DNA of 64,000 bases from DASRDR01 sp963812945 [NCBI: uncultured Candidatus Rokubacteria bacterium] (GTDB lineage: Bacteria > Methylomirabilota > Methylomirabilia > Rokubacteriales). The notes below the pieces were generated by a model. That model was given only the letters and a program-made list of their open reading frames with translations, had not been told where the DNA came from and did no database searches. The stretch spans positions 3,596,001 through 3,660,000 of the forward strand of contig CAWEXD010000008.1 of assembly GCA_963812945.1 (NCBI GenBank), given 5' to 3'. The position numbers were made by a program, and so were the translations under genes. Positions 1 to 64,000 of this stretch are shown here, piece by piece; within the stretch, counting starts at the first letter, position 1, and each line of letters starts with the position of its first letter.

Positions 1-255
1 GCCAAGTGGCTGAAGTCGAACCAGAGCGCGCTGCTCCTGATCGAGGGCCACGCCGACGAGCGCGGGACCAACGAGTACAACCTCGCGCTGGGCGAGCGCC
101 GGGCCAAGGCGACGCGCGACTATCTCGTGTCGGTGGGGATCGAGGCCGGCCGAATCACGGTGATCAGCTACGGTGAGGAGCGGCCATCCTGCACCGACAA
201 GGCCGAGCCCTGCTGGACGAAGAACCGGCGGGCTCACTTCCTCGTGAAGCAGTAG
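1..255 (+). CDS. pal: Peptidoglycan-associated lipoprotein Pal, C-terminal part (5' end outside window)
   Basis: The window opens inside a frame encoding 84 residues of an OmpA/Pal-type peptidoglycan-binding domain. The signature IEGHADERGTNEYNLALGER is complete and is followed by a helix rich in Arg/Ala and the GEERPSC segment typical of Pal. In this family the domain binds diaminopimelate-containing peptidoglycan in the periplasm and links the outer membrane to the wall through the Tol-Pal complex. The gene ends 7 bp before cpoB, as in Tol-Pal operons, so tolB is expected just outside the window. The lipoprotein signal is not visible. Confidence 0.93.
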   Translation, partial: AKWLKSNQSALLLIEGHADERGTNEYNLALGERRAKATRDYLVSVGIEAGRITVISYGEERPSCTDKAEPCWTKNRRAHFLVKQ

Positions 256-262
256 CCACCGA

Positions 263-1108
263 GTGGCGTCGTGGAGGCAGGGGGGCCGGCTGACCGCAGT
301 CGCCGGAGTGATCACCCTCTTCGTCGGGTGCGCTCCGGAAGCCACCCCCCTCCTCCGCGAGGATCTGGACCAATTCCGGGCTGACCTCCGCCGGGTCGAG
401 CAGGAAATCCAGACGAGCCGGTCCGCGCTCCTGACCGAGATCCAGGCAACCGACCGGCGGACGGCGCAGTCGCTGACCGAGCTCCAGCGAGGCGTGGCGC
501 GCCTCGGGGCCCGCCTCGACGACCTGGGACGCGAAACGGGTCAGCTCCAGGGCCGGGTGGACGAGCTCCGCCGCCGGGTCGACACCCTCGCGCTCCAGTT
601 CGACGCGGGGGGGACACCCAGCGGCGCCGGCGCCGGACCTTCGAGCCCGTCGGCGACCGTCGCCCAGCGGTCGCCCCCGCCGAGCACCCAGGCGAGCGAC
701 CTCTACCAGACCGCCTACATCGACTTCACCCGGGGAAACTACAACCTCGCGGTGGCAGCGTTCCGGGAGTACCTCCGGCTCCACCCGAACACCAGCCTCG
801 CCGAGAACGCCCAGTACTGGATCGGCGAGTCGCACTTCAGCCTGGCTCGCGCCCACCAGGCGCGGGGCGAGGCGGACCGGGCCGTCCAGGAGCTCGAGCG
901 CGCCATCCAGGAGTTCCGGAAGGTCGTCGTCGTCTATCCCCGGGGTGATCGGGTCCCCGCCGCGCTCTACAAGGAAGCCCTGGCCCTGGCCGAGCTCGGC
1001 CAGCTTCCGCTCGCCGAGGCCCGCCTCCAGTTCCTGATCGACCAGTTCCCGGCCCGGGAGGAGGCAGCCAAGGCGAAGGACGAGTTGGCGCGGATCCGAA
1101 AGCGCTGA
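263..1108 (+). CDS. cpoB: Cell division coordinator CpoB / YbgF-like Tol-Pal protein
   Basis: This 281-residue protein starts at a GTG 7 bp after pal. The N-terminus carries a hydrophobic stretch ending in a lipobox-like LFVGC (about residue 23), so it may be a lipoprotein rather than the soluble periplasmic form. Residues 30-115 form a heptad-rich coiled coil. A low-complexity Gly/Ser/Pro linker follows, then three TPR-like repeats beginning at DLYQTAYIDFTRGNYNLAV (about 150-281), the usual YbgF architecture. CpoB homologues couple Tol-Pal energised constriction with peptidoglycan synthesis. Position after pal supports the assignment strongly. Confidence 0.92.
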   Translation: MASWRQGGRLTAVAGVITLFVGCAPEATPLLREDLDQFRADLRRVEQEIQTSRSALLTEIQATDRRTAQSLTELQRGVARLGARLDDLGRETGQLQGRVDELRRRVDTLALQFDAGGTPSGAGAGPSSPSATVAQRSPPPSTQASDLYQTAYIDFTRGNYNLAVAAFREYLRLHPNTSLAENAQYWIGESHFSLARAHQARGEADRAVQELERAIQEFRKVVVVYPRGDRVPAALYKEALALAELGQLPLAEARLQFLIDQFPAREEAAKAKDELARIRKR

Positions 1109-1143
1109 CTCGGGCGAGGACCGGAAGGGGGCCGCGGGCTCCG

Positions 1144-1701
1144 CTAGACGCCGGTTGGCTCGAGCCCGAAGACCCAGAGCACGGTGACGTCCGACTCCGG
1201 GCTCGAGTAGACCATGACGGGGGCATCCGGGTCCGCGGTCTCGATCGACTGGATCACGACCTCGTCCAGACCGGCCGGCTGGACCGTCGCCACCCCCGCC
1301 CCGCCCGTCACGGGCACCGGAGCGGGAAGCTGGGGGGCCCGCTGCCAGGGGGCGAGCACGGCCACCACCGCGAGAGCAGCCACCGCGAGGGCCGGGGTCA
1401 GGGCCACGCGGGGCCGACTCGTCACCGCCTGCCAGGCCCGGCGCCAGGCCGGCTCGGGGGCGGGGGGGGCGGCGGCGATCCGGGCTCGCACCTGGGGCCA
1501 GAAGGTCCCCCAGACGGCCTCGGGGGGGTCGACGGCCGTGAGGGTCAGCGCGGTCCGGAGCCGGCCGAGGGCGGCAAGCTCGCGGCTGCATGGCTCACAC
1601 CGCCCGACATGAGCCGCGACCCGGCTCCGGACCCCCGGGGACAGCTCACCGTCCTGGTAGGCGTCCAGTTGCCGTCGGACGAGCCAGCAGAAAGGAGTCA
1701 T
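1144..1701 (-). CDS. Zinc-finger (zf-HC2) anti-sigma-factor-like membrane protein
   Basis: The 185-residue product has an N-terminal ZAS-type zinc motif: Cys5, then LDAYQDGELS, then HVGRCEPC (His31, Cys35, Cys38). One transmembrane helix lies near residues 95-115 and a short periplasmic tail ends in VTVLWVFG, as in many small anti-sigma proteins. In this family the cytoplasmic domain sequesters an ECF sigma factor. No sigma gene adjoins it: the start codon faces thrC on the other strand, so its partner is elsewhere or lost. The ATG is preceded by an AGAGGG-type ribosome site. Confidence 0.8.
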   Translation of the reverse strand: MTPFCWLVRRQLDAYQDGELSPGVRSRVAAHVGRCEPCSRELAALGRLRTALTLTAVDPPEAVWGTFWPQVRARIAAAPPAPEPAWRRAWQAVTSRPRVALTPALAVAALAVVAVLAPWQRAPQLPAPVPVTGGAGVATVQPAGLDEVVIQSIETADPDAPVMVYSSPESDVTVLWVFGLEPTGV

Positions 1702-1857
1702 CGCACCCTCTTAGACCCGGACCAAGGAGAGCCTATTCGGCTGGCTGGAGTCTACCCTCCCACCCCCCGCCCGGGCAACACAAGGCCTCCCAGGGTTGAG
1801 CCGTCCCCTCCCCCGTGGGACCATAGGGCGGCCCGACGACTCCCTTGAGGGTGTGTC

Positions 1858-3207
1858 ATGAGCGAGTACAGCGCCTGGTTCGAGTGCGTCAACGGCTGTC
1901 CCGGCCGCTACAGTCTGCTCGAGGTCATCTACCGCTGCCCGACGTGCGACGACCTCCTCGACGTCGCCCACGACATCGAGCCCCTCCGGCGCCGGTCGGC
2001 CGCGGCGTGGATGCAGCTGTTCGACGACCGCTACCGCCGCAACACGTTTCCCTACGGCTCCGGCGTCTGGGGAAAGAAGGAGTGGGTGGTCCCGTTCATC
2101 GACAACGAGAACATCGTGTCGACGTACGAGGGCGGCACGAACCTCCTGTGGGCGGATCGGTACGGCAAGATGCTCGGCGTGGAGGACCTCTGGGTCAAGC
2201 AGTGCGGAAACTCCCACACCGGCTCGTTCAAGGACCTCGGGATGACCGTCCTCGTCTCCGTCGTCAAGCAGATGATCAAGGAGGGCGAGCCGATCGCGGC
2301 CATCGCGTGCGCGTCGACGGGAGACACGTCCGCCGCGCTCGGGAACTACTGCGCCGCCGCCGGCATCCCGGCCGTGGTTCTGCTTCCCCGGAACAAGGTC
2401 TCCCCGGCCCAGCTCGTGCAGCCGCTCGCGAACGGCGCCCTGGTGCTCTCCCTGGACACCGACTTCGACGGTTGCATGGCGCTGGTCCAGGAGATCACCA
2501 AGGAGCGGCAGGTCTACCTGGCGAACTCGATGAACAGCCTCAGGCTCGAGGGGCAGAAGACGGTCTCCATCGAGCTCGTCCAGCAGTTCGACTGGGAGGT
2601 GCCGGACTGGATCGTCATCCCCGGCGGTAACCTCGGTAACGTGAGTGCCCTCGGCAAGGGGTTCCTCATGATGAAGGCGTTGGGCCTGATCCAGACCTTG
2701 CCCCGCATCGCGGTGGCTCAGGCCGAGCACGCCAACCCGCTCTACCTCTCGTACCTGACCAACTTCGAGACGTTCGCGCCCGTCCAGGCCCAGAAGACCC
2801 TGGCCAGCGCGATCCAGATCGGCAATCCGGTGAGCTACAAGCGCGCCGTCAAGGTGCTCCGGCAGTTCAACGGGGTGGTCGAGCAGGCCAGCGAGTCCGA
2901 GCTCGCCGACGAGGCGGCCCGGGCGGACCGGACGGGGATGTTCAACTGCCCCCACACGGGGGTGGCGCTGGCGTCGCTGCGGAAGCTCGTCGAGCGCAAG
3001 GTCATTCGCTCGAACCAGCGCGTGGTGGTGATCTCCACGGCCCACGGGCTCAAGTTCGACGACCAGAAGACGGCGTATCACCTCGGGCTGATCCCCGGGG
3101 TCGTCTCCGCGTATGCCAACCGGCCCGTGGAGCTGGCGCCCGAGCCGCGCCTCGTCCACGACGCGATCCGGCGGCACGCGGACAAGCTCCGGCTCATGGA
3201 GGCCTGA
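1858..3207 (+). CDS. thrC: Threonine synthase (PLP-dependent, fold type II)
   Basis: The 449-residue protein opens with a zinc-ribbon-like pair of cysteine pairs (Cys10, Cys14, Cys27, Cys30). The PLP-binding lysine motif [11 protein letters not shown] places the Schiff-base lysine at residue 125, and the phosphate-binding glycine loop is seen as PGGNLGN. The family converts O-phospho-homoserine to threonine in the cytoplasm. A GAGGGTG ribosome site sits about 7 bp before the ATG. It probably forms an operon with the next two genes, a cystathionine gamma-synthase-type enzyme (8 bp gap) and an unknown protein, all at the homoserine branch point. Confidence 0.9.
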
Positions 3208-3214
3208 CAGACCC

Positions 3215-4450
3215 ATGGCCACGTCGCGATCGCGCCGGGAGCCCGAGCCGGCCGCCCCGTCCCCCCCGCCGGCGGCCCGTGAGCCCGGGCCGAGCACCCA
3301 ATCGGTACACGGCGGCGAGCCCCGTCAGCAGCTGGCAAGCGCGCTGACGTCGCCCATCGTCCAGACCGCCACGTACGCGTTCCGCGACAGCCAGGAGATC
3401 GCCGATCACTTCGAGGGGCGGGTCGAGCGGGACGAGTACGGGCGCTACGGCAATCCCACCCAGCGCGTGGCGGAGAAGAAGCTTGCCGCGCTCGAGGGCG
3501 CCCAGGAGGGTCTGCTCTTCGCGAGCGGGATGGCGGCCATCACGACCACGCTCTTCGCCATGCTGTCCAAGGGCGCGCACGTCGTCGTGACCGACGACGC
3601 GTACCGGCGGACCCGGCAGTTCCTGAACCAGGTCCTGCGGCGCTACGGGGTCGAGGTCACGACCGTGCCTGCCGGCGACTACGAGCGCATCGAGGAAGCG
3701 ATCCGCCGGACGACGCGCCTCGTGTTCAGCGAGTCGCCCACCAACCCGTACAACCGCGTCGTCGACCTCGAGCGCCTGGCCGAGCTGGGGCGCCGCCACC
3801 GGGTGAAGACGGTCATCGACTCCACCTTTGCGACCCCCATCAACCAGCGGCCGATCGAGTTCGGCATCGATCTGGTCATCCACTCCGCCACCAAGTACCT
3901 CGGCGGTCACAACGACCTGATGGCCGGCGCGGTCCTGGGAAGCCGGAACCTGGTGGGGGCGATCCGGGACCTCCACGCGGTGACCGGCGCGGTCCCCGAC
4001 CCGTTCGCGGCGTACCTCCTGATCCGCGGCATCAAGACCCTGGCGCTCCGCGTGACACGCCAGAACGAGAACGCCCAGCGGATCGCCGAGTTCCTGGAGG
4101 CCCACCCGAAGGTCGAGCGCGTGCACTATCCGGGCCTCAAGAGCCACCCGGAGCACGACCTCGCGCGACGGCAGATGCGGGGGTTCGGCGGGGTCGTCTC
4201 CTTCGAGGTGCGGGGGGACCTCGCCGCCGCCTCGCGCCTGGTCGACGCCTGTCGGATCCCGCGGATCGCCCCGTCGCTGGGTGGGGTGGAGAGCCTGATC
4301 GAGCAGCCCGCGCTCATGAGCTTCTACGAGCTGACGACGGAGGAGCGCCTCCAGATCGGGATCAGGGACTCACTGGTCCGCTACGCGGTGGGGGTCGAGG
4401 ACGGCGAGGACCTGGTGGCCGATCTCGACCAGGCGCTGGGCCACGTGTAG
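3215..4450 (+). CDS. metB: Cystathionine gamma-synthase / Cys-Met metabolism PLP enzyme
   Basis: The chosen ATG gives 411 residues; the open frame extends upstream into thrC but the usual family start lies here. After a Pro/Ala-rich N-terminal tail of about 35 residues, the fold type I body shows LTSPIVQTATYAF, RYGNPTQ and the PLP lysine motif HSATKYLGGH (Lys227). The C-terminus carries APSLGGVESLIEQPALMS. The family carries out gamma-replacement or elimination on homoserine esters or cystathionine. Sequence alone does not separate gamma-synthase from beta- or gamma-lyase; the neighbour thrC favours methionine biosynthesis. Ends exactly where the next ATG begins. Confidence 0.87.
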   Translation: MATSRSRREPEPAAPSPPPAAREPGPSTQSVHGGEPRQQLASALTSPIVQTATYAFRDSQEIADHFEGRVERDEYGRYGNPTQRVAEKKLAALEGAQEGLLFASGMAAITTTLFAMLSKGAHVVVTDDAYRRTRQFLNQVLRRYGVEVTTVPAGDYERIEEAIRRTTRLVFSESPTNPYNRVVDLERLAELGRRHRVKTVIDSTFATPINQRPIEFGIDLVIHSATKYLGGHNDLMAGAVLGSRNLVGAIRDLHAVTGAVPDPFAAYLLIRGIKTLALRVTRQNENAQRIAEFLEAHPKVERVHYPGLKSHPEHDLARRQMRGFGGVVSFEVRGDLAAASRLVDACRIPRIAPSLGGVESLIEQPALMSFYELTTEERLQIGIRDSLVRYAVGVEDGEDLVADLDQALGHV

Positions 4451-4951
4451 ATGCAGCCGATCGCGCCCTGTCAGAGCTACGCCGCCCGGCCCGCGGGCCA
4501 GGCCCTCTACGAGAACGGCCCGCACGCGTTCAAGGTGTACTTCATCGACATCACGGACCGGCGCCAGCCGGAGCTCTACGAGTGGGACCGGTGCGGGCGC
4601 GACCGGGACTCCGTCGTGGCCGGGCTCAAGCGCGCCGGCGTCGAGGGCATCGGGTTCGTCTGCGCCTTTCCCCACATCGCCAAGGCGTTCCGGTTCGGCC
4701 CGGAGAGCGAGACCGTGCTGCACGTCCGGGCGTTCCGCCCGGCCGACTTCACGGAGCTCGATCTCACCCGCTCGGACGGGTACGTGGAGTACGCATGCCT
4801 GGCCGAGTCGGTCATCGCCGACGCGGAGTACCGGCTCTGGGCCCGGGCCCGGACGGTGGACGAGTACCTCGGGCAGTGGGTGGACTGGCAGCCCGTCGCC
4901 GTGGCCGATCAGGGAAAGCTCGGTCGCCACTACCATCGCCCTGCCGTCTGA
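4451..4951 (+). CDS. Conserved-looking protein of unknown function, in the thrC-metB operon
   Basis: The ATG abuts the metB stop codon with no gap, so translation is probably coupled. The 166-residue product is soluble, with no signal or membrane segment. It has an alternating strand/helix pattern and segments such as FKVYFIDITDRRQPELYEWD and GIGFVCAFPHIAKAF. Cys residues at 7, 48, 75 and 117 are not in a recognisable metal motif. I do not recognise the family. Context suggests a role near homoserine or sulfur amino-acid metabolism, but this rests only on position. Confidence 0.72.
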   Translation: MQPIAPCQSYAARPAGQALYENGPHAFKVYFIDITDRRQPELYEWDRCGRDRDSVVAGLKRAGVEGIGFVCAFPHIAKAFRFGPESETVLHVRAFRPADFTELDLTRSDGYVEYACLAESVIADAEYRLWARARTVDEYLGQWVDWQPVAVADQGKLGRHYHRPAV

Positions 4952-5035
4952 CCGCCGGCCCGCACGGGTTCGCGAGGCGTCCCGGGGCGGCCAGCGCCGG
5001 GCGCCGGCGCACGGCCGTGCGATACTGGCGGCAGG

Positions 5036-6118
5036 ATGCGTCGTCGGCTGCTCGTCACCGGCCTCGTCATCGCCTTGCTCGTCAGCGCCGCGCTGGCCCT
5101 CCCGCGTCTGAGCTCGCACTTGCCTCACTCGCTGGAGACCGTCGCGAACCTGCCCGAGCGACTGGTGGCGCAGGTGCTTCCGCCCCGCGTCCCGGCGAGC
5201 GCGCGGCTGGCCGGCTTGACCGGGGCGGAGCGCGAGGCGGTGGGGACGCTCGCGCGCCGGCTCCCCGGGCAGATCGTGTGGTCCTCGAACCGGACGGGCA
5301 ACCACGAGCTCTACCTCCTGGATCTGGGGAGCGGGACCGTCCGCAAGCTCACCAACACGCCACACGTGGAGTTCTTCTCGCGCTTCTCCCCGGACGGACG
5401 TCGCATCCTCTTCACTCGCAGCCAGCGCGAGTACGTGACTTTCCGGGACACCACGGCCTGGGACGTGTACGTGATGAACGTGGACGGCACCGGGGAGCGG
5501 CTCCTCGCGCGCCATGGCTACTCGCCGCAGTGGGCGCCCGACGGGAACGCCATCATCTTCTCGCGCGAGGGCAAGGCGATCCGGCTCGAGCTGGACGGCG
5601 GGGGAGCTGGGCGCGAGACCATCCTGCTCGATGGCGCCACGATCGACAGCATCCGGGGGGACGTGGAAACGCCGGAGATCTCCCCTGACGGGAAGCGGCT
5701 AGCCGTGACGGTGCGGAGCCGCCACTACGGGGGCGTGGCCGTCGTCGACCTCGCGACCCGAGCGGTGACGCGCCTGTCGCCGGGCGGGGCCTGTCAGCTC
5801 ACCTGGATGCCCGGGTCGGAGGCGCTCCTCTGGATGGAGAGCGAGGGAAACGGCGGCACGCAGATCATGAAGGGCGGTCCCGGCCTGCCGCGAGAGGTCT
5901 TCATGGACCTCCCGGGCAGCTACAGCCACGAGTACTTCCCTCGCGTCTCCAACGACGGGCGCTGGCTCGTCTGGGGCGCGGCCGCCAAGGGTCACGAGCA
6001 CGACCGCGCGGACTACGAGATCTTCGTCTGGCAGATCGGCCGCCCAGCGAGCGAGATCGTCCGTCTCACCCACCACCCGGGAAACGATCAGTGGCCGGAC
6101 ATCCACCTGCCCCGCTAG
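5036..6118 (+). CDS. TolB-like periplasmic beta-propeller (PD40/WD40-like) protein
   Basis: The 360-residue product begins with a signal peptide or anchor (RRLLVTGLVIALLVSAALAL). From about residue 80 it carries PD40-type blades: IVWSSNRTGNHELYLLDLGS, FSRFSPDGRRILFT, YSPQWAPDGNAIIFS, PEISPDGKRLAVTV and FPRVSNDGRWLVWG, ending with NDQWPDIHLPR. These are the repeats of TolB and of many secreted propellers. It lacks the N-terminal TolB domain, so it is not tolB itself. The function is probably binding of protein or cell-wall ligands, but is undetermined. The 3' end overlaps the open frame of the following kinase by 28 bp. Confidence 0.82.
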   Translation: MRRRLLVTGLVIALLVSAALALPRLSSHLPHSLETVANLPERLVAQVLPPRVPASARLAGLTGAEREAVGTLARRLPGQIVWSSNRTGNHELYLLDLGSGTVRKLTNTPHVEFFSRFSPDGRRILFTRSQREYVTFRDTTAWDVYVMNVDGTGERLLARHGYSPQWAPDGNAIIFSREGKAIRLELDGGGAGRETILLDGATIDSIRGDVETPEISPDGKRLAVTVRSRHYGGVAVVDLATRAVTRLSPGGACQLTWMPGSEALLWMESEGNGGTQIMKGGPGLPREVFMDLPGSYSHEYFPRVSNDGRWLVWGAAAKGHEHDRADYEIFVWQIGRPASEIVRLTHHPGNDQWPDIHLPR

Positions 6119-8142
6119 ACCGCCCGAGCCCGGGCACCGTGGCCCCGGACCGGCCAGACCCGCCAGAGCCGAAGAACGAGCGCAAGCGCGCCCTCGGGGC
6201 GTACCTGCTCGCCGCGGCTGCCAGCGCCTTCGCCTGGCTCCTGTCCTATCCGCTGGAGCCGTACGTCGACCGGGGCGACTTCCCGCTCTTCCTCGGCGCG
6301 GTCATGCTCAGCGCCTGGTTCGGAGGGCTCGGGCCCGGCCTCCTGACCACTGCCGTGGGCGCCGTCGTCGGCGTGACGGCGCTGGTGGGATCCGGCGTCA
6401 GCGAGACCCCGCTGAGCTCCGCCGTGGTGACCCGCCTCGGCGTCTTCGCGCTGGAAGCGCTGGTCATCTGCGTCGTCAGCGGGGCCCTCCGCCGGGAGAA
6501 GACGCGGGCCCAGACCCTGGCCGCCAGCGAGCAGAGCGCGCGCCGGGCGCTCGAGGCGGCAGCGCACCAGGTCCGTGCCGTGCAGCACGTCACGGACACC
6601 GCGCTCACGCACCTGCGTCTCGACGATCTCCTCCCGGAGCTCCTGGGGCGGGTCCGGGAGGCCCTGACGGCCGACACGGTCGTCATTCTCCTGTTGAACG
6701 AGGAGGGAACCGAGCTGGCCGTGCGCGCCGCCCACGGCCTCGAGGAGGAAGTGAAGCTCAACATGCGGATCCCGTTCGGACGCGGGATCGCGGGGACCAT
6801 CGCGGCGCGGGGGGTCACGATGGTCATCGACGACGTCAGCGCCGTGGAGGTCGTGAGCCCGGTCCTCCGGGCCAAGGGCCTCCGCACCATGCTGGGCACT
6901 CCGCTCGTGCTCGACCACCGGGGAATCGGCGTCGTCCACGTCGGCAGTCTGTCCCCGCGCCGCTTCACGCCCGACGACGCCCGTCTCCTCGAGCTGGTGG
7001 CGGATCGGATCGCGACGGCCATCGGCCGGGCACGGCTCTTCGGCGCCGAGCAACGCGCGCGCCACGACGCCGAGACCGCCGAGCGGCGGTTCCGACTCCT
7101 GGTCGACGGCGTGCGCGACTACGCCTTCTACATGCTCGACCGGGGCGGGCGGGTCGAGAGCTGGAATGCCGGCGCCGAGCGGCTCTCGGGCTACGCCGCG
7201 GAGGAGGTCGTCGGCCGGCACGTCTCACTCTTCCACGTGCCCGACGAGACTCGCCAGGGTGGGCCCGCGCAGGTTCTCGAGCGGGCCGCTGCCGAGGGCC
7301 GGGCGGTCGACGAGGGCTGGAGCCGGCGGAAGGGCGGGAGCCGGTTCCGGGCCGAGGTCCTCGTCACCAGCCTCCGCAACCGGGAGGGTCTGCTCGTGGG
7401 GTACTCGGTCGTGACCCACGACGTCACCGAGCGGCGGCGCCATGCCGAGGTGCGGGCCCGCCTGCTCGATCAGGTGATTTCTGCCCGGGAGGAGGAGCAG
7501 CGCCGCATCGCCCGGGAGCTCCACGACGAGACGGGACAATCGCTGACCTCGCTCCTGGTGGGGCTCCGCACCCTCGAGGGAGCGCCGAGCCTCGCGGCCA
7601 CCCGCGAGCAGGTCGCGGAGCTGCGCCGGGTGACGGCGCGCACGCTCGACGAGGTTCACCGCCTCGCTCGCGGCCTCCGGCCGGCGGTCCTCGACGAGCT
7701 CGGCCTCGTGCCCGCGGTCGAGCAGCTGGCGCTCGACTACGTGCAGGCACGCGGGGTCCCCGTCGACGTGAGCGCCGTGGGATTCGGCCCGCGGCGGCTG
7801 CCGCCGGCCGTCGAGACCACCGTGTACCGCGTCGTCCAGGAAGCGCTGACGAACACGGCAAAGCACGCGGGCGCGCGGACCGCGAGCGTGGTGCTCCAGC
7901 AGCGGCGGGAGGTGGTACAGGCCATTGTGTCGGACGACGGCTGCGGCTTCGACGTCGACACGGCCCTCCGAGCGCCCGCCGCCTGGGCGCATCTCGGGCT
8001 CCACGGGATGCGGGAGCGCGCGGCCCTCCTCGGCGGCGCCGTGACCATCGAGTCGACGCCCGGCGAGGGCACCACGATCTACGTCCGAATACCAGTCGCA
8101 GGAGCTACCGATGGCACGGATCCGGATCCTCCTCGCGGATGA
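6091..8142 (+). CDS. Membrane sensor histidine kinase (DUF4118-like membrane part, GAF, PAS, HisKA_3, HATPase)
   Basis: Read from the GTG at 6091 this is 683 residues; an in-frame GTG at 6139 is an alternative, and neither has a clear ribosome site. Membrane helices resembling the KdpD-type DUF4118 module span about 30-130. A GAF domain lies at about 165-310, a PAS domain (DYAFYMLDRGGRVESWNAGA) at about 340-455, and a NarX/DegS-type HisKA_3 box with phospho-acceptor His478 in ARELHDETGQS. The ATPase domain shows ALTNTAKHAGA and GCGFDV. The final 32 bp overlap the response regulator, indicating a cognate pair. Confidence 0.93.
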   Translation: MAGHPPAPLDRPSPGTVAPDRPDPPEPKNERKRALGAYLLAAAASAFAWLLSYPLEPYVDRGDFPLFLGAVMLSAWFGGLGPGLLTTAVGAVVGVTALVGSGVSETPLSSAVVTRLGVFALEALVICVVSGALRREKTRAQTLAASEQSARRALEAAAHQVRAVQHVTDTALTHLRLDDLLPELLGRVREALTADTVVILLLNEEGTELAVRAAHGLEEEVKLNMRIPFGRGIAGTIAARGVTMVIDDVSAVEVVSPVLRAKGLRTMLGTPLVLDHRGIGVVHVGSLSPRRFTPDDARLLELVADRIATAIGRARLFGAEQRARHDAETAERRFRLLVDGVRDYAFYMLDRGGRVESWNAGAERLSGYAAEEVVGRHVSLFHVPDETRQGGPAQVLERAAAEGRAVDEGWSRRKGGSRFRAEVLVTSLRNREGLLVGYSVVTHDVTERRRHAEVRARLLDQVISAREEEQRRIARELHDETGQSLTSLLVGLRTLEGAPSLAATREQVAELRRVTARTLDEVHRLARGLRPAVLDELGLVPAVEQLALDYVQARGVPVDVSAVGFGPRRLPPAVETTVYRVVQEALTNTAKHAGARTASVVLQQRREVVQAIVSDDGCGFDVDTALRAPAAWAHLGLHGMRERAALLGGAVTIESTPGEGTTIYVRIPVAGATDGTDPDPPRG

Positions 8143-8776
8143 CCACGCCGTCCTCCGCGCCGGGCTCCGCATGCTGATCAGCAGCCAGCGGGACCTGGAG
8201 GTGGTCGGCGAGGCGAGCGACGGGGACGAGGCGGTCCGGAAGGCCGCCGCGCTGCGGCCCGACGTGGCCCTCGTCGACATCACCATGCCGGGATCCGGCG
8301 GCATCAAGGCGATCGAGCGGATCCGCCTGGCGGCGCCGGCCACGCGAGTGCTGGTTCTCACGATGCACGATGTGCCCGCGTACCTGCGGGCGGCCCTGGC
8401 TGCCGGCGCCACCGGGTATGTCGTCAAGCGTGCCGCCGACTCCGATCTGCTCGCCGCGATCCGCGGCGTGCACCAGGGCCAGACCGTGCTCGATCCGTCG
8501 CTCTCGGCGCGGGTGGTCCAGGGCGGCCTGCGCCGGCGCGGACCAGCCAGCCCGACGACCGCGCTGCTCAGCCAGCGGGAGCGCGAGGTCCTGGAGCTGG
8601 TGGCTCAGGGCTACACGAACCAGCAGATCGCCGACCACCTGGGGCTGTCGGTGAAGACGATCGAGACGTACCGGGCGCGCCTCGTCGAGAAGCTGGAGCT
8701 CCAGAGTCGCGCCGAGCTCGTGCGGTACGCGCTCGACAGCGGCCTCTTCGGAGGGGAGTCCGGGCCCGCCTCCTGA
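8111..8776 (+). CDS. NarL/LuxR-family response regulator
   Basis: The 221-residue protein has a receiver domain with the acidic pair Asp10-Asp11, the phospho-acceptor Asp56 (ALVDITMPG), Thr near 84 and a Lys at about 106. The C-terminal LuxR helix-turn-helix is LLSQREREVLELVAQGYTN followed by QQIADHLGLSVKTIETYRAR. It is translationally coupled to the overlapping kinase gene, which is of the HisKA_3 class that normally pairs with NarL-type regulators. Targets are unknown; no repeated operator was seen next to it. Confidence 0.95.
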   Translation: MARIRILLADDHAVLRAGLRMLISSQRDLEVVGEASDGDEAVRKAAALRPDVALVDITMPGSGGIKAIERIRLAAPATRVLVLTMHDVPAYLRAALAAGATGYVVKRAADSDLLAAIRGVHQGQTVLDPSLSARVVQGGLRRRGPASPTTALLSQREREVLELVAQGYTNQQIADHLGLSVKTIETYRARLVEKLELQSRAELVRYALDSGLFGGESGPAS

Positions 8777-8809
8777 CGCGCCCAACCGGGATTTTCCCCG
8801 ACATCGCCA

Positions 8810-8833
8810 GGGGTTCCAGGACTTTCGAACCCC
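8810..8833. terminator. Inverted repeat after the kinase/regulator operon, possible weak terminator
   Basis: GGGGTTC (8810-8816) and GAACCCC (8827-8833) form a 7-bp stem with a 10-nt loop, 34 bp after the regulator stop. There is no T tract, so intrinsic termination is uncertain. The right arm lies just upstream of a TACGAT hexamer (8846-8851) that could be the -10 box of the next gene, so the repeat may instead be regulatory. Confidence 0.3.
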
Positions 8834-8860
8834 CGCCGACCCTCCTACGATGCGGCGACG

Positions 8861-11770
8861 ATGCGCACCGTCTCGCTCGGGGGCGTCCTCACGCGCTGGA
8901 TGGGGGGCTTGCCTCGGACGCGGGGCCTCGCCGGCGCCTGGCCGGGCACGCTCGTCGGCGCCGCCTTCCTCACGAGCGTGTTCGCCCTTGCCCGCATCCC
9001 CCTCGCTCTGACGTCCACGCTCAGCGAGACGTACTACGACGAGGCCGTCACGGGGCTGATGGCCCTCGAGATCCTCCGCGGCATCCCCCAGGTCTTCTAC
9101 TGGGGCGAACCCTACGGGGGCGCGATCGGTGACGCCTACCTGGCGGCGGCCGGCTTCTGGCTGTTCGGACCGTCCACCCTGGTGCTGCGACTCGCCCCCC
9201 TCGCCGTGATCGTCCTCTGGGTGTGGGCCAGTTGGCAGGCGGCCCGGCGGACCGCCGGCGAGGGCTTCGGTCTGTGGGCAGGCCTCTACGTGGCGCTGCC
9301 CCCGGTGTTTCTGAGCTTCGTTCAGCTCACGTCAGCGGGCGAGGCGGTCGCAGTCGCTTGCGGCGCCGTCGTCGTCGCCGCCACGATCCGGCTGCTGGAC
9401 TCCGAGATCTCCCCCGACACGAGCGGGGCGACTTGGATGGCGCTCGGGCTGGCGGGAGGCGCGGGCTGGTGGGCGAGCCAGATCATGGGGATGTTCCTCG
9501 TCGCCGCCGTGCTCTCGCTCGCGGTCGCCCGGCCGCGCGTGTGGCGGACCGCCGGCCCCTACGTCGCGCTGGGATTTTTCCTGCTGGCCAGCCTGCCGCT
9601 CTGGATCTGGAATCTCCAGCACGACTGGGCGACCTTCCGTCACCTCACGACGTGGGGTGGCGGCCCGCCGCCGCTTCGCGAGGGCGCGGCAAGCGTGGCG
9701 CGTACCCTGGTTGCGACGCTTCGGGACCAGTACTGGGACGGGCGGGGGCACAGCGTTCGGATTCCGGCTCCCGGTTCGCTTCTCGGCTGGGTGCTCTTGG
9801 TCACCGTCTATGCGCCAGCCGTGGCGCTCGCGCTGGCGCAGGTGGGAACCTGGGCCCGGCGAGCCTGGCGGCGGGAGCGGCCGTGGCGCGAGCCCCTGGA
9901 CGTCGTCGTGCTCGCCTTCTGGCTGACGGTCGCGGCCCACCTGGCGACGTGGTTCGGGACCTCGCGCGTCCTACGGTACTCGATCACGTTCTACGTCACC
10001 CTGCCGGTGCTCTGCGCCACGCTGCTGGCCCGCCTGGCGCGCATCGGATGGCTCGGCCAGGGGTTGGCCGCCGCGCTAGCAGTTGCGGTACTCGCCTACA
10101 ACGCGCTGACCCACGTCGCGTTCATCGTGGACAGCCAAACCGCGCGCCATCGCCCGATCGACGCCCTCATCGCGAGGCTCGAGCGTCTCGGGGTCCGCGC
10201 CTGCTACGCGAACGCCCGGATCGCGCCCGTGATCACGTTCGAGTCCACCGAGCGGATCCGGTGCGCCGAATATCACGGCTATCGGAACTTCGGCCTGCTC
10301 CAAGCGGTGGACGCGATCGACGACCCGGCCGCCGTGGCCATCGTCACTCACCGGGTGCTCCGGGATCCCGCGCCAAACGCCATGGTCCGCGCGCTGCGCC
10401 TCGCGGGAGCCGACATGCGGCGGGCCGTGGTCGGCCACTACGAGGTCTACCACCGGTTCGTCGCCCCCGACCCACGCATCCAACCGGTTCCCTCGACCGA
10501 CTGGCGCGTCCGGGCTTCGTCGGCAGCGGACAGCGCCGCTTTGGCCATCGACCGTCGGGCGTGGACGCGCTGGTCCGCCCCGAAGCGTGAGGGCGAGTGG
10601 CTCGAGCTCGACCTGGGCCACGCCCGGCCCATCACCCAGGTGAGTCTGCTCGCGGCCCCGTGGACGAACGAGACGCCGGTCGGCCTCCGGGTCACGACGT
10701 CTGCGGACGGCCGGTCCTGGGACACGGTGGCCGAGAGCCCCGACCTCGAGCCTGGCGTCCACTGGTGGCTGGGCCACCCCCGGCTGGACGACAGCGGGCG
10801 GGTGATCGTTCGCTTCGCGCCGCGCGACGCCCGTTACGTGCGGATCACGAGCCTGGGCGCCGAGGTGCCGCACGCGGCGTGGAGTGTCGCGGAGCTCTTC
10901 GTCTACGAGCCCTCCACGTCACGGTGGTCGCCCCCGCCGGCGGCGACGGCAGCCCTTTCCGCCGCGACCGCCGAGCTGGACCGCTGGATGGACGACCCGA
11001 CCGGGCCGCATCCTCTGCGCGCGCCCGTGACCACCGAGCACCGCCGCGCGCAGGTCGCCTGGGGCCGGGCCTTCACCCAGGCGAACGAGGCGCTCGCGGC
11101 GGCGCCCGAGTGGGAGGCGGCCCACCATCTCCACGGACGCGCGCTGGCGACATCCGGCTGGGGCGTCGGGCTCGACGGCACGCTCGAGCAAGCGCGGGCG
11201 AGCGGCGCCTGGCACGAGGTGATCCACGCGGCCGAGATGATGGACACCAATCCGAACTCGGGCTGGCGAGCCGGCCGCTTGGCGGCATGGGCCGAGGCGC
11301 TCGAGCAGCTGGGGCGCCCGGCCGAGGCCGCCGCGATCCGTGCTCGGCCCGAGCCCAGTCCAGCCCGGCCTACCCGGGTCGTCTTCGGCCCCGACGTCGA
11401 GCTGACGGGCACCGACGGCCCGGCCGCCGCCCGCGCTGGTGGCACGGTGGAGGTGAGCTACTACTGGCGCCTCGTCGACACCACGGCCTACGACTACTGG
11501 GTCTCGTCCCACATTCGCGGCTTGCCCGGTGACAGACACCAAGACCGGCCCATGGGCACGCCTGAGCACGGCCCGTCCCGCTGGGCCAGCGGCGAGCGAG
11601 TCCGTCAGACGGTCACGTTCACGGTCCCGCCCGACACGCCCCCCGGGGCGTACCCCCTGCAGGTCGGGGTCTGGTACCCCTCGACGGGCCGGCGCCTCCG
11701 CATCGTCGCGGCCGACCTGCCCCAGTCGCGACGAGCCGTGACCGTCGGCACTCTCGTCGTCGTCCCCTGA
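8861..11770 (+). CDS. Large membrane glycosyltransferase (GT39/GT83-like) fused to a discoidin-like domain
   Basis: The 969-residue protein has about ten to twelve membrane helices in residues 25-430. An early acidic loop (SETYYDEAVTG) resembles the catalytic Asp/Glu loop of PMT/ArnT-type GT-C enzymes, which transfer sugar from polyprenyl phosphate outside the membrane. Residues 540-690 form an F5/8-type C (discoidin) beta-sandwich: GEWLELDLGHARPITQVSLL and DARYVRITSLG. A helical, TPR-like stretch follows (about 700-830), then a beta-rich C-terminus (PPGAYPLQVGVWYPSTGRRL). The acceptor is unknown. A TACGAT -10-like box lies 9 bp before the ATG. Confidence 0.8.
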   Translation: MRTVSLGGVLTRWMGGLPRTRGLAGAWPGTLVGAAFLTSVFALARIPLALTSTLSETYYDEAVTGLMALEILRGIPQVFYWGEPYGGAIGDAYLAAAGFWLFGPSTLVLRLAPLAVIVLWVWASWQAARRTAGEGFGLWAGLYVALPPVFLSFVQLTSAGEAVAVACGAVVVAATIRLLDSEISPDTSGATWMALGLAGGAGWWASQIMGMFLVAAVLSLAVARPRVWRTAGPYVALGFFLLASLPLWIWNLQHDWATFRHLTTWGGGPPPLREGAASVARTLVATLRDQYWDGRGHSVRIPAPGSLLGWVLLVTVYAPAVALALAQVGTWARRAWRRERPWREPLDVVVLAFWLTVAAHLATWFGTSRVLRYSITFYVTLPVLCATLLARLARIGWLGQGLAAALAVAVLAYNALTHVAFIVDSQTARHRPIDALIARLERLGVRACYANARIAPVITFESTERIRCAEYHGYRNFGLLQAVDAIDDPAAVAIVTHRVLRDPAPNAMVRALRLAGADMRRAVVGHYEVYHRFVAPDPRIQPVPSTDWRVRASSAADSAALAIDRRAWTRWSAPKREGEWLELDLGHARPITQVSLLAAPWTNETPVGLRVTTSADGRSWDTVAESPDLEPGVHWWLGHPRLDDSGRVIVRFAPRDARYVRITSLGAEVPHAAWSVAELFVYEPSTSRWSPPPAATAALSAATAELDRWMDDPTGPHPLRAPVTTEHRRAQVAWGRAFTQANEALAAAPEWEAAHHLHGRALATSGWGVGLDGTLEQARASGAWHEVIHAAEMMDTNPNSGWRAGRLAAWAEALEQLGRPAEAAAIRARPEPSPARPTRVVFGPDVELTGTDGPAAARAGGTVEVSYYWRLVDTTAYDYWVSSHIRGLPGDRHQDRPMGTPEHGPSRWASGERVRQTVTFTVPPDTPPGAYPLQVGVWYPSTGRRLRIVAADLPQSRRAVTVGTLVVVP

Positions 11771-11816
11771 CCTCGGTCGCAGCCCCGTCGGGTCCCCCGA
11801 GGTCGTCCGGGCGCGC

Positions 11817-12863
11817 CTACGCGCCCGGACCCCGCTGCATGGAGTAGGGCTGCCATCGCACGAGGTTCGACCGCTCCAGCACCGTGGGGTTGACGCAGGC
11901 CATTGGCCACCGCCCCATCAGCACGAGCGCCAGCTCGCGTCCCACGCGTCGCCGCCGCTCGGGGTCCATGCGACCTGACGCCGACGCGACGTGGGGGGTG
12001 AGGATGACGTTGTCCATGCGGAGCAGGGGGTTCGTCGTCATCGCCGGCTCCTGCTCGAACACGTCGAGCCCGGCTCCCGCGATCCAGCCTTCCTCCAGCG
12101 CCTTCACGAGCGCGGCCTCGTCCACCGTCGGCCCCCGGCCCGTGTTGACGAACAGCGCCTCCCGCTTCATCAGCCGGAAGTGCTCCTCGGTCAGGAGATG
12201 GTGGGCGTCGGCCGTCGACGGCGCGTGCATGGACACGATGTCGGACCGGCGCAGGAGGTCGGTCAGCGCCACGGGCTCGACGTCGAGCCGGGTCATGACC
12301 GTCTCGTCGACGTAGGGATCGTACGCCAGGACGCGGAGCCCGAAGGGTCGCGCTCGCGCCGCCACCGCCCGCGCCACGTGCCCGAACGCGATGAGCCCGA
12401 GGGTCTGTCCCCAGAGCCGGGGGAAGTTCGACAGGTAGGGCCGGCCCTCGGCCCAGCGGCCCTCGCGGACGTACCGGTCCATGAGCGTGAGCCGCCGGTA
12501 AGTCGCCAGGATCAGCATGAGCGCGTGGTCGGCGACCTCCTCGATGAACGTGTCCGGGACGTTCGTCACCGGGATGCCGCGCGCGGTCGCCGCGGGCACG
12601 TCGACGGAATCCACGCCGACCATCCCGAGCGAGATCACCCGGCACCGCTCCATGCCCTCGATCATGCGCTTGGTGATTCGACGCGCCTTCGCGTAGAGCG
12701 CGTCCGCGTCGTGGGCCGCCCGGATGAAATCCTCCTCGCTTCCGGGCGGGATCTCGACGATCTCCGCCCCGATCGGACCGAGCGCCTCCATCTCGCTCTC
12801 GTAGCCGACATCCGGCGGGCCGAAGCTCACGCCCTGGGGCGTCACCACCTTGAACCGAGCCAC
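11817..12863 (-). CDS. D-2-hydroxyacid dehydrogenase (phosphoglycerate dehydrogenase/CtBP type)
   Basis: The 348-residue product has the two-lobed fold of this family. The NAD site is degenerate at the first glycine: IAFGHVARAVAARARPFG in place of GxGxxG, with LAYDPYVD as the ribose-binding strand. Catalytic elements are the Arg in MHAPST...NTGRGPTVDEAAL, the Glu in VFEQEPA and the His in LTPHVASASGRMD. The family reduces 2-keto acids or oxidises D-2-hydroxyacids with NAD(P). It stands alone on the minus strand, so the substrate cannot be deduced. ATG start with an AGGAGG-like site upstream. Confidence 0.9.
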   Translation of the reverse strand: MARFKVVTPQGVSFGPPDVGYESEMEALGPIGAEIVEIPPGSEEDFIRAAHDADALYAKARRITKRMIEGMERCRVISLGMVGVDSVDVPAATARGIPVTNVPDTFIEEVADHALMLILATYRRLTLMDRYVREGRWAEGRPYLSNFPRLWGQTLGLIAFGHVARAVAARARPFGLRVLAYDPYVDETVMTRLDVEPVALTDLLRRSDIVSMHAPSTADAHHLLTEEHFRLMKREALFVNTGRGPTVDEAALVKALEEGWIAGAGLDVFEQEPAMTTNPLLRMDNVILTPHVASASGRMDPERRRRVGRELALVLMGRWPMACVNPTVLERSNLVRWQPYSMQRGPGA

Positions 12864-12931
12864 CTCTGGCCTCCTTGCTCCCGGGCCGGCATGTCGCCGG
12901 CGCGTCCCGCGTCCGCTTGACCGGCGTCCTT

Positions 12932-12955
12932 CACCCCGACGGACATGACGGGGTG
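12932..12955. repeat. Perfect 7-bp inverted repeat in the divergent intergenic region
   Basis: CACCCCG (12932-12938) pairs with CGGGGTG (12949-12955) across 10 nt. It lies about 70 bp upstream of the minus-strand dehydrogenase start, in a 309-bp region between divergent genes. It could be an operator or a leader hairpin of the dehydrogenase transcript. Apart from this and the promoter at 13067 I see nothing else in the region. Confidence 0.35.
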
Positions 12956-13066
12956 TCGATGACGCCGCTCGGCAACCCTAGCAAATGACGGCGGCGCCCG
13001 CCACCGTCGAAGGGTCCTCGCGCGCGGCGACGCTCACTCTCCCCGGCGAGAGCCTCCTGCGCGCCG

Positions 13067-13095
13067 TTGTGACCCATCCCCGGGTCTGGTACAGT
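13067..13095 (+). promoter_or_regulatory. Sigma70-type promoter for the membrane-anchored unknown gene
   Basis: TTGTGA (13067-13072) and TACAGT (13090-13095) are separated by 17 bp. Predicted transcription start is near 13102, which leaves about a 70-nt leader before the ATG at 13173. Confidence 0.55.
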
Positions 13096-13172
13096 CCACG
13101 TGCTCTCGGTTCGGCCGCTCGGGCTTCGTTGTGCGCGGAGCGAACGCCGACAAACAGGAAGCGGGACGTCGC

Positions 13173-13763
13173 ATGCTCGTCGTGGTCCTTCTGGTCGTCA
13201 TCGCGGTTCTGGTTCTCGTTCTCGTCCTGACCACTCGGATGGTTCGGGTCGTCAACTCGCCCTCTCAAGCCGTCCCGATCACCGGCACCACGAGCATCGC
13301 GGGGGCGGTGACCGTCGGCAACACGCCGAGCAATCCCATCCCCGTGCGCGAGACGGACCGCCCCGCGCTTCAGCCCTTTTCGATAAGGCTCAATCTCGGC
13401 TTCAACAACGGGGAAGACCAGGATAAGTCCAGTGATATCTTCACGGTCCCCGCCAAGAAGCGGTTGGTCCTCGAAGACGTCTCGATCGGGGCCTACATGG
13501 GCAGCGGCCAGAGGGTCCACGTCGAGCTCATCAGGATCGGAATAGGTGGGGAGCACAACCGCCACCACGTCCCCCTCGTCTTCCAGATCGCGTACCCCTC
13601 CCCCGGCGGCGGTCTCGGGACCCACGTCTATGCCGGAGGTCGGCCGATTCGCATCTACCTCGAGCCGGGCGAGAAGCTGACGGCCAGCGCCCGGCGCGAC
13701 TCCACGTCCTCCGGCGCATTCCTGGACGTGTTCGTCTACGGATACTTCGTCGACCTGCCATAG
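13173..13763 (+). CDS. Membrane-anchored protein of unknown function
   Basis: The ATG at 13173 was chosen over an in-frame GTG at 13131 because an AGGAAG ribosome site lies 10 bp before it. The 196-residue product starts with a strong helix of Val/Leu (MLVVVLLVVIAVLVLVLVLT) that is an anchor or signal. The rest is beta-rich and exported: SITGTTS-type strands, FTVPAKKRLVLEDVSIGAYM, and a C-terminal YLEPGEKLTASARRDS...FVYGYFVDLP. The tail resembles small beta-sandwich surface proteins, but I do not recognise a family. Confidence 0.7.
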   Translation: MLVVVLLVVIAVLVLVLVLTTRMVRVVNSPSQAVPITGTTSIAGAVTVGNTPSNPIPVRETDRPALQPFSIRLNLGFNNGEDQDKSSDIFTVPAKKRLVLEDVSIGAYMGSGQRVHVELIRIGIGGEHNRHHVPLVFQIAYPSPGGGLGTHVYAGGRPIRIYLEPGEKLTASARRDSTSSGAFLDVFVYGYFVDLP

Positions 13764-13879
13764 CTCGCGGAGAGGATCGCGCCGGCCGGCGAGCGTCCGC
13801 TTGACAGGCCCCGCGTGTTCGTGATGGGTTGCATGTGCTTCCTGCGCGCGCCAGGGCCACCAGACGAAAGGAGCCGACG

Positions 13880-15649
13880 ATGTCTCACGACGGAGCCTCC
13901 AACGGGCTGAGCCGCCGCGATCTGATCCGGACGGGGGCGCTCGCGGCAGGGGCCGCGGCCGTGCTGCCCGCGCGACCGGCCGTCGCCCAGCTCAAGACGG
14001 TGGCCCGGAACCGGACGCTGAGCCTCGTGTGGATCGGGAGTAAGGAGGGCCGCTGGGTCGACTTCGAGCTCTGGAACCCGTACTCGATCGGGGCCAACCA
14101 CCAGAACGGACCGGGCATCCTCTACGAGCCCCTGGCCTACTACAGCGCCTTCGCCGACAAGGAGCACCTCTGGCTGGCCGAGAGCTACCGATACAGCGCC
14201 GACTTCAAGGAGCTGACGATCAAGACCCGCGCCGGCATCAAGTGGAGCGACGGCGCGCCGTTCTCGGCGGAGGACGTCGCCTACACCCTGACCAGCCTGC
14301 GGGACCTGGGGCCGAAGGTGCGGTGGGGCGTCGACGTCCAGCAGTTCATGCAGGAGGCGCGGGCGACCGACGCCAATACGGTCGTCATCAAGTTCAAGGT
14401 CCCCGCCCCGCGGTTCTTCTTCTTCCTCACCTACAAGTACGACATCGGCGTCTACATCGTCCCGAAGCACGTCTTCCAGGGCCAGGACTGGACCACGTTC
14501 AAGCACTTCGACATCGCCAAGGGCTGGCCGGTCACCACGGGCCCGTGGAAGGTGGCCTTCTCGTCCCCCCAGCAGAAGGTGATCGACCGGCGCGACGAGT
14601 GGTGGGCCGCGAAGGCGGGGCTGGCGCCGATGCCGAAGGTGGAGCGCAACATCTGGCTGCCCAACGCCACCGAGCAGCAGAACGCGCAGCTCCTCATCTC
14701 CAACCAGCTCGACTTCTCGGGCTCCCTGCAGCCCGCGACCCTCCAGACGATCTTCCGCCAGAACCCGAAGATCACCACGCACTCCGGGCAGAAGCCGCCC
14801 TACGGCTACATGGACTGGTGGCCGATCTCCCTCTACGTCAACAACGAGCGGCCGCCCTTCGACGACAAGGACGTGCGCTGGGCCATCAGCTCCTTCATCG
14901 ACCGCCAGCAGATCGTCGACGTCGGGTACCTGGGCGCGTCGATCGTCTCGCCGCTGCCGCTGCCGGAGTACCCGGCGCTCAAGCCGTACATCGACGGGGT
15001 CAAGGACCTCCTCGCGAAGCACAACACGCTCGAGTTCAACCCCAAGAAGGGCGAGGAGCTCCTGACCCGGAAGGGCTGGAAGAAGGACGCCCAGGGCGTC
15101 TGGGTCGACAGCCAGGGCAACCGCCTCAAGCTCGACATCATCGGCTTCGGGTCGAGCGGCCCCGCGATCGGGCCGGTGCTCGTGGAGCTCCTGAAGCGGC
15201 AGGGGGTCGACGCGAGCATGAGCCTGCCGCCCGACTTCGACGACCGCTTCCAGAAGGGCCAGTACACCGGCGCGATCTACGGCCACGGCGGGGGCGTCAA
15301 CGACCCCTACTACACGCTCCGCCTCTACCAGAGCGCCACGGTCGCCGTCCCCGGCGCGCACCTCGCCAACTTCGCCCGGTGGAAGAACGCGGCGTACGAC
15401 AAGATCGTCGACGACGTGTTCGTCACGGACATGCGGAACAAGGCGCGCCTCATGGAGCTCTTCCACAAGGCGATGGAGATCTGGCTGCCTGACCTTCCGG
15501 ACATCCCGCTCGTCCACAACATCCACCGCATCCCCATGAACACCACCTACTGGACGAACTGGCCCACCGCCGAGACTCCGTACGTCAACGGCGCCTTCTG
15601 GCACCTCACGTACGCCATGGTTCTCTGGAATCTCCAACCCACGCAGTAG
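13880..15649 (+). CDS. ABC transporter solute-binding protein, family 5 (peptide/nickel type), Tat-exported
   Basis: The ATG at 13880 follows a GAAAGGAG ribosome site; 589 residues. The N-terminus carries a twin-arginine signal (SRRDLIRTGALAAGAAA, cleavage near VAQ). Family 5 features include the early segment RYSADFKELTIKTRAGIKW, SDGAPFSAEDVAYTL and the mid-domain NNERPPFDDKDVRWAISSFI. It captures solute in the periplasm for the four-gene transporter that follows. Family 5 binds peptides, sugars, nickel or opines, so the ligand is open; the downstream enzymes argue for a carbon substrate. A consensus TTGACA lies at 13801 but no convincing -10 box follows it. Confidence 0.92.
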   Translation: MSHDGASNGLSRRDLIRTGALAAGAAAVLPARPAVAQLKTVARNRTLSLVWIGSKEGRWVDFELWNPYSIGANHQNGPGILYEPLAYYSAFADKEHLWLAESYRYSADFKELTIKTRAGIKWSDGAPFSAEDVAYTLTSLRDLGPKVRWGVDVQQFMQEARATDANTVVIKFKVPAPRFFFFLTYKYDIGVYIVPKHVFQGQDWTTFKHFDIAKGWPVTTGPWKVAFSSPQQKVIDRRDEWWAAKAGLAPMPKVERNIWLPNATEQQNAQLLISNQLDFSGSLQPATLQTIFRQNPKITTHSGQKPPYGYMDWWPISLYVNNERPPFDDKDVRWAISSFIDRQQIVDVGYLGASIVSPLPLPEYPALKPYIDGVKDLLAKHNTLEFNPKKGEELLTRKGWKKDAQGVWVDSQGNRLKLDIIGFGSSGPAIGPVLVELLKRQGVDASMSLPPDFDDRFQKGQYTGAIYGHGGGVNDPYYTLRLYQSATVAVPGAHLANFARWKNAAYDKIVDDVFVTDMRNKARLMELFHKAMEIWLPDLPDIPLVHNIHRIPMNTTYWTNWPTAETPYVNGAFWHLTYAMVLWNLQPTQ

Positions 15650-15756
15650 GGGCCGGGTCGTGCGCCGCCCGGCGAGTGGCCGTCGGGCGGCGCCGATCGT
15701 CGTGACGCGATCGCTGCGCCCGCGAGAGGCCGTCCGGGCCCCCCGCGACTGACGCC

Positions 15757-16761
15757 GTGCCCGCTGGGTATCTCGTTCGTCGCGTCGGGGTCTTCCTCCT
15801 CATCGCGTGGATGGCCGCCACGCTGAACTTCTTCCTGCCGCGGCTCACCGGGCAAGACCCCGTCCGGGTCAAGCTGCTCCAGCAGGCGCAGCTGGGGGGC
15901 CATGTCCAGGCCGGCATCGAGGAGATGGTCAAGGAGTACGACCGGCACTTCGGCCTCGACCGGCCGCTCTGGGTGCAGTACCTCGCATTCCTTCGGAATG
16001 CGGTCCGGCTGGACTTCAACTACTCCATCGCCAACTATCCACGCACGGTCAACGAGATGATCGCCGAGGCGCTCCCCTGGACCGTCGTGCTCCTCGGCAC
16101 CACGACGATCGTGTCCTTCGCGCTGGGGACGTTCCTGGGCGCGCTGCTCGGCTGGCCGCGGGCGCCCCGCTGGATGCGGTGGCTCATGCCGCCCCTCTGG
16201 GCGCTCCACGCCATCCCGTTTTTCCTGCTCGGCCTCATCCTGATCTACGTCTTCGCCTTCCGGTTCCCGGTGCTCCCGATGTTCGGCGGCTACAGCGCCG
16301 GCGCGTTCCCCGCGCTGACGCTATCCTTCGTCGCCGATCTGGTTCGCCACGCGATCCTGCCCGCCCTGTCGATCGTCCTGGTGGCGACGGGCGGCTGGGC
16401 CCTGTCGATGCGCGGCATGATGGTCACGACGCAGGGCGAGGACTACGTCATCTTCGCCGAGGCCAAGGGGCTCCGGAGCCTCACGATCTTCCTGCGGTAC
16501 TGCGTGCGGAACGCGCTCCTCCCTCAGGCCACCGGTCTCGCCCTGGCGCTCGGCCAGATCGTGTCGGGCGCGGTCCTGGTCGAGGTGATCTTCGGCTACC
16601 CCGGCATCGGCACGGTCCTCTTCCAGGCCATCCGGGAGAACGACCACTTCCTCATCCAGGGGATCGTGTTCACCGTGATCGTCGCGCTGGGGCTCGCGAC
16701 CCTGATTCTCGACGCCGTGTACCCGCTGCTCGATCCGCGCATCTCGTACCGGAAGGCCTAG
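15757..16761 (+). CDS. ABC transporter permease, DppB/OppB type
   Basis: The 334-residue protein starts at a GTG and has six membrane helices. The N-terminal pattern YLVRRVGVFLLIAWMAATLNFFLPRL is typical of DppB. The EAA-type cytoplasmic loop is seen as EDYVIFAEAKGLRSLTIFLRY and couples to the ATPase. It is the first of two permeases in an operon with solute-binding protein, second permease and two ATPases. The 107-bp gap after the binding protein is the largest within the transporter. Confidence 0.92.
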   Translation: MPAGYLVRRVGVFLLIAWMAATLNFFLPRLTGQDPVRVKLLQQAQLGGHVQAGIEEMVKEYDRHFGLDRPLWVQYLAFLRNAVRLDFNYSIANYPRTVNEMIAEALPWTVVLLGTTTIVSFALGTFLGALLGWPRAPRWMRWLMPPLWALHAIPFFLLGLILIYVFAFRFPVLPMFGGYSAGAFPALTLSFVADLVRHAILPALSIVLVATGGWALSMRGMMVTTQGEDYVIFAEAKGLRSLTIFLRYCVRNALLPQATGLALALGQIVSGAVLVEVIFGYPGIGTVLFQAIRENDHFLIQGIVFTVIVALGLATLILDAVYPLLDPRISYRKA

Positions 16762-16762
16762 C

Positions 16763-17665
16763 GTGGGCGTGATCGCGTCGACCACGGCGCCGGCCGCCGC
16801 GGCGGGGACGGGCTCGGGCCGGGCCACGCTGCGCTACCTCCGGCGGAACGTCGCCCTGGTCGTGGGGCTCGTCCTGCTCGGCGCGCTGGCCGCGTTCGTC
16901 GGCATCGGCCACCTCGTCGTCGACACGACAAAGGCCCGGCCGCTGTCGGCTCCGATGCTCCGGCCGCCGTCCGGGCAGTACCCCCTCGGCACCGACCGGC
17001 AGGGCCGGGACCTCCTCGCCGTCATGGTGGCCGGCACGCCGCTGACGCTCCGCATCGGGTTCATCGCCGGGCTGATCGGCGTCGGGCTGGGGTCGGTGCT
17101 CGGCTTCACGTCCGCGTACTACCGGGGCAAGATCGACGTGGTCATCCGGGGCGTCGTCGACGTCGGGCTCACCGTCCCCGGGTTACTGGTCCTGATCATC
17201 ATCGCGGTCTCGATCAAGGAAGGCCTGACGGTCGACCAGATGGCGGTCGTGGTGGCGTCGCTGGCGTGGCTCAGCCCGACCCGCGCCATCCGCGCGCAGG
17301 TCCTGAGCCTCCGGGAGCGCGGGTACGTCGACGTGGCGCGTCTCAACGGCATGAGCGGGCCGGAGATCATCGTCCGCGAGCTCGTGCCGAACCTCTTGCC
17401 GTATCTCGCGGCGACGCTCGTGAACGCGGTCTCGAATGCGATCCTCGCCAGCGTGTTCCTCGAGGTGCTGGGTCTCGGGCCGATCGACGCGCCGACCCTC
17501 GGCATGACCCTCTACTGGGTGAACTTCAACGCGGCGCTGATCAACGGGTGGTGGTGGTGGTGGGCGGCGCCGATCGTCGTCATCCTGGTCGTGTTCCTGG
17601 GCCTGTTCTTCGTGACGGTGGGCCTCGACGAGGTTGCGAACCCCCGGCTCCGGAGGGCGGCGTGA
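16763..17665 (+). CDS. ABC transporter permease, DppC/OppC type
   Basis: This 300-residue GTG-started protein follows dppB-like permease by 1 bp. It has the OppC N-terminal helix, a PLGTDRQGRDLLAVMVAGT motif and the EAA loop ERGYVDVARLNGMSGPEIIVR. Near the C-terminus there is a run of five tryptophans encoded by five consecutive TGG codons (17549-17563) at the edge of the last membrane helix, an unusual feature. The stop overlaps the GTG start of the next ATPase (GTGA). Confidence 0.92.
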   Translation: MGVIASTTAPAAAAGTGSGRATLRYLRRNVALVVGLVLLGALAAFVGIGHLVVDTTKARPLSAPMLRPPSGQYPLGTDRQGRDLLAVMVAGTPLTLRIGFIAGLIGVGLGSVLGFTSAYYRGKIDVVIRGVVDVGLTVPGLLVLIIIAVSIKEGLTVDQMAVVVASLAWLSPTRAIRAQVLSLRERGYVDVARLNGMSGPEIIVRELVPNLLPYLAATLVNAVSNAILASVFLEVLGLGPIDAPTLGMTLYWVNFNAALINGWWWWWAAPIVVILVVFLGLFFVTVGLDEVANPRLRRAA

Positions 17666-18618
17666 AGCCGGACGTCCTGCGCGTGCGGGGGCTCTCGGTC
17701 CGCTATCACACGCCCGGCGGCGCCGTGCAGGCCGCGGACCGGATCACGTTCAGCCTCAGGGCCGACGAGCGTCTCGGCATCGCCGGCGAGTCCGGCTCCG
17801 GCAAGTCCACGATGGCCCTGTCCCTTCTCCGTCTGATCAAGCCGCCCGGCCGCATCGAGTCCGGGGAGATCTGGCTCGACGGCCAGGATCTCATGACGCT
17901 CTCCGACGACGAGATGCGGCGGCTCCGCCTGGCCCGGATCGCCCTGGTCCCGCAAGGCTCGATGAACTCGCTGAACCCCGTGCTCCGGATCCGCGATCAG
18001 GTCGCCGACGCCCTGCGGGACCACGGGGTCGAGATCGCGCGGCGGGCGCTCGACGAGCGCCTGCGCGATCTCCTCCACCGGGTCGGCCTCGGGCCCGAGG
18101 TCGCCGGCATGTTCCCCCACCAGCTCTCCGGGGGCATGAAGCAGCGCGCGTGCATCGCCATCGCCATGAGCCTCTCGCCCCGGGTGATCGTCGCCGATGA
18201 GCCCACGAGCGCGCTCGACGTCGTGGTGCAGAGGCAGGTCATGGACACGCTCGCGCGGGCCCAGGCCGATCTGGGCGCCTCGGTCATCCTGGTGGGCCAC
18301 GACATGGGGCTGATGGCGCAGTTCGTCGACCGGCTCGGCGTCATGTACGCCGGCAAGCTGGTCGAGATTTCGCCCGTCCGCAACGTCTTCACGAGGCCGC
18401 TGCACCCCTATACCCGGATGCTCATCGCCAGCCTCCCCTCGTTCGAGCGGAAGGGCGTGTTCCAGGGAATTCCCGGGCTCCCGCCGCCGCTCCGCGACCT
18501 GCCCCCCGGGTGCGCGTTCCATCCCCGCTGCCCCCTGGCCGTCGAGCGCTGCCGCACCGAGACGCCGGAGCTCCGGGAAGCGCAGCCCGACGCCTGGGCG
18601 GCGTGTCATCTCGCGTAA
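17662..18618 (+). CDS. ABC transporter ATP-binding protein, DppD/OppD type
   Basis: The GTG overlapping the permease stop gives 318 residues. Motifs are Walker A GESGSGKST, Q-loop PQGSMN, signature LSGGMKQR, Walker B VIVADEPTSALD and H-loop His in LVGHDMG. The C-terminal oligopeptide-transporter extension has clustered cysteines (PPGCAFHPRCPLAVERC...AACHLA), which in some family members bind a metal cluster. It forms the ATPase heterodimer with the next gene. Confidence 0.93.
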   Translation: MKPDVLRVRGLSVRYHTPGGAVQAADRITFSLRADERLGIAGESGSGKSTMALSLLRLIKPPGRIESGEIWLDGQDLMTLSDDEMRRLRLARIALVPQGSMNSLNPVLRIRDQVADALRDHGVEIARRALDERLRDLLHRVGLGPEVAGMFPHQLSGGMKQRACIAIAMSLSPRVIVADEPTSALDVVVQRQVMDTLARAQADLGASVILVGHDMGLMAQFVDRLGVMYAGKLVEISPVRNVFTRPLHPYTRMLIASLPSFERKGVFQGIPGLPPPLRDLPPGCAFHPRCPLAVERCRTETPELREAQPDAWAACHLA

Positions 18619-18627
18619 GGCACGCGC

Positions 18628-19692
18628 GTGACGACCCTCCTCGAGGCCCGTGGTCTTCACAAGAGCTTCGGCGGCGGCTTGCTCGACCGGACGCACACCG
18701 TCGCCCTCCGGGACTTCTCGCTCGCCCTCGGCGACGGCCGCGCGTCCGTCACCTCCGTGGTCGGAGAGAGCGGCAGCGGCAAGACGACGCTCGCCCGCCT
18801 GCTCCTCGGCCTCCTGACCCCGACCGGCGGCCACGTCATGTACCGCGGGCAGGACCTCGCGACGATGTCGCGCCGGCAGCGGCGGCGCTTCCGGCGCGAG
18901 GTGCAGGCGATCTTCCAGGACCCCTACGAGGTCTACAACCCCTTCTACCGTGTGGACCACGTCCTGGCGGTGCCCGTCGCCCGGTTCCGGCTGGCGGCCT
19001 CGCGGGCCGAGGCCCGGTCTCTGATCGAGGGCGCGCTCCGCGCGGTCGGGCTCCGGCCCGACGAGACCCTCGGGCGGTTCCCGCACCAGCTCTCCGGGGG
19101 ACAGCGGCAGCGGGTGATGGTCGCGCGGGCGCTCCTCTTGCGGCCGCGCGTGATCCTGGCCGACGAGCCCGTGTCGATGGTGGACGCGTCACTCCGGGCG
19201 ACAATCCTCGGGGCGCTGCGGCAGCTGACGCAGGACCTCGGCATCCCGGTCGTCTACATCACGCACGACCTGGCCACCGCGTATCAGGTCAGCGAGAACA
19301 TCGTCGTCCTCTACCGCGGCGCGGTCGTCGAGGCCGGCGACGTGGAGGAGGTGGTCAAGCGTCCCCAGCATCCGTACACGCAGCTGCTCATCGCGTCGAT
19401 CCCGCTCGCGGCCGTGGAGCGGACGTGGTCGGTCGGCGGCGGGCCGGCGCCGCCTCAGCCCCGCCCCGCCGCCGACGGCGCGGGCTGCCCCTTCGAGGAC
19501 CGCTGTCCGTCGGCCATGCCGGTGTGCCGGACCTCCATGCCGCCTCTCTACCGGACCGGGCGCCACCGCGCGGCGGCGTGCTTCCTCTACCAGGACGCGC
19601 CCGCCCTGCCGGGGCACGAGATGGCCACGGTCTTCGTCGAGCCTCCCGCGCCGCCACGACCGGGACCGCCCGGCCCGCCGAGCGACTCGTAG
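18628..19692 (+). CDS. ABC transporter ATP-binding protein, DppF/OppF type
   Basis: The 354-residue GTG-started protein carries Walker A GESGSGKTT, signature LSGGQRQRV, Walker B VILADEPVSMVDAS and H-loop YITHDLA. The cysteine-bearing C-terminal extension is present (GCPFEDRCPSAMPVC...AACFLYQ). A Pro-rich tail (PPAPPRPGPPGPP) ends it. The next ATG abuts its stop codon, so the enzyme genes downstream are probably translated from the same message. Confidence 0.92.
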   Translation: MTTLLEARGLHKSFGGGLLDRTHTVALRDFSLALGDGRASVTSVVGESGSGKTTLARLLLGLLTPTGGHVMYRGQDLATMSRRQRRRFRREVQAIFQDPYEVYNPFYRVDHVLAVPVARFRLAASRAEARSLIEGALRAVGLRPDETLGRFPHQLSGGQRQRVMVARALLLRPRVILADEPVSMVDASLRATILGALRQLTQDLGIPVVYITHDLATAYQVSENIVVLYRGAVVEAGDVEEVVKRPQHPYTQLLIASIPLAAVERTWSVGGGPAPPQPRPAADGAGCPFEDRCPSAMPVCRTSMPPLYRTGRHRAAACFLYQDAPALPGHEMATVFVEPPAPPRPGPPGPPSDS

Positions 19693-20463
19693 ATGTCGCG
19701 CGTGCGAGCGGTCCTGGTGACGGGCTCCGCCGGGCGGATCGGCCGGGCCGTGTGCGCCGAGCTGATCGCCCGCGGCCATCGGGTGCGCGGCTTCGATCGC
19801 GCCCCCTCGCCCGCTCTCGCGGACGCCGTCGTGGGCGACGTCGTGAGTCCGGCCGACCTGGCTCGCGCGCTGAACGGCATGGACACGGCGGTCCACCTCG
19901 CCGCCACGCCGGACGAGGCCGACTTCCTGACGAGTCTTCTGCCGAACAACGTGGTCGGTCTCTACCACGTGCTCGAGGCGGCGCGCCACGCCCGCCTGGC
20001 GCGCCTCGTCCTGGTGAGCAGCGGGCAGCTCTACCGCGGCCACGCCGGGCCGCTCCCGATCACGCCGGCCACGCCCACGTCACCGCGCAACTGGTACGCG
20101 CTCACGAAGGTGCTGACCGAGGCGGCCGGCCAGGTCTACGCGCACGCCCACGGCCTCAACGTGGTGGTGATTCGCCCGGGCTGGGTGCCCCGCGACCCCG
20201 CGCACGCCGCCGAGCTGGCGGCGAGCCCGCACGGGAAGGACAGCTATCTGAGCCCCGGCGACGCCGGGCGCGGCTTCGCCGCCGCCGTCGAGGCCGAGGG
20301 ACTGCCGCCCTACACGGTCGTGCACGTCATCAGCCGGCCGCTCGGCGTGACCCGCTACGACCTCGAGCCGGCGCGCGCGCTGCTCGGCTACGAGCCCCGA
20401 GACCGCTGGCCGGACGGGCTCGGCTTCGCGCCGGGGCCCGGGGGCGGAGAAGGCGCGCCGTGA
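19693..20463 (+). CDS. NAD-dependent epimerase/dehydratase (extended SDR)
   Basis: The start abuts the ATPase stop codon. The 256-residue protein has the Rossmann motif LVTGSAGRIGRAV, an NxxA-like AATPDEAD segment, catalytic Ser in LVSSGQLY and the YxxxK motif as YALTKV. The length is short for extended SDRs and close to uronate dehydrogenase-like members. It oxidises, epimerises or dehydrates a sugar-type substrate. Operon position between transporter and ThDP enzyme supports a role in breaking down the imported compound. Confidence 0.85.
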   Translation: MSRVRAVLVTGSAGRIGRAVCAELIARGHRVRGFDRAPSPALADAVVGDVVSPADLARALNGMDTAVHLAATPDEADFLTSLLPNNVVGLYHVLEAARHARLARLVLVSSGQLYRGHAGPLPITPATPTSPRNWYALTKVLTEAAGQVYAHAHGLNVVVIRPGWVPRDPAHAAELAASPHGKDSYLSPGDAGRGFAAAVEAEGLPPYTVVHVISRPLGVTRYDLEPARALLGYEPRDRWPDGLGFAPGPGGGEGAP

Positions 20464-22142
20464 CCGAGATGAGCGCGGGGCGCGCGGTGGTCGAGCTCCT
20501 GAAGGCCGAGGGCGTCCGGCACGTCTTCGGGATCGTCGGCTCGACCTTCCTGGACGTGCTGGACGTCCTCCACGACGACCGGAGCGTCGAGTACGTCAAC
20601 GTCCGCCACGAGCAGGGCGGCGCGTTCATGGCCGACGGACTCGCGCGGGTCACCGGCACGCCGTCGGCGTGCCTGGTGACCAGCGGGCCCGGCGCGACGA
20701 ATCTCGTGACCGGCATCGCGGGCGCCTACGTGGCGCACTCCCCCGTCGTCGCCATCGCCGGTGGGTCTCCCCTCGGGCTCGCGGGGCGGGACGCCTTCCA
20801 GGAGCTCGACCTCGTCGCCCTGTTCCGGCCCGTGACGAAGCTGTCGATCCAGGTGACCCGGCCCGACCGGATCCCCGACGTGCTCCGGCTGGCCTTCCGG
20901 ACCGCGATGACGGGCCGCAAGGGCCCGGTGTTCGTCGACATCCCGCGCGACGTGCTGAACGACCAGGTCGTGCCGGTCGACGCCCTCGCGCCCGAGGCGT
21001 ACCGGCCGACCCACCCGACACCGCCCCATCCCGAGGCGGTCCGGAGCGCCGCGCGCCTGATCGCGCGGGCCGAGCGGCCGCTCCTGCTCGCCGGCGGCGG
21101 CGTGACGTGGGCCGAGGCCGCCGACCTCGTCACCCGGCTCGCCACCCGGCACGGCCTGCCCATGATCACGGCCTACGGCCGGAACGACGCCGTGCCGAAC
21201 GACGATCCGCTCTACGTGGGTCCCCTCGGCCGGGCCGGATCCCCGGAGGCCGCGGAGGCGTGCCGGCGCGCCGACCTCCTGCTGGTCGTCGGCTCGCGTC
21301 TCGGGCAGTTCACGAGCTTCTACGACCGGCGGTACATCCAGCCGGGAACGGCCATCGTGCAGGTCGACGCCGACGGCCGCGACATCGGCCGCGTGTATCC
21401 GGTCGCGGTCGGGATCCAGGCCGACGCGCGCGAGACGCTCGCCGCCCTGCTGGACGCCCTCGCGCAGGAGAGCACCGGCCCGGCTCCCGAGGCCTGGCAG
21501 CGGGAGGCCCAGGCGCTTCGCGCGCGGCGCCAGGCGCGGCTCCGCGACGAGGCGGCGCTCGACGCCGTGCCCATCAAGCCCCAGCGCGTGTACGCCGAGC
21601 TCCGCCGGGTGCTCCCGCCCGACACGGTCGTGACGCTGGACGCGGGGGCCGCGCCCGCCTACGGCTACGATCGGCTGCACTTCGCTCGCCCGCGGACCTT
21701 CCTCACGCCTCTCGACCTGGGGGGGCTCGGGTTCGCCTTCCCCGCCGCGCTCGGCGCGAAGCTCGGGCGCCCCGCCGCGCCGGTGCTGGCCATCCACGGG
21801 GACGGCGGCTTCCTGATGAACGCCCAGGAGCTGGAGACCGCGGTGCGGCACGGCATCGCCGCCGTCACGCTGGTGCTGAACAACAACAGCTGGGGCTCGG
21901 AGAAGGCGTACCAGCGGCACTTCTACAACGCGCGCTACGTGGGCACGGATCTCGGGAACCCGCGGTACGACCGGTACGCGGAGCTCTTCGGCGCGCGGGG
22001 GTACTACGTCGAGCGCCCGGCGCTCATCGGCGACGTCGTGCGGGAGGCGCTCGGCACCGGCCAGCCGGCCGTCGTCGAGATCCCGGTCGATCCCGACGAG
22101 CTGCCGGCCCCGGCGACGGCCGCGCGCCGGGGAAGCGGGTGA
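20460..22142 (+). CDS. Thiamine-diphosphate-dependent enzyme (acetolactate synthase-like)
   Basis: The GTG overlaps the previous stop codon; the product is 560 residues. The N-terminal PYR domain has the activating Glu in NVRHEQGGAFMADG. The central TH3 domain is followed by a PP domain with the ThDP-binding GDG...NN motif: HGDGGFLMNAQELETAVRHG and LVLNNNSWG. This architecture is shared by acetolactate synthase, benzoylformate decarboxylase, oxalyl-CoA decarboxylase and similar enzymes. No regulatory ilvN subunit is nearby, so a catabolic carboligase or decarboxylase is more likely than valine synthesis. Confidence 0.88.
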   Translation: MTEMSAGRAVVELLKAEGVRHVFGIVGSTFLDVLDVLHDDRSVEYVNVRHEQGGAFMADGLARVTGTPSACLVTSGPGATNLVTGIAGAYVAHSPVVAIAGGSPLGLAGRDAFQELDLVALFRPVTKLSIQVTRPDRIPDVLRLAFRTAMTGRKGPVFVDIPRDVLNDQVVPVDALAPEAYRPTHPTPPHPEAVRSAARLIARAERPLLLAGGGVTWAEAADLVTRLATRHGLPMITAYGRNDAVPNDDPLYVGPLGRAGSPEAAEACRRADLLLVVGSRLGQFTSFYDRRYIQPGTAIVQVDADGRDIGRVYPVAVGIQADARETLAALLDALAQESTGPAPEAWQREAQALRARRQARLRDEAALDAVPIKPQRVYAELRRVLPPDTVVTLDAGAAPAYGYDRLHFARPRTFLTPLDLGGLGFAFPAALGAKLGRPAAPVLAIHGDGGFLMNAQELETAVRHGIAAVTLVLNNNSWGSEKAYQRHFYNARYVGTDLGNPRYDRYAELFGARGYYVERPALIGDVVREALGTGQPAVVEIPVDPDELPAPATAARRGSG

Positions 22143-22146
22143 GGCC

Positions 22147-23196
22147 GTGACCCGGCCGGTCGCGCCAGTTGCGCCAGTTGCGCCAGTTGCGGTCGTCCTC
22201 GACGTGCACGACCCGGAGGTCCGGGCCGTGATCGCGGGCGAGTGCCCGGCCTCGATCGAGCTCCACATGGCCACGTCCGGGAGCCCGGACGAGCGGCTGG
22301 GCCTCGCGAAGGACGCCGCGTTCTTCATCGGCGGGATCACGCCCATTCCGGCCAGCCTGATGGACGCCGCGCCCGGGCTCCGGCTGATCCAGAAGTGGGG
22401 GATCGGCGTCGACAAGATCGACCTCGCCGCCGCAGAGGCGCGCGGGGTCCCGGTGGCCATCACCGCCGGCGCCAACGCGATCCCCGTGGCCGAGTTCACG
22501 CTGCTCCTCATGCTCGCCGTGCTGCGCCGGCTGCCGTACCGGGAGGCCCAGCTGCGGGGCGGCGAGTGGAACCGGGCCCGCGCCGACACGCGGGTCGAGG
22601 CACGGCAGCTCCGCGGAAAGCTCGTCGCGCTGGTCGGGCTGGGCGCGATCGGGCGCCAGGTGGCGCGGCGGCTCCAGGCGTTCGACACCGAGGTGCGATA
22701 CTTCGACATCCGCCGCCCGACCGCGGCGGAGGAGCAGGCGCTCGGCGTGCGATTCCAGGAGCTCGACGCCCTCCTGCCCGAGGCCGACATCGTCAGCCTG
22801 CACGTGCCCTACACGCAGGCGACCCGGCAGATGCTGTCGAGAGAGCGCATCGCCCGGCTCCGGCCGGGTGCGATCGTCATCAACACCGCCCGGGGCGAGG
22901 TCGTCGACGAGGCCGCGCTCGCCGAGGCCCTGACGGCTGGACACCTGGGCGGGGCGGGGATCGACGTCTTCGGCGGGGAACCGCCGGCCGCGGACCACCC
23001 GCTCCTCGGTCTCCGGGTCCCCGGGCTCGTCCTGGCGCCCCACGTCGCCGGCTCGGCCTTCGACAACGTCGCCAACGTCGCGCGCCACGCCTTTCGGAAC
23101 ATCCAGCGCGTGCTGGACGGGCAGCCCCTCCCCGCGGCGGACCTCGTGGGCCCTTCGGGGGAGCCGGGGGGGCCTGCCGGCGATACCAGCCCCTGA
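22147..23196 (+). CDS. D-2-hydroxyacid dehydrogenase
   Basis: The 349-residue product begins at a GTG 4 bp after the ThDP gene. The N-terminus contains a triplicated Ala-Pro-Val coded by a 9-bp tandem repeat. The NAD site is intact (LVGLGAIGRQVARRLQAF, then YFDIRRP). Catalytic elements are NTARGEVVDEAAL (Arg), a Glu in FGGEPPA and the His in LAPHVAGSAFD. Together with the ThDP enzyme and SDR it fits a route that makes or removes a 2-keto/2-hydroxy acid; substrate unknown. Confidence 0.9.
   Translation: MTRPVAPVAPVAPVAVVLDVHDPEVRAVIAGECPASIELHMATSGSPDERLGLAKDAAFFIGGITPIPASLMDAAPGLRLIQKWGIGVDKIDLAAAEARGVPVAITAGANAIPVAEFTLLLMLAVLRRLPYREAQLRGGEWNRARADTRVEARQLRGKLVALVGLGAIGRQVARRLQAFDTEVRYFDIRRPTAAEEQALGVRFQELDALLPEADIVSLHVPYTQATRQMLSRERIARLRPGAIVINTARGEVVDEAALAEALTAGHLGGAGIDVFGGEPPAADHPLLGLRVPGLVLAPHVAGSAFDNVANVARHAFRNIQRVLDGQPLPAADLVGPSGEPGGPAGDTSP
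22162..22188 (+). repeat. Triplet tandem repeat of 9 bp inside a dehydrogenase gene
   Basis: GCGCCAGTT occurs three times without interruption (22162-22170, 22171-22179, 22180-22188), coding Ala-Pro-Val three times at residues 6-14. Copy number could vary without breaking the frame. Confidence 0.85.
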
Positions 23197-23426
23197 TCAC
23201 CCGACCGGCTGCGCTGGCACGCGGCTTGCCACAATCGTGCTGGAGCATGGACCCCGACACGATGCCGAAACGCAGCCGATCCCGGGTGGCCCTGCGAGAA
23301 TCCCCTTTTCCCCTGAGGGGTTCGGAAGCATGCGCGACGTCCCGCGCGTCGGCCGGGCGCGACCCCGGGCCAGCCCGTCCCGGACACCGCGGTGCCGCGG
23401 GCTGTCACTCGTCAGAGGGCTGACCC

Positions 23427-23879
23427 GTGGTCCTCGGCGATCTCTCCCTCTGGAAGCTCCTGAACGAGCTGATCCGCGATCCCGACCCGGACCTCGTGAA
23501 CCCCGCCTCGATCGACGTCCGCGTCGGTCCCGAGATGCTGCGCGAGGTGGGACCGGACGAGTGGAAGGCCGTGGATCTCACGGGCGGGCCGGTGCACCTG
23601 CAACCGGGGGACTTCGCGCTGGTGCCGACGCTCGAGTGGCTGATGGTGCCGAGCGGCTATGCGGTGGAGCTCAAGCTCAAGGGCTCGCGCGCCCGCCAGG
23701 GGTACGCTCACTCGATGGCCGTCTGGCTCGATCCCGGCTGGTGCGGGGTCGGGACCATGGAGATCCGCAACGCCACCCGCTTCACACCGCTGCCGATGGA
23801 GTGTGGGATGCGCATCGCCCAGATCATCGTCCACCCGCTCGACCAGCCCGCGGTGCGGCCGTACGGGAGACCGCGATGA
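23427..23879 (+). CDS. dCTP-deaminase-like protein (dUTPase superfamily)
   Basis: The 150-residue GTG-started protein matches the beta-barrel of Dcd/dUTPase. Seen are NPASIDVRVGPEML near the N-terminus, the substrate loop KGSRARQGYAHS in place of the usual GRSSLAR-type motif, WLDPGWCGVGTMEIRN with the Glu equivalent to the catalytic residue of Dcd, and GMRIAQIIVHPL. True Dcd enzymes deaminate dCTP to dUTP and are about 190 residues, so this is shorter and may be a divergent relative. It is coupled to the following small gene by an ATGA overlap. It starts 230 bp after the dehydrogenase; I see no gene in that gap. Confidence 0.8.
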   Translation: MVLGDLSLWKLLNELIRDPDPDLVNPASIDVRVGPEMLREVGPDEWKAVDLTGGPVHLQPGDFALVPTLEWLMVPSGYAVELKLKGSRARQGYAHSMAVWLDPGWCGVGTMEIRNATRFTPLPMECGMRIAQIIVHPLDQPAVRPYGRPR

Positions 23880-24112
23880 CCGCCACCGCCGCGGCGCCCC
23901 GGCAGCTCGCCTTCGATCCGAACCACTACCTCGACTGCCGCCGGCTGGAGTGGAAGATCTACGAGGGTCGCGGCCTGGTCCGCTTCGAGCGCCCCACGGG
24001 CTCGAAGACCCCGGTGGTGCTCGTGGACGACGTGTGCGTGGAGGTGCTCGCGGCCCTGCAAACGCGCGGGGACTACTGGACGCCGGGCAGACCTCGACCG
24101 CCTCGGCCGTGA
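23876..24112 (+). CDS. Small protein of unknown function coupled to the dCTP-deaminase-like gene
   Basis: An ATG overlapping the preceding stop (ATGA) opens a 78-residue frame. The product is soluble, with FDPNHYLDCRRLEWKIYEGR and a strand-rich middle (GSKTPVVLVDDVCVEVL), ending in a Pro/Arg-rich tail. Two cysteines are present without a metal motif. The tight coupling suggests a partner or accessory subunit of the preceding protein. I do not recognise a family. Confidence 0.65.
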   Translation: MTATAAAPRQLAFDPNHYLDCRRLEWKIYEGRGLVRFERPTGSKTPVVLVDDVCVEVLAALQTRGDYWTPGRPRPPRP

Positions 24113-24128
24113 CGGCGGCCGCGTGCGG

Positions 24129-25484
24129 TCAGGCGGCCCCGAGGCGGCGGCGGACCTCGTCCGCGGCTTCCTGCCCCGTGACGGCGGCCGCCTCCATCTC
24201 CGCGTACTGCAGGTAGTCGCCGGCCAGGAAGACCCGGCCGAGCGGCCGGGTGAGCGCCGGCTGGAGCCGGGCGCGGCCCGGCGCCGCGTAGGGGATCGCC
24301 TGCTCCCAGCGCTGGATGAGCACCTCCCGGACGATGCCGCGCGTCGCCGGCAGCACGTCGTGGAGGTCCCGCAGGAAGAGCGCGCGGATCTCGTCGTCCG
24401 AGAGCCGCAGGAGGCGCTGCCCTCGGTTGCCTCCCGCGTAGACCATCAGGCTCCCGCCGGGCTCCCGCTTGTCCGGCGTGCGGAGCGGGTTCGCGTGGTT
24501 GAAGAGCATGTTGAACGACTTGTCGGCGACCGCGATCGCGTAGATGTGGTCCCAGGGCATGGGGCCCGTCTCCTCGGTGAGGAACGCCCCGACGATGAAC
24601 GGCCCGTAGGGAATCCGCGCCAGCGCGTCGGCCGTGTCCGGGGGCAGATCCCGCACGATCTCGCGCGTCACATTCGCGTGCGTCGCGACGATGGCGTAGT
24701 CGGCCGAGACCGTCCTCGAGACACCCTGGCGGCGGAAGCGAACCTCGATCCCGTCCGGGTGCTGGGCGACGGCCTCGACGGCCGCCCCCGTCTGGACGCG
24801 CGCGCCCAGGCGATGCGCCAGGGCCTGTGGCAGGAGCTCCGAGCCGCCGATCAGGTTGCGGGCCGTTCCCGTGTCCTCGTCGCCCCAGCACATGGCGAAG
24901 AGCGCCCCTCCGTACCCGGCCGAGATCTGCTCCGGCTCGGCCGTGACGCGCTCGGCAATCGGCCCGATGATCGCCTCGACGTCCGGGTGGAGGTGCCCCA
25001 GGTAGGCGGCGAACGTCTCGTCGTCGCGGTAGGTCAGGAGGCGGGCCCGCGTCTGGGCCGGCGACTCTCCCGGACGTGGGCGCGCGGCGCGCAGGTGCCC
25101 CTTCGCGGCCGCACGGAGCCGGAGACCCGCCCGTACGAACGACAGACGCGCCCCCCAGGAGAGCGGCAGGCGAAAGGGATACGTTTCCGGCCGCCCGCTC
25201 GCGAGGAGTCGGCCGCGGAAGGCGAGCGCCATCCGGTTCCCCGGAATGGACCGCGTCTCGAGCCCAACTTCGGTCACGAGCCGGTCCATGAGGGTCCCCC
25301 GCCCTCCGAAGAGGTGGGCCCCGAGATTCAGCCAGTAGGGTCCGCGGGGCTCGGAGCGGAGCCGCCCCCCGACGCGGTCGGCCGCCTCGAGCACGAGTAT
25401 CTTCCGGTCACGGAGCGTCCACCCGGCCGTCAGCCCGGCAATGCCGGCGCCCACGATCACGGCCTCGTAGCGTCCCTGGGTCAC
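24129..25484 (-). CDS. FAD-dependent amine oxidase / protoporphyrinogen-oxidase-like flavoprotein
   Basis: The 451-residue protein starts at a GTG. The dinucleotide site is AVIVGAGIAGLTAGWTL, followed by LVLEAADRVGGRLRSE, the typical GG-doublet motif of the amine-oxidase family. The C-terminus has the second FAD motif (GRVFLAGDYLQYAEMEAAA). Relatives include protoporphyrinogen oxidase, phytoene desaturase-like and polyamine oxidase enzymes. No heme or carotenoid gene adjoins it, so the substrate is open. A CACGGG/CCCGTG inverted repeat overlaps its start codon (25482-25499). Confidence 0.85.
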   Translation of the reverse strand: MTQGRYEAVIVGAGIAGLTAGWTLRDRKILVLEAADRVGGRLRSEPRGPYWLNLGAHLFGGRGTLMDRLVTEVGLETRSIPGNRMALAFRGRLLASGRPETYPFRLPLSWGARLSFVRAGLRLRAAAKGHLRAARPRPGESPAQTRARLLTYRDDETFAAYLGHLHPDVEAIIGPIAERVTAEPEQISAGYGGALFAMCWGDEDTGTARNLIGGSELLPQALAHRLGARVQTGAAVEAVAQHPDGIEVRFRRQGVSRTVSADYAIVATHANVTREIVRDLPPDTADALARIPYGPFIVGAFLTEETGPMPWDHIYAIAVADKSFNMLFNHANPLRTPDKREPGGSLMVYAGGNRGQRLLRLSDDEIRALFLRDLHDVLPATRGIVREVLIQRWEQAIPYAAPGRARLQPALTRPLGRVFLAGDYLQYAEMEAAAVTGQEAADEVRRRLGAA

Positions 25485-25540
25485 GGGTTTCCTCCCGTGC
25501 TATGATGCCACTGGGTCACAGCCACCGCCCCCTCCCCCGA

Positions 25541-25570
25541 TTGACCGTGCCCGAGCGCCTGCCGTAAAAT
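25541..25570 (+). promoter_or_regulatory. Sigma70-type promoter upstream of the branched-chain-type binding protein
   Basis: TTGACC (25541-25546) and TAAAAT (25565-25570) are separated by 18 bp. The predicted start near 25577 gives a leader of about 115 nt before the ATG at 25694. Confidence 0.6.
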
Positions 25571-25693
25571 CCCGGCAATTTGGCCCATGCGGGACGGTAG
25601 GGAGGCGCTAACCTCACCCACGTCCGAAGTCCGGGGTGTGTCCCACAGCGGCGTAGGAGCTCACACCTTTCACTCCCAACAAAGGGGGACCTG

Positions 25694-26884
25694 ATGATGC
25701 GAACGTGTCTCAACTCGCGGGTCGTCTGGTGTCTCGCGGCCCTCGTCCTCGTGCTGGGAGCGGCGTTCACCGCGCTGGCCCAGCAAGCGCCCGCCCCGAT
25801 CCAGATCGCATGGGCGGGCCCGCTGACCGGTGACGCCGCCCAGTTCGGGCAAGGGTACCTCAAGGGCGTCCAGCTCGCCTTCGAAGAGTGGAACGCCAAG
25901 GGTGGCGTCCTCGGCGGCCGGAAGTTCCAGGTCGTGACGGAGGACGACGCCTGCGACCCGAAGCAGGCGGGGACCGTGGCCACCAAGATCGCCGACGATC
26001 CGAAGAACGTCGTGTTCATCGGGCACGTGTGCTCGGGCACGACCATCGCCGGCGCGCCGATCATCAACAAGGTCAACCTGCCGATGGTGACGCTGTCTTC
26101 GAACCCGACGATCACCCAGCAGGGCTTCAAGAACCTCTTCCGGCCGATCGCCAACGACAACGTCCAGGGCAAGGCCGGCGTGGCCTACGCCATGCGGAAG
26201 CTCAAGGCGAAGAAGTTCGCGCTCCTCAGCGACAAGCAGGCGTTCGGCCAAGGCGTGGTCGACGTCGCGAAGGCCACGATTGAAAAGGCCGGCGGCACGG
26301 TCACGTCGTCCGGGGGCGTCGAGCGCAACGACGTCGATTACACGGCAATCCTGACGAAGATCGTCAAGACCGAGAATCCCGACGCGATCGTCTACTGCAG
26401 CAACTTCCCGACCTCCATCGGCCTGGTCGTCAAACAAGCCCGCCAGCTCGGGTACAAGAAGCCGCTCATCGGCTGCGACGGCTGGTTCGACCCGGGCATG
26501 GTCAAGACGGCGGGAGCGGGGGTCGACAAGAAATCGGACACCGAGGCCGTCTACTTCACCTTCCAGGCTCCGCCCCACACGGGCCCCCAGGCTCCGCCGA
26601 AGGTCAAGGCCTTCTCCGAGAAGTTCAAGGCGAAGTACGGAGCCGATCCCGCGAACTACGACAGCTACGGGTACGACTTCGCCAACATCGTCGCCAACGC
26701 GATCGTGAAGGCGGGGAGCACCGACAAGAACAAGATCATCGAGGTCTTGCACAAGTCGTCGGTCCCCGGCCTCCTGATCCCCGAGTACAAGTTCGACGAC
26801 AACGGCGACGTCGTCAACGGCCCGCTGTACATCTACACGGTCGAGAAGGGCCAGATCAAGCTGGTCGAGCAGTGGAAGGAATGA
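25694..26884 (+). CDS. Branched-chain-amino-acid-type ABC solute-binding protein (LivJ-like)
   Basis: The 396-residue protein has a Sec signal peptide (hydrophobic core LAALVLVLGAAFTALA, cleavage after AQQ). The type I periplasmic fold begins IQIAWAGPLTGDAAQFGQG with GVQLAFEEWNAKGGVLGG. The mid segment VVFIGHVCSGTTIAGAPII and YDSYGYDFANIVANAI are typical. It should feed the Liv transporter that lies immediately downstream on the opposite strand; convergent arrangement of binding protein and transporter is less usual than one operon. An AAAGGGGG ribosome site precedes the ATG. Confidence 0.93.
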   Translation: MMRTCLNSRVVWCLAALVLVLGAAFTALAQQAPAPIQIAWAGPLTGDAAQFGQGYLKGVQLAFEEWNAKGGVLGGRKFQVVTEDDACDPKQAGTVATKIADDPKNVVFIGHVCSGTTIAGAPIINKVNLPMVTLSSNPTITQQGFKNLFRPIANDNVQGKAGVAYAMRKLKAKKFALLSDKQAFGQGVVDVAKATIEKAGGTVTSSGGVERNDVDYTAILTKIVKTENPDAIVYCSNFPTSIGLVVKQARQLGYKKPLIGCDGWFDPGMVKTAGAGVDKKSDTEAVYFTFQAPPHTGPQAPPKVKAFSEKFKAKYGADPANYDSYGYDFANIVANAIVKAGSTDKNKIIEVLHKSSVPGLLIPEYKFDDNGDVVNGPLYIYTVEKGQIKLVEQWKE

Positions 26885-27025
26885 TCGGACGGCGGGCGGG
26901 CCGGTCCCGCACCGCCTGACGTCGATCCTCCGCGTTCTTCGCTGTTGGGGGCCGGCCCGTCGGACGCTCGGCGCGAGCGATCCGGCGGGCCGGCGCCGCT
27001 TCGGGCGCGGCCCCGGCCCCCGCCG

Positions 27026-27784
27026 CTAGGTCTCGCCGAGATACGCCTTCCGGACCGCGTCGTTCGCCAGGAGCTCCGCGCCACCTCCCTCGAGGACGAT
27101 CCGCCCGGCCTCGAGGACGTACGCGCGATCCGCCATCCGCAGCGCCAGGTTGGCGTTCTGCTCGACGAGCAGCACCACCGTCCCCTGCCGGTTGATCTCC
27201 CGGATCGTCTCGAAGATCTGCTGGACCAGGATCGGCGCCAGCCCGAGCGAGGGCTCGTCCAGCAGGAGCACCTTGGGGGTCGTCATCAGCGCGCGCGAGA
27301 TGGCCAGCATCTGCTGCTCGCCGCCCGACAGGGTCCCGCCGAGCTGGCTGCGGCGCTCGCGGAGGATCGGGAACAGGGTGAACACGCGCTCGAGCGCGTC
27401 CGGCTCGGAGTCGACCTTCCGCCGCGTGTAGTGGCCCAGCCGGAGGTTCTCGAGCACCGAGAGCCGCGTGAAGATCCGGCGGCCCTCCGGGCAGTGGACG
27501 ACCCCCCGGCGAACGATCTCGGCGGGCGTGGCGCGGGAGATGTCCTCGCCGCGGTGGCGGACCTGGCCCTCCTGGGCCCGGATGAGCCCCGAAAGCACCC
27601 GGAGCGTCGTCGACTTCCCCGCGCCGTTCGCGCCGATCAGGGCGACGATCTGGCCGTCGCCGACCTGGAAGGAAATGCCCTTGAGCGCCCGGATCTGCCC
27701 GTACCCGGCCACGAGCTCCCGCGTCTCGAGGATCGGCCCTCCCGATGGCCCCGCGCCGCCGGTCCCCCACGGATCCGCGGTCAA
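27026..27784 (-). CDS. livF: Branched-chain-type ABC transporter ATPase LivF
   Basis: The TTG at 27784 overlapping the stop of the upstream fusion gene (TTGA) was chosen; 252 residues. Motifs are Walker A GANGAGKST, signature LSGGEQQMLAIS, Walker B VLLLDEPSLGL and the His in VVLLVEQNA (the LivF-type switch). It pairs with the LivG domain of the fusion. It is the last gene of the minus-strand operon starting with a DAO-type oxidoreductase and livH. Confidence 0.93.
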   Translation of the reverse strand: MTADPWGTGGAGPSGGPILETRELVAGYGQIRALKGISFQVGDGQIVALIGANGAGKSTTLRVLSGLIRAQEGQVRHRGEDISRATPAEIVRRGVVHCPEGRRIFTRLSVLENLRLGHYTRRKVDSEPDALERVFTLFPILRERRSQLGGTLSGGEQQMLAISRALMTTPKVLLLDEPSLGLAPILVQQIFETIREINRQGTVVLLVEQNANLALRMADRAYVLEAGRIVLEGGGAELLANDAVRKAYLGET

Positions 27785-29763
27785 CTCGCCCGCCCCAGGT
27801 AGGCCTCGATCACGCGCGGATCCCGCTGGATCGCGGCCGGCGATCCCTCGGCGATCTTCTCGCCGTGGTCGAGGACCACGATGCTCTCCGAGACCTGCAT
27901 GACCACCTTCATGTCGTGCTCGACGAGCACGATCGTGACGCCGAGGTCGCGGATCCGCCGGATCAGCGCGATCAGCTCGAGGGACTCGGCGGGATTCATG
28001 CCGGCCGCCGGCTCGTCGAGCAGGAGCAGCGCCGGGTGCGTGGCCAGGGCCCGCGCGATCTCCAGGCGGCGCTGGTCGCCGTAGGGCAGGTTCATCGCGA
28101 GCTGGTGCTCGTACTTGCGGATCCCGAAGAAGTCGAGCAACGCGTGCGCGTGCTCCCGGCTCTCCCGATCCTCCTGGCTCGCCCGCGGGGTGTGCAGCAT
28201 CGCGTCGAGGACGCCGGCCGCCGTGCGGCAATGCGTGCCGACGAGCACGTTGTCCAGGACCGTCATGCCGCGGAAGAGGCGGATGTTCTGGTACGTACGG
28301 GCGACACCGAGCGCCGTCACCTCGTGCGGAGGCAGCCCCTGGATCTCCCGTCCCCCGAACCGGATCGCGCCCGTGGTGAGCGGGTAGACCCCGGTGATGA
28401 GGTTGAACAGCGTCGTCTTACCCGCCCCGTTCGGGCCGATCACCGCGAAAAGCTGCCCCCGGTTCACGGCGAACGACACGCCATTCACCGCGCGCAGGCC
28501 CCCGAAGCTCTTGCTCACGCCGTCGATGGCCAGGAAACCGTCGCCGGAGGCCCCGGCCAGGTCCGCGCGCGTCTCCGCTCGAAGCTCCACGCGCGGTGCC
28601 GACCGGACCGGCGCCAGGCCCGCGCCCGCGCTCGACTCCGGGACGTCAGGCACCGTCACCTCCCGCACTCGCATCGGCCACAGCCCCCCCGGACGGACCA
28701 GCATCATGAGGGTGAGGCCGAGCCCGAAGATCGTGAACCGGTACTGCGCGTACTCCCGGAGCACCTCCGGCACGACGACCAGGATGACCGCCCCGAGCAC
28801 CACGCCCGGGATGCTGCCCATGCCGCCCAGCACCACCATCGCCAGGATCGTGATCGACTCCAGCAGGATGAAGCTCTCCGGGCTCACGAACCCCTGGAGA
28901 CCCGAGAAGATGACGCCGGAGAACCCGGCGGTGCTCGCGCCCAGGGCGAACGCCAGGAGCTTCGTCGTCGTCTTGTTGATGCCCATGGTCTGGGCGGCGT
29001 CCTCGTCCTCGCGGATCGCCGCCCAGGCGCGCCCGATCCGGGAGCCCTCGAGCCGGTAGGAGAAGAAGATCGCCGCCACGCAGAGAATCAGGATCAAGTA
29101 GTAGTACTGGATCGGCGACGACAGCGTGAGCGGCAGCCAGTGCAGGAGATCGGGCAGTGGCGGGTAGAGCAGGAGCTTCGCGGTGGCCACGGACCGGGGA
29201 TCGAGCCGCGTCACGTCGAGAGTCGCCGGGTCGATGTTGATGACGCCGCGGGGCCCGTTCGTGATGGGGTCGAGGTTGTTCAGGAGGATGCGGATGACCT
29301 CGCCGAACCCGAGGGTCACGATCGCGAGGTAGTCTCCCCGCAACCGCAGGGTCGGCGCCCCGAGCAGCACCCCGAAGAGGGCGGCCAGCAGCGGCGCCAG
29401 CGGCAGCACGATCCAGAACGGGACGTGGAGCCCGAGCTGCGGCGAGGCGAGGAGCGCATAGAAGTACGCCCCGATCGCGTAGAAGGCGACGTATCCGAGG
29501 TCCAGCAGCCCCGCGTAGCCGACCACGACGTTCAGCCCGAGCGCGAGCAGGACGTAGATGCCCGCCTGGTCGAGGACGCGGAACAGGTAGCGATCCCCCG
29601 CCCGGAAGAAGCTGAGCGGCACGACGGTGCCGATGGCGGCCATGATGGTGCCGAGGAACAGCGGCAGGGTGACGAGCACCAGCAGGACCATGAGCTTCGT
29701 CGTGCGGCGCCACGCGCCGACGGCGCGCAGCTGCGTGCTCATGGCTTGATTGAACGTGGTCAT
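27781..29763 (-). CDS. livM: LivM-LivG fusion: ABC permease joined to ATPase
   Basis: One continuous frame of 660 residues from the ATG at 29763; a GTG at 29826 that overlaps livH is possible. Residues 1-365 are a LivM permease with eight or more helices (LGLNVVVGYAGLLDLGYVAFYAIGAY). A Pro/Ala/Arg-rich linker of about 60 residues leads into a LivG ATPase: Walker A GPNGAGKTT, signature variant LPYGDQRRLEIAR, Walker B LLLLDEPAAGMN, H-loop LVEHDMK. In the second importer of this window the same two functions are separate genes. The fusion forces 1:1 permease:ATPase pairing. Confidence 0.92.
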   Translation of the reverse strand: MTTFNQAMSTQLRAVGAWRRTTKLMVLLVLVTLPLFLGTIMAAIGTVVPLSFFRAGDRYLFRVLDQAGIYVLLALGLNVVVGYAGLLDLGYVAFYAIGAYFYALLASPQLGLHVPFWIVLPLAPLLAALFGVLLGAPTLRLRGDYLAIVTLGFGEVIRILLNNLDPITNGPRGVINIDPATLDVTRLDPRSVATAKLLLYPPLPDLLHWLPLTLSSPIQYYYLILILCVAAIFFSYRLEGSRIGRAWAAIREDEDAAQTMGINKTTTKLLAFALGASTAGFSGVIFSGLQGFVSPESFILLESITILAMVVLGGMGSIPGVVLGAVILVVVPEVLREYAQYRFTIFGLGLTLMMLVRPGGLWPMRVREVTVPDVPESSAGAGLAPVRSAPRVELRAETRADLAGASGDGFLAIDGVSKSFGGLRAVNGVSFAVNRGQLFAVIGPNGAGKTTLFNLITGVYPLTTGAIRFGGREIQGLPPHEVTALGVARTYQNIRLFRGMTVLDNVLVGTHCRTAAGVLDAMLHTPRASQEDRESREHAHALLDFFGIRKYEHQLAMNLPYGDQRRLEIARALATHPALLLLDEPAAGMNPAESLELIALIRRIRDLGVTIVLVEHDMKVVMQVSESIVVLDHGEKIAEGSPAAIQRDPRVIEAYLGRAS

Positions 29764-29806
29764 GCCGGCGGCCACGCGCGCGGGAGGCTCGGCGCGTCGG
29801 GCATCG

Positions 29807-30757
29807 TCAGCGCGCCACCCGCTCACCCAGGATGCCCATGGGACGGAAGATCAACACGAGGATCAGGATGATGAACGCGAAGATGTCCTTGTACTCCGGG
29901 CCGATCACATCGTGGGTCAGGATGGGCAGATAGCCGGCGCCGAAGGTCTCGATGAGCCCGAGCAGGAGACCCCCGAGCATGGCGCCCGGGATGTTGCCGA
30001 TCCCGCCCAGCACCGCTGCCGTGAACGCCTTGATGCCGGCCAGGAAGCCGACGTTCCAGAGGACGATGCCGTAGTACATCGCGAAGAGGACGCCGGCCGC
30101 CGCGCCCAGCGCCGGGCCCAGGACGAACACCATCGCGATCACCCGGTCGATCTCGATGCCCATCAGGCTCGCGGCCTCCTTGTCCTCCGCCGTCGCCCGG
30201 ACGGCGAGGCCGAACGTCGTGTGGTTGACGAGGTAGTGGAGCCACACCATCAGCCCGGTCGCCACGAGCAGGATGAGGATCTGCCGGTCCTGGATCGTGA
30301 CGCCGAGGAGCACGAACTCGGTTGTGGGGATGACCTCGGGGAAGAACCGCGGGCCCGGGCCCACCACGTTCATCGTGGCGTTCTCGAGGAACACCGACAC
30401 CCCGAGCGCGCTGATGAGGGGCGCCAGCCGGGAGGCGTTGCGCAGGGGGCGGTAGGCCACGCGCTCGATCGCGACACCGAGCCCCGCGATGAGGGCCATG
30501 GACACGACGAAGACGCCGAGGAGCAAGGGGATCGCCAGGCCCAGCGCGAGCCCCTCGGTGACCGCCATCCCGGACAGGACGAAGACGGCCACCATCGCCC
30601 CCAGCATGAACATGTCCCCGTGCGCGAAGTTGATGAGCTGGAGGACGCCGTAGACCATGGTGTAGCCGAGGGCGATCAGGGCGTAGACGGAGCCGATCGT
30701 GAGGCCGTTGATCAGCTGCTGGGGCAGCAGCTCGATCAGGATCCAGACCTTGTCCAC
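29807..30757 (-). CDS. livH: Branched-chain-type ABC transporter permease LivH
   Basis: The 316-residue GTG-started protein has the LivH signature NGLTIGSVYALIALGYTMVYG and LINFAHGDMFMLGA. The coupling loop is seen as ATAEDKEAASLMGIEIDRVIAM. Eight membrane helices are apparent. It lies 43 bp upstream of the LivM-LivG fusion and forms the transmembrane heterodimer with its permease half. Confidence 0.93.
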   Translation of the reverse strand: MDKVWILIELLPQQLINGLTIGSVYALIALGYTMVYGVLQLINFAHGDMFMLGAMVAVFVLSGMAVTEGLALGLAIPLLLGVFVVSMALIAGLGVAIERVAYRPLRNASRLAPLISALGVSVFLENATMNVVGPGPRFFPEVIPTTEFVLLGVTIQDRQILILLVATGLMVWLHYLVNHTTFGLAVRATAEDKEAASLMGIEIDRVIAMVFVLGPALGAAAGVLFAMYYGIVLWNVGFLAGIKAFTAAVLGGIGNIPGAMLGGLLLGLIETFGAGYLPILTHDVIGPEYKDIFAFIILILVLIFRPMGILGERVAR

Positions 30758-30806
30758 GCCGCCTCCGTCCGTCGATCCGTGCGCAGGGGCCTACCCGGCG
30801 ACGGGT

Positions 30807-31979
30807 CTAGCCCATGACGCCCGCGCCCTGATACGCCACGCGCAGCTCCCGGCCCTCCTCGAACCGCTCGAGGCGGTAGGGCGCGATGTCGACGGTCCGG
30901 GCGCGGCCGTCCAGGATCTGCTCGGCCATCAGGATGCCGATCACGGGGGAAAGCTTGAAGCCGTGCCCCGAGAACCCGACGGCGTAGTGGAGCCCGGCCA
31001 CGTCACGGGCCGTGCCCATGATGGGGTTCCAGTCGGGGCTCACCTCGTACATCCCGGACCAGCCGCCCGTGATGGCCGCGCTGGCGGCCTCCGGCATGAA
31101 GCGGGCGAGCCGGGTCAGCACGTCGGCCGTGTCGTCGGCGCCGGGACGGTCCTCGTAGGCGTCGGGGTCGCCCGGGACGATGCTGTCCCGCGTGCTACCC
31201 ACCAGGATCAGCCCGCCCGTCTCCGGACGCAGGTAGACCTCGTTGGCCAGGTCTGTGCTGACCGGGTGGACGGGGCTCCAGTCGAACGTCGGGCGAAGCG
31301 TCACGATGGACTCCCGGCTGGGCGTCACCGGCAGCTCCAGCCCGGCCAGCCGCCCGACCGGCCGCGCCCACGGGCCAGCGGCGATCACGACGTGGCTGGC
31401 GACGATCTCGCCCCGGGACGTCCGCACGCCGCGGACCCGGCCCCCGTGCGTGTCGATGCCGGTGACCAGCGTGGACTGGCGCAGCTGCCCGCCGAGCTCG
31501 GCGAACCGCCGGGCGAAGCTCGACGCCACCTCGTGCGGGCTGCCGTATCCGGAGCGGGGCTCGTAGACCACGGGAGCGCCATCGGGAACTCGCAGGTGCG
31601 GGCTGATCTCGCGGACCTCGGCCGGGCCGATCAAGCTCGCCTCGATGCCGACTTCCTGGTTCATCCGGAGCGTGCGCTCCACCCGGTCCCGGCTCGCCGG
31701 CGGCCCCACGACCAGCATGCCGGTCCGCACGAAGCCGCACTCCCCGCCCACCTCGTCGGCCCAGCGCTCGAAGATCCCGCGCGCCAGGAGCGCCATCTGG
31801 GCCGTCGGGCGCGTCGTGTAGTGGGTCCGGACGATGGCCGACGACTTCGCCGACGTGCCGGAGCAGACCGTGTGCTTCTCGAGCAGCACGACGCGCCCCG
31901 CGCCGCGCCGGATCAGGTTGAAGGCGATGCTCGTGCCCATGACGCCGCCGCCGATGACGACGACATCCGCGGTCTTCAT
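30807..31979 (-). CDS. FAD-dependent oxidoreductase, DAO / sarcosine-oxidase-beta-like
   Basis: The 390-residue protein begins with a near-perfect FAD motif (ADVVVIGGGVMGTSIAFNL) and LLEKHTVCSGTSAKSSAIV. The DAO C-terminus has GWSGMYEVSPDWNPIMG and GFSGHGFKLSPVIG. Family enzymes oxidise secondary or N-methyl amino acids, glycine betaine derivatives or D-amino acids. It is 49 bp upstream of livH in the same direction, suggesting that the imported solute is an amino acid or amine degraded by this enzyme. Confidence 0.9.
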   Translation of the reverse strand: MKTADVVVIGGGVMGTSIAFNLIRRGAGRVVLLEKHTVCSGTSAKSSAIVRTHYTTRPTAQMALLARGIFERWADEVGGECGFVRTGMLVVGPPASRDRVERTLRMNQEVGIEASLIGPAEVREISPHLRVPDGAPVVYEPRSGYGSPHEVASSFARRFAELGGQLRQSTLVTGIDTHGGRVRGVRTSRGEIVASHVVIAAGPWARPVGRLAGLELPVTPSRESIVTLRPTFDWSPVHPVSTDLANEVYLRPETGGLILVGSTRDSIVPGDPDAYEDRPGADDTADVLTRLARFMPEAASAAITGGWSGMYEVSPDWNPIMGTARDVAGLHYAVGFSGHGFKLSPVIGILMAEQILDGRARTVDIAPYRLERFEEGRELRVAYQGAGVMG

Positions 31980-32096
31980 CGCGGCCTCCCCGATTGTGCG
32001 TGGGCTCTGACGGGGCGAGCCGCCCGCCCCTGGCGATGATCGTGGACGGGGCGGCCGAAATCAAGCCGTCGTCCGGCCCCGATCCGGGCGGGGCCT

Positions 32097-33569
32097 TCAG
32101 CGCGAGCCCAGACCGCCCGGGTACCCCTCGGGCAGATTCGGTCGCCCCTCCGCGCGCAAGCGCGCCAGGAGCCACACCGTCAGGCCTGCCCAGAGGGTCA
32201 AGTAGGCCCCCAACGCCCCCATGAGGGGCACGCCGAGGAAGAACGTAAACGGGTTCCGCATCTCACTCGGACCGTTGTGCACGAGCATCGGGAAGATCAT
32301 GTCGCGGAACGGATTCGCGTGCTCCTCGGGCGGGAGCGGCTCGACCAGCGTGGCCGCGAGCATCAGGAACGTGCTCGCGACGAGAAGCGCCCAGAACACG
32401 CGCGGCAGCCTGCGCGTCCCGCCGGCCACGAGGAACAGCGCCAGCGGAAGTGCCGGCGTGAAGAAGCGCTGTCCGATGGAGTAGGTTCCCGGCGAGTGGG
32501 GGTAGGCGGCGAGCAGGCCGAGCAGCAGCACCACCCCGGTCGCCGCGGCGATCAGCTCCGGCCGTCCCGGGGCCTTCTCGCGCAGCCGAGCGAGCCCGAC
32601 GAGCATCAACGCGAACACCGGCGTAGCGTAGAAGAGTCCGCGCCGCGGGCGGACCGTAATGTCGAGGAGCCGGTCCAGGCTGGGCCATTCCAGGCGTGAG
32701 TCCGGCGCAAAGCGGGGGTTGAGGATCGACGGGGCGTAGGCCATGGTGAAGGGCGAGCCGAAGCAGACCGCGTGGTACACCATGAGGATCACCAGCGGTC
32801 CCACGCCGCCGGCGGCCCAGGCCACGAGCACCCGTGGCGCGAGCCTCGTGCGCCAGACAAGATAGCAGGTCCACACCGCCACCAGCGGCGCCGCAAAGTA
32901 GTCGCAGAGCACCGCCAGCCCCATCGCGAGACCGGCGAGGGAGACCACGCCCGGTCGCAGAGTTCCTGCGCGCTCCAGCTCGAGCGCGGTCAAGCACATG
33001 CCGATGGCGAAGAATGCCGCCGCCGACTGGTGGCCGAAGAACACCACCGAATACGGAAGCGCCATGCTCGCGACGGCCCAGGTCCCGCACAGCGCGAAGG
33101 CCCAGCCGGACGTCAACCCGAGGCGCCGAATCAGGACCGTGAACAGCAGCGGTATCGCCAGAAGCGTCGGCACGATCGAGGTCGCGACGTTGGCGACGTA
33201 CATCGCGGTCCAGCGCGCCCTGAAGGAGCTATCCGCCACGCCGAGGGCACGCTGGATGCGATGCTGCACGAAGTAGAGCGGAACCGCGAGGAGCGCCGGA
33301 CCGGGGGCCTTGTTCGAATAGAAGTGGCCGCCATGGCGGGCCCAGTCGTCGGTATTGCCCTCCGCCACGAGGGAGTCGATGTTGAGCTCGCCACGCTCGA
33401 CGATCGCCATGGTGAGCCCGATCCGCGCACCCGGGTTGCCGTTGACGAACGGTCGCGTGATCGTGAGGTGCGTGAAGGCCACCACGGCGAGGAACACGGC
33501 CATCTCGATGCGATAGGACACGGGAAGGAACGCCGGCATGGAGAAGGTTGGCGCCGCGCGCCGGGTCAT
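32097..33569 (-). CDS. Integral membrane protein, GT39-like glycosyltransferase
   Basis: The 490-residue protein has about ten membrane helices and a first extracytoplasmic loop of about 75 residues with acidic residues and WARHGGHFYSNKAPGPALLAVP. This loop (YSNKAPG) is characteristic of a bacterial group of polyprenyl-linked sugar or mannosyl transferases of the PMT_2 kind. Donor and acceptor are unknown. ATG start. It resembles, in general layout, the genes at 8.9, 58.5 and 60.1 kb. Confidence 0.75.
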   Translation of the reverse strand: MTRRAAPTFSMPAFLPVSYRIEMAVFLAVVAFTHLTITRPFVNGNPGARIGLTMAIVERGELNIDSLVAEGNTDDWARHGGHFYSNKAPGPALLAVPLYFVQHRIQRALGVADSSFRARWTAMYVANVATSIVPTLLAIPLLFTVLIRRLGLTSGWAFALCGTWAVASMALPYSVVFFGHQSAAAFFAIGMCLTALELERAGTLRPGVVSLAGLAMGLAVLCDYFAAPLVAVWTCYLVWRTRLAPRVLVAWAAGGVGPLVILMVYHAVCFGSPFTMAYAPSILNPRFAPDSRLEWPSLDRLLDITVRPRRGLFYATPVFALMLVGLARLREKAPGRPELIAAATGVVLLLGLLAAYPHSPGTYSIGQRFFTPALPLALFLVAGGTRRLPRVFWALLVASTFLMLAATLVEPLPPEEHANPFRDMIFPMLVHNGPSEMRNPFTFFLGVPLMGALGAYLTLWAGLTVWLLARLRAEGRPNLPEGYPGGLGSR

Positions 33570-33632
33570 GCGACGTCGTGCCTCGATCCCGGGACGACCT
33601 GTCTCGGCAGGCGCTCGAGCATGGCGGTCCCC

Positions 33633-33662
33633 TATCGTACACGAAGGCCCACGGCAGCTTAA
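33633..33662 (-). promoter_or_regulatory. Possible promoter of the GT39-like membrane protein
   Basis: On the minus strand TTAAGC (33662-33657) and TACGAT (33638-33633) are 18 bp apart, about 64 bp before the ATG at 33569. The -35 matches consensus at only three positions. Confidence 0.35.
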
Positions 33663-33898
33663 CCCGTGGAGCTCGGTGTCGAGCGGAGAAGCCGGTGGCC
33701 CGCGGCGAGCAGCACGGAGCCCAGCCAGACTCGCACGACGCTACGCGGTGACCGGGCGTCGCCGAACAGGGCCCGCCGGGCTGCGAAGGCACGAGCCTCC
33801 GCCATTCGCTCTTCGGCCTGCAGCAGCTTCGCGTCGGCCCAGATATCCCCTGTCGAGGGGTTCACGATGGAACTCCGGCTGATGGCGGTCGGGTCCAT
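33659..33898 (-). CDS. Small protein of unknown function with one C-terminal hydrophobic helix
   Basis: An ATG preceded by GAGGGA at good spacing opens a 79-residue frame. It has a middle amphipathic helix (DAKLLQAEERMAEARAFAARR) and a C-terminal hydrophobic segment (VVRVWLGSVLLAAGHRLL). This layout is common in short proteins of GC-rich uncultured bacteria. It precedes the membrane glycosyltransferase on the same strand by 89 bp. Between it and leuD (33899-34139) I see nothing coding. Confidence 0.5.
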   Translation of the reverse strand: MDPTAISRSSIVNPSTGDIWADAKLLQAEERMAEARAFAARRALFGDARSPRSVVRVWLGSVLLAAGHRLLRSTPSSTG

Positions 33899-34139
33899 AT
33901 CTGCGGTCCCTCTCAGGGCGATCGTCCACGCGGTTCACGAGGCGATCAACTACCCGGGAGGTAAGCCACGGGTGGCGGGACCTCGGGCTGCCGCGATCCT
34001 GATGGACCGCAGCGTCACGCTCCCGAGTTGCGAGTACTCATTCCGGATCCACCCCATGCGCGACCGTGACGAGCATGAGCAGGAAGGATCCCTGAGATCC
34101 CGCCAGGGAGGCGCGGCCGATCACGCGGATAGCGCACCC

Positions 34140-34667
34140 TTACGTCGTCCCGCGCCGGAGCCGCTTCTCCAGGTGCGGGAGGAGGCCGCCGGCCTCGAGC
34201 ATCTCGAGCAGGTGCGGAGGAATCGGCTCACAGGCGTCGACGCGGGCGGTCGAGAGATTCTCCACGACGCCGCCGACCATGTCGACGCGCAGCTCGTCGC
34301 CGGTCCGGACCGTGTCCAGGCCCGGACAGACGAGGGCGGGCAGGCCGAGGTTCATGGCATTGCGATAGAAGATGCGGCCGAACGACCGGGCGAGCACGAC
34401 GCGGATGCCCAGGTGCTTCAACGCGTGCACGGCCTGCTCGCGCGAGGAGCCAATTCCGAGGCTGTCGCCCGCCACCAGGATGTCTCCTAACCGGACGGCG
34501 CGGGCGAATTCCGCGTCCAGCGCCTCGAGGCAGTGCAGGGCGAGCTGCTCGATGGGCCCCTTCATGTAGGGGCCCGGCGCGAGGAGATCGGTGTCGATGT
34601 TGTCGCCGAACACCCAGGCCCGCCCCGTGTGGGCCAGGGCCGACTCGCCCGAGCCGGGCCGGCTCAC
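34140..34667 (-). CDS. leuD: 3-isopropylmalate dehydratase small subunit (aconitase family)
   Basis: The 175-residue GTG-started protein has the swivel-domain pattern RAWVFGDNIDTDLLAPGPYM, GDSLGIGSSREQAVHALKHLG and ARSFGRIFYRNAMNLGLP. The YMKGP-type segment is of the thermophile/archaeal leuD-hacB class. It follows leuC by 13 bp. The pair isomerises 2-isopropylmalate, but the same family includes homoaconitase and methylmalate or dimethylmalate dehydratases, and no leuA or leuB is nearby. Confidence 0.88.
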   Translation of the reverse strand: MSRPGSGESALAHTGRAWVFGDNIDTDLLAPGPYMKGPIEQLALHCLEALDAEFARAVRLGDILVAGDSLGIGSSREQAVHALKHLGIRVVLARSFGRIFYRNAMNLGLPALVCPGLDTVRTGDELRVDMVGGVVENLSTARVDACEPIPPHLLEMLEAGGLLPHLEKRLRRGTT

Positions 34668-34680
34668 GGCACGTCCCCGC

Positions 34681-35946
34681 TCAGCCCAAGAGCTCCCGGG
34701 GATCGCCGATGCGCCCGGTCACCGCGGCCGCCGCGACGGTGTACGGCGAGCCGAGGTACACGCGGGCACTCGGCGCCCCCATGCGACCCTGGAAATTGCG
34801 CGCCGTCGAGGAGATGCAGACCTCGTCCTCGGCCAAGACCCCCGCCCCGAAGCCGGCGCACGCGCCGCACCCGGTCGGGAGGAGGATCGCCCCGGCGCCG
34901 GTCAGGGCGGCGAGCGTCCCGTCTTCCGCCGCCTGGTGCGTCACGCGCGTCGACGCCGGCGCGACGAGGAGGCGCACCCCCGGCGCCACCTTGCGGCCCC
35001 TCAGCACCTCGGCGGCCATCCGCAGGTCGCTCAGCTTCGCGCCCGTGCAGGCGCCGATGTACGCCTGGTCGATGGCCACCCCCGCATGGGCCGCGACGGG
35101 CGCCGCGTTCTCGGGGCTGTGCGGGGCGGCCACCTGCGGCGGCAGCTCGTCCGCGGCCAGATCGAGCACCCGCTCGTAGGCGGCATCGGCATCGCCGCGC
35201 CAGGTCAGCGCGTCGGGCTGGTCCACCCCGGCCTCGGCGAGCGCGGCCACGGTCACCGCGTCGGGCGCGATGAGCCCGGTCTTCGCGCCGAGCTCGGCGG
35301 ACATGTTGGTCAGGACCAGCCGCTCGGCCATCGGCAGCGCGTCGACCGCGCTGCCGGCGTACTCCACCACCTTGTAGTTCGCCCCGTTGATGCCGATCCG
35401 CGCGCAGAGCGCCAGCATCATGTCCTTGGCCACCACGCCGCGCTCGAGCCGTCCGGACCAGCGGACGAGGACAGTGGGCGGCACGCGGACCCAGATCTCG
35501 CCAGTCACGAGGACGCCCACCATCTCGGTCGCCCCGATCCCGATCATCAGGCAGCCGAAGGCCCCGGCCGTCGTGGCGTGTGAGTCCCCACCCACCGCGA
35601 ACATGCCCGGGCGCACGTAGCCCTGCTCGGACAGCACGATGTGGCAGATCCCCTGCATGTCGTGAAAGCGATCGACGCCGGCGGCCGCCACCCACTTCCG
35701 GGTCGTCCGGAGGATCGCGGCGCTCTCGGCGTCGACGGCGGGCACGTAGTGGTCGGTGACCACCACGACCTTGCTCGGGTCCCAGACGCGCGCGCCGAGC
35801 TGCTCCAGCATGGGCTGGACGCGCCTCGGGCCGCCGGAGTCGTGCATCATGGCGAGGTCGACGCGACAGGTCACGATCTCGCCGGGACGGACCTCCTCAC
35901 GGCCGGCGGCGCGCGCGATGAGCTTTTCGGCGAGCGTGGCGCCCAC
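34681..35946 (-). CDS. leuC: 3-isopropylmalate dehydratase large subunit (aconitase family)
   Basis: The 421-residue GTG-started protein is of the short LeuC/HacA class. Substrate and cluster motifs seen are MMHDSGGP, GGDSHATTAGAFGC, and the three cluster cysteines in GCLMIG, IGACTGAK and PTGCGACAG. With leuD it forms the [4Fe-4S] hydro-lyase. A role in leucine biosynthesis is the default, but the adjacent hydantoinase/Liv catabolic region allows a dedicated catabolic hydro-lyase. Confidence 0.88.
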   Translation of the reverse strand: MGATLAEKLIARAAGREEVRPGEIVTCRVDLAMMHDSGGPRRVQPMLEQLGARVWDPSKVVVVTDHYVPAVDAESAAILRTTRKWVAAAGVDRFHDMQGICHIVLSEQGYVRPGMFAVGGDSHATTAGAFGCLMIGIGATEMVGVLVTGEIWVRVPPTVLVRWSGRLERGVVAKDMMLALCARIGINGANYKVVEYAGSAVDALPMAERLVLTNMSAELGAKTGLIAPDAVTVAALAEAGVDQPDALTWRGDADAAYERVLDLAADELPPQVAAPHSPENAAPVAAHAGVAIDQAYIGACTGAKLSDLRMAAEVLRGRKVAPGVRLLVAPASTRVTHQAAEDGTLAALTGAGAILLPTGCGACAGFGAGVLAEDEVCISSTARNFQGRMGAPSARVYLGSPYTVAAAAVTGRIGDPRELLG

Positions 35947-36116
35947 GGTCTACGCCACCCGCGCGATCATTCGCCCGGCACCGACCACGCGTCCCATGGC
36001 ATCTGCTATACCAATAGGCCATCATGGCGAGGGAGACAAGCCGGTACCGTAGTGAGCGTTGCACTGACCGGACCAGGGGGGCTGCAGATGCTTCGCGCCG
36101 AGCCGGGCGATCCGAC

Positions 36117-37601
36117 ATGACGACCGGGCCCCTCGATCTCGTCATCAAAAACGTCCGGGTCGTCCGGCCCCGCCAGCCGTCGGTGGACCTCCTCGACCTC
36201 GGCGTGCGGGACGGGCGCTTCGCGCGGATCGCGCCCGGCATTCCCGTCGGCGACGCCCGTGAGGTCTTCGACGGGCGCCATCTCCTCGGCTTTCCGGGCG
36301 TCGTGGACGCCCACACGCACGTCGGTATCTACGCCCCCCTGTCGAGCGACGCCGAGAGCGAGAGCAAGGCGGCGGCTTCGGGCGGGGTGACGGCGATGCT
36401 CACCTACTTCCGCACCGGACAGTACTACCTGAACCGCGGCGGCCCGTACGCCGAGTTCTTCCCCGAGGTGCTCCGGCTTTCCGACGGCCACTACTGGGTC
36501 GACTACGGGTACCACCTGGCGCCGATCCAGGCATCCCATGTCGGCGAGATGGAAGCGCTGGCGGTCGAGCACGGGGTGCCGTCGTTCAAGATCTTCATGT
36601 TCTACGGCGACTATGGCCTCCACGGAAAGGCCGACCGCCGCGACCAGCGGAACTTCCTCATGCTCGGCGAGGACGAGCGCTACGACCTCGCCCACTTCGA
36701 ATTCGTCATGCGCGGGGCAGCCGGCGTCCAGGCGCGGCACCCGTCGCTCGCCGACCACGTCAGCGTGAGCCTCCATTGCGAGATCGCCGACATCCTCAAT
36801 GCCTACACGCGGCTCGTCCAGCAGGACCCCTCCCTGACCGGGCTCCGCGCCTACAGCGCCGCGCGGCCTCCGCACTCGGAGGGGCTCGGCGTCTGGATCG
36901 CGGCGTACCTCGCCCACGAGACCGGGTGCCGCAACGTGAACCTCCTCCACCTCTCGTCCCGGAAGGCCCTCGAGGCGGCCTTCGGGATGCGCGCCGCCCT
37001 GCCCCATGTCGACTTCCGGTGCGAGGTCACGGCGGGGCACCTCTTGCTCGACTACGACACCCCGGCCGGCGCGCGAGCCAAGGTGAACCCGCCGATCCGC
37101 TCGCGCGAGGACGTCGAGTTCCTCTGGCAGGCCGTGCTCGACCGGAAGGTCGACTGGGTGGTGAGCGACCACGCCTGCTGCGCCACCGAGACGAAGCTCG
37201 GCCCGGGTCACTCGGAGGACGTGTGGCTCGCCAAGGCCGGCTTCGGCGGCACCGAGTACCTGCTCTCGGGCGTCTTCAGCGAGGGGTCGCGGCGCGGGCT
37301 CTCCCCCGCCCATGTGGCGGAGCTCGTGTCCTGGAACCCGGCGCGGCGGTTCGGCCTCGCGGGCAAGGGCGACATCGCCCCGGGCTACGATGCCGACCTC
37401 GTGCTGCTCGATCCCGCCCGGTCCTTCACGGTGCGGGCCGCCGACTCGCCGTCGGCTCAGGGGTACACGCCCTTCGAGGGCCTGGAGCTCCGCGGCCAGG
37501 TGATGACCACGTTCCTGCGCGGCCAGGTCGTCTACGACCGGGGCGCCGTCGCCGGTCCCGCCCGCGGGCGCTACCTCCGGCGCCCGACGCCGGCGCCCTG
37601 A
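36117..37601 (+). CDS. D-hydantoinase / dihydropyrimidinase-like amidohydrolase
   Basis: The ATG at 36117 gives 494 residues. Metal ligands are visible as DAHTHVG (His66, His68), the carboxylatable Lys158 in SFKIFMFYGDYG, further His in VSLHCE and LLHLSS, and Asp in VVSDHACC. This is the binuclear zinc layout of hydantoinase, dihydropyrimidinase and allantoinase. It probably opens a cyclic amide ring in the cytoplasm. The second Liv importer and a hydantoin-racemase-like gene lie just beyond, which supports that role. Its promoter lies between it and leuC; a TATACC at about 36006 is a weak candidate. Confidence 0.87.
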   Translation: MTTGPLDLVIKNVRVVRPRQPSVDLLDLGVRDGRFARIAPGIPVGDAREVFDGRHLLGFPGVVDAHTHVGIYAPLSSDAESESKAAASGGVTAMLTYFRTGQYYLNRGGPYAEFFPEVLRLSDGHYWVDYGYHLAPIQASHVGEMEALAVEHGVPSFKIFMFYGDYGLHGKADRRDQRNFLMLGEDERYDLAHFEFVMRGAAGVQARHPSLADHVSVSLHCEIADILNAYTRLVQQDPSLTGLRAYSAARPPHSEGLGVWIAAYLAHETGCRNVNLLHLSSRKALEAAFGMRAALPHVDFRCEVTAGHLLLDYDTPAGARAKVNPPIRSREDVEFLWQAVLDRKVDWVVSDHACCATETKLGPGHSEDVWLAKAGFGGTEYLLSGVFSEGSRRGLSPAHVAELVSWNPARRFGLAGKGDIAPGYDADLVLLDPARSFTVRAADSPSAQGYTPFEGLELRGQVMTTFLRGQVVYDRGAVAGPARGRYLRRPTPAP

Positions 37602-37635
37602 GCGGGCTCCCCGGAGGGCGGAGCGCCGCGCCGGG

Positions 37636-38430
37636 TCAGAGGCCGAGGTAGGCTCGGCGCACGTCCTCGCGGGCGGCGAGCGCGGACGCCGATCCCGAGA
37701 GCGCCACCACGCCCTGCTCGAGCACGTACGCGCGCGCGGCCAGGGCCAGGGAGCGGTGGACGTTCTGCTCGACCAGGAGCACCGGCGTGCCGTCCCGGTT
37801 GATGGCCTGGATCACCTCGAAGATCCGGTCGACGACGAGGGGGGCCAGCCCGAGGGACGGCTCGTCGAGCATGAGGAGTCGCGGCATCGCCATCAGGCTC
37901 CGCGCGATCGCGAGCATCTGCTGCTCGCCGCCGGAGAGCGTGCCCGCCACCTGCCGCTGCCGGGCCGCGAGGATGGGGAAGAGCGCTGTGACCCGATCGA
38001 GCGACGCCCGGCGCCGGGCCCGCGCCGCCGGGAGGTAACCGCCCAGGTCGAGGTTCTCGCGGACGGTGAGCGACGGGAAGATCTTGCGGCCCTCGGGCGT
38101 GAGGACGAGACCGCGCGCGACGACCTCGTGGGGCGGCACGCCGTCGAGGCGCGCGCCGTCGAAGTGGATCTCGCCGCCGCCGGGGGCAAGCAGCCCCGCG
38201 ATCGCGCGGAGCATCGTCGTCTTCCCCGCGCCGTTGGCGCCCACGAGAGCCACGATCTCGCCAGGCCGGACCTCCAGGGAGACCCCTCGGAGCACCGGGA
38301 TGTCCCGGTAGCCGGCGCGGAGATCCCGGACGAGTAGCACGGGCGGCGCCGGGGCGGCCACGCCTTCCGGCAGCACGCGCGGGGCGTCGCCCGGCTGCCC
38401 CTCCCGCCGCGCGCCCGCCTCAGCGGCCAT
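37636..38430 (-). CDS. livF: Branched-chain-type ABC transporter ATPase LivF (second importer)
   Basis: The 264-residue ATG-started protein carries Walker A GANGAGKTT, signature LSGGEQQMLAIA, Walker B LLMLDEPSLGL and LLVEQNVH. A 28-residue hydrophilic N-terminal extension precedes the domain. The start overlaps the livG end by 11 bp. It closes the operon binding protein-livH-livM-livG-livF. Confidence 0.93.
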   Translation of the reverse strand: MAAEAGARREGQPGDAPRVLPEGVAAPAPPVLLVRDLRAGYRDIPVLRGVSLEVRPGEIVALVGANGAGKTTMLRAIAGLLAPGGGEIHFDGARLDGVPPHEVVARGLVLTPEGRKIFPSLTVRENLDLGGYLPAARARRRASLDRVTALFPILAARQRQVAGTLSGGEQQMLAIARSLMAMPRLLMLDEPSLGLAPLVVDRIFEVIQAINRDGTPVLLVEQNVHRSLALAARAYVLEQGVVALSGSASALAAREDVRRAYLGL

Positions 38431-39151
38431 CGTGCCCGGCCGAGACCCCGAGGTACGCCTCGATGACCCGGGGGTCTCTCGACACCGCCGCCGGGGTGCC
38501 TTCGGCGATCTTCTCGCCGTGGTCCAGGACGACGATCTTGTCGGAGAGGGCCATGATGGCGCGGAGGAGGTGCTCGATCACCAGGATCGTGAGCCCGCGC
38601 TCCCGGAGCCTCAGGCACAGGTCGATCATTCCGGACACCTCGGTCGTCGTCAGCCCCGACATCACCTCGTCGAGCAGGAGCACGCGCGGTCCGGTCGCGA
38701 GCGCGCGCGCCAGCTCGAGCCGGCGCCGGTCCGACAGCGTGAGCGTGCCCGCCAGCTGGTCGGCGCGCGCTCCCAGCCCGACCAGGTCCAGGGCCTCGCG
38801 GGCGGTCGCCCGCGCCGCCGCCACCTCCCGGCAGCGGGTGAACGCGCCGACGGCCGCGTTGTCGAGAGCGCTGAGCCCGGGAAACGGCTGGACGATCTGG
38901 AACGTGCGGGCGATTCCGAGCCGGCACACCTGGTGCGGCCGGAGCCCGGTGATCGGGCGGCCGTCGAAACGCACCTCCCCGGCCGTCGGATGATGGAACC
39001 CGGTCACGAGGTGGAACAGCGTGGTCTTCCCCGCGCCGTTCGGCCCGATGATCCCGCAGACCTCGCCCGGCTCGACGGCGAGCTCGACCCCGGAGACCGC
39101 GAGAAGCCCGCCGAATCGCTTGGTCAGCCCCCGCACCTCGAGAAGCGGCAC
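38420..39151 (-). CDS. livG: Branched-chain-type ABC transporter ATPase LivG (second importer)
   Basis: The GTG at 39151 was chosen, 8 bp after the livM stop; the frame is open further but overlaps livM. The 243-residue product has Walker A GPNGAGKTT, signature variant LTLSDRRRLELAR, Walker B VLLLDEVMSGL and H-loop LVIEHLLR. The Val in place of Pro after DE is a variant seen in one LivG subgroup. It partners LivF. Confidence 0.92.
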   Translation of the reverse strand: MPLLEVRGLTKRFGGLLAVSGVELAVEPGEVCGIIGPNGAGKTTLFHLVTGFHHPTAGEVRFDGRPITGLRPHQVCRLGIARTFQIVQPFPGLSALDNAAVGAFTRCREVAAARATAREALDLVGLGARADQLAGTLTLSDRRRLELARALATGPRVLLLDEVMSGLTTTEVSGMIDLCLRLRERGLTILVIEHLLRAIMALSDKIVVLDHGEKIAEGTPAAVSRDPRVIEAYLGVSAGHDGR

Positions 39152-39159
39152 GTCGTGGC

Positions 39160-40122
39160 TCAGACCTGCCGGGGTCGCCAGGACCGGCGCGCCCGGCGCC
39201 ACGCGCCGACGAGCCCACCCGGAAGGAACGTGATCACGACGACCAGGAGCGCGCCGTACACCATCACGTCGACGCCGGGGCGCCCCCGGATCAGCGCCCG
39301 CGTCAGCTCGGACAGGGGCGTGAGGACGACCGACCCGAGGAGAGGCCCGAGGAGCGTCCCCGGCCCGCCCACGATCGGGCGGAGGAGGATCTCGACCGAC
39401 ACCGACGGGCCGAACACCAGGCCGGGGTCGATGAAGGTGAAGTACTGCGCGTAGAACGTGCCCCCGACGGCGGTCAGGAACGCCGACACGGCCATCGCGA
39501 CGAGCTTCGCCCGCATCGTGTCGACGCCGGATGCCTCCGCCGCGTCCTCGTTCTCGCGGATGGCGGCCAAGAGGTAGCCCAGACGCGACCGCTCGATCGC
39601 CCGGACGAGCGCGAGAGCGCCCACGACGAGCGCGAGCGCCACGTAGTAGTAGGGCAGCTTCTCGCGAAACTGGAGGCGCCAGAGGGAGTCGCCCGTCTTC
39701 GAGAGCGGCATGAGGATGCCCATCGGGCCTCCGATGGCCATCCAGTTCACGGCGATGAGCCGCAGCATCTCCGCGAAGGCGAGCGTCACCAGGGCGAAGT
39801 AGGGGCCCCGGAGCCCGTAGCGGAACGACAGGTACCCGGCGAAGCACCCGAAGGCGGCCGCCAGGATTCCCCCTGCCAGGAGCCCGAGCCACGGGCTCAC
39901 GCCGAGCCGCACCAGGAGGAGCGTCGACGTGTAGGCGCCGATCCCGAAGAACGCGGCGTGGCCGAAGGAGAACTGTCCCGCGTATCCGCCCAGCACGTTC
40001 CAGGCCGTGCCGAGGTACGCGAAGAACAGGACCAGCACGAGCGTGTGGACGGCGTAGGGCGACAGGAACGGGGGCACCGCGAGCAGCAGCGCCGCCGCGA
40101 GCGCCGCCGCGAGGCTAGTCAC
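39160..40122 (-). CDS. livM: Branched-chain-type ABC transporter permease LivM (second importer)
   Basis: The GTG at 40122 overlaps the livH stop by 8 bp; a TTG at 40134 is an alternative. About 320 residues with eight or more helices, including AWNVLGGYAGQFSFGHAAFFGIGAY and the coupling loop AIRENEDAAEASGVDTMRAKL. Not fused to its ATPase, unlike the first importer in this window. Confidence 0.92.
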   Translation of the reverse strand: MTSLAAALAAALLLAVPPFLSPYAVHTLVLVLFFAYLGTAWNVLGGYAGQFSFGHAAFFGIGAYTSTLLLVRLGVSPWLGLLAGGILAAAFGCFAGYLSFRYGLRGPYFALVTLAFAEMLRLIAVNWMAIGGPMGILMPLSKTGDSLWRLQFREKLPYYYVALALVVGALALVRAIERSRLGYLLAAIRENEDAAEASGVDTMRAKLVAMAVSAFLTAVGGTFYAQYFTFIDPGLVFGPSVSVEILLRPIVGGPGTLLGPLLGSVVLTPLSELTRALIRGRPGVDVMVYGALLVVVITFLPGGLVGAWRRARRSWRPRQV

Positions 40123-40984
40123 GGGCGCGGCCAAGAAGACCGTTCGGCCGGAACAGCAGCACCAGGACGAAGAGCGCGAAGATCGGGAGCTGCTTGAGCG
40201 AGCCCGGCATGACCGCGGCGCCGATCGATTCCGCCAGCCCGATCACGAAGCCGCCCAGAAGGGCGCCGAGGAAGCTCCCCATGCCGCCGAGGACCACGAT
40301 CACGAACGCCAGGATGTTGAACACGTCCCCGACGTCCGGCGCGACGTAGAGGAACGGGGTCACGAGGCTCCCGGCCACCGCGACCAGCGCCGCGCCCAGC
40401 CCGAACGCGAGGGAGTCGAGCCGGCGGACGTCGATCCCCATCAGGAGGGCGCCCTCGCGCTCCTCGGCCGCGGCCCGGATGGCCTTGCCGGTGTCCGTGT
40501 AGCGGAGGAAGAGCCAGAGGAGGACGGCGAGGGCGACGGAGGCCAGGAACGCCACGAGCCGTGGCACGTTCACGACCGCCTCGCCGAGCAGGATCGGCGG
40601 CAGCCGGTAGGCGAGCTGGAGGCTTCGCGGATCCGCCCGGAACGCGGCGAGCGCCGCATTCTCCAGGAACAGCGCCAGCCCGAGCGTCAGGAGGAGCTGG
40701 TTCGACTCCGGCGCGCCCCGGTTCGGCGCGATGACGAGGCGCTCGATCAGGATGCCGGCCAGGAAGAAGGCCGGCCCCACGATGACGACCGACACGTAGG
40801 GGTCGACGCCCGCGAGGCTCCACAGAAAGAACGTCGCGTACATGCCGAGCATCATCAGCGTGCCGTGCGCGAAGTTGATGATGCGCAGCACGCCGAACAC
40901 GAGGGTGAGCCCGAGCGCGACCAGCGCGTAGACGCCTCCGATGAGCACCCCGGAGACGGTGGCCTGCCAGAGAAGCGTGGTCAC
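40115..40984 (-). CDS. livH: Branched-chain-type ABC transporter permease LivH (second importer)
   Basis: The 289-residue GTG-started protein has SGVLIGGVYALVALGLTLVFG, RIINFAHGTLMMLGMY and the coupling loop RAAAEEREGALLMGIDVRRL. It follows the binding-protein gene by 73 bp in the same operon. Confidence 0.93.
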   Translation of the reverse strand: MTTLLWQATVSGVLIGGVYALVALGLTLVFGVLRIINFAHGTLMMLGMYATFFLWSLAGVDPYVSVVIVGPAFFLAGILIERLVIAPNRGAPESNQLLLTLGLALFLENAALAAFRADPRSLQLAYRLPPILLGEAVVNVPRLVAFLASVALAVLLWLFLRYTDTGKAIRAAAEEREGALLMGIDVRRLDSLAFGLGAALVAVAGSLVTPFLYVAPDVGDVFNILAFVIVVLGGMGSFLGALLGGFVIGLAESIGAAVMPGSLKQLPIFALFVLVLLFRPNGLLGRARD

Positions 40985-41057
40985 GACGGCGTGCCCGGGC
41001 GCCGCCGGCCGCGGCCGCCCGGAGCCGGGAGCCCGGGCGGCCGCAAGCCGGCGCCGG

Positions 41058-42293
41058 TCAGCGCGACCAGCGAGGAACGGGGAAGACGGCCTTGGCCTCG
41101 GCGAACTGCGCGGGGCCGACGACCACGGTCTTGCCGCCCTGGTTCTGGAGGAGGGCGGACTGGGCGTTGGCGTTCTCGCCGGTCTTGTCGAACTGGATCG
41201 GCCCCTGGGGCAGGATGTGGTCGGCGAGGTTCGTCGCCGCCAGCGCCTCCCGGACCTTGGCCCGGTCGGCGTTGCCGGCCCGCTCGAGCGCGTCCCGGAG
41301 GACCATCGTCGCGCTGTACGCCTGGACGGAGTGCGAGGACATCGGCGCGCTGAAGCGCTTCTGGTAGGCCTCCATCACCCGCTTCGCCCGTTCACTCTTC
41401 GGGTTGTGCCAGTAGTTGCCGTCCAGGATCAGGTCGGAGAGCTCGCGCTGGTCGGCGAGAAACTTCGGGTTGGAGAACCCGCCGTTCGAGATCCCCATGA
41501 CGGCCTTGGCCTCGAGGCGGACTTCCGTGGCGGTCCGGGCGATCAGGAGCGCGTCGCCGAAGTAGCCGGTCACGATCACCACGTCGGCCTTGGCGGCCTT
41601 GATCTTGGTCACCTCGGTGGTGACGTCGGCCGTCCGGAGGCTGTAGGGCACCCGGAGGGCGAGCTCCATCCCGACGTTCTTCGCGTGCCGCTCGACATGG
41701 CCGGCGACGGTCGTCCCGAAGAGCCCGTCCTCGTGCATCATCGCGAGCGTCTTGATCGGGGTGCCGGTCGCGCGCCCGAGGTCGGCGAGGTGGTCGAGGC
41801 TCTTCGTGGTCATCGCGCGCGCGTTCGGCTGCACGCGGAACGTGTACTCGAAGCCGCGCTCGGTGATGTTGTCGGCCACCGCCACGGTGATGATGAACGG
41901 GGTCTTCTCCTTCTCGGCGAGCTGGGAGATGTTGTACGCGACCGGGCTCTGGTACGGGCCGAGCACCGCCACGACGCCCTCCCGGATCAGCCGCTCCGCC
42001 TCGGCGGTCCCGACCTCGGGCTTGCCCTGACTGTCCCCGCCGGAGAGCGCGAGCCGGGCCCCGCCCTGCGACTTGATCCCGCCGGCGGCGTTGATCTCCT
42101 CGACGGCGAGCGTCATGCCGTTCACCACGAGCCCGCCGTCGAACGCGAGCGGGCCGGACAGCGGATGGACGTGACCCACCTTGATCTCGCGGGCCTGGGC
42201 GCGCAGCACGGCCGGAAAGCCAAGCACCGCGGCGCCGGCGACGCCAGCGCCCCGGACAAAGCTGCGGCGGGTGACATGGGTGGGTATGTTCAT
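41058..42293 (-). CDS. Branched-chain-type ABC solute-binding protein, Tat signal (second importer)
   Basis: The ATG at 42293 has a strong AAAGGAGGAGGAT ribosome site. The 411-residue product starts with a twin-arginine signal (TRRSFVRGAGVAGAAVLG). The type I fold follows: KVGHVHPLSGPLAFDG, and VVAVLGPYQSPVAYNISQLA. Export folded through Tat suggests cytoplasmic folding or cofactor binding, or just lineage habit, as the peptide-type binding protein at 13.9 kb also uses Tat. It heads the livHMGF operon and is divergent from the racemase gene. Confidence 0.93.
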   Translation of the reverse strand: MNIPTHVTRRSFVRGAGVAGAAVLGFPAVLRAQAREIKVGHVHPLSGPLAFDGGLVVNGMTLAVEEINAAGGIKSQGGARLALSGGDSQGKPEVGTAEAERLIREGVVAVLGPYQSPVAYNISQLAEKEKTPFIITVAVADNITERGFEYTFRVQPNARAMTTKSLDHLADLGRATGTPIKTLAMMHEDGLFGTTVAGHVERHAKNVGMELALRVPYSLRTADVTTEVTKIKAAKADVVIVTGYFGDALLIARTATEVRLEAKAVMGISNGGFSNPKFLADQRELSDLILDGNYWHNPKSERAKRVMEAYQKRFSAPMSSHSVQAYSATMVLRDALERAGNADRAKVREALAATNLADHILPQGPIQFDKTGENANAQSALLQNQGGKTVVVGPAQFAEAKAVFPVPRWSR

Positions 42294-42595
42294 GACAGAT
42301 CCTCCTCCTTTGTCGCCTTCGTCGTCCCGTGAGTGCACTCCGGACCGCGCGAGCATCGCCCTAGGGTACCTCAAAGCCGGGCGCCACGACGCGCGCCGGT
42401 GGCCACCGGGCCGGCCGTACCCTCACCGGCCACGCGATCTCCTGACGCCGGCCTGTGGCCGTCCTGCCATCGGACGCGGGGCGCCAGGCGGGGCCGGTCT
42501 ACAATACGCTCCGTCCCCGGACCAGGACGGCCCACGGTAGCCGCGGCGCCGCGACCGGCCGTCGGGCAGCAGTGAGAGCGCGAGAGGAGGACCGC

Positions 42596-43279
42596 GTGAG
42601 CGTCACGGGCGAGCCGTTCCGGGTGCGGGTGGTCTCGCCGCTCGAGGCCACCGAGGCCGATCTTGCCCGCCGCCAGCGCCGGTACGGCGCCCACGCGGGG
42701 CCGGGCACAGAGGTGACGGTCGACAACCTCGCCGGCGGGCCCGCCGCGCTCGACACCTCGGGGGATGTCCTCGAGAGCGCGGCGGCGATCTTCCGCCAGG
42801 CCGCCGGCCTCACCGCCGACCACTGCGACGCCATCCTCATCGACTGCGTGTTCGATCCCGCGGTCGAGGAGCTGCGGGAGGCCACGGGCCTGCCCGTCTT
42901 CGGTCCGACGCGGGCCACTCTCCCGCTCGTCACGCTCGTCGCCAGGCGGTTCTCCATCGTCGCGCGAGCGGAGCGGCAGTGCGAGCTGCTCGCCGAGACG
43001 GTCGCCCGCTACGGGTTCCGTCCCGCCCTCCGCTCGCTGCGCGCCCTGGGGCTCTCCTACGAGGAGGCCAAGCGGCCCGAGACCTTCGAGGCCGCCATGT
43101 GCGAGCAGCTCCTCAGGGTGCGGGAGGACGGCGCGGACGCGGTGATGTTCGGCTCGACCACCATGGCGCTGACCGACCCGATGCGGGAGGCTGCTGGAAA
43201 GCTCCCGCTCTTCATGCCTGGCCTGGTCGCGCTCCGGGTGATGGAGAACCTGTGGAGGGACGGTCTGTGGACTCGCTGA
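42596..43279 (+). CDS. Asp/Glu/hydantoin-racemase-family protein with second catalytic Cys replaced by Ser
   Basis: The GTG at 42596 follows a GAGAGGAGG ribosome site; 227 residues. The first catalytic cysteine is present in DAILIDCVFDP (Cys84). In the second half, where the family has a G-C-(A/T) turn, this protein has MFGSTTMAL (Ser187). Two-cysteine members racemise hydantoins, Asp or Glu; one-cysteine relatives include decarboxylases and maleate isomerase-like enzymes. The change argues against a simple two-base racemase. A TACAAT -10-like box is at 42500-42505 without a clear -35. The 3' end overlaps the next gene by 13 bp. Confidence 0.8.
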   Translation: MSVTGEPFRVRVVSPLEATEADLARRQRRYGAHAGPGTEVTVDNLAGGPAALDTSGDVLESAAAIFRQAAGLTADHCDAILIDCVFDPAVEELREATGLPVFGPTRATLPLVTLVARRFSIVARAERQCELLAETVARYGFRPALRSLRALGLSYEEAKRPETFEAAMCEQLLRVREDGADAVMFGSTTMALTDPMREAAGKLPLFMPGLVALRVMENLWRDGLWTR

Positions 43280-44679
43280 GCCCCGGCATCGTCCGGGACA
43301 CCGGGCGCGCCGACCTCGAGACCGATGTCGTCGTGGTCGGGGGCGGCGGCTGCGGCCTGACCGCCGCGATCGCCGCCGTCCAGGCAGGTGTGGACGTCCT
43401 GGTCCTCGAGAAGCAGCCCCGACCCTTGTGCAACACCGCGCGCTCCGGCGGCATGATCCCGGCGGCGGGCACCCGGTTCCAGCGAGCCGCCGGCATCGTC
43501 GAGAGCCCGGAGGCCATGGCCGAGGACATCCTCCGGAAGAACGGCTACGCGTCCGACCCGGAGGCGACGCGGCACCTCTGCCGGGTCGCCACCGGCCTCG
43601 TCGAGTGGCTGGTCGACGAGGTGGGCGTCGCGCTCACCCTTGTTCACGACTTCAAGTACCCCGGGCACACCGAGTTTCGCATGCACGCGCCGCCGAGCCG
43701 CACCGGCGCGGCGCTCTGGGCGGATCTCCGGCGGGCGGTGACGGACCACCCCCGGGCGGAGCTGATCGAGGACTCCGCGGTGACGGGCCTGATCGCCGAC
43801 GAGGGCGACGCGGCGCACGGCGTCGTGGTCGAGCGGGCCGGCCGGGTCGAGCGCGTCAGGGCCCGCAAGGTGATCCTGGCCGCCAACGGGTTCGCCGCCA
43901 ACCGGGAGATGCTGGCGCAGTACTGCCCGGAGGTGGCCGGCGCCTACTACTTCGGCGGAGAGGGAAACACGGGGGAGGCCATCCGGTGGGGCCAGGCGCT
44001 CGGCGGGGCGGTCGCCTTCATGGACGCCTACCAGGCGCACGCGTCGGTGGCGGTGCCGCACGGGATCCTGATCACCTATGCGCTGATCACCGAGGGCGGC
44101 ATCCAGGTCAACCGGACCGGCCGGCGCTTCGGTGACGAGACGACGGGCTACTCCGAGCACGGGCTCCGCGTGCTCGCTCAGCCCGACGGCCTGGCGTGGA
44201 CCGTGTACGACGAGCGCCTGCACCGGCTCGCGCTCGGCTTCGACGACTACCGCCAGGCGCTGGAGGCGGGAGCGCCGGTGACGGCCGCCACCGGCGCGGT
44301 GCTCGCGGCCGAGCTCGGGCTCCCCGCGCACGCGCTCGAGGACACGCTCGACGAGTACCGGGCCGTCGCCGAGGGGCGGCTGGCCGACGCCTTCGGCCGG
44401 CGGGACTGCCGCCGGCTGGAGCCGCCGCTCTACGGCGTGAAGGTCACCGGCGCCCTGTTCCACACGCAGGGCGGGCTCGTGGTGGACACGGCCGCCCGCG
44501 TCCTCCAGGCCGACGGCAGGCCGGTGCCGAATCTCTACGCCGGCGGCGGCACCGCAGCCGGCCTCTCCGGCCACGGCCCCGGAGGCTACTTCTCGGGCAA
44601 CGGTCTCCTGACGGCGCTGGGCTACGGGATGCTCGCCGGCCGGGACGCCGCCCAGGCCATCCGCCATCGCAGCGCGTAG
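43267..44679 (+). CDS. FAD-dependent oxidoreductase, fumarate reductase / ketosteroid dehydrogenase type
   Basis: The GTG at 43267, inside the end of the racemase-like gene, gives 470 residues. The FAD_binding_2 pattern is clear: VVVVGGGGCGLTAAIAAVQAG, VLEKQPRP, NTARSGGMIPAAG near the N-terminus, and the C-terminal NLYAGGGTAAGLSGHGPGGY with SGNGLLTALGYGMLAGRDAA. Family members reduce or introduce C=C bonds next to carbonyl groups. No heme or iron-sulfur partner adjoins it. Coupling to the racemase-like gene implies a shared pathway. Confidence 0.88.
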   Translation: MDSLSPGIVRDTGRADLETDVVVVGGGGCGLTAAIAAVQAGVDVLVLEKQPRPLCNTARSGGMIPAAGTRFQRAAGIVESPEAMAEDILRKNGYASDPEATRHLCRVATGLVEWLVDEVGVALTLVHDFKYPGHTEFRMHAPPSRTGAALWADLRRAVTDHPRAELIEDSAVTGLIADEGDAAHGVVVERAGRVERVRARKVILAANGFAANREMLAQYCPEVAGAYYFGGEGNTGEAIRWGQALGGAVAFMDAYQAHASVAVPHGILITYALITEGGIQVNRTGRRFGDETTGYSEHGLRVLAQPDGLAWTVYDERLHRLALGFDDYRQALEAGAPVTAATGAVLAAELGLPAHALEDTLDEYRAVAEGRLADAFGRRDCRRLEPPLYGVKVTGALFHTQGGLVVDTAARVLQADGRPVPNLYAGGGTAAGLSGHGPGGYFSGNGLLTALGYGMLAGRDAAQAIRHRSA

Positions 44680-44894
44680 CCGTCGGAGCGGGCGCCCGGG
44701 AATCGGGCGTTGTGGAGGTCGACGTAGAAACCCTCTGGATTCGCGGCGATCTCCTGGATGATGGCCGGGTCCGCGCTCACGGCGCCGGCGCTCGTCTCGC
44801 GGATCCCTATCGTCCGTCCTGGATAAGATGTATGTGGGGTAGAGTTGTCGCGACCAAAGCCCAGGTAACGCCGCTAGACCAATGAGGTGGCCAC

Positions 44895-45494
44895 ATGAGA
44901 CGGACTCTTATCGCTCCGGGCCTGATCTTGGGATGCGCGTCATGGTTGTTGCCACTGGTGGCGATGGGGCAGCCGCCGCTCGTCATCAAGCCACTCGCTG
45001 AAAAGAAGGTCCCCGATTTGCCGGCGGGACCGCTTTTCTGGCGGATAGAGAACGTTGACGGGCTCACGCAAGCGCAGGCGGCCGCAGGGCCTTGGTCGTT
45101 GGTCTCCGAGTCGGCGGGCAAGGTTTGGCTCTTTACGCTCGGCCCGGCGGGTGGCTCTTCGGCCGGCGGGACGAAGGTTACCGAGGTTGGACCGATCCCT
45201 CGCATCGTCGCACCTGAGTATCTCCTGCGCATCAACGTCGCCAGCGGTCCTCCCGGCAGCATCACGCCCGTGCATACTCATCCGGGGTCCGAGGCGTTCT
45301 TCGTGCTCGCCGGTGAGCAAAGCATCCGTAGTCAGCACGGGGTGATGCGTGTGAAGGTTGGCCAAGCCGAAGCGGGGCACGGTGCCGACATGCCCATGCA
45401 GGTCTCCAGCAGCGGCTCGACGGATCTGCATGCCCTGGTCATGTTCGTGGTGGACGCGACGAAACCGTTTTCATCTCCGGCCACGCTTCCGTAA
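44895..45494 (+). CDS. Secreted cupin-domain protein
   Basis: The 199-residue product has a Sec signal peptide (LIAPGLILGCASWLLPLVAMG; the Cys is not followed by a clean lipobox). The cupin core is PPGSITPVHTHPGSEAFFVLAG with two metal-type His and a Glu, followed by a C-terminal strand pair. Periplasmic cupins of this kind bind metal or small ligands; function unknown. Base composition is less GC-rich than the flanking operons and codon use is milder, from about 44.7 to 45.6 kb, which may mark transferred DNA. No gene is seen in the 215 bp before it. Confidence 0.8.
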   Translation: MRRTLIAPGLILGCASWLLPLVAMGQPPLVIKPLAEKKVPDLPAGPLFWRIENVDGLTQAQAAAGPWSLVSESAGKVWLFTLGPAGGSSAGGTKVTEVGPIPRIVAPEYLLRINVASGPPGSITPVHTHPGSEAFFVLAGEQSIRSQHGVMRVKVGQAEAGHGADMPMQVSSSGSTDLHALVMFVVDATKPFSSPATLP

Positions 45495-45631
45495 GTGGCC
45501 AACGCCGGACTTCTGTCGGCACCGATGCGCCGAAGCGCGGCTCGGCGCGGAGGATATCGCCAGAGCGCCATCCTGGCAGCTAAGTTTCGAAACCCTGTAT
45601 CAGGAATCGGCCTCGCACGGCGCTCGGGCGG

Positions 45632-46456
45632 TCAATACCCTTCTGGCCCGGGCGGCACGGGGCCGCTCGGCGCCAACGCGCCATCCGCGTCGTGTTGCTC
45701 GTGGCCCTCGAGCCGGGGACAGAAGATGCTGACGAGGTGCATGGCGGTCTCGGCGCGCAGTTGGTGCCGGTCCTTCGGGCCGACGTTGTAGCTCACGCCG
45801 GGCTCGAGCTTCCACGACTGCCCGGTCGTGAGGTCGGTGACACGGCCCGCGCCGGAGACGATGTGGTTCGCCTCCCAGTGGTGCTTGTACCAGAGCGTGG
45901 TCTCGGCGCCGGCCGCGAAGTGCACGTCCGAGAAGCCGAACCCGACATCGTCCGCCTTTGTCAGCAACCGGAGCGTCCGGGCCTGACCGTTCGCGACCGT
46001 CATCTCCTTGCCGGCCCCGCGCAATGCGTCGGCGCGGGTCACGAACATGCGTCGGTCGGTCCGCGGCACGGGGCCGCTGGCGGGATATGCGCCGTCCGAG
46101 TCGTGGCGCTCGTCGCCCCTGAGCGGCGGGCAGAAGACGCTCACCAGGTGTGTCTCTTCCGTGAGAGCGAGTCGATGACGGTCGTTCGGCCCGACGACGT
46201 AGAGAATACCGAGCTCGAGCGGCCACGACTGGCCGCTGGTCAGGTCCGTGACCTCCCCCCGGCCGGAGAGGATGAAGTTGGCCTCCCAGTGGTGCTTGTA
46301 CCAGAGGGTCATCTCCGAGCGGGCGGCGATCTGGTTGTCGTTGTAGGAGAAGCCCATGCGATCCGCCGCGGTGAGATAGCGCACGGATCGAGTGCCCGTA
46401 TGCGGCGTCCGGACCATGCCGGCCGCGGCCCGGTCAGCGAGGGTGCGTACGAACAT
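45632..46456 (-). CDS. ectC: Tandem fusion of two ectoine-synthase (EctC) domains
   Basis: The ATG at 46456 follows an AAGGAGAG site; 274 residues. Two EctC-type cupins lie in register 137 residues apart: MFVRTLADR at 1 and at 137, WYKHHWEAN at 52-60 and 189-197. The iron ligands known for EctC (Glu, Tyr, His near 57/85/93) appear as Glu58, Tyr86, His94 and again as Glu195, Tyr223, His231. Normal EctC is a single 130-residue domain that cyclises N-gamma-acetyl-diaminobutyrate to ectoine and lies next to ectA and ectB. Neither is nearby, so the protein may act on an imported precursor or on another substrate. Confidence 0.88.
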   Translation of the reverse strand: MFVRTLADRAAAGMVRTPHTGTRSVRYLTAADRMGFSYNDNQIAARSEMTLWYKHHWEANFILSGRGEVTDLTSGQSWPLELGILYVVGPNDRHRLALTEETHLVSVFCPPLRGDERHDSDGAYPASGPVPRTDRRMFVTRADALRGAGKEMTVANGQARTLRLLTKADDVGFGFSDVHFAAGAETTLWYKHHWEANHIVSGAGRVTDLTTGQSWKLEPGVSYNVGPKDRHQLRAETAMHLVSIFCPRLEGHEQHDADGALAPSGPVPPGPEGY

Positions 46457-46594
46457 CGCGCCTCTCCTTCGTCGGAACGTGGGAAATGCCGACCACGCTG
46501 CTAGCCCCCGGCCCGCTCGCCTGACCTTGGGCCCATCGACTCCGAGGCCAGACGGTGTCACCGCTCACAGAGCGGGCCTCTTCGAGGATCGAGG

Positions 46595-47053
46595 TCACCG
46601 AGGCGTCTGGCGATAGATCGGGCCGCGTGCACTGACGCGAGCGAGATCGGGCAAGTCCACCGTCTCGACACGGTGACCGCGGGGATGCAGGGGGCGCGCA
46701 TCGAGCCCGAGTCGCGCGATGACCGTCGGGTGGCTGTAGTACCCGTTGTACGTATGCCGCACCAGCGCCTCGAAGAACTCGGCGTGCGACTGCTCGACGC
46801 GACGGAGCACGTTCTCGCGGTCATCGACGCCCAACGACGCCAGGCCGGCCGCCCCGAGGGCGCGGCTCGCCTCCTCCACCGCCTGCAGCCCATCGACGAG
46901 GAGAGCGTCGACATCGGCCGATGCCGCGGCCATGGCGAGGACGTGGTCGACCGCTACCGCGCCGGCGCCCGGGAAGCCGCCGCTCGCGGGAACCAGCACG
47001 TCCAGCACCAGCGCCAGCGAGTCCCGCCGCGCGGCCAGTGTCGGTCGCGTCAC
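46595..47053 (-). CDS. Gluconate 2-dehydrogenase subunit 3-like protein (GMC dehydrogenase small subunit)
   Basis: The 152-residue GTG-started protein overlaps the GMC gene end (GTGA). It has the short helical pattern of subunit 3 of membrane-bound FAD sugar dehydrogenases, including ALVRHTYNGYYSHPTVIARLG, the most recognisable stretch. No clear signal peptide is present, though such subunits often have a Tat signal. It is probably needed to mature or export the catalytic subunit. No cytochrome c subunit follows. Confidence 0.78.
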   Translation of the reverse strand: MTRPTLAARRDSLALVLDVLVPASGGFPGAGAVAVDHVLAMAAASADVDALLVDGLQAVEEASRALGAAGLASLGVDDRENVLRRVEQSHAEFFEALVRHTYNGYYSHPTVIARLGLDARPLHPRGHRVETVDLPDLARVSARGPIYRQTPR

Positions 47054-48648
47054 GAGCGCCTCCGGATCATCCCGTCGGCGATGTAGAGGGCCACCGCCTG
47101 GATCGTCGAGGTGGGATTCACCCCGGCGCAGGTCACCATCGTGCTGCCGTCCACGATGTAGAGATTGGGCACGTCGTGGCAGCGACCCTCGGCGTCGATC
47201 ACCGAGGTGGACGGATCTCGCCCCATGCGCGCCGTCCCCATCAGGTGCCAGCCCCCGGCTCGCAGGAGCGGATTGGTCGAGACCTCCCGAGCGCCCGCCG
47301 CCAGCAGCGCCTCGCTCGCGCGTGCGATCCCGTGATCGAGCATGCGCCGGCTGTTCTCGCTGAGGGTATAGGACACGCGCGGCGCCGGGATCCCGTGGCC
47401 GTCGGTGAGAGCGGGGTCGAGGTCCACACGATTGCTCGGTTCGGGCAGATCCTCGGCGATGACCGCGACCGTGATCGTGCGATCGAAGCGCTCGTCGTAG
47501 GCGCGGCGGTGCTCGCGACCCCAGGGCACGCGGTCGCCGATGAATCCACCGCGGGCCGAGGCGATCGGCGAGAGTCCCCGCGCGACCTGGAACGAGTAGC
47601 CGCGCACGAAGCCGCGCGAGAGATCCGTCTCGTAGAACTCCTGGCTGATGAGGCTGCAGCCCTGAGGACCCCGGTAACCGCCGAGGGGCCTATCGAAGAC
47701 GCCGCGCACCATCGCGTAGGGGTGGAACATGAGATTCCGGCCGACCAGCCCGCTGCGGTTCGCCAGCCCGTCCGGGAACGACGCCGAGCGCGAATTCAGC
47801 AGGAGCCGCGGAGTGCCGATCCCGTTGGCGGCCACGACCACCGCGCGTGCCTTCTGCTCGCACAGGCGCCCCTTGCCGTCGTAGTAGATGGCGCCGCCGG
47901 CCCGGCCGTCCGGGCGGAGCGTGATCTCTCGCACGCGGGCCCGTGTCTCGAGCCGCGCGCCCAGGGCCAGCGCCTTGGGCCAGTAGGTGATGTCGGTGCT
48001 GGCCTTGGCCCCGGTCGGACAGCCGAGGTCGCACGGTCCGCAGTTGATGCAGGCCCGGCGGCCGTCGTGGTCCCGCGTGAGGATGGCGCTGTCCGACGGC
48101 CACCAGTGCCAGCCCAGGCGATCGAAGCCCCGGGCCATGGTCGCCCCCAGCGTATCCAGCGGGACCGGCGGCGTCTGCCGCGGCGACTTCGGGGGGTACG
48201 CGGGGTCCCCGGTGACTCCGGCCACGCCCATCATCCGGTCGTTCAGGTCGAAGAAGGGCTCGAGCGTGGCGTAGTCGACCGGCCAGTCGTCGGCCACGCC
48301 GTCGAGACTCTGTACGCGAAAGTCCGAGGGGTGGAAGCGCGGAAAGTGAGCGCTCCAATGGATCGTGCTCCCGCCCACCGCGTTGTACATCAGCGGCGCG
48401 ATCGGCGACCCCGCGTCGTTGACCGGATAGTCCTGGGGGAGCCGTCGCACGTTGGGCTCGGCACTCCAGTCGGTGTCGCGATGCAGCTCCCAGTCAGTCG
48501 CCCAGTGCGGATAGGCGCGCGGGTCGACCCAGTCCCCCTGCTCCAGGCACACCACGCCGACGCCAGCTCGCGCGAGCGTCCAGGCGACAGCCGCGCCGGC
48601 TGCGCCGGCGCCGATCACGAGCACGTCGGTCCGATCGTCTCCGGCCAC
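47050..48648 (-). CDS. GMC-family FAD dehydrogenase with ferredoxin-like cysteine motif
   Basis: The 532-residue GTG-started protein has the N-terminal FAD motif VLVIGAGAAGAAVAWTLARAG, GGSTIHWSAHFPRF and the C-terminal active-site pattern WHLMGTARMG...NPTSTIQAVALYIADG. A CxxCxxCxxxCP motif (Cys200, 203, 206, 210) interrupts the substrate region, like the iron-sulfur-bearing sugar dehydrogenases. With the small subunit it is likely a polyol, sugar or sugar-acid dehydrogenase donating electrons to the respiratory chain. Substrate unknown. Confidence 0.87.
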   Translation of the reverse strand: MAGDDRTDVLVIGAGAAGAAVAWTLARAGVGVVCLEQGDWVDPRAYPHWATDWELHRDTDWSAEPNVRRLPQDYPVNDAGSPIAPLMYNAVGGSTIHWSAHFPRFHPSDFRVQSLDGVADDWPVDYATLEPFFDLNDRMMGVAGVTGDPAYPPKSPRQTPPVPLDTLGATMARGFDRLGWHWWPSDSAILTRDHDGRRACINCGPCDLGCPTGAKASTDITYWPKALALGARLETRARVREITLRPDGRAGGAIYYDGKGRLCEQKARAVVVAANGIGTPRLLLNSRSASFPDGLANRSGLVGRNLMFHPYAMVRGVFDRPLGGYRGPQGCSLISQEFYETDLSRGFVRGYSFQVARGLSPIASARGGFIGDRVPWGREHRRAYDERFDRTITVAVIAEDLPEPSNRVDLDPALTDGHGIPAPRVSYTLSENSRRMLDHGIARASEALLAAGAREVSTNPLLRAGGWHLMGTARMGRDPSTSVIDAEGRCHDVPNLYIVDGSTMVTCAGVNPTSTIQAVALYIADGMIRRRS

Positions 48649-48967
48649 GCTCGGCTATCTCAGGCTGGGTCGACTCCCGGACGGTGTTGGACCCGCCCGG
48701 CCTCAAGGAGGGTGCGCTGCGCCCGTCTAGCGCACATCACTGTCCAGAGATCGCGGCGCCACTTGTTCAGCGTCCGGCGCCACACTGGCAATGTCGTCCT
48801 CATCTCCAGGGTGCGGACAGTCTACCAAAGGCTCGGTTCATGGTCGTCGCACGGAGCGGGCCGATCATCTGGCGGGCCCGCGAGATTCACTGACCGTACG
48901 AGAGAGAGGCGCAGCTTGCCCGTTCACTCGAGCAGCGCCTCCGTGAGCTCGTTACGGCGGCTGCGTC
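48649..48967. other. Intergenic stretch before the left att-like site, no gene seen
   Basis: About 320 bp between the GMC gene start and the tRNA-like fragment. Open frames here are short, without ribosome sites. It should hold the GMC operon promoter on the minus strand, but no good -35/-10 pair was found. Confidence 0.4.
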
Positions 48968-49034
48968 GTGGTGGAAGTGCTGGAAAGACTGGAGCCGACG
49001 ATCGGACTTGGACCGATGACCTGTCGACTACGAA
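48968..49034 (-). repeat. Degenerate 3' half of tRNA-Thr: left att-like site
   Basis: These 67 bp match 58105-58171 at 62 positions, in the same orientation, 9137 bp apart. Bases 48990-49034 correspond to tRNA nucleotides 32 to 76, that is from the first base of the anticodon loop to CCA; 22 bp more match beyond the 3' end. Similarity stops at once on the anticodon-stem side. It lacks the 5' half, so it cannot be a functional tRNA. This is the displaced copy expected at the far end of a tRNA-integrated element. Confidence 0.85.
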
Positions 49035-49221
49035 CGGAAGAGGCGCCGAGCCGAGCGCTACTCCCCTCCTCGACGGTGATGCTGGCAACCTTGGGCCGTT
49101 CGGCAATCGTGCTGATCTTCGTCGGAGTGCAGAGCCCCCGGGAGGGTCAGATCCGATGCGATTGGGCAGAGCATGGGATGACGCCGGGGGCGACCACCAG
49201 TAGCCGGTGGCCGAAAGCTTG

Positions 49222-50022
49222 CTACTTCCTGCAACCCGGCCAGTTCTCGGCGCGATAGGCCGAGGGCGTGAACCCAGTGTGCTGCTTGAAGAGCTTGTCG
49301 AAACGCGGGAGATCGCCGAAGCCCACCATCTGCGCGACTTCCGTGACCGATGGAGACCCGGCCGAAAGAAGCCGCTTGGCCCGTTCGATGCGAACCCGCA
49401 TGACGTAAGCGCGGAGGGACACGCCCATGACCTCCCTGAATCGGTGGGAGAGCCGAGACTCGCTCATCGCGACTTCATGCGCCAGCCCAGGAAGTGAGAA
49501 ACGCTCCCAGTAACGATGATGAACCCGATTCAGGACGTTGTGGATCAAAGCATCTCGCGCGCGAGGCGAGGGCTCCTGCGGACCTGCATCGTCCGGGGTC
49601 GACCCGGAGACAGCACGATGCACGGAAGTAACGAGCTCGAACCGGCATACGGGCTTGGGAAGGTAGTCACTGACGCCTGACTTGAAGGCGGAGGCACAGA
49701 GCCACTCCGACCCGTAGCCCGTGATCATGATCACGGGCACGTCGGCTCCCATGGATCTGATGTCGCTCAACAAATCGATCCCCGGCCGATCTGGAAGACG
49801 GTGATCGAGCACGACCGCAGCGACTGGCTCGCGGCTTAGGATCGTCAGCGCCTCAGCTCCGGTGGCGGCCTCTTTCACGTGATAGAAGTCGGCCAAGAAC
49901 AACGCGAGGACTTCTCGAACAGCCAGGTCGTCCTCGACCAATAGCACGGTGCGTTGGATTGTCCCTTCCGAAGGCGCCGAGCTCCGAGGCCGCGTTGCCG
50001 GCGGGGGCGGGCTGTGAGACAT
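49222..50022 (-). CDS. Hybrid response regulator: receiver domain plus AraC-type DNA-binding domain
   Basis: The ATG at 50022 gives 266 residues; in-frame ATG at 50046 is possible. The receiver domain (about 24-140) has the acidic pair Asp31-Asp32, the phospho-acceptor Asp73 in AVVLDHRLPD and Lys in DYLPKPV. The AraC helix-turn-helix pair follows (about 165-262): LAHEVAMSESRLSHRFREVM and VTEVAQMVGFGDLPRFDKLF, ending SAYRAENWPG. No histidine kinase is nearby. Lying just inside the left end and facing away from the YcaO genes, it may regulate the island. Confidence 0.85.
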   Translation of the reverse strand: MSHSPPPPATRPRSSAPSEGTIQRTVLLVEDDLAVREVLALFLADFYHVKEAATGAEALTILSREPVAAVVLDHRLPDRPGIDLLSDIRSMGADVPVIMITGYGSEWLCASAFKSGVSDYLPKPVCRFELVTSVHRAVSGSTPDDAGPQEPSPRARDALIHNVLNRVHHRYWERFSLPGLAHEVAMSESRLSHRFREVMGVSLRAYVMRVRIERAKRLLSAGSPSVTEVAQMVGFGDLPRFDKLFKQHTGFTPSAYRAENWPGCRK

Positions 50023-50595
50023 GGCCGAGTTCTCAGATGGCCCCATGCGAAGCGAGTTCCGCCACGGGCTCACATTCGAAGACGTTCGTCGGGACGGTTG
50101 TGCGTCAGGCGCCGCCGTCGGTGAACAGGAGTCGGCGGCGGCACGCGCTCTCCACACGCTGGAACGCGGATCCGGCTCGACCGGCCAACCTTGCCGACGA
50201 CGCCTGGGCGATTCGCCGCCCGGTCGGGTAGTCCGCGCAGGCCGCCCAGGGCGGGTCGCTCAGCCGACGCCCGAGCAGCAGAGCCCCGAACCCGATCAGT
50301 GGCGCGTCGACCGTCCGATGACAGAACACCCGGGGCGACGCCCAGCTCGTTGAGCCAGAGCGCGGGGCAGGCGGGGCACAGGGGAGCGCGGAAGCCTCTG
50401 CCGGACAGGGCCGCGCCGACGCCGATCTCGACATCCTGGCTCCCGAACGGCATTGCGTTTTTCCCGGCGCGACGCGATAGCCCGCCTCGGAACGACGCGG
50501 CCGGCATCGTCCGAAGCAACACGAATGCCACGAGCGGCGAATCGGCCGAGGCTTGCCACAACGCGGGGTTAGTGCTGCTCGCGCCAGCGTTGCAT

Positions 50596-50697
50596 CTGCA
50601 CAGTCCAGGTGGCAGGGCGCGCGCGATCAGACCATCAGGGGAATCGGAATGCTTTTTGCGACGGGCCCTTACCCTCCATGCACTGTGGACTGTGCAG
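50596..50697. repeat. Perfect 12-bp inverted repeat with 78-bp spacer
   Basis: CTGCACAGTCCA (50596-50607) and TGGACTGTGCAG (50686-50697) are exact reverse complements. The right arm continues into a run with several further GTGCA/TGTGA words. It could be the end of a structured RNA, a binding site pair or a remnant of a small transposon. No transposase lies between the arms. Confidence 0.45.
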
Positions 50698-51164
50698 GGT
50701 GCCCTGTGACCTGTGCAACTCGACGGCTCGCACGCAGGGCCATGACCGCGGCCAGTAGCCAGTAGGGAATGGTGGTGCATGAGTGACCGGTGACTGCCCG
50801 GCACGGCATCCTCACCGAGGTGGAACGAACGAAGCACCCGTCGCCGGGATTCCCCGGTTACCCCTGGTCACCGACCGAGCGGACCACCCGAGCGGAGGAG
50901 ACGCAGTCGCGGCCGGTCTCCTCCCCCCAAGGGGGGCGAGGAAGGCAGCTCGGGCCGGCCTTCGGCCGATGCGCGGCCGGCGCGGGCCGACACCGGTGCC
51001 GTGAGGTTCCTCGGTTTCGAGCCCTGCTCACGCGGGCGACTCTGGCCCGGGCGACTGCGCGGCCTTCGAGGCGCGCTGGCGGGCCGCCGCCCCTGACAAG
51101 CTCGTCGCGCCCATCCAGACCACGGGCACGATCCCCCGCTCTCCGGCAAGAAACATCAAACATA

Positions 51165-51184
51165 CGACTACAAACTACTAGTCG
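51165..51184. promoter_or_regulatory. Operator-like palindrome upstream of the YcaO gene set
   Basis: CGACTA (51165-51170) and TAGTCG (51179-51184) are exact reverse complements with 8 nt between them, in an AT-rich island of about 35 bp. TAGATT (51203-51208) downstream may be a -10 box, with the right arm (TAGTCG, 18 bp before it) in the -35 position. A repressor or activator bound here would control the operon that starts at 51268. Confidence 0.42.
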
Positions 51185-51267
51185 GGGACGAGAGCGCTCT
51201 CCTAGATTGATGTCCCTAACGTGGTCCCGGAGCCGTTGATATCTCTCTCTGCGACCGGAGGAACGAA

Positions 51268-51531
51268 ATGGGCAAGGGTGGTGCCGATCCGCAAAGGCTC
51301 AAGGCGAAGGTTCGGGCGGTCCAGCTCAACACCGCGGGCTTGCTCAAGCTTCTCGGTGGCACCGATGACGACAAGTGGCGGTTCTGGGAGATCTTGAAAG
51401 GGATCACCACGCCAGTCCAGCTGCGCCTCGTCGAGAATCAGCTCGACGGCATGAGGTCGCTCGTCGCGCAGGCCCAGGCGAGTGCGAAGACGATCGAGAA
51501 GACGGCCCGGGCAATCTCGGCGGGCGGCTAG
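51268..51531 (+). CDS. Small helical protein of unknown function, first gene of the YcaO set
   Basis: The ATG follows CCGGAGGAACGAA, a strong ribosome site. The 87-residue product is predicted helical, with KLLGGTDDDKWRFWEILKGI in the middle and LVAQAQASAKTIEKTARAIS at the end. It has no cysteine and ends in Gly-Gly. RiPP leader peptides are short, helical and often end at Gly-Gly, but no core sequence follows the GG here, so a leader role is speculation. An accessory or scaffold protein for the YcaO enzyme is equally possible. It ends 22 bp before the YcaO start. Confidence 0.72.
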   Translation: MGKGGADPQRLKAKVRAVQLNTAGLLKLLGGTDDDKWRFWEILKGITTPVQLRLVENQLDGMRSLVAQAQASAKTIEKTARAISAGG

Positions 51532-51553
51532 TCCGACCCGAACCGATCCACGG

Positions 51554-53437
51554 GTGGCCACGCGGATGGCCGCGCGCCATCTGCCTCACGGATCCGTCCT
51601 CGTCATCGGCGCCAGACGTGAAGAGGCACTGGGCCGGAGTCTTGCGAAGGCGCTCGGGGCGACGGTTCGGTCTTCACCGGACCCGCCTCTAGCCGCGCCC
51701 AATCCGTCTGCGAAGCTCGCCGTCCGCGTGAGCACAACCGGCGACGGTGAGGCGGAACGCGTGTTCGCCGCGTGGGCGCGAGCGGTCGGATTGCCGGCGC
51801 TCAGCGTGGTGCTCGAAGCCCACCAGGCATTGATCGGTCCGCTCGCGTTGTCGCGGAGACCCGGGTGCGGCTATTGCGCCTGGGCGCGCAGGCTCGCAGC
51901 AGCGGCGGCTGATTCGCGCTCCACCAGCAGTCCAGGGACCGCGGATTCGCTGCTGAACATCGCCAGTCCGGTGCTGGTGCGCGAGATCCGCACTGTCCTT
52001 CGCCAGGGCCCGGAGACTTCGTGTCTGCTCGACCACGTGCTGGCTGTCGAAGCCGAGACCGGGCAAGAGTCGCTCCATCGTGTCATTCCTCTCCCCCGCT
52101 GTGCCATCTGCGGCGGCGCGGCTGCTTTCCCACGGTCGGATCGAGACACCGTGCGGCTGTCCCCCGACGATCCTCTGGAGGTCGTGCTAGGCGAGCTCGC
52201 CGGCTGGGTCGATCCGCGGACCGGGGTTATCTCGCGGATCGTGCTGGAACAACCGACCGATACGGGAGTAGAGCTGCCTCTGGTCGCCACGGCCGCTCCT
52301 CCGCACATCGTGGAGGAGGAGGGCTCGTTGCGGCGCCTACCGATCGGCTGGGGCAAGGGCTTCACCGTGTCGGGCACGATCCTCTCCGCCGTCGGCGAAG
52401 CGATCGAGCGCTATGCGCCCTCGCTGCCCGACCTCGCGCGGTTCGTCTGGGAGCGTCCGGGAGACCTCGACGGTGACTTCCTTGATCCCCGAGCCTGCCC
52501 CCTCTACACGGACTCTCAGTACGACCGCGACGGATTCCCCTATGTCCGCTTCGATCCGAGCGTTCGCCATCCGTGGGTGCTCGGCCGGTGGCTGCGCGAC
52601 GATGCTCCGGTCTGGGTCCCCGCGATCCTCGTCTTTCAATCGCTCACACTGCGGCGGGAACACCTGATCTGCCAGGGAACCTCCAACGGGCTCGCCGCCG
52701 CGGCGGATCTCGAGGAGGCCGCGCTACGCGCGACGCTGGAACTGGTCGAACGCGACGCCTTCATGGCGGCCTGGCTCACCGGGTGCCCCGGCCAGCGAGT
52801 CGAGCTCGACGACGATCCTTCACTCCTCCGCGTGCTCAACGGCATCGCAGCCCTCGGAGCCGCGGTGGAGCTCTACGTGCTGCCAACGAGCGCCTGCGGC
52901 ACGACGGCGCTGTGCCTCGCGCTCGGCGACGGCGACCGGTATCCGGGCGTCACCATCGGTCTCGGCGCCGATCTCGATCCGCGCGTCGCTTTCCGGCAGG
53001 CGATCCTCGAGCTCGGCCAGACCGGTCCTCACCTGCGCCGCATGATGCGCGCGAGTGTATTACCGGCGCCGGGCGACCCTCACGACGTGCACGAGATGCT
53101 CCACCACGCGTCCTACTATTTTCCCTCCGAGCGCACGACCGCTTTCGATCGCCTACGCAGCAGCCGGCCGCGCATTTCCTTCCGCGACCTCGCCGCCGGC
53201 GAGCAGGAGCGGTCGTTGGGGAGCTGCGCGTCCGCTCTGGAGAAAGCGTCCGTCCGCGTCGCGCTGGTCGACGTCACCTCGCCCGACGTGGCGACCGGCC
53301 CGTTCCGCGTCGTGCGCGCGGTGAGCCCCGACCTCCAACCGATCTCGTATGGTTACGGTTTCGAGCGCCGGCCAGTGGAACGGATCCTCGCGCGAGGTCT
53401 CGCCTCACCAATTCCCGACGTTCATCCAATCTGGTGA
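51554..53437 (+). CDS. YcaO-domain azoline-forming cyclodehydratase (SagD/TOMM type) with N-terminal cysteine domain
   Basis: From the GTG at 51554 (an ATG at 51566 is also possible) the protein has 627 residues. The N-terminal 200 residues form a Rossmann-like domain (VLVIGARREEALGRSL) with two CxxC pairs, Cys105/Cys108 and Cys183/Cys186, as in the zinc-bearing partner domain fused to many TOMM cyclodehydratases. The YcaO domain shows ATP/Mg motifs GEAIERY (Glu282, Glu285), QGTSNGLAA and DLEEAALRATLELVERDAF. The tail is Pro-rich (SPIPDVHPIW). The family uses ATP to turn Cys, Ser or Thr of a peptide into azolines, or in some members to thioamidate. Codon use is less GC-extreme than surrounding genes. 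Confidence 0.9.
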   Translation: MATRMAARHLPHGSVLVIGARREEALGRSLAKALGATVRSSPDPPLAAPNPSAKLAVRVSTTGDGEAERVFAAWARAVGLPALSVVLEAHQALIGPLALSRRPGCGYCAWARRLAAAAADSRSTSSPGTADSLLNIASPVLVREIRTVLRQGPETSCLLDHVLAVEAETGQESLHRVIPLPRCAICGGAAAFPRSDRDTVRLSPDDPLEVVLGELAGWVDPRTGVISRIVLEQPTDTGVELPLVATAAPPHIVEEEGSLRRLPIGWGKGFTVSGTILSAVGEAIERYAPSLPDLARFVWERPGDLDGDFLDPRACPLYTDSQYDRDGFPYVRFDPSVRHPWVLGRWLRDDAPVWVPAILVFQSLTLRREHLICQGTSNGLAAAADLEEAALRATLELVERDAFMAAWLTGCPGQRVELDDDPSLLRVLNGIAALGAAVELYVLPTSACGTTALCLALGDGDRYPGVTIGLGADLDPRVAFRQAILELGQTGPHLRRMMRASVLPAPGDPHDVHEMLHHASYYFPSERTTAFDRLRSSRPRISFRDLAAGEQERSLGSCASALEKASVRVALVDVTSPDVATGPFRVVRAVSPDLQPISYGYGFERRPVERILARGLASPIPDVHPIW

Positions 53438-53446
53438 CGTCAAGAG

Positions 53447-53647
53447 ATGCCCCAACAGGGAACGCTGCCGCTGGTCGCGGCGCCGCCATGCTCCGCACCA
53501 CAGCCGACCGCTGAGGCACCGGGCAGCCCAATCACCTCCACATTGGCGGCCCGCCGGTACAACACCCAGGGGTCGCTTGCGGCCCCGGACTTCCGGAGCC
53601 CGGTGGACCGCCGGGCGACTCTGAGATCCGAGCCCTCATCGGTCTAG
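53447..53647 (+). CDS. Small Ser/Thr/Pro-rich ORF after the YcaO gene, candidate precursor peptide
   Basis: An ATG 9 bp after the YcaO stop, with AAGAG before it, opens a 66-residue frame. The product is rich in Ser, Thr, Pro and Ala and has one Cys (LVAAPPCSAPQPTAEAPG). It fills most of the gap to the 750-residue gene. Position right after a cyclodehydratase and composition fit a RiPP precursor, but it lacks an obvious leader/core boundary and could be a chance frame in GC-rich DNA. Confidence 0.35.
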   Translation: MPQQGTLPLVAAPPCSAPQPTAEAPGSPITSTLAARRYNTQGSLAAPDFRSPVDRRATLRSEPSSV

Positions 53648-53681
53648 GGAAGCGGGGAAAACTCCAGAGAGGAGACAGGGT

Positions 53682-55934
53682 ATGGCCGAAAAGGGAAGGC
53701 GCCCGACCCAAGCCTCACAGCCCGACGACAGTGGAAGCGATCCCGAGCTTCGATTCGCGCTGAAGGAACTGCTGGCGGCCTTTGAACCGGTCATCGCGGA
53801 GAATCTCGACCTGGCACGGGCTCCGGACAAGATTCAAGATCCAGGCGACCAGCGGGACTGCGAGGCGGAGATCGCCCTCGCGAACCGCATCTTCGGCAAG
53901 TTCTGGAGCGAGAAGGTCGCGCTCGCCATTCTCCCGAAGGAGGCGGTCGAGAAGTTCGGCCCGATCGACAAATGGCGATGGTGCTTCCTGCACATCCGCT
54001 GTTGCATCATCTTCGGCTGGCTGTTGTGCCACGGCCCGCGCGGGATTCGCGGTTTCAGCTACTACCTGTACCGGTATTGGCGCTGCGTGCGCGAGGTGCT
54101 CGGGCGGCCGGTGTCCAATCCGCCCACAGTGGTCGAGCAAAAGGATTTTCAGACGTTGGTCGGTGCCTTGGCCACGGCCTACCGGCCGTACCTCGGCGAG
54201 CAGATGTCAGCCGCCGACGCTGCCACTCGAATCGCCGACGAGGTGATCGCCGGCACAATCGATTGCACCGCCGAAGAAGGAGACGCAGCCGCCGCCTTCG
54301 AGCGAATGCTGACCCCCGCCACGGCAGAGGCTCTGCTGGGCGCGGAGGCGTTTGCCGCGCACCGGCAGGATCCATTCTTCTGGTTCTGTCGCTGCTGGTG
54401 CCTGTGCGCGATCCGCTTCGGATGCTGCCTGGCGCGTGCCCATAGCGTGGCTGAGTTCCTCCGTTGCCTGCGTTTCTATCGACGCTGCCTGCGCGATTGC
54501 TTCCAGCCCCTGACTTGTGACCTGACGGCGCCGACCGATTGCGTCGAGGAGGTCACGATCCAGGATCTTCCGGGCTTCCTCGTCCCGGTGATGGGCACGG
54601 CGGGAGGCGCGGGGTTCTCCCACTATGCCCTCGAATGGTCGACGAACGGCATCGTGTACCACGCGGACAGCTTCTACTATCCGCCGATTCCTCCCGGCAA
54701 CACCGTCCAGGGCACCATTCCGGTCTTCGGCGGATTGCTGGCCTACTTCGACACGACTCTCCAGAATCCGGGTCCGCACTGGATTCGCCTGACCGCGTTC
54801 TCGGTGACTGGCGAGAAGTGCGTCAGGACAACATTCTTCGAGCTGTCAAAGAACGACGTGAGGATTCTCGGCGTGGGCGGCCACTTCACCCTCGACACGG
54901 GGTGGGCCGATCCCGCCGCGAAGTTCGTCGAGACCGTGCCCGCACTGTGCACTCGGCCGACGAGCGTCGAGGAGGTCTCCTTCGGCGGATGCCTCTCCGT
55001 GAGCGGCGGAGCGTTCGTGGGCGGGTGCGAAGGCAAGAGCGTCAAGCGGTATCTCCTGGAATACAAGGCCGGTATCGATACGAGTTGCGTCAGCGGCGGC
55101 TGGACGAAGTTCTGGGAAATCATCTACGCCACCCCGTCCCAGAACCGCTGGATCAACTGGCGCACCGACTCCTCCGTGCTGACGAGCACGTGGGTCGACG
55201 ACTGCTACATTCCCACGTTCATTCCGCCGTTCTGCTCGCCGTTTCGCAAGGTGGATCCGCTCTCGTTGCTGTCGCCTGACTGTTGGGCCACTGTCCTGGG
55301 AGGGTGCCAGTTGAGCGGACTCTTCACGATCCGCCTGACGGTCGAGGCGACCGACGGCACCACCTACTGCGATACGCAGCGGATGTGGCTCGACAACAAG
55401 CCGATCTGCGGGCGCATTCGCATCGACGCGGTTCCCAAGTGCGCGGACCTCTTTGTCAGCAAGTTCGCCCTGCCCCCGGACTGCTCCGTTCCGTGGAGTC
55501 TGCCGGTGTCCGGAATCGCCTTCGACCCGCTGATCGACTCGGGGATGCTGGCCACTCGTCCAAACGACAACTTTGACTTCTACACCGTGACAGTGACGAA
55601 GCAGGGTGGCCCCTCGCTGAGCATTCCGATTCCGGGCCCGGGCGGCGCGTGCTTCTACGGGACGTCGCGTGTCGGCTACTGCCAGCTGTGCCCGGGTGAT
55701 CCGCCGCCCGTGGGCGATGGCTTCGGGACGCTCGCGCACTTCGACTTGCGCGCCGTCGACCCGCTGTGCAGCGCTTCCCTTCCCTATGCCGTCCCGGCGG
55801 GATTCACGATTCCGCGGGGCGACTGCTGCGTGTACACGTTCCACGTCTACACGCAGGATCGGACGATCACGCCGGGCGGCGTTCACTGGGCCACAGATGT
55901 GTGGCCGGTGAAGATTTGCAACGATCTCAGGTAG
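53682..55934 (+). CDS. Large cysteine- and aromatic-rich protein of unknown function with a duplicated module
   Basis: A GAGAGGAG site precedes the ATG; 750 residues, no signal peptide. Residues about 27-145 and 155-280 look like two copies of one module. Each ends in a Trp/Cys-rich block: KWRWCFLHIRCCIIFGWLLC (97-116) with YRYWRCVREVLGRP (130-143), and FFWFCRCWCLCAIRFGCC (232-249) with RFYRRCLRDCFQPL (264-277). About 18 cysteines occur in the first 290 residues. The remainder (285-750) is beta-rich, with Ig/fibronectin-like strands such as HWIRLTAFSVTGEKC and GLFTIRLTVEATDGTTYC, and further cysteines. I do not recognise the family. Its cysteines make it a conceivable YcaO substrate or structural partner. 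Confidence 0.85.
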   Translation: MAEKGRRPTQASQPDDSGSDPELRFALKELLAAFEPVIAENLDLARAPDKIQDPGDQRDCEAEIALANRIFGKFWSEKVALAILPKEAVEKFGPIDKWRWCFLHIRCCIIFGWLLCHGPRGIRGFSYYLYRYWRCVREVLGRPVSNPPTVVEQKDFQTLVGALATAYRPYLGEQMSAADAATRIADEVIAGTIDCTAEEGDAAAAFERMLTPATAEALLGAEAFAAHRQDPFFWFCRCWCLCAIRFGCCLARAHSVAEFLRCLRFYRRCLRDCFQPLTCDLTAPTDCVEEVTIQDLPGFLVPVMGTAGGAGFSHYALEWSTNGIVYHADSFYYPPIPPGNTVQGTIPVFGGLLAYFDTTLQNPGPHWIRLTAFSVTGEKCVRTTFFELSKNDVRILGVGGHFTLDTGWADPAAKFVETVPALCTRPTSVEEVSFGGCLSVSGGAFVGGCEGKSVKRYLLEYKAGIDTSCVSGGWTKFWEIIYATPSQNRWINWRTDSSVLTSTWVDDCYIPTFIPPFCSPFRKVDPLSLLSPDCWATVLGGCQLSGLFTIRLTVEATDGTTYCDTQRMWLDNKPICGRIRIDAVPKCADLFVSKFALPPDCSVPWSLPVSGIAFDPLIDSGMLATRPNDNFDFYTVTVTKQGGPSLSIPIPGPGGACFYGTSRVGYCQLCPGDPPPVGDGFGTLAHFDLRAVDPLCSASLPYAVPAGFTIPRGDCCVYTFHVYTQDRTITPGGVHWATDVWPVKICNDLR

Positions 55935-55938
55935 GGAC

Positions 55939-56268
55939 ATGATCGCGGAGGCGGGCGCCGGCGAATTCGTCATTCGATTCGCTGTCTGCTCGCTCGCCGC
56001 CTGGCGCCTCACTCACCTGATCGTATCGGAGGACGGGCCGGGCGACCTCATCGCCGGCCTGCGGCGGGGGCTCGGCGCGGGCTTCTGGGGGCGATTGATG
56101 GACTGCTTCTACTGCCTGTCGGCGTGGGTGGCCGCTCCCCTGGCATTCGTCGTGGCGCGCAGCTACAGCGAGCTGCTTCTGGTGTGGCTCGCCCTGTCGG
56201 CTGCGGCTTGCTTGCTCGAGCGGACCACCGCGCCGCCCGTCATGATTCGGCGATCCGATCAGGATTGA
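55939..56268 (+). CDS. Small membrane protein, DUF1360-like
   Basis: The 109-residue protein starts 4 bp after the large gene. It has the pattern of the DUF1360 family: an N-terminal helix with AAWRLTHLIVSEDGPGDLI, an amphipathic Arg-rich segment, the CxxC in MDCFYCLSAWVAAPLAF (Cys56, Cys59), then a second hydrophobic region (LLLVWLALSAAACLL). Members occur in phages and in bacterial genomes and are of unknown function. Its place after the cysteine-rich protein suggests a membrane anchor or exporter-like role for that product. Confidence 0.75.
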   Translation: MIAEAGAGEFVIRFAVCSLAAWRLTHLIVSEDGPGDLIAGLRRGLGAGFWGRLMDCFYCLSAWVAAPLAFVVARSYSELLLVWLALSAAACLLERTTAPPVMIRRSDQD

Positions 56269-56281
56269 AAAGAGGAGCGAA

Positions 56282-56581
56282 ATGGCTTGTTGTGGACAGA
56301 ATCGCTCATCGGCCGAGGCGACCGTGTCGGCTGCCCCAGCGTACGTTGGGACACACGCCAGTGGCCGAGCCTCCCGCGCACCCGCGTTTCAGTCCCGGCC
56401 GGCACCGGCAACGGCCGATACCGTGACTCTCCGCAGCCGCGACCGTGGCTCGACCGTCGTGACCGGGCCGGTGAGCGGGCAGCGTTACCAGTTCCCCGCC
56501 GGAATGTCGATGGTCGCCATCGATCGCCGCGATGCCCAGCGGCTCGTGGACACGGGCCTGTTCGAGCGCGTCTGGGGCTAG
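56282..56581 (+). CDS. Small protein beginning MACCGQ, unknown function
   Basis: An AAGAGGAG site lies 6 bp before the ATG. The 99-residue product has a vicinal Cys pair at positions 3-4 (MACCGQNRSS), a low-complexity Ser/Ala/Pro stretch to about residue 45, then a folded part with VVTGPVSGQRYQFPAGM and VAIDRRDAQRLVDTGLFERV. Short proteins of this layout are found in phage and phage-like structural clusters, as I recall them; this is not proven here. The CC pair makes it another possible substrate for the cyclodehydratase. Confidence 0.7.
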   Translation: MACCGQNRSSAEATVSAAPAYVGTHASGRASRAPAFQSRPAPATADTVTLRSRDRGSTVVTGPVSGQRYQFPAGMSMVAIDRRDAQRLVDTGLFERVWG

Positions 56582-56641
56582 GGCCGTCGAGCGTTCGGCG
56601 CGTGCGCTATGAACCCTCACGTCCAGCCGAAAGGAGTTGCC

Positions 56642-56797
56642 ATGATCAGCGTAGCGGCCGGAGCCCACCTGGACGTGGCGGTGGATCATCCGGCGGGGCC
56701 GGAGCCTCGGGAGAGTTCTGAGCTCCGCGAGACGCCCGCTCGCGTTGGAACCGGCGGCGAACCTGGCTGCGCACGCCACCGGCCGCATTCCAGATGA
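56642..56797 (+). CDS. Short ORF with strong ribosome site at the end of the YcaO set, probably truncated
   Basis: GAAAGGAG lies 6 bp before an ATG at 56642. The 51-residue frame starts MISVAAGAHLDVAVDHPAGP and then turns Arg/Pro-rich and unfold-like. It overlaps the 3' end of the convergent ATP-grasp gene. The good ribosome site and the first residues suggest the start of a seventh gene cut off by a rearrangement or frameshift. Confidence 0.33.
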   Translation: MISVAAGAHLDVAVDHPAGPEPRESSELRETPARVGTGGEPGCARHRPHSR

Positions 56798-57965
56798 ACG
56801 GCCACGGATCGGACCGGCTCCAGACGCCCAGGGACGCGGCTCGCCGGAGCGCGGAGAAGGCCTCCGGCAACTGGCGCCAGGCGCGCCGCCCGCCTTTGGC
56901 GAGTCCGAAGAGGTAGGGTTTCTCCCAGACCCAGCCGACGCCGTCGGCATACGACGACTCGACGGCGAGCGGCTGGCCCGTATGCAGCCGGTACAGAAGC
57001 GTGGCCACGTCGAATCCCAGGACCGTGCAAAGCCCGACCATCCCGGCCACGCGGGGATCGATCTTCATGAGCACCAGCGCACCATCGGACGGGCGGCGCC
57101 GGTACTCGACCGTGACGACACCCGTCAACCGCACGCGGGCGACCAGGGCGGCGGTGGCGGCGACCGCCTCATCGTCGTGCGTGCTCTCGCAATGGACGTT
57201 GCCCCCGTACCAGTGTCCACCCAGCTGGAAGTAGGGGTAGAGCTTGAGGCGACGGACCACGCGATGGCCGATCGGCCGGTGTCCGTCGTCCGCGAGCATG
57301 ACCACCCCGACGCAGTCGCGTGCCTCTCCCGGCACGACCTCCTGAACCATCGGCGGCCCGCCGCACCGTCGGGACAAGTCGGCCGCAATGCGTTGTGCGG
57401 ACGCCAGGTCCCCTCCGGCCGGCACGGTGAAGCGGACGTTCTGGGGATCGGCAGGCTCGACGCCCGTTGGAGGCACGCTGAACAAGTAGCGCCGGCGCGC
57501 GAAGTCGAGTCCCCGCAGGAGGCGGTCCAGCTCGTCCACGCCCTCGGGGACGAAGAATACCGGCGTGCGGAGCGGGATCGTCGCCGCGAGCCGGTACAGT
57601 TTCGCCTTGTCCAGTGCCGTCTCGAGCACATCCCAGGAAGGAACGGTCATGACGAACCGGCAGGCCAGACGGTCGCGATGGCGGGCGACGATGCGCAGAT
57701 AGTGGTCGCTCGTCGGAATCAGGACCGCCTGGTCCACTCCCTCCAGCGACTCGAGGAACGCCAGCGTCTCCTCGGCGTCGTCGGTATCGAGCAGGTGGGC
57801 CCAGCTGGGCAGCCTGGAATGGAGACCCGGCGCGTACTTGTAGCGATCGACGACAGTGACCTTCACGCCGGCGTTGGCGAGGGATCGAAGCATCGCCAGA
57901 CCGCGCGGATGCTCGACTCCGAGCACGACGGCCGGACGCGCGACGTCGAGGGCCGGCAGGACCAT
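56646..57965 (-). CDS. ATP-grasp family protein
   Basis: From the ATG at 57965 the protein has 439 residues. The N-terminal domain (AVVLGVEHPRGLAMLRSLANAG, VTVVDRYKYAPGLHSRL) and the central lid resemble carbamoyl-phosphate-synthase-like ATP-grasp ligases. The Mg/ATP region is GVVTVEYRRRPSDGALVLMKIDPRVAG, though the usual Glu-x-Asn is Lys-Ile-Asp here. Such proteins ligate a carboxylate to an amine or thiol, often in small-molecule or peptide tailoring. It lies between the YcaO genes and the tRNA and faces them. The C-terminal 40 residues are Arg/Pro-rich and may be out of family. Confidence 0.8.
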   Translation of the reverse strand: MVLPALDVARPAVVLGVEHPRGLAMLRSLANAGVKVTVVDRYKYAPGLHSRLPSWAHLLDTDDAEETLAFLESLEGVDQAVLIPTSDHYLRIVARHRDRLACRFVMTVPSWDVLETALDKAKLYRLAATIPLRTPVFFVPEGVDELDRLLRGLDFARRRYLFSVPPTGVEPADPQNVRFTVPAGGDLASAQRIAADLSRRCGGPPMVQEVVPGEARDCVGVVMLADDGHRPIGHRVVRRLKLYPYFQLGGHWYGGNVHCESTHDDEAVAATAALVARVRLTGVVTVEYRRRPSDGALVLMKIDPRVAGMVGLCTVLGFDVATLLYRLHTGQPLAVESSYADGVGWVWEKPYLFGLAKGGRRAWRQLPEAFSALRRAASLGVWSRSDPWPFIWNAAGGVRSQVRRRFQRERASRGAQNSPEAPAPPDDPPPRPGGLRPLR

Positions 57966-58104
57966 GAGGCTCCCGTGGGTTGCGCGACGACAATACCACG
58001 ACGACCGATCGGGGGAGCGTCGGCCGACCCCACGGGTGCCCCCCTCGGCGCCACCTTGATCGCAGCCGGGGGCTGCGGCGGTTGGCAGGTGCGGCGGCGT
58101 GGAG

Positions 58105-58171
58105 GTGGTGGAGGTGATGGAAAGGCTGGAGCCGACGATCGGACTTGAACCGATGACCTGTCGATTACGAA
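58105..58171 (-). repeat. Right att-like site: tRNA-Thr 3' half plus 22 bp
   Basis: This block is the counterpart of 48968-49034 (62 of 67 bases match). It spans tRNA nucleotides 32-76 and 22 bp beyond the 3' end. Here the tRNA is complete, so after integration the gene kept function at this end. Confidence 0.85.
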
Positions 58172-58202
58172 TCGACTGCTCTACCAACTGAGCTACGTCG
58201 GC
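58127..58202 (-). tRNA. tRNA-Thr(CGU)
   Basis: The 76-nt gene folds into a full cloverleaf: acceptor GCCGACG/CGTCGGC, D arm GCTC-AGTTGGTA-GAGC, anticodon stem GTCGA/TCGAC with loop TTCGTAA (anticodon CGT, reading ACG), T arm ATCGG-TTCAAGT-CCGAT, discriminator T and encoded CCA. It reads codon ACG, which is common in this GC-rich genome. It is the apparent attachment site of the island to its left. Confidence 0.97.
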
Positions 58203-58452
58203 CCCGGACCCGCAGGGTACCACATCCGAGGCGGGATTTCCTCGCCATCACGGGGGGTTCCGTGGCCGGGCCCGGCGCGTCTCGCGGCCGTTTCATGGAG
58301 TTCATCAACCGCTCCTTGCGGGATGTCGTCGCCGCCACGCCGTGAGCTTCACCCGCAGCCGCCCGTGGAAGAGGTAACCCGTCCCGAGCGTGGGCGCGGC
58401 CTCGGCGTGCGGCCGGCCCGATGTCGGAGCCATCGAGCCAGCGCCGACCGTC

Positions 58453-58481
58453 TTGGACCGTCCGGAATCACGCGCTAGACT
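58453..58481 (+). promoter_or_regulatory. Promoter giving an apparently leaderless mRNA
   Basis: TTGGAC (58453-58458), 17 bp, TAGACT (58476-58481). The GTG start at 58489 follows after exactly 7 bp, where transcription should begin. The same arrangement occurs at 61865-61901. Confidence 0.6.
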
Positions 58482-58488
58482 TCCTGTC

Positions 58489-60120
58489 GTGCCGGATCGA
58501 GCCGCGCCCGAATGCCCACCGCCCCTGCCGCCCGCAGCCTCCGCCCGGGCTCCGTCGCTGCGGCTCGCCGACATCGCGGTGCTGGCGGTCGTTGCCCTGG
58601 CCGGCGTGTTCAACTTGCCCATCCCGTTCGACGACGACCAGGGCTTCTTCACGGTGGGCGCGCGACAGCTCGATGCCGGCGCCCTCCTCTACCGAGATTT
58701 CTGGGATGCCAAGCAACCTGGCATCTTCTGGTTCTTCCTGTCCGCCGGCCGGATCGCGGGCTTCAACGAGATCGGCGTCCACGCGGTGGAGCTCGCCTAC
58801 ATGCTCGCCCTGGCCGTCGTGCTCCTCATCACGCTCCGCGGTCCGGCCGGCTCTCCGGGGATGGCTCGGCTCGCCGCGATCCTGACCGTCGGGTACTACT
58901 ACGCAGTGAGCGGCTCGAATCACTTGACGCAGGTCGAGGGACTGGTGGCGTTTCCGCTCTTCCTGTGCATGTGGTGGGCCCTCGGTGCGACCGATCGGCC
59001 GGGGGGCGCGGCGTGGCGGCTGTTCCTCTCGGGCGTCGCCGGCGGCGTGACAGTCGTGTTCAAGCTGATCCTCCTGCCGATCCCGGCAGGCTTCTGGCTG
59101 CTCGCTCTGGGGGGGACCGAGTGGCCCGGTCGGCGCCCGACCGTCCTGGGCCTCGCGCGGTGGGGAGGCGCCGTCGCCCTCGGATTGGCGGTCCCGCTCG
59201 GACTCGCCGCGGCGGGGCTGAGCACGCAGGGTGTCCTGGACGATGCGCTCTGGACGTCCTTCGTGCACCCGGCCCAGGTCGCCGGAAGGACGCGGGGCCT
59301 CGGGTCGGTCGGTTTCCTGGTCGGGGGCCTCCTGTGGTTCGGGGAGTACTTCGGACTCGTTCTGGCGTTTGCGACGGTCGGCGTCTGCGCGTCGCTCCCG
59401 GCGGGCCGGGCGTTCGCCTCCCGGTCGTCGCGGTTGCTGCCGTGGGGGTTGCTGACCTGGATTCTGACGGCGGCCCTCGCCATCGTGCTCCAGCGCAAAT
59501 GGTGGCCGTACCATTTCCTCCTGCTGTTCGTCCCGCTCGGAATCCTTGCCGCGATGGGGATGCTGGCGGCCTGGCGCCGCCTCACCGCGGCGCGGCTCCT
59601 CCCCCGCTGGCTGCTCGCCTCGATCCTGCTGGCGCTCTTCCTGGGGCCCATCTCGATGCTCGCGACCAAGCTGGTCCTGCTGCGCCACGGATTCCCCTCG
59701 GCGGGCCGCGTCCAGCAGATGCTGTACGCGGAGCGCTTCAACATGAAGTACGTGAACATCGCCGCGAACGTGGCGTTCCTGCACGAACCCGCGAGCTTCC
59801 CCGGCCGCATCCACACGTTCCACAACCCGCTCCTCTACTACCTGGCTCGTCGGATCCCGGCCACGGCCTTTCCGGGGTCCTGGTACGAAAACTACGACGA
59901 CGCGATGTGGACGAAGCTCTCCGAGCAGCTTGTTCGCCGGCCGCCCGTCTACATCCTGCTCGACGAGGACACGCTCTCCGCCTTGGCCCAGCACTCGCCC
60001 CGCATCGTCCAGATGTTGGCCGACTGCTACCGTGTGCATCACCAGGGCTGGTACGAGCACGTCATGGCGGACCCGATGGCGGCGGCCCGCGCGGGTTGCA
60101 CGCGACCCCCCGCGCAGTGA
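58489..60120 (+). CDS. Integral membrane glycosyltransferase-like protein
   Basis: The GTG at 58489 gives 543 residues and is supported by the promoter 7 bp upstream; the frame is open further left. After a 20-residue Pro-rich start there are about ten membrane helices. The first large loop, PIPFDDDQGFFTVGARQLDAG with YRDFWDAKQPGIFWF, holds acidic residues as in PMT_2/GT39-type enzymes. The C-terminal part is hydrophilic and ends near AARAGCTRPPAQ. It converges with the next gene with a 4-bp gap. Confidence 0.78.
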   Translation: MPDRAAPECPPPLPPAASARAPSLRLADIAVLAVVALAGVFNLPIPFDDDQGFFTVGARQLDAGALLYRDFWDAKQPGIFWFFLSAGRIAGFNEIGVHAVELAYMLALAVVLLITLRGPAGSPGMARLAAILTVGYYYAVSGSNHLTQVEGLVAFPLFLCMWWALGATDRPGGAAWRLFLSGVAGGVTVVFKLILLPIPAGFWLLALGGTEWPGRRPTVLGLARWGGAVALGLAVPLGLAAAGLSTQGVLDDALWTSFVHPAQVAGRTRGLGSVGFLVGGLLWFGEYFGLVLAFATVGVCASLPAGRAFASRSSRLLPWGLLTWILTAALAIVLQRKWWPYHFLLLFVPLGILAAMGMLAAWRRLTAARLLPRWLLASILLALFLGPISMLATKLVLLRHGFPSAGRVQQMLYAERFNMKYVNIAANVAFLHEPASFPGRIHTFHNPLLYYLARRIPATAFPGSWYENYDDAMWTKLSEQLVRRPPVYILLDEDTLSALAQHSPRIVQMLADCYRVHHQGWYEHVMADPMAAARAGCTRPPAQ

Positions 60121-60124
60121 CGGG

Positions 60125-61633
60125 CTAGAAGCGCGGCGTCACGGACGGGTGAAACACGCCGTCGACGTTCGGCTGCAGGATATGCTTCGTGTGAGAGGGC
60201 AGCGTCGCGTAGAGGGCTGGAGGGGCGAGCTGCTTGCGGACCTCCAACCCCCCGAAGGTGGCGATGCGCACGAACCCGGGGATCTCGTCGGCCGACACCG
60301 GGCAGACGACGTGGCTCGCGAATGCCCGGGGGCCGCCCTGCCGACGCATGACCTCTTCGTCCGTGGCGAGATAGAGCGGGACGTCACGATGGAGGTAGTA
60401 GTAGCCGCCGCTCCCCCACCAGGGCACGCCGCTGAGCCACACTCCCGCGAGATCCAGCTGCCGGCTCAGGAAGGCAAAGGCTCGCAGCTCGTCCTGCCGC
60501 GCATACAGCGGTCGGACCGGATAGCTCGCGTCGTGTCGCGGCAGGACGCCCAGCATGCCGGCAACCGAGACGAGCGCGAGGATCGCCACCGCCAGCTGCG
60601 GCACCCGGGTGACTCGGGAGGACGCGACTCGGTCCGCGACGAGGGTCGTCACCGCCGCCGTCATGACCAGGAGGACGGGAAGGGCCGCGAAGACGAACCG
60701 GTATTCCTTGTGCGGAAGCAGGGAATGCGAGCCGACGACCGCCAGGATCCAGACGAGCAGGACCCACAGGCGGCGCGCGAACGCCAGGCTCAGGAGCCCG
60801 ACGACGACGAACACTCCCCCCGACGCGGCTCCCAGCTGGGAGACGTACCAGGTCGGTCTCATCGTGCTGAACGACGAGCTGATGCCGTGGGTCACGTTGA
60901 ACACGTAGGCGTTGTAGTAGGAGGCGAACCAGCTCCCCCACGTCAGCCGGTCCAGAGCGCCCACGAGGAGCGCGCCTCCAGCGAGCGCCCCGAGGATTCG
61001 GCCGAGCGCCGGCCGGCTCCAGCTCCCAGCAGCCAGCAGTAGCAGGAAGCCGGCAACCGGCAGGTACTGCAGGCGCAAGGCCACCGCCCCGGCCACGCAC
61101 AATCCGAGAAGGATCGGCCGTCGTCGTTCGGGGGGATCCGTCACGCCCGCGAGGGCGGCCACGAGGAAGTACGCCGCGACCACGTCCGTCAGCGGCCGCG
61201 GCGCGAAATAGACAAGCTCGTACCAGAAGGCCGCGAACACGGCGGCCAGCCGGCCCGCGGTCTCCGACACGAGGTTCCTGCCGATGCGATAGACCGAGAC
61301 GATCAGCCACACGGAGAGCAGGCAGAAGAGACCCTTGACCAGCGGGACGTAGATGGCCGGATCGTCCACTCCCAGGAGCCGGCACAGGTAGAGCGGCGCT
61401 GCGATGGCCAAAGGCACGAGCCAGGAGCGCACTCCGAATCGATATTCCCAGGGGACCAGGCCGTAACCGAAGGCCAGCCGGTGTCCCTGCTCGAGATACT
61501 GAAAGACTTCGTCGGGGTGATGGGCGCTCTCGGATAGGAGCGCGTAGGTCACGCGGAGCGCCAGCCCGCCGGCCACCACCCCGTAGAGGCCCCGCCAGAG
61601 GGCGCGGGGCGTGGCGCTCAACGGGCCGGCCAT
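60125..61633 (-). CDS. GT22-like (ALG9/PIG-B type) mannosyltransferase-like membrane protein
   Basis: The ATG at 61633 gives 502 residues. The N-terminal loop SAHHPDEVFQYLEQGHRLAF with VPWEYRFGVRSWLVP is diagnostic of the GT22 family, best known from eukaryotic ER alpha-mannosyltransferases, and includes the HPDE catalytic acidic pair. About ten helices follow, then a C-terminal soluble tail (about 390-502). In bacteria such enzymes extend lipid-linked glycans on the outer face of the inner membrane. The DPM1-like enzyme that starts 268 bp away on the other strand could supply its donor, a polyprenyl-phosphate sugar. Confidence 0.8.
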   Translation of the reverse strand: MAGPLSATPRALWRGLYGVVAGGLALRVTYALLSESAHHPDEVFQYLEQGHRLAFGYGLVPWEYRFGVRSWLVPLAIAAPLYLCRLLGVDDPAIYVPLVKGLFCLLSVWLIVSVYRIGRNLVSETAGRLAAVFAAFWYELVYFAPRPLTDVVAAYFLVAALAGVTDPPERRRPILLGLCVAGAVALRLQYLPVAGFLLLLAAGSWSRPALGRILGALAGGALLVGALDRLTWGSWFASYYNAYVFNVTHGISSSFSTMRPTWYVSQLGAASGGVFVVVGLLSLAFARRLWVLLVWILAVVGSHSLLPHKEYRFVFAALPVLLVMTAAVTTLVADRVASSRVTRVPQLAVAILALVSVAGMLGVLPRHDASYPVRPLYARQDELRAFAFLSRQLDLAGVWLSGVPWWGSGGYYYLHRDVPLYLATDEEVMRRQGGPRAFASHVVCPVSADEIPGFVRIATFGGLEVRKQLAPPALYATLPSHTKHILQPNVDGVFHPSVTPRF

Positions 61634-61864
61634 CGGGGCCAGATACCCTCGCCCCGTGGCGCATCGGCGACCGCGGCGGCGCGGTTGGCGGCCCCGGCCG
61701 AGGCGGACGTGGGACGAAGGCCGGCCCGCTGAGCCGTCTGGACACCGGGCGCGCGGCAGCCCACGAGCACGACACCACGATAGCGCAGCGGGGTTGCATG
61801 CGGCCAGCCGCGAAAAGGGCGCGCGGCGCAGCTCCCGGCCCGTCGGGCGCCCGGGCCGCGCTTC

Positions 61865-61893
61865 TTGGAGGGAGTGGCGCTCCGCGCTAGACT
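61865..61893 (+). promoter_or_regulatory. Promoter giving an apparently leaderless mRNA
   Basis: TTGGAG (61865-61870), 17 bp, TAGACT (61888-61893). The GTG at 61901 follows after exactly 7 bp. Architecture is identical to that at 58453. Confidence 0.6.
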
Positions 61894-61900
61894 GCTGGTC

Positions 61901-63022
61901 GTGCCAGGCGAGACTCATGCGGGGCGTGTCCGCCTGTCGGTGATCCTGCCGACGTACAACGAAGCCAAGAACCTGCCCGGCCTGGTGCCGAAGATCGTCG
62001 AGTTCCTCCGGAACGTCCGGCACGAGGTGATCGTGGTGGACGACAACTCGCCCGACGGCACCTGGCGAGTGGCCGAGGAGCTGGGCGACCGCTTCGACCA
62101 GGTCCGCGTCGTGCGGCGCGTCGGCCGCCGGGGGTTGGCCTCGGCGGTCATCGAGGGGTTCCTCGCCGCCAAGGGGGCCGTGTTCGTCGCCGCGGACGCC
62201 GACGGCCAGCACGACTTCCAGCTGCTGGCCGAGCTGCTCGCCGCCGTCGAGGGCGGCGCCGGCCTGGCCATCGCGTCCCGCTACGTGCCCGGCGGGAGCG
62301 TCGGCGCATGGGACGAGCGCCGCCACGCTCTGAGCCGGCTGGCGACGCGCCTGGCCCAGCGCCTCTGCCGGGTGCCGGTGGCCGATCCGATGAGCGGTTT
62401 CTTCGCGGTGAGCCGCCCGACGTTCGCGGCGGCGCTGCCGGGGCTGAACCCGGTCGGCTTCAAGATCCTCCTCGACCTCCTCGTGCACCTGCCGCCGGCC
62501 ACGACGGTGCGGGAGATCCCCCTCCAGTTCGGCAATCGGCTGCACGGCGAGAGCAAGCTGTCCCGCCTGGTGCAGCTCGAGTTCCTCGAGTACATCTACG
62601 ACGTCACGCTCGGGCGCCGCATCCCGCTGACGCTGGTCAAGTACTGCGTGGTGGGCGGGCTGGGCGTGGTCGTGAACGCCGTCGCGTTCCTGGTGACGTC
62701 GAGCCTGCTCGGGCCGATGGCGCAGACGACCCTGCGCGGATTCTCCATCGCGGTGCTGGTGGCGACCGAGGTGGCGATCGTCTTCAACTTCGTGCTCAAC
62801 AACATGTGGACCTTCTCCCTGGCCCGCCTCTCCGGCCCGCGCCTCGTCGTCGGGTTCCTCCAGTACAACGCGGCGTGTGCGCTGGGCGCCCTGGCGGGCT
62901 ACGCGGTGAGCGGGTTCCTCTTCTCCCGCGGCTGGCTCGGCGTCGCGGCGGCGGGCGCGGGGGCGCTGGTCGGGGCGATCTGGAACTACACGATGAGCCG
63001 GCTGGTCACCTGGAAGCAGTGA
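61901..63022 (+). CDS. Polyprenyl-phosphate mannosyltransferase (DPM1-like GT2) with GtrA domain
   Basis: From the GTG at 61901 the protein has 373 residues. The GT2 part has LSVILPTYNEAKNLPGLV, the metal-binding VVDDNSPDGT, and AADADGQHDFQ, with SRYVPGGSV further on. Residues 245-373 form a GtrA-like four-helix membrane domain (KYCVVGGLGVVVNAVAFLVTS). The family makes dolichol- or undecaprenyl-phosphate mannose or glucose; the GtrA domain may flip the product. It is thus a likely donor supplier for the neighbouring membrane glycosyltransferases. Confidence 0.9.
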   Translation: MPGETHAGRVRLSVILPTYNEAKNLPGLVPKIVEFLRNVRHEVIVVDDNSPDGTWRVAEELGDRFDQVRVVRRVGRRGLASAVIEGFLAAKGAVFVAADADGQHDFQLLAELLAAVEGGAGLAIASRYVPGGSVGAWDERRHALSRLATRLAQRLCRVPVADPMSGFFAVSRPTFAAALPGLNPVGFKILLDLLVHLPPATTVREIPLQFGNRLHGESKLSRLVQLEFLEYIYDVTLGRRIPLTLVKYCVVGGLGVVVNAVAFLVTSSLLGPMAQTTLRGFSIAVLVATEVAIVFNFVLNNMWTFSLARLSGPRLVVGFLQYNAACALGALAGYAVSGFLFSRGWLGVAAAGAGALVGAIWNYTMSRLVTWKQ

Positions 63023-63205
63023 CCGGGCGCCGCCCGTCCCGGGCTCTTTCACGACTTCCGCCGGACGAGCGGCCGCAATCTGGCCCGGGCCGGGATCTCG
63101 GCACCGTCGCCCGGGCACCGTCACCTCCTGGGCGGATTCGGTAACCCTGACTCTCGAGCAAGGGGACCTCCTCCGGTAACCGAAGTTTTGAGTCGATGCA
63201 ACGCC

Positions 63206-63234
63206 TTGACGGGTCTCGGGGCGCAGCGTAGAGT
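63206..63234 (+). promoter_or_regulatory. Sigma70-type promoter of the SH3 lipoprotein gene
   Basis: TTGACG (63206-63211) and TAGAGT (63229-63234) are separated by 17 bp. Predicted start near 63241 gives a leader of about 33 nt with a GAGGAGA ribosome site before the ATG at 63274. Confidence 0.65.
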
Positions 63235-63273
63235 CGGCGCACTCTGCCACCCCCGGTCGCGAGGAGACGAGCC

Positions 63274-63771
63274 ATGACGCGCGCCCTCGTCACCCTGGTT
63301 GCCCTCGCCGTGGTCGGTTGCGCCACGGGCCAGCCGCCGAAGCCGGAAGCGCCCGCGAGCCCGGCCGCGCAGCCGCCGCCGGCGGCGCCGCCTCCGCCGC
63401 CGGCGGCCGCCGCGGCCCCCGCGCCTGCCCCGGCACCACCGGCACGGGCCGCCGCGCCGGCGACACCCGCGCCTGCCCCGGCCCCGCGGCCCGCGCCGAC
63501 CCCGGCACCCGCCCCAGCCGCCCCTGCCCCGGCCGCGGCTCAGGCGCCCGCGGCTCCCGCGCCCGCCCCCGCGCCGAAACTCGTGTACGTGAAGACCCAC
63601 CTGGCGAACTTCCGCGAAGGCGCCGGCACGAACGCCAAAATCCTCCGCGTGCTCCGGCAGGGCGCGCGCCTGCAGGTCCTCGAGACGCGCAACGACTGGC
63701 TCCGGGTCCGGCTCGACGAGGGCCAGGAAGGCTGGGTCGCGGAGTCGATCACGTCGGCGACGGCGCCATAG
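63274..63771 (+). CDS. Pro/Ala-rich lipoprotein with bacterial SH3 domain
   Basis: The 165-residue product has a lipobox (LALAVVGC, Cys16). Residues 20-95 are almost only Pro and Ala, likely a rigid spacer spanning toward the wall. The C-terminus is a bacterial SH3 (SH3_3) domain: YVKTHLANFREGAGTNAKI, LRQGARLQVLE, DWLRVRLDEGQEGWVAESI. Such domains bind peptidoglycan or partner proteins in the periplasm. Confidence 0.88.
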   Translation: MTRALVTLVALAVVGCATGQPPKPEAPASPAAQPPPAAPPPPPAAAAAPAPAPAPPARAAAPATPAPAPAPRPAPTPAPAPAAPAPAAAQAPAAPAPAPAPKLVYVKTHLANFREGAGTNAKILRVLRQGARLQVLETRNDWLRVRLDEGQEGWVAESITSATAP

Positions 63772-63785
63772 CCACGGGGACAGCC

Positions 63786-64000
63786 ATGACCCGCGTCGCG
63801 ATCCTGGACGACTATCAGGACGTCGCGCTCCGCATGGCCGACTGGTCGAGCCTTCCGTCCGGCGTGGAGGTCGTCGTGTTCCGCGACCACGCGGCGGCCG
63901 AGGACCAGGTGGCGGCCCGGCTCGCCGACTTCGACGTCGTCGTGGCGATGCGGGAGCGGACCCCGTTCCCGAAGAGCCTCCTGGACCGCCTGCCCCGCCT
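63786..64000 (+). CDS. D-2-hydroxyacid dehydrogenase, N-terminal part (runs off window)
   Basis: The ATG lies 14 bp after the SH3 gene. The 71 visible residues (MTRVAILDDYQDVALRMADW, then FDVVVAMRERTPFP) match the N-terminal catalytic lobe of the family. It would be the third D-2-hydroxyacid dehydrogenase of this window. The NAD site and catalytic residues are outside. Confidence 0.8.
   Translation, partial: MTRVAILDDYQDVALRMADWSSLPSGVEVVVFRDHAAAEDQVAARLADFDVVVAMRERTPFPKSLLDRLPR

Follow-up and report, generated by a model that had tools for sequence, protein, structure and literature searches.

A fused YcaO cyclodehydratase paired with a conserved 87-residue protein beside a separate three-gene cassette on a probable tRNA-Thr island

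What does a YcaO enzyme act on when its neighbours are not the partners usually met beside such enzymes, and do those neighbours belong with it at all? The window, a stretch of 64,000 nucleotides from an uncultured Candidatus Rokubacteria bacterium, had been read from its letters as carrying a single YcaO-centred gene set. A GMC protein with an 88% identical counterpart in G362, and a threonine synthase with 78% identical ones in several genomes from the phylum of G002, suggest that the window stems from Methylomirabilota. The open reading frames of the five larger genes are all present and run in one direction on a common strand, as had been claimed (Table 1; the YcaO frame spans 51482-53437, its likely start being the ATG at 51566), and the ORF at 56609-56797 has no family match. 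The single set itself splits into two modules, a YcaO pair and a triad of genes, the YcaO being found beside none of the 17 other triad loci. Both gene sets are uncharacterised, and they are not one new biosynthetic system.

Table 1. Features of the two modules and of the stretch that holds them (positions in the window).
Feature	Position	Strand	Basis
Direct repeat of the tRNA-Thr 3' part, far end of the probable island	48968..49034	-	agrees with 58105-58171 at 62/67 bases and runs the same way
Response regulator with AraC-type HTH, within repeat pair	49222..50157	-	PF00072 76 bits, PF12833 84 bits
87-aa protein, module 1	51268..51531	+	homologues directly upstream of YcaO in G202, G566, G727
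Fused YcaO cyclodehydratase (leader-binding N-terminal part + YcaO), module 1	51566..53437	+	PF02624, TIGR03882; start inferred
66-aa ORF, probably not a gene	53447..53647	+	length and composition at chance level; matches no family
750-aa Cys/Trp-rich protein, module 2	53682..55934	+	relatives in 17 other genomes
DUF1360 membrane-type protein, 109 aa, module 2	55939..56268	+	PF07098 29.1 bits
MACCGQ protein, 99 aa, module 2	56282..56581	+	adjoins 750-aa homologue in 16/17 loci
ATP-grasp-like protein, within repeat pair	56646..58049	-	PF15632 20.5 bits, below cut-off 29.1
Repeat copy overlapping 3' end of intact tRNA-Thr	58105..58171	-	repeat comparison
tRNA-Thr (cgt), intact	58127..58202	-	ARAGORN; RF00005 73.5 bits

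Both modules lie within a 9.2-kb stretch, probably a genomic island, with a tRNA-Thr at one side and, at the other, a direct repeat of the tRNA's 3' end. G+C is 0.670 inside the repeat pair compared to 0.712 and 0.713 outside it, and GC3 is 0.73-0.85 for seven island genes compared to 0.89-0.96 for seven flanking ones. The repeat could instead be an old duplicated tRNA fragment and not an attachment site, leaving no island at all, which we think rather unlikely. The island ORFs that were scanned with Pfam include no recognised integrase, and 30 tRNA-Thr loci of Methylomirabilota yielded no empty site, none of them having the window's flanks; the contig of the closest relative stops roughly 500 bp beyond the GMC gene that is shared. 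Set against this are the differing composition of the genes between the repeats and a geometry that suits integration at a tRNA 3' end, in which the intact tRNA faces the insert and the 3' fragment, oriented alike, marks the opposite end. Any tie of the response regulator and the ATP-grasp-like gene to either module is unproven. The sequence-only reading had overlooked this repeat, along with the pairing of the YcaO with the 87-residue protein and the standing of the other three genes as a cassette of their own.

The first module recurs outside the window. At all four pair loci (n=4; the window and the Acidobacteriota genomes G202, G566 and G727, of which the last two share surroundings) the 87-residue gene adjoins the YcaO gene with the order kept, at about 50% identity (53-55% for the small protein and 47-52% for the enzyme, each against the window). 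Among 399 genomes of one class, homologues of the small protein (E <= 0.001) and close YcaO relatives (E <= 1e-60) both occur in these same three, and the other 396 have neither. The triad is absent at the pair loci of the three genomes; near the pair in G202 there are a SprT-like peptidase and an MFS transporter, without a demonstrated shared operon. In the 87-residue protein 30 residues are invariant in all four sequences, including Gly-Ile-Thr-Thr-Pro (GITTP) at residues 45-49, and the C-terminus varies; the body is conserved, with no Cys and no variable core rich in Cys, Ser or Thr. Searches against plasmids, phages and viral contigs gave no match for it, and Pfam and NCBIfam gave no family at E < 0.05. 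Sequence comparison thus shows the two genes to be a unit that is kept together in other bacteria as well.

The enzyme had been described as a SagD/YcaO cyclodehydratase with a four-Cys N-terminal domain, a description that largely stands. It matches PF02624 (E 1.1e-59), and TIGR03882 ('TOMM precursor leader peptide-binding'; 41.3 bits, cut-off 36.9) recognises its N-terminal part, a match that all four YcaOs of the pair loci give. The CxxC, CxxC pattern of its four N-terminal Cys holds without exception in the four relatives aligned; the SagD model TIGR03604 scores 210.8 bits, 8 bits short of its cut-off of 219.25. The motifs GKG...EAIERY and TSNG...ELVERD, which we take to be those of the ATP site, align with TruD and LynD and are intact; the enzyme is a genuine fused YcaO cyclodehydratase. 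Viral sequences gave no match to the enzyme, and 19 plasmid records did, the best at 31%. Like TruD, LynD and the SagC/D-type fused cyclodehydratases of TOMM clusters it has the YcaO fold and motifs, a fused leader-binding part and the CxxC/CxxC arrangement, but unlike them it has no recognised heteroatom-rich precursor, dehydrogenase or transporter alongside, and its partner is a conserved Cys-free protein.

A flavin dehydrogenase, protease or exporter, reported as lacking, was not found among those island ORFs to which Pfam was applied (seven ORFs plus the response regulator and the ATP-grasp-like gene, then ten further ORFs, together part of all ORFs), and a GMC flavoprotein lies beyond the repeat (47050-48648). 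The TfuA family had no match among the island ORFs scanned, nor among nine neighbour genes scanned in G202, G566 and G727. A description of such a gene combination was not found in the literature searched, in keeping with the earlier statement that no such system was known. The mobilisin-type TOMM clusters, likened here by description, resemble the window in having a short peptide with few Cys, Ser and Thr near a fused cyclodehydratase (available text of PMC4603692), and differ in carrying a B (dehydrogenase) protein.

We infer that the 87-residue protein is the dedicated substrate of the fused cyclodehydratase, a view whose chances we consider evenly balanced. The enzyme, with its leader-binding part fused, would hold the 87-residue protein and, at the cost of ATP, activate a backbone amide in it, most likely within the invariant GITTP, to give an azoline, a thioamide or a similar change. 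Neither cut, oxidised nor exported by its neighbours, the product would serve in the cell as a modified protein. There is a precedent in the thioamidation of ribosomal protein uL16 by E. coli YcaO (available text of PMC13063428). Against the protein as substrate speak its lack of Cys and of a Cys/Ser/Thr-rich core, and the TIGR03604 score just short of the cut-off. The fuller reading, of two independent modules side by side on the probable island with the YcaO modifying the 87-residue protein and the triad not its substrate, has in our judgement an equal chance of being right or wrong.

The 87-residue protein could alternatively be an accessory of the YcaO, acting as scaffold, chaperone or regulator, with the substrate encoded elsewhere in the genome; this is possible, though we give it distinctly less than an even chance. 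Its strongly conserved body, without Cys and without a hypervariable core, would fit such a part, and TOMM precursors encoded apart from their enzyme are on record (available text of PMC4603692). The YcaO, however, has a leader-binding part of its own (TIGR03882). The gene directly upstream of a TOMM enzyme is often the precursor, and this is the place that the 87-residue gene takes, which likewise argues against the accessory.

Relatives of the 750-residue protein are found in 17 other genomes from many phyla, with the DUF1360 gene next to it at 15 of the 17 loci and the MACCGQ gene at nearly all (Table 1). Contrary to the co-occurrence elsewhere that the earlier reading had itself made the test of a single set, no YcaO of the window's kind stands beside any of these, and PF02624 is present anywhere in the genome in just 2 of 15 triad genomes. 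Sequence comparison shows the three genes to be a separate cassette scattered over many phyla; most likely they are independent cargo. One functional unit, with Cys, Ser or backbone positions of the 750-residue or MACCGQ protein as the YcaO's targets, is improbable: the genes are co-directional within the same repeat pair and the neighbours are Cys-rich, but the YcaO is missing from the other triad loci, PF02624 is absent from 13 of the 15 genomes, and the same Cys are kept without a YcaO (17 of 18 in residues 1-290 of the 750-residue protein, 16/16 rows). What remains of the earlier proposal is that the YcaO may modify a protein and not a peptide, with the 87-residue protein as its likely target, and action on the large or CC-containing protein is disfavoured. 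A joint function of pair and triad in the window's own lineage is conceivable, since the two are co-directional and the 244 bp that separate them contain no terminator scoring above chance; predictions of terminators and promoters here are at chance level. A linear azol(in)e peptide cluster of the usual kind, with the 66-residue ORF as its precursor, is very improbable, for though it lies directly 3' of the YcaO gene and is Ser- and Thr-rich, it does no better than chance as a gene in length (a + strand ORF of that length or more arises in 22% of simulated 244-bp gaps) or composition (GC2 0.67), counter to its earlier listing within the gene set, and blastp gave no homologue in 15 triad loci (E <= 0.01) or after the G202 YcaO (best E 0.57).

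The triad products themselves largely agree with their first description. The 750-residue protein is Cys/Trp-rich, with 38 Cys and 20 Trp, and its model (mean pLDDT 72.5) has a duplicated helical N-terminal half and Ig-like beta domains. A PDB profile search gave antibody Ig domains alone (E >= 0.015) and the Foldseek matches, to Ig-like and cadherin-like repeats, were long but low in TM (0.15-0.24; best 6xi3, E 5.6e-8), so we use the structure at the level of general fold class alone. The membrane protein is DUF1360-like as had been proposed, its PF07098 score lying above the cut-off of 21 bits; it shares this match with DUF1360 / phrog_781 and differs in being fixed here beside the 750-residue and MACCGQ proteins. 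The MACCGQ protein keeps its N-terminal M and CCG in 15/15 rows, and its model (mean pLDDT 71) has no PDB match below E 0.05. Neither it nor the 750-residue protein has a family match in the libraries searched, and the latter gave no match against phages, plasmids and viral contigs. The three products probably make up an assembly of the cell envelope or of a particle-associated kind, its head helical and rich in Cys and its stalk Ig-like, rather than serving as YcaO substrates.

Two ideas about the triad were set aside. A contractile tail cluster lies downstream of it in G335, and in none of the other flanks scanned (8 genes), which does not favour a phage origin. Integration at tRNAs was not adopted as its general habit: tRNAs occur at 3 of 15 triad loci and in G335, but the repeat test gave nothing in L003, L004 and G335, and the triad lies outside the one repeat found, of 17 bp, in L007.

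Like the protein-modifying YcaOs, namely E. coli YcaO on uL16 and those of MCR thioamidation, the window enzyme as proposed would act on a conserved, intact protein, though E. coli YcaO has no RRE and binds a tertiary surface (available text of PMC13063428), whereas the window enzyme comes with a fused leader-binding part and its own dedicated neighbour. In the same text uL16 is counted as the second thioamidated protein and more are expected. Whole-protein substrates of YcaO enzymes are few, and an enzyme with the leader-binding equipment of RiPP systems that is found together with a single conserved protein would link both uses of the family. We tentatively suggest, as something we would not expect but consider possible, a two-gene system in which the YcaO with its fused leader-binding part makes a lasting backbone change, at GITTP, in a single conserved cellular protein dedicated to it and not in a secreted peptide. 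RiPP machinery would here have been recruited to modify a protein, and would be mobile between phyla. The pair is a two-gene system ready to test, and the triad poses a puzzle of its own: a Cys-rich 750-residue protein, without a family name, that is accompanied in many phyla by the same two small proteins.

The YcaO and most of the neighbouring genes reported for this region in the sequence-only reading are real, but its grouping of all the genes into one YcaO-centred set is not, since the YcaO pairs with the 87-residue protein encoded upstream of it (the pair), while the genes for the 750-residue, DUF1360 and MACCGQ proteins (the triad) stand separately. The YcaO itself is well supported by a match to PF02624 (1.1e-59); it scores 41.3 bits with TIGR03882 (cut-off 36.9), falls just short with TIGR03604 (210.8 against a cut-off of 219.25), and its motifs align with those of the solved enzymes TruD and LynD. 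The 66-residue ORF between the YcaO and 750-residue genes, previously counted as a member of the set, is of chance-level length (a plus-strand ORF as long occurs in 22% of simulated gaps), its codon-position composition is not coding-like, and it is unsupported as a gene.

Positions of the genes of the pair and the triad and of the tRNA in the window
Feature	Position	Strand	Basis
87-residue protein gene	51268-51531	+	ORF
YcaO gene	ORF 51482-53437, likely start 51566	+	ORF and family matches
750-residue protein gene	53682-55934	+	ORF
DUF1360 gene	55939-56268	+	ORF
MACCGQ protein gene	56282-56581	+	ORF
tRNA-Thr, intact	58127-58202	minus	

Scanning genome contigs for the 750-residue protein with six peptide patterns from the window protein, a choice that favours close relatives, gave 15 loci, the titles of which name Terriglobia, NC10/Methylomirabilota, Acidobacteria, Bryobacteraceae, Rhodospirillales, Kiloniellales, Opitutales, Rhodothermaceae, Deferribacteres, Deltaproteobacteria and Burkholderiales. 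When the window proteins were compared with the ORFs of these loci (blastp, E <= 0.01; flanks of ~1 to 8 kb), DUF1360 was found in 13 of the 15 and MACCGQ in 14, in the same order, and the 87-residue protein, the YcaO and the 66-residue ORF in none; one locus (L005) lacks both DUF1360 and MACCGQ, and DUF1360 is missing from L010. A complete triad, with no YcaO in the 5.3-kb locus, is also present in each of the genomes G272 and G335, bringing the totals to 15/17 for DUF1360 and 16/17 for MACCGQ. The window YcaO is unmatched in G335, its sole match in G272 is partial (28%) and on a different contig, and YcaOs of any kind (PF02624) occur in two of the 15 triad genomes. Co-occurrence of this YcaO with the three triad genes in other genomes is thus not borne out. 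All-against-all comparison of the loci gave no further family common to most of them. The triad is rare both in Acidobacteriota (3/297 genomes, one of these a 24-bit partial match) and in Methylomirabilota (4/95), and from these comparisons it is a cassette in its own right, apart from the YcaO.

Among 294 Acidobacteriota genomes, 18 have some YcaO match, and the only full-length one (48%) is in G202, where a homologue of the 87-residue protein (57% over 77 residues, E 1.5e-25) lies directly upstream. Searching 399 genomes of the class of G202 at E <= 1e-60, a cut-off that hides weaker YcaOs, returned G202, G566 and G727, and a separate search of the 399 for the 87-residue family (E <= 0.001) returned the same three. 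The gap between the two genes is at most ~75 nt in 4/4 loci, and in G566 and G727 they overlap by 11 nt if the first start codon is taken; because the surroundings of these two are shared, the pair is known from three independent contexts. The 9 neighbouring genes scanned there are ordinary (TonB, glycosidases, TruA, a PLP enzyme, MFS, SprT-like and GNAT proteins). None of the genomes G202, G566 and G727 has the triad (0/3); a blank result would carry little weight by itself, but the same query did recover the triad among Acidobacteriota and Methylomirabilota genomes. By this distribution the YcaO belongs with the 87-residue protein. Separately, YcaO clusters from two different phyla (L100, a 16001-bp stretch of G090, and L078, a Paracoccus plasmid) have Cys-repeat precursors that resemble each other, together with a SagB-like gene, and look like ordinary azole clusters.

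The 87-residue protein, with 30/87 residues invariant, GITTP among them, is an obligate-looking small partner of the YcaO. It may be the substrate of this enzyme, a fusion of leader-binding and YcaO parts, and would remain a protein. The usual TOMM precursor has a variable, heteroatom-rich core, whereas this partner has no such core and no Cys, and so lacks the usual mark of such a precursor. Recognition of long, folded precursors is reportedly discussed in PMC12455567. No published description of such a pair was found in a search with preprints and most subscription papers outside its scope, hence weak evidence of absence. For a whole protein as YcaO target, there is a precedent in uL16 (PMC13063428).

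The 750-residue family can be aligned over its full length, at 38-71% identity to the window protein. Residues 1-290 are a duplicated helical domain, the halves of which match pairwise at E 5e-7, and of the 18 Cys in this region 17 are invariant in 16/16 rows and the remaining one is kept in 15/16. The rest is an Ig-like beta-sandwich in an AlphaFold2 model (mean pLDDT 72.5, pTM 0.52), for which the structural matches, all of low TM-score, are limited to repeats of a generic Ig or cadherin-like type. DUF1360 proteins keep EDGP and CxxC motifs, and MACCGQ proteins keep M and CCG in 15/15 rows as well as a small C-terminal domain. Among the papers searched, one names DUF1360. The triad may have a role in the envelope or be associated with a particle. 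In G335 contractile-tail genes (with sheath matches to PF04984 and PF17482) come after it within ~5 kb, in this locus only, with a protealysin-like peptidase and its emfourin standing between; the stretch after the triad there (L074, contig C10, 11773-17365) encodes a protealysin-like M4 peptidase, emfourin, DUF3467 and the contractile tail sheath. A second, divergent protein of G003 (L026, contig C190) matches the 750-residue profile at 281-777 only, and its N-terminal half differs. Response-regulator genes lie near the triad in L003, L074, L010 and the window (49222-50157); they differ in kind, the one in L074 being of sigma-54 type and that of the window of AraC type, and, being common genes, are possibly there by chance.

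Both modules lie on a probable island. The last 45 nt of the tRNA-Thr and 22 nt beyond (58105-58171) recur at 48968-49034 in the same orientation (62/67 identical), enclosing all their genes; integration at a tRNA 3' end leaves this arrangement behind. The G+C content of the enclosed 9.2 kb is 0.670, compared with 0.712 and 0.713 outside, and GC3 is 0.73-0.85 for seven island genes against 0.89-0.96 for seven outside. Counting against an island, no integrase was seen among the ORFs scanned, and none of 30 tRNA-Thr loci is an empty site. In the closest relative found (G362; GMC protein 88% identical), the contig stops ~500 bp past the GMC gene. At another triad locus, L007, a 17-bp repeat of a tRNA-Ser 3' end (2405-2494 and 3444-3460, ~950 bp downstream) marks a small integration footprint, and the triad lies outside it.

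What is new here is a small YcaO pairing; the Cys-rich triad crosses phyla and appears unrelated to it.
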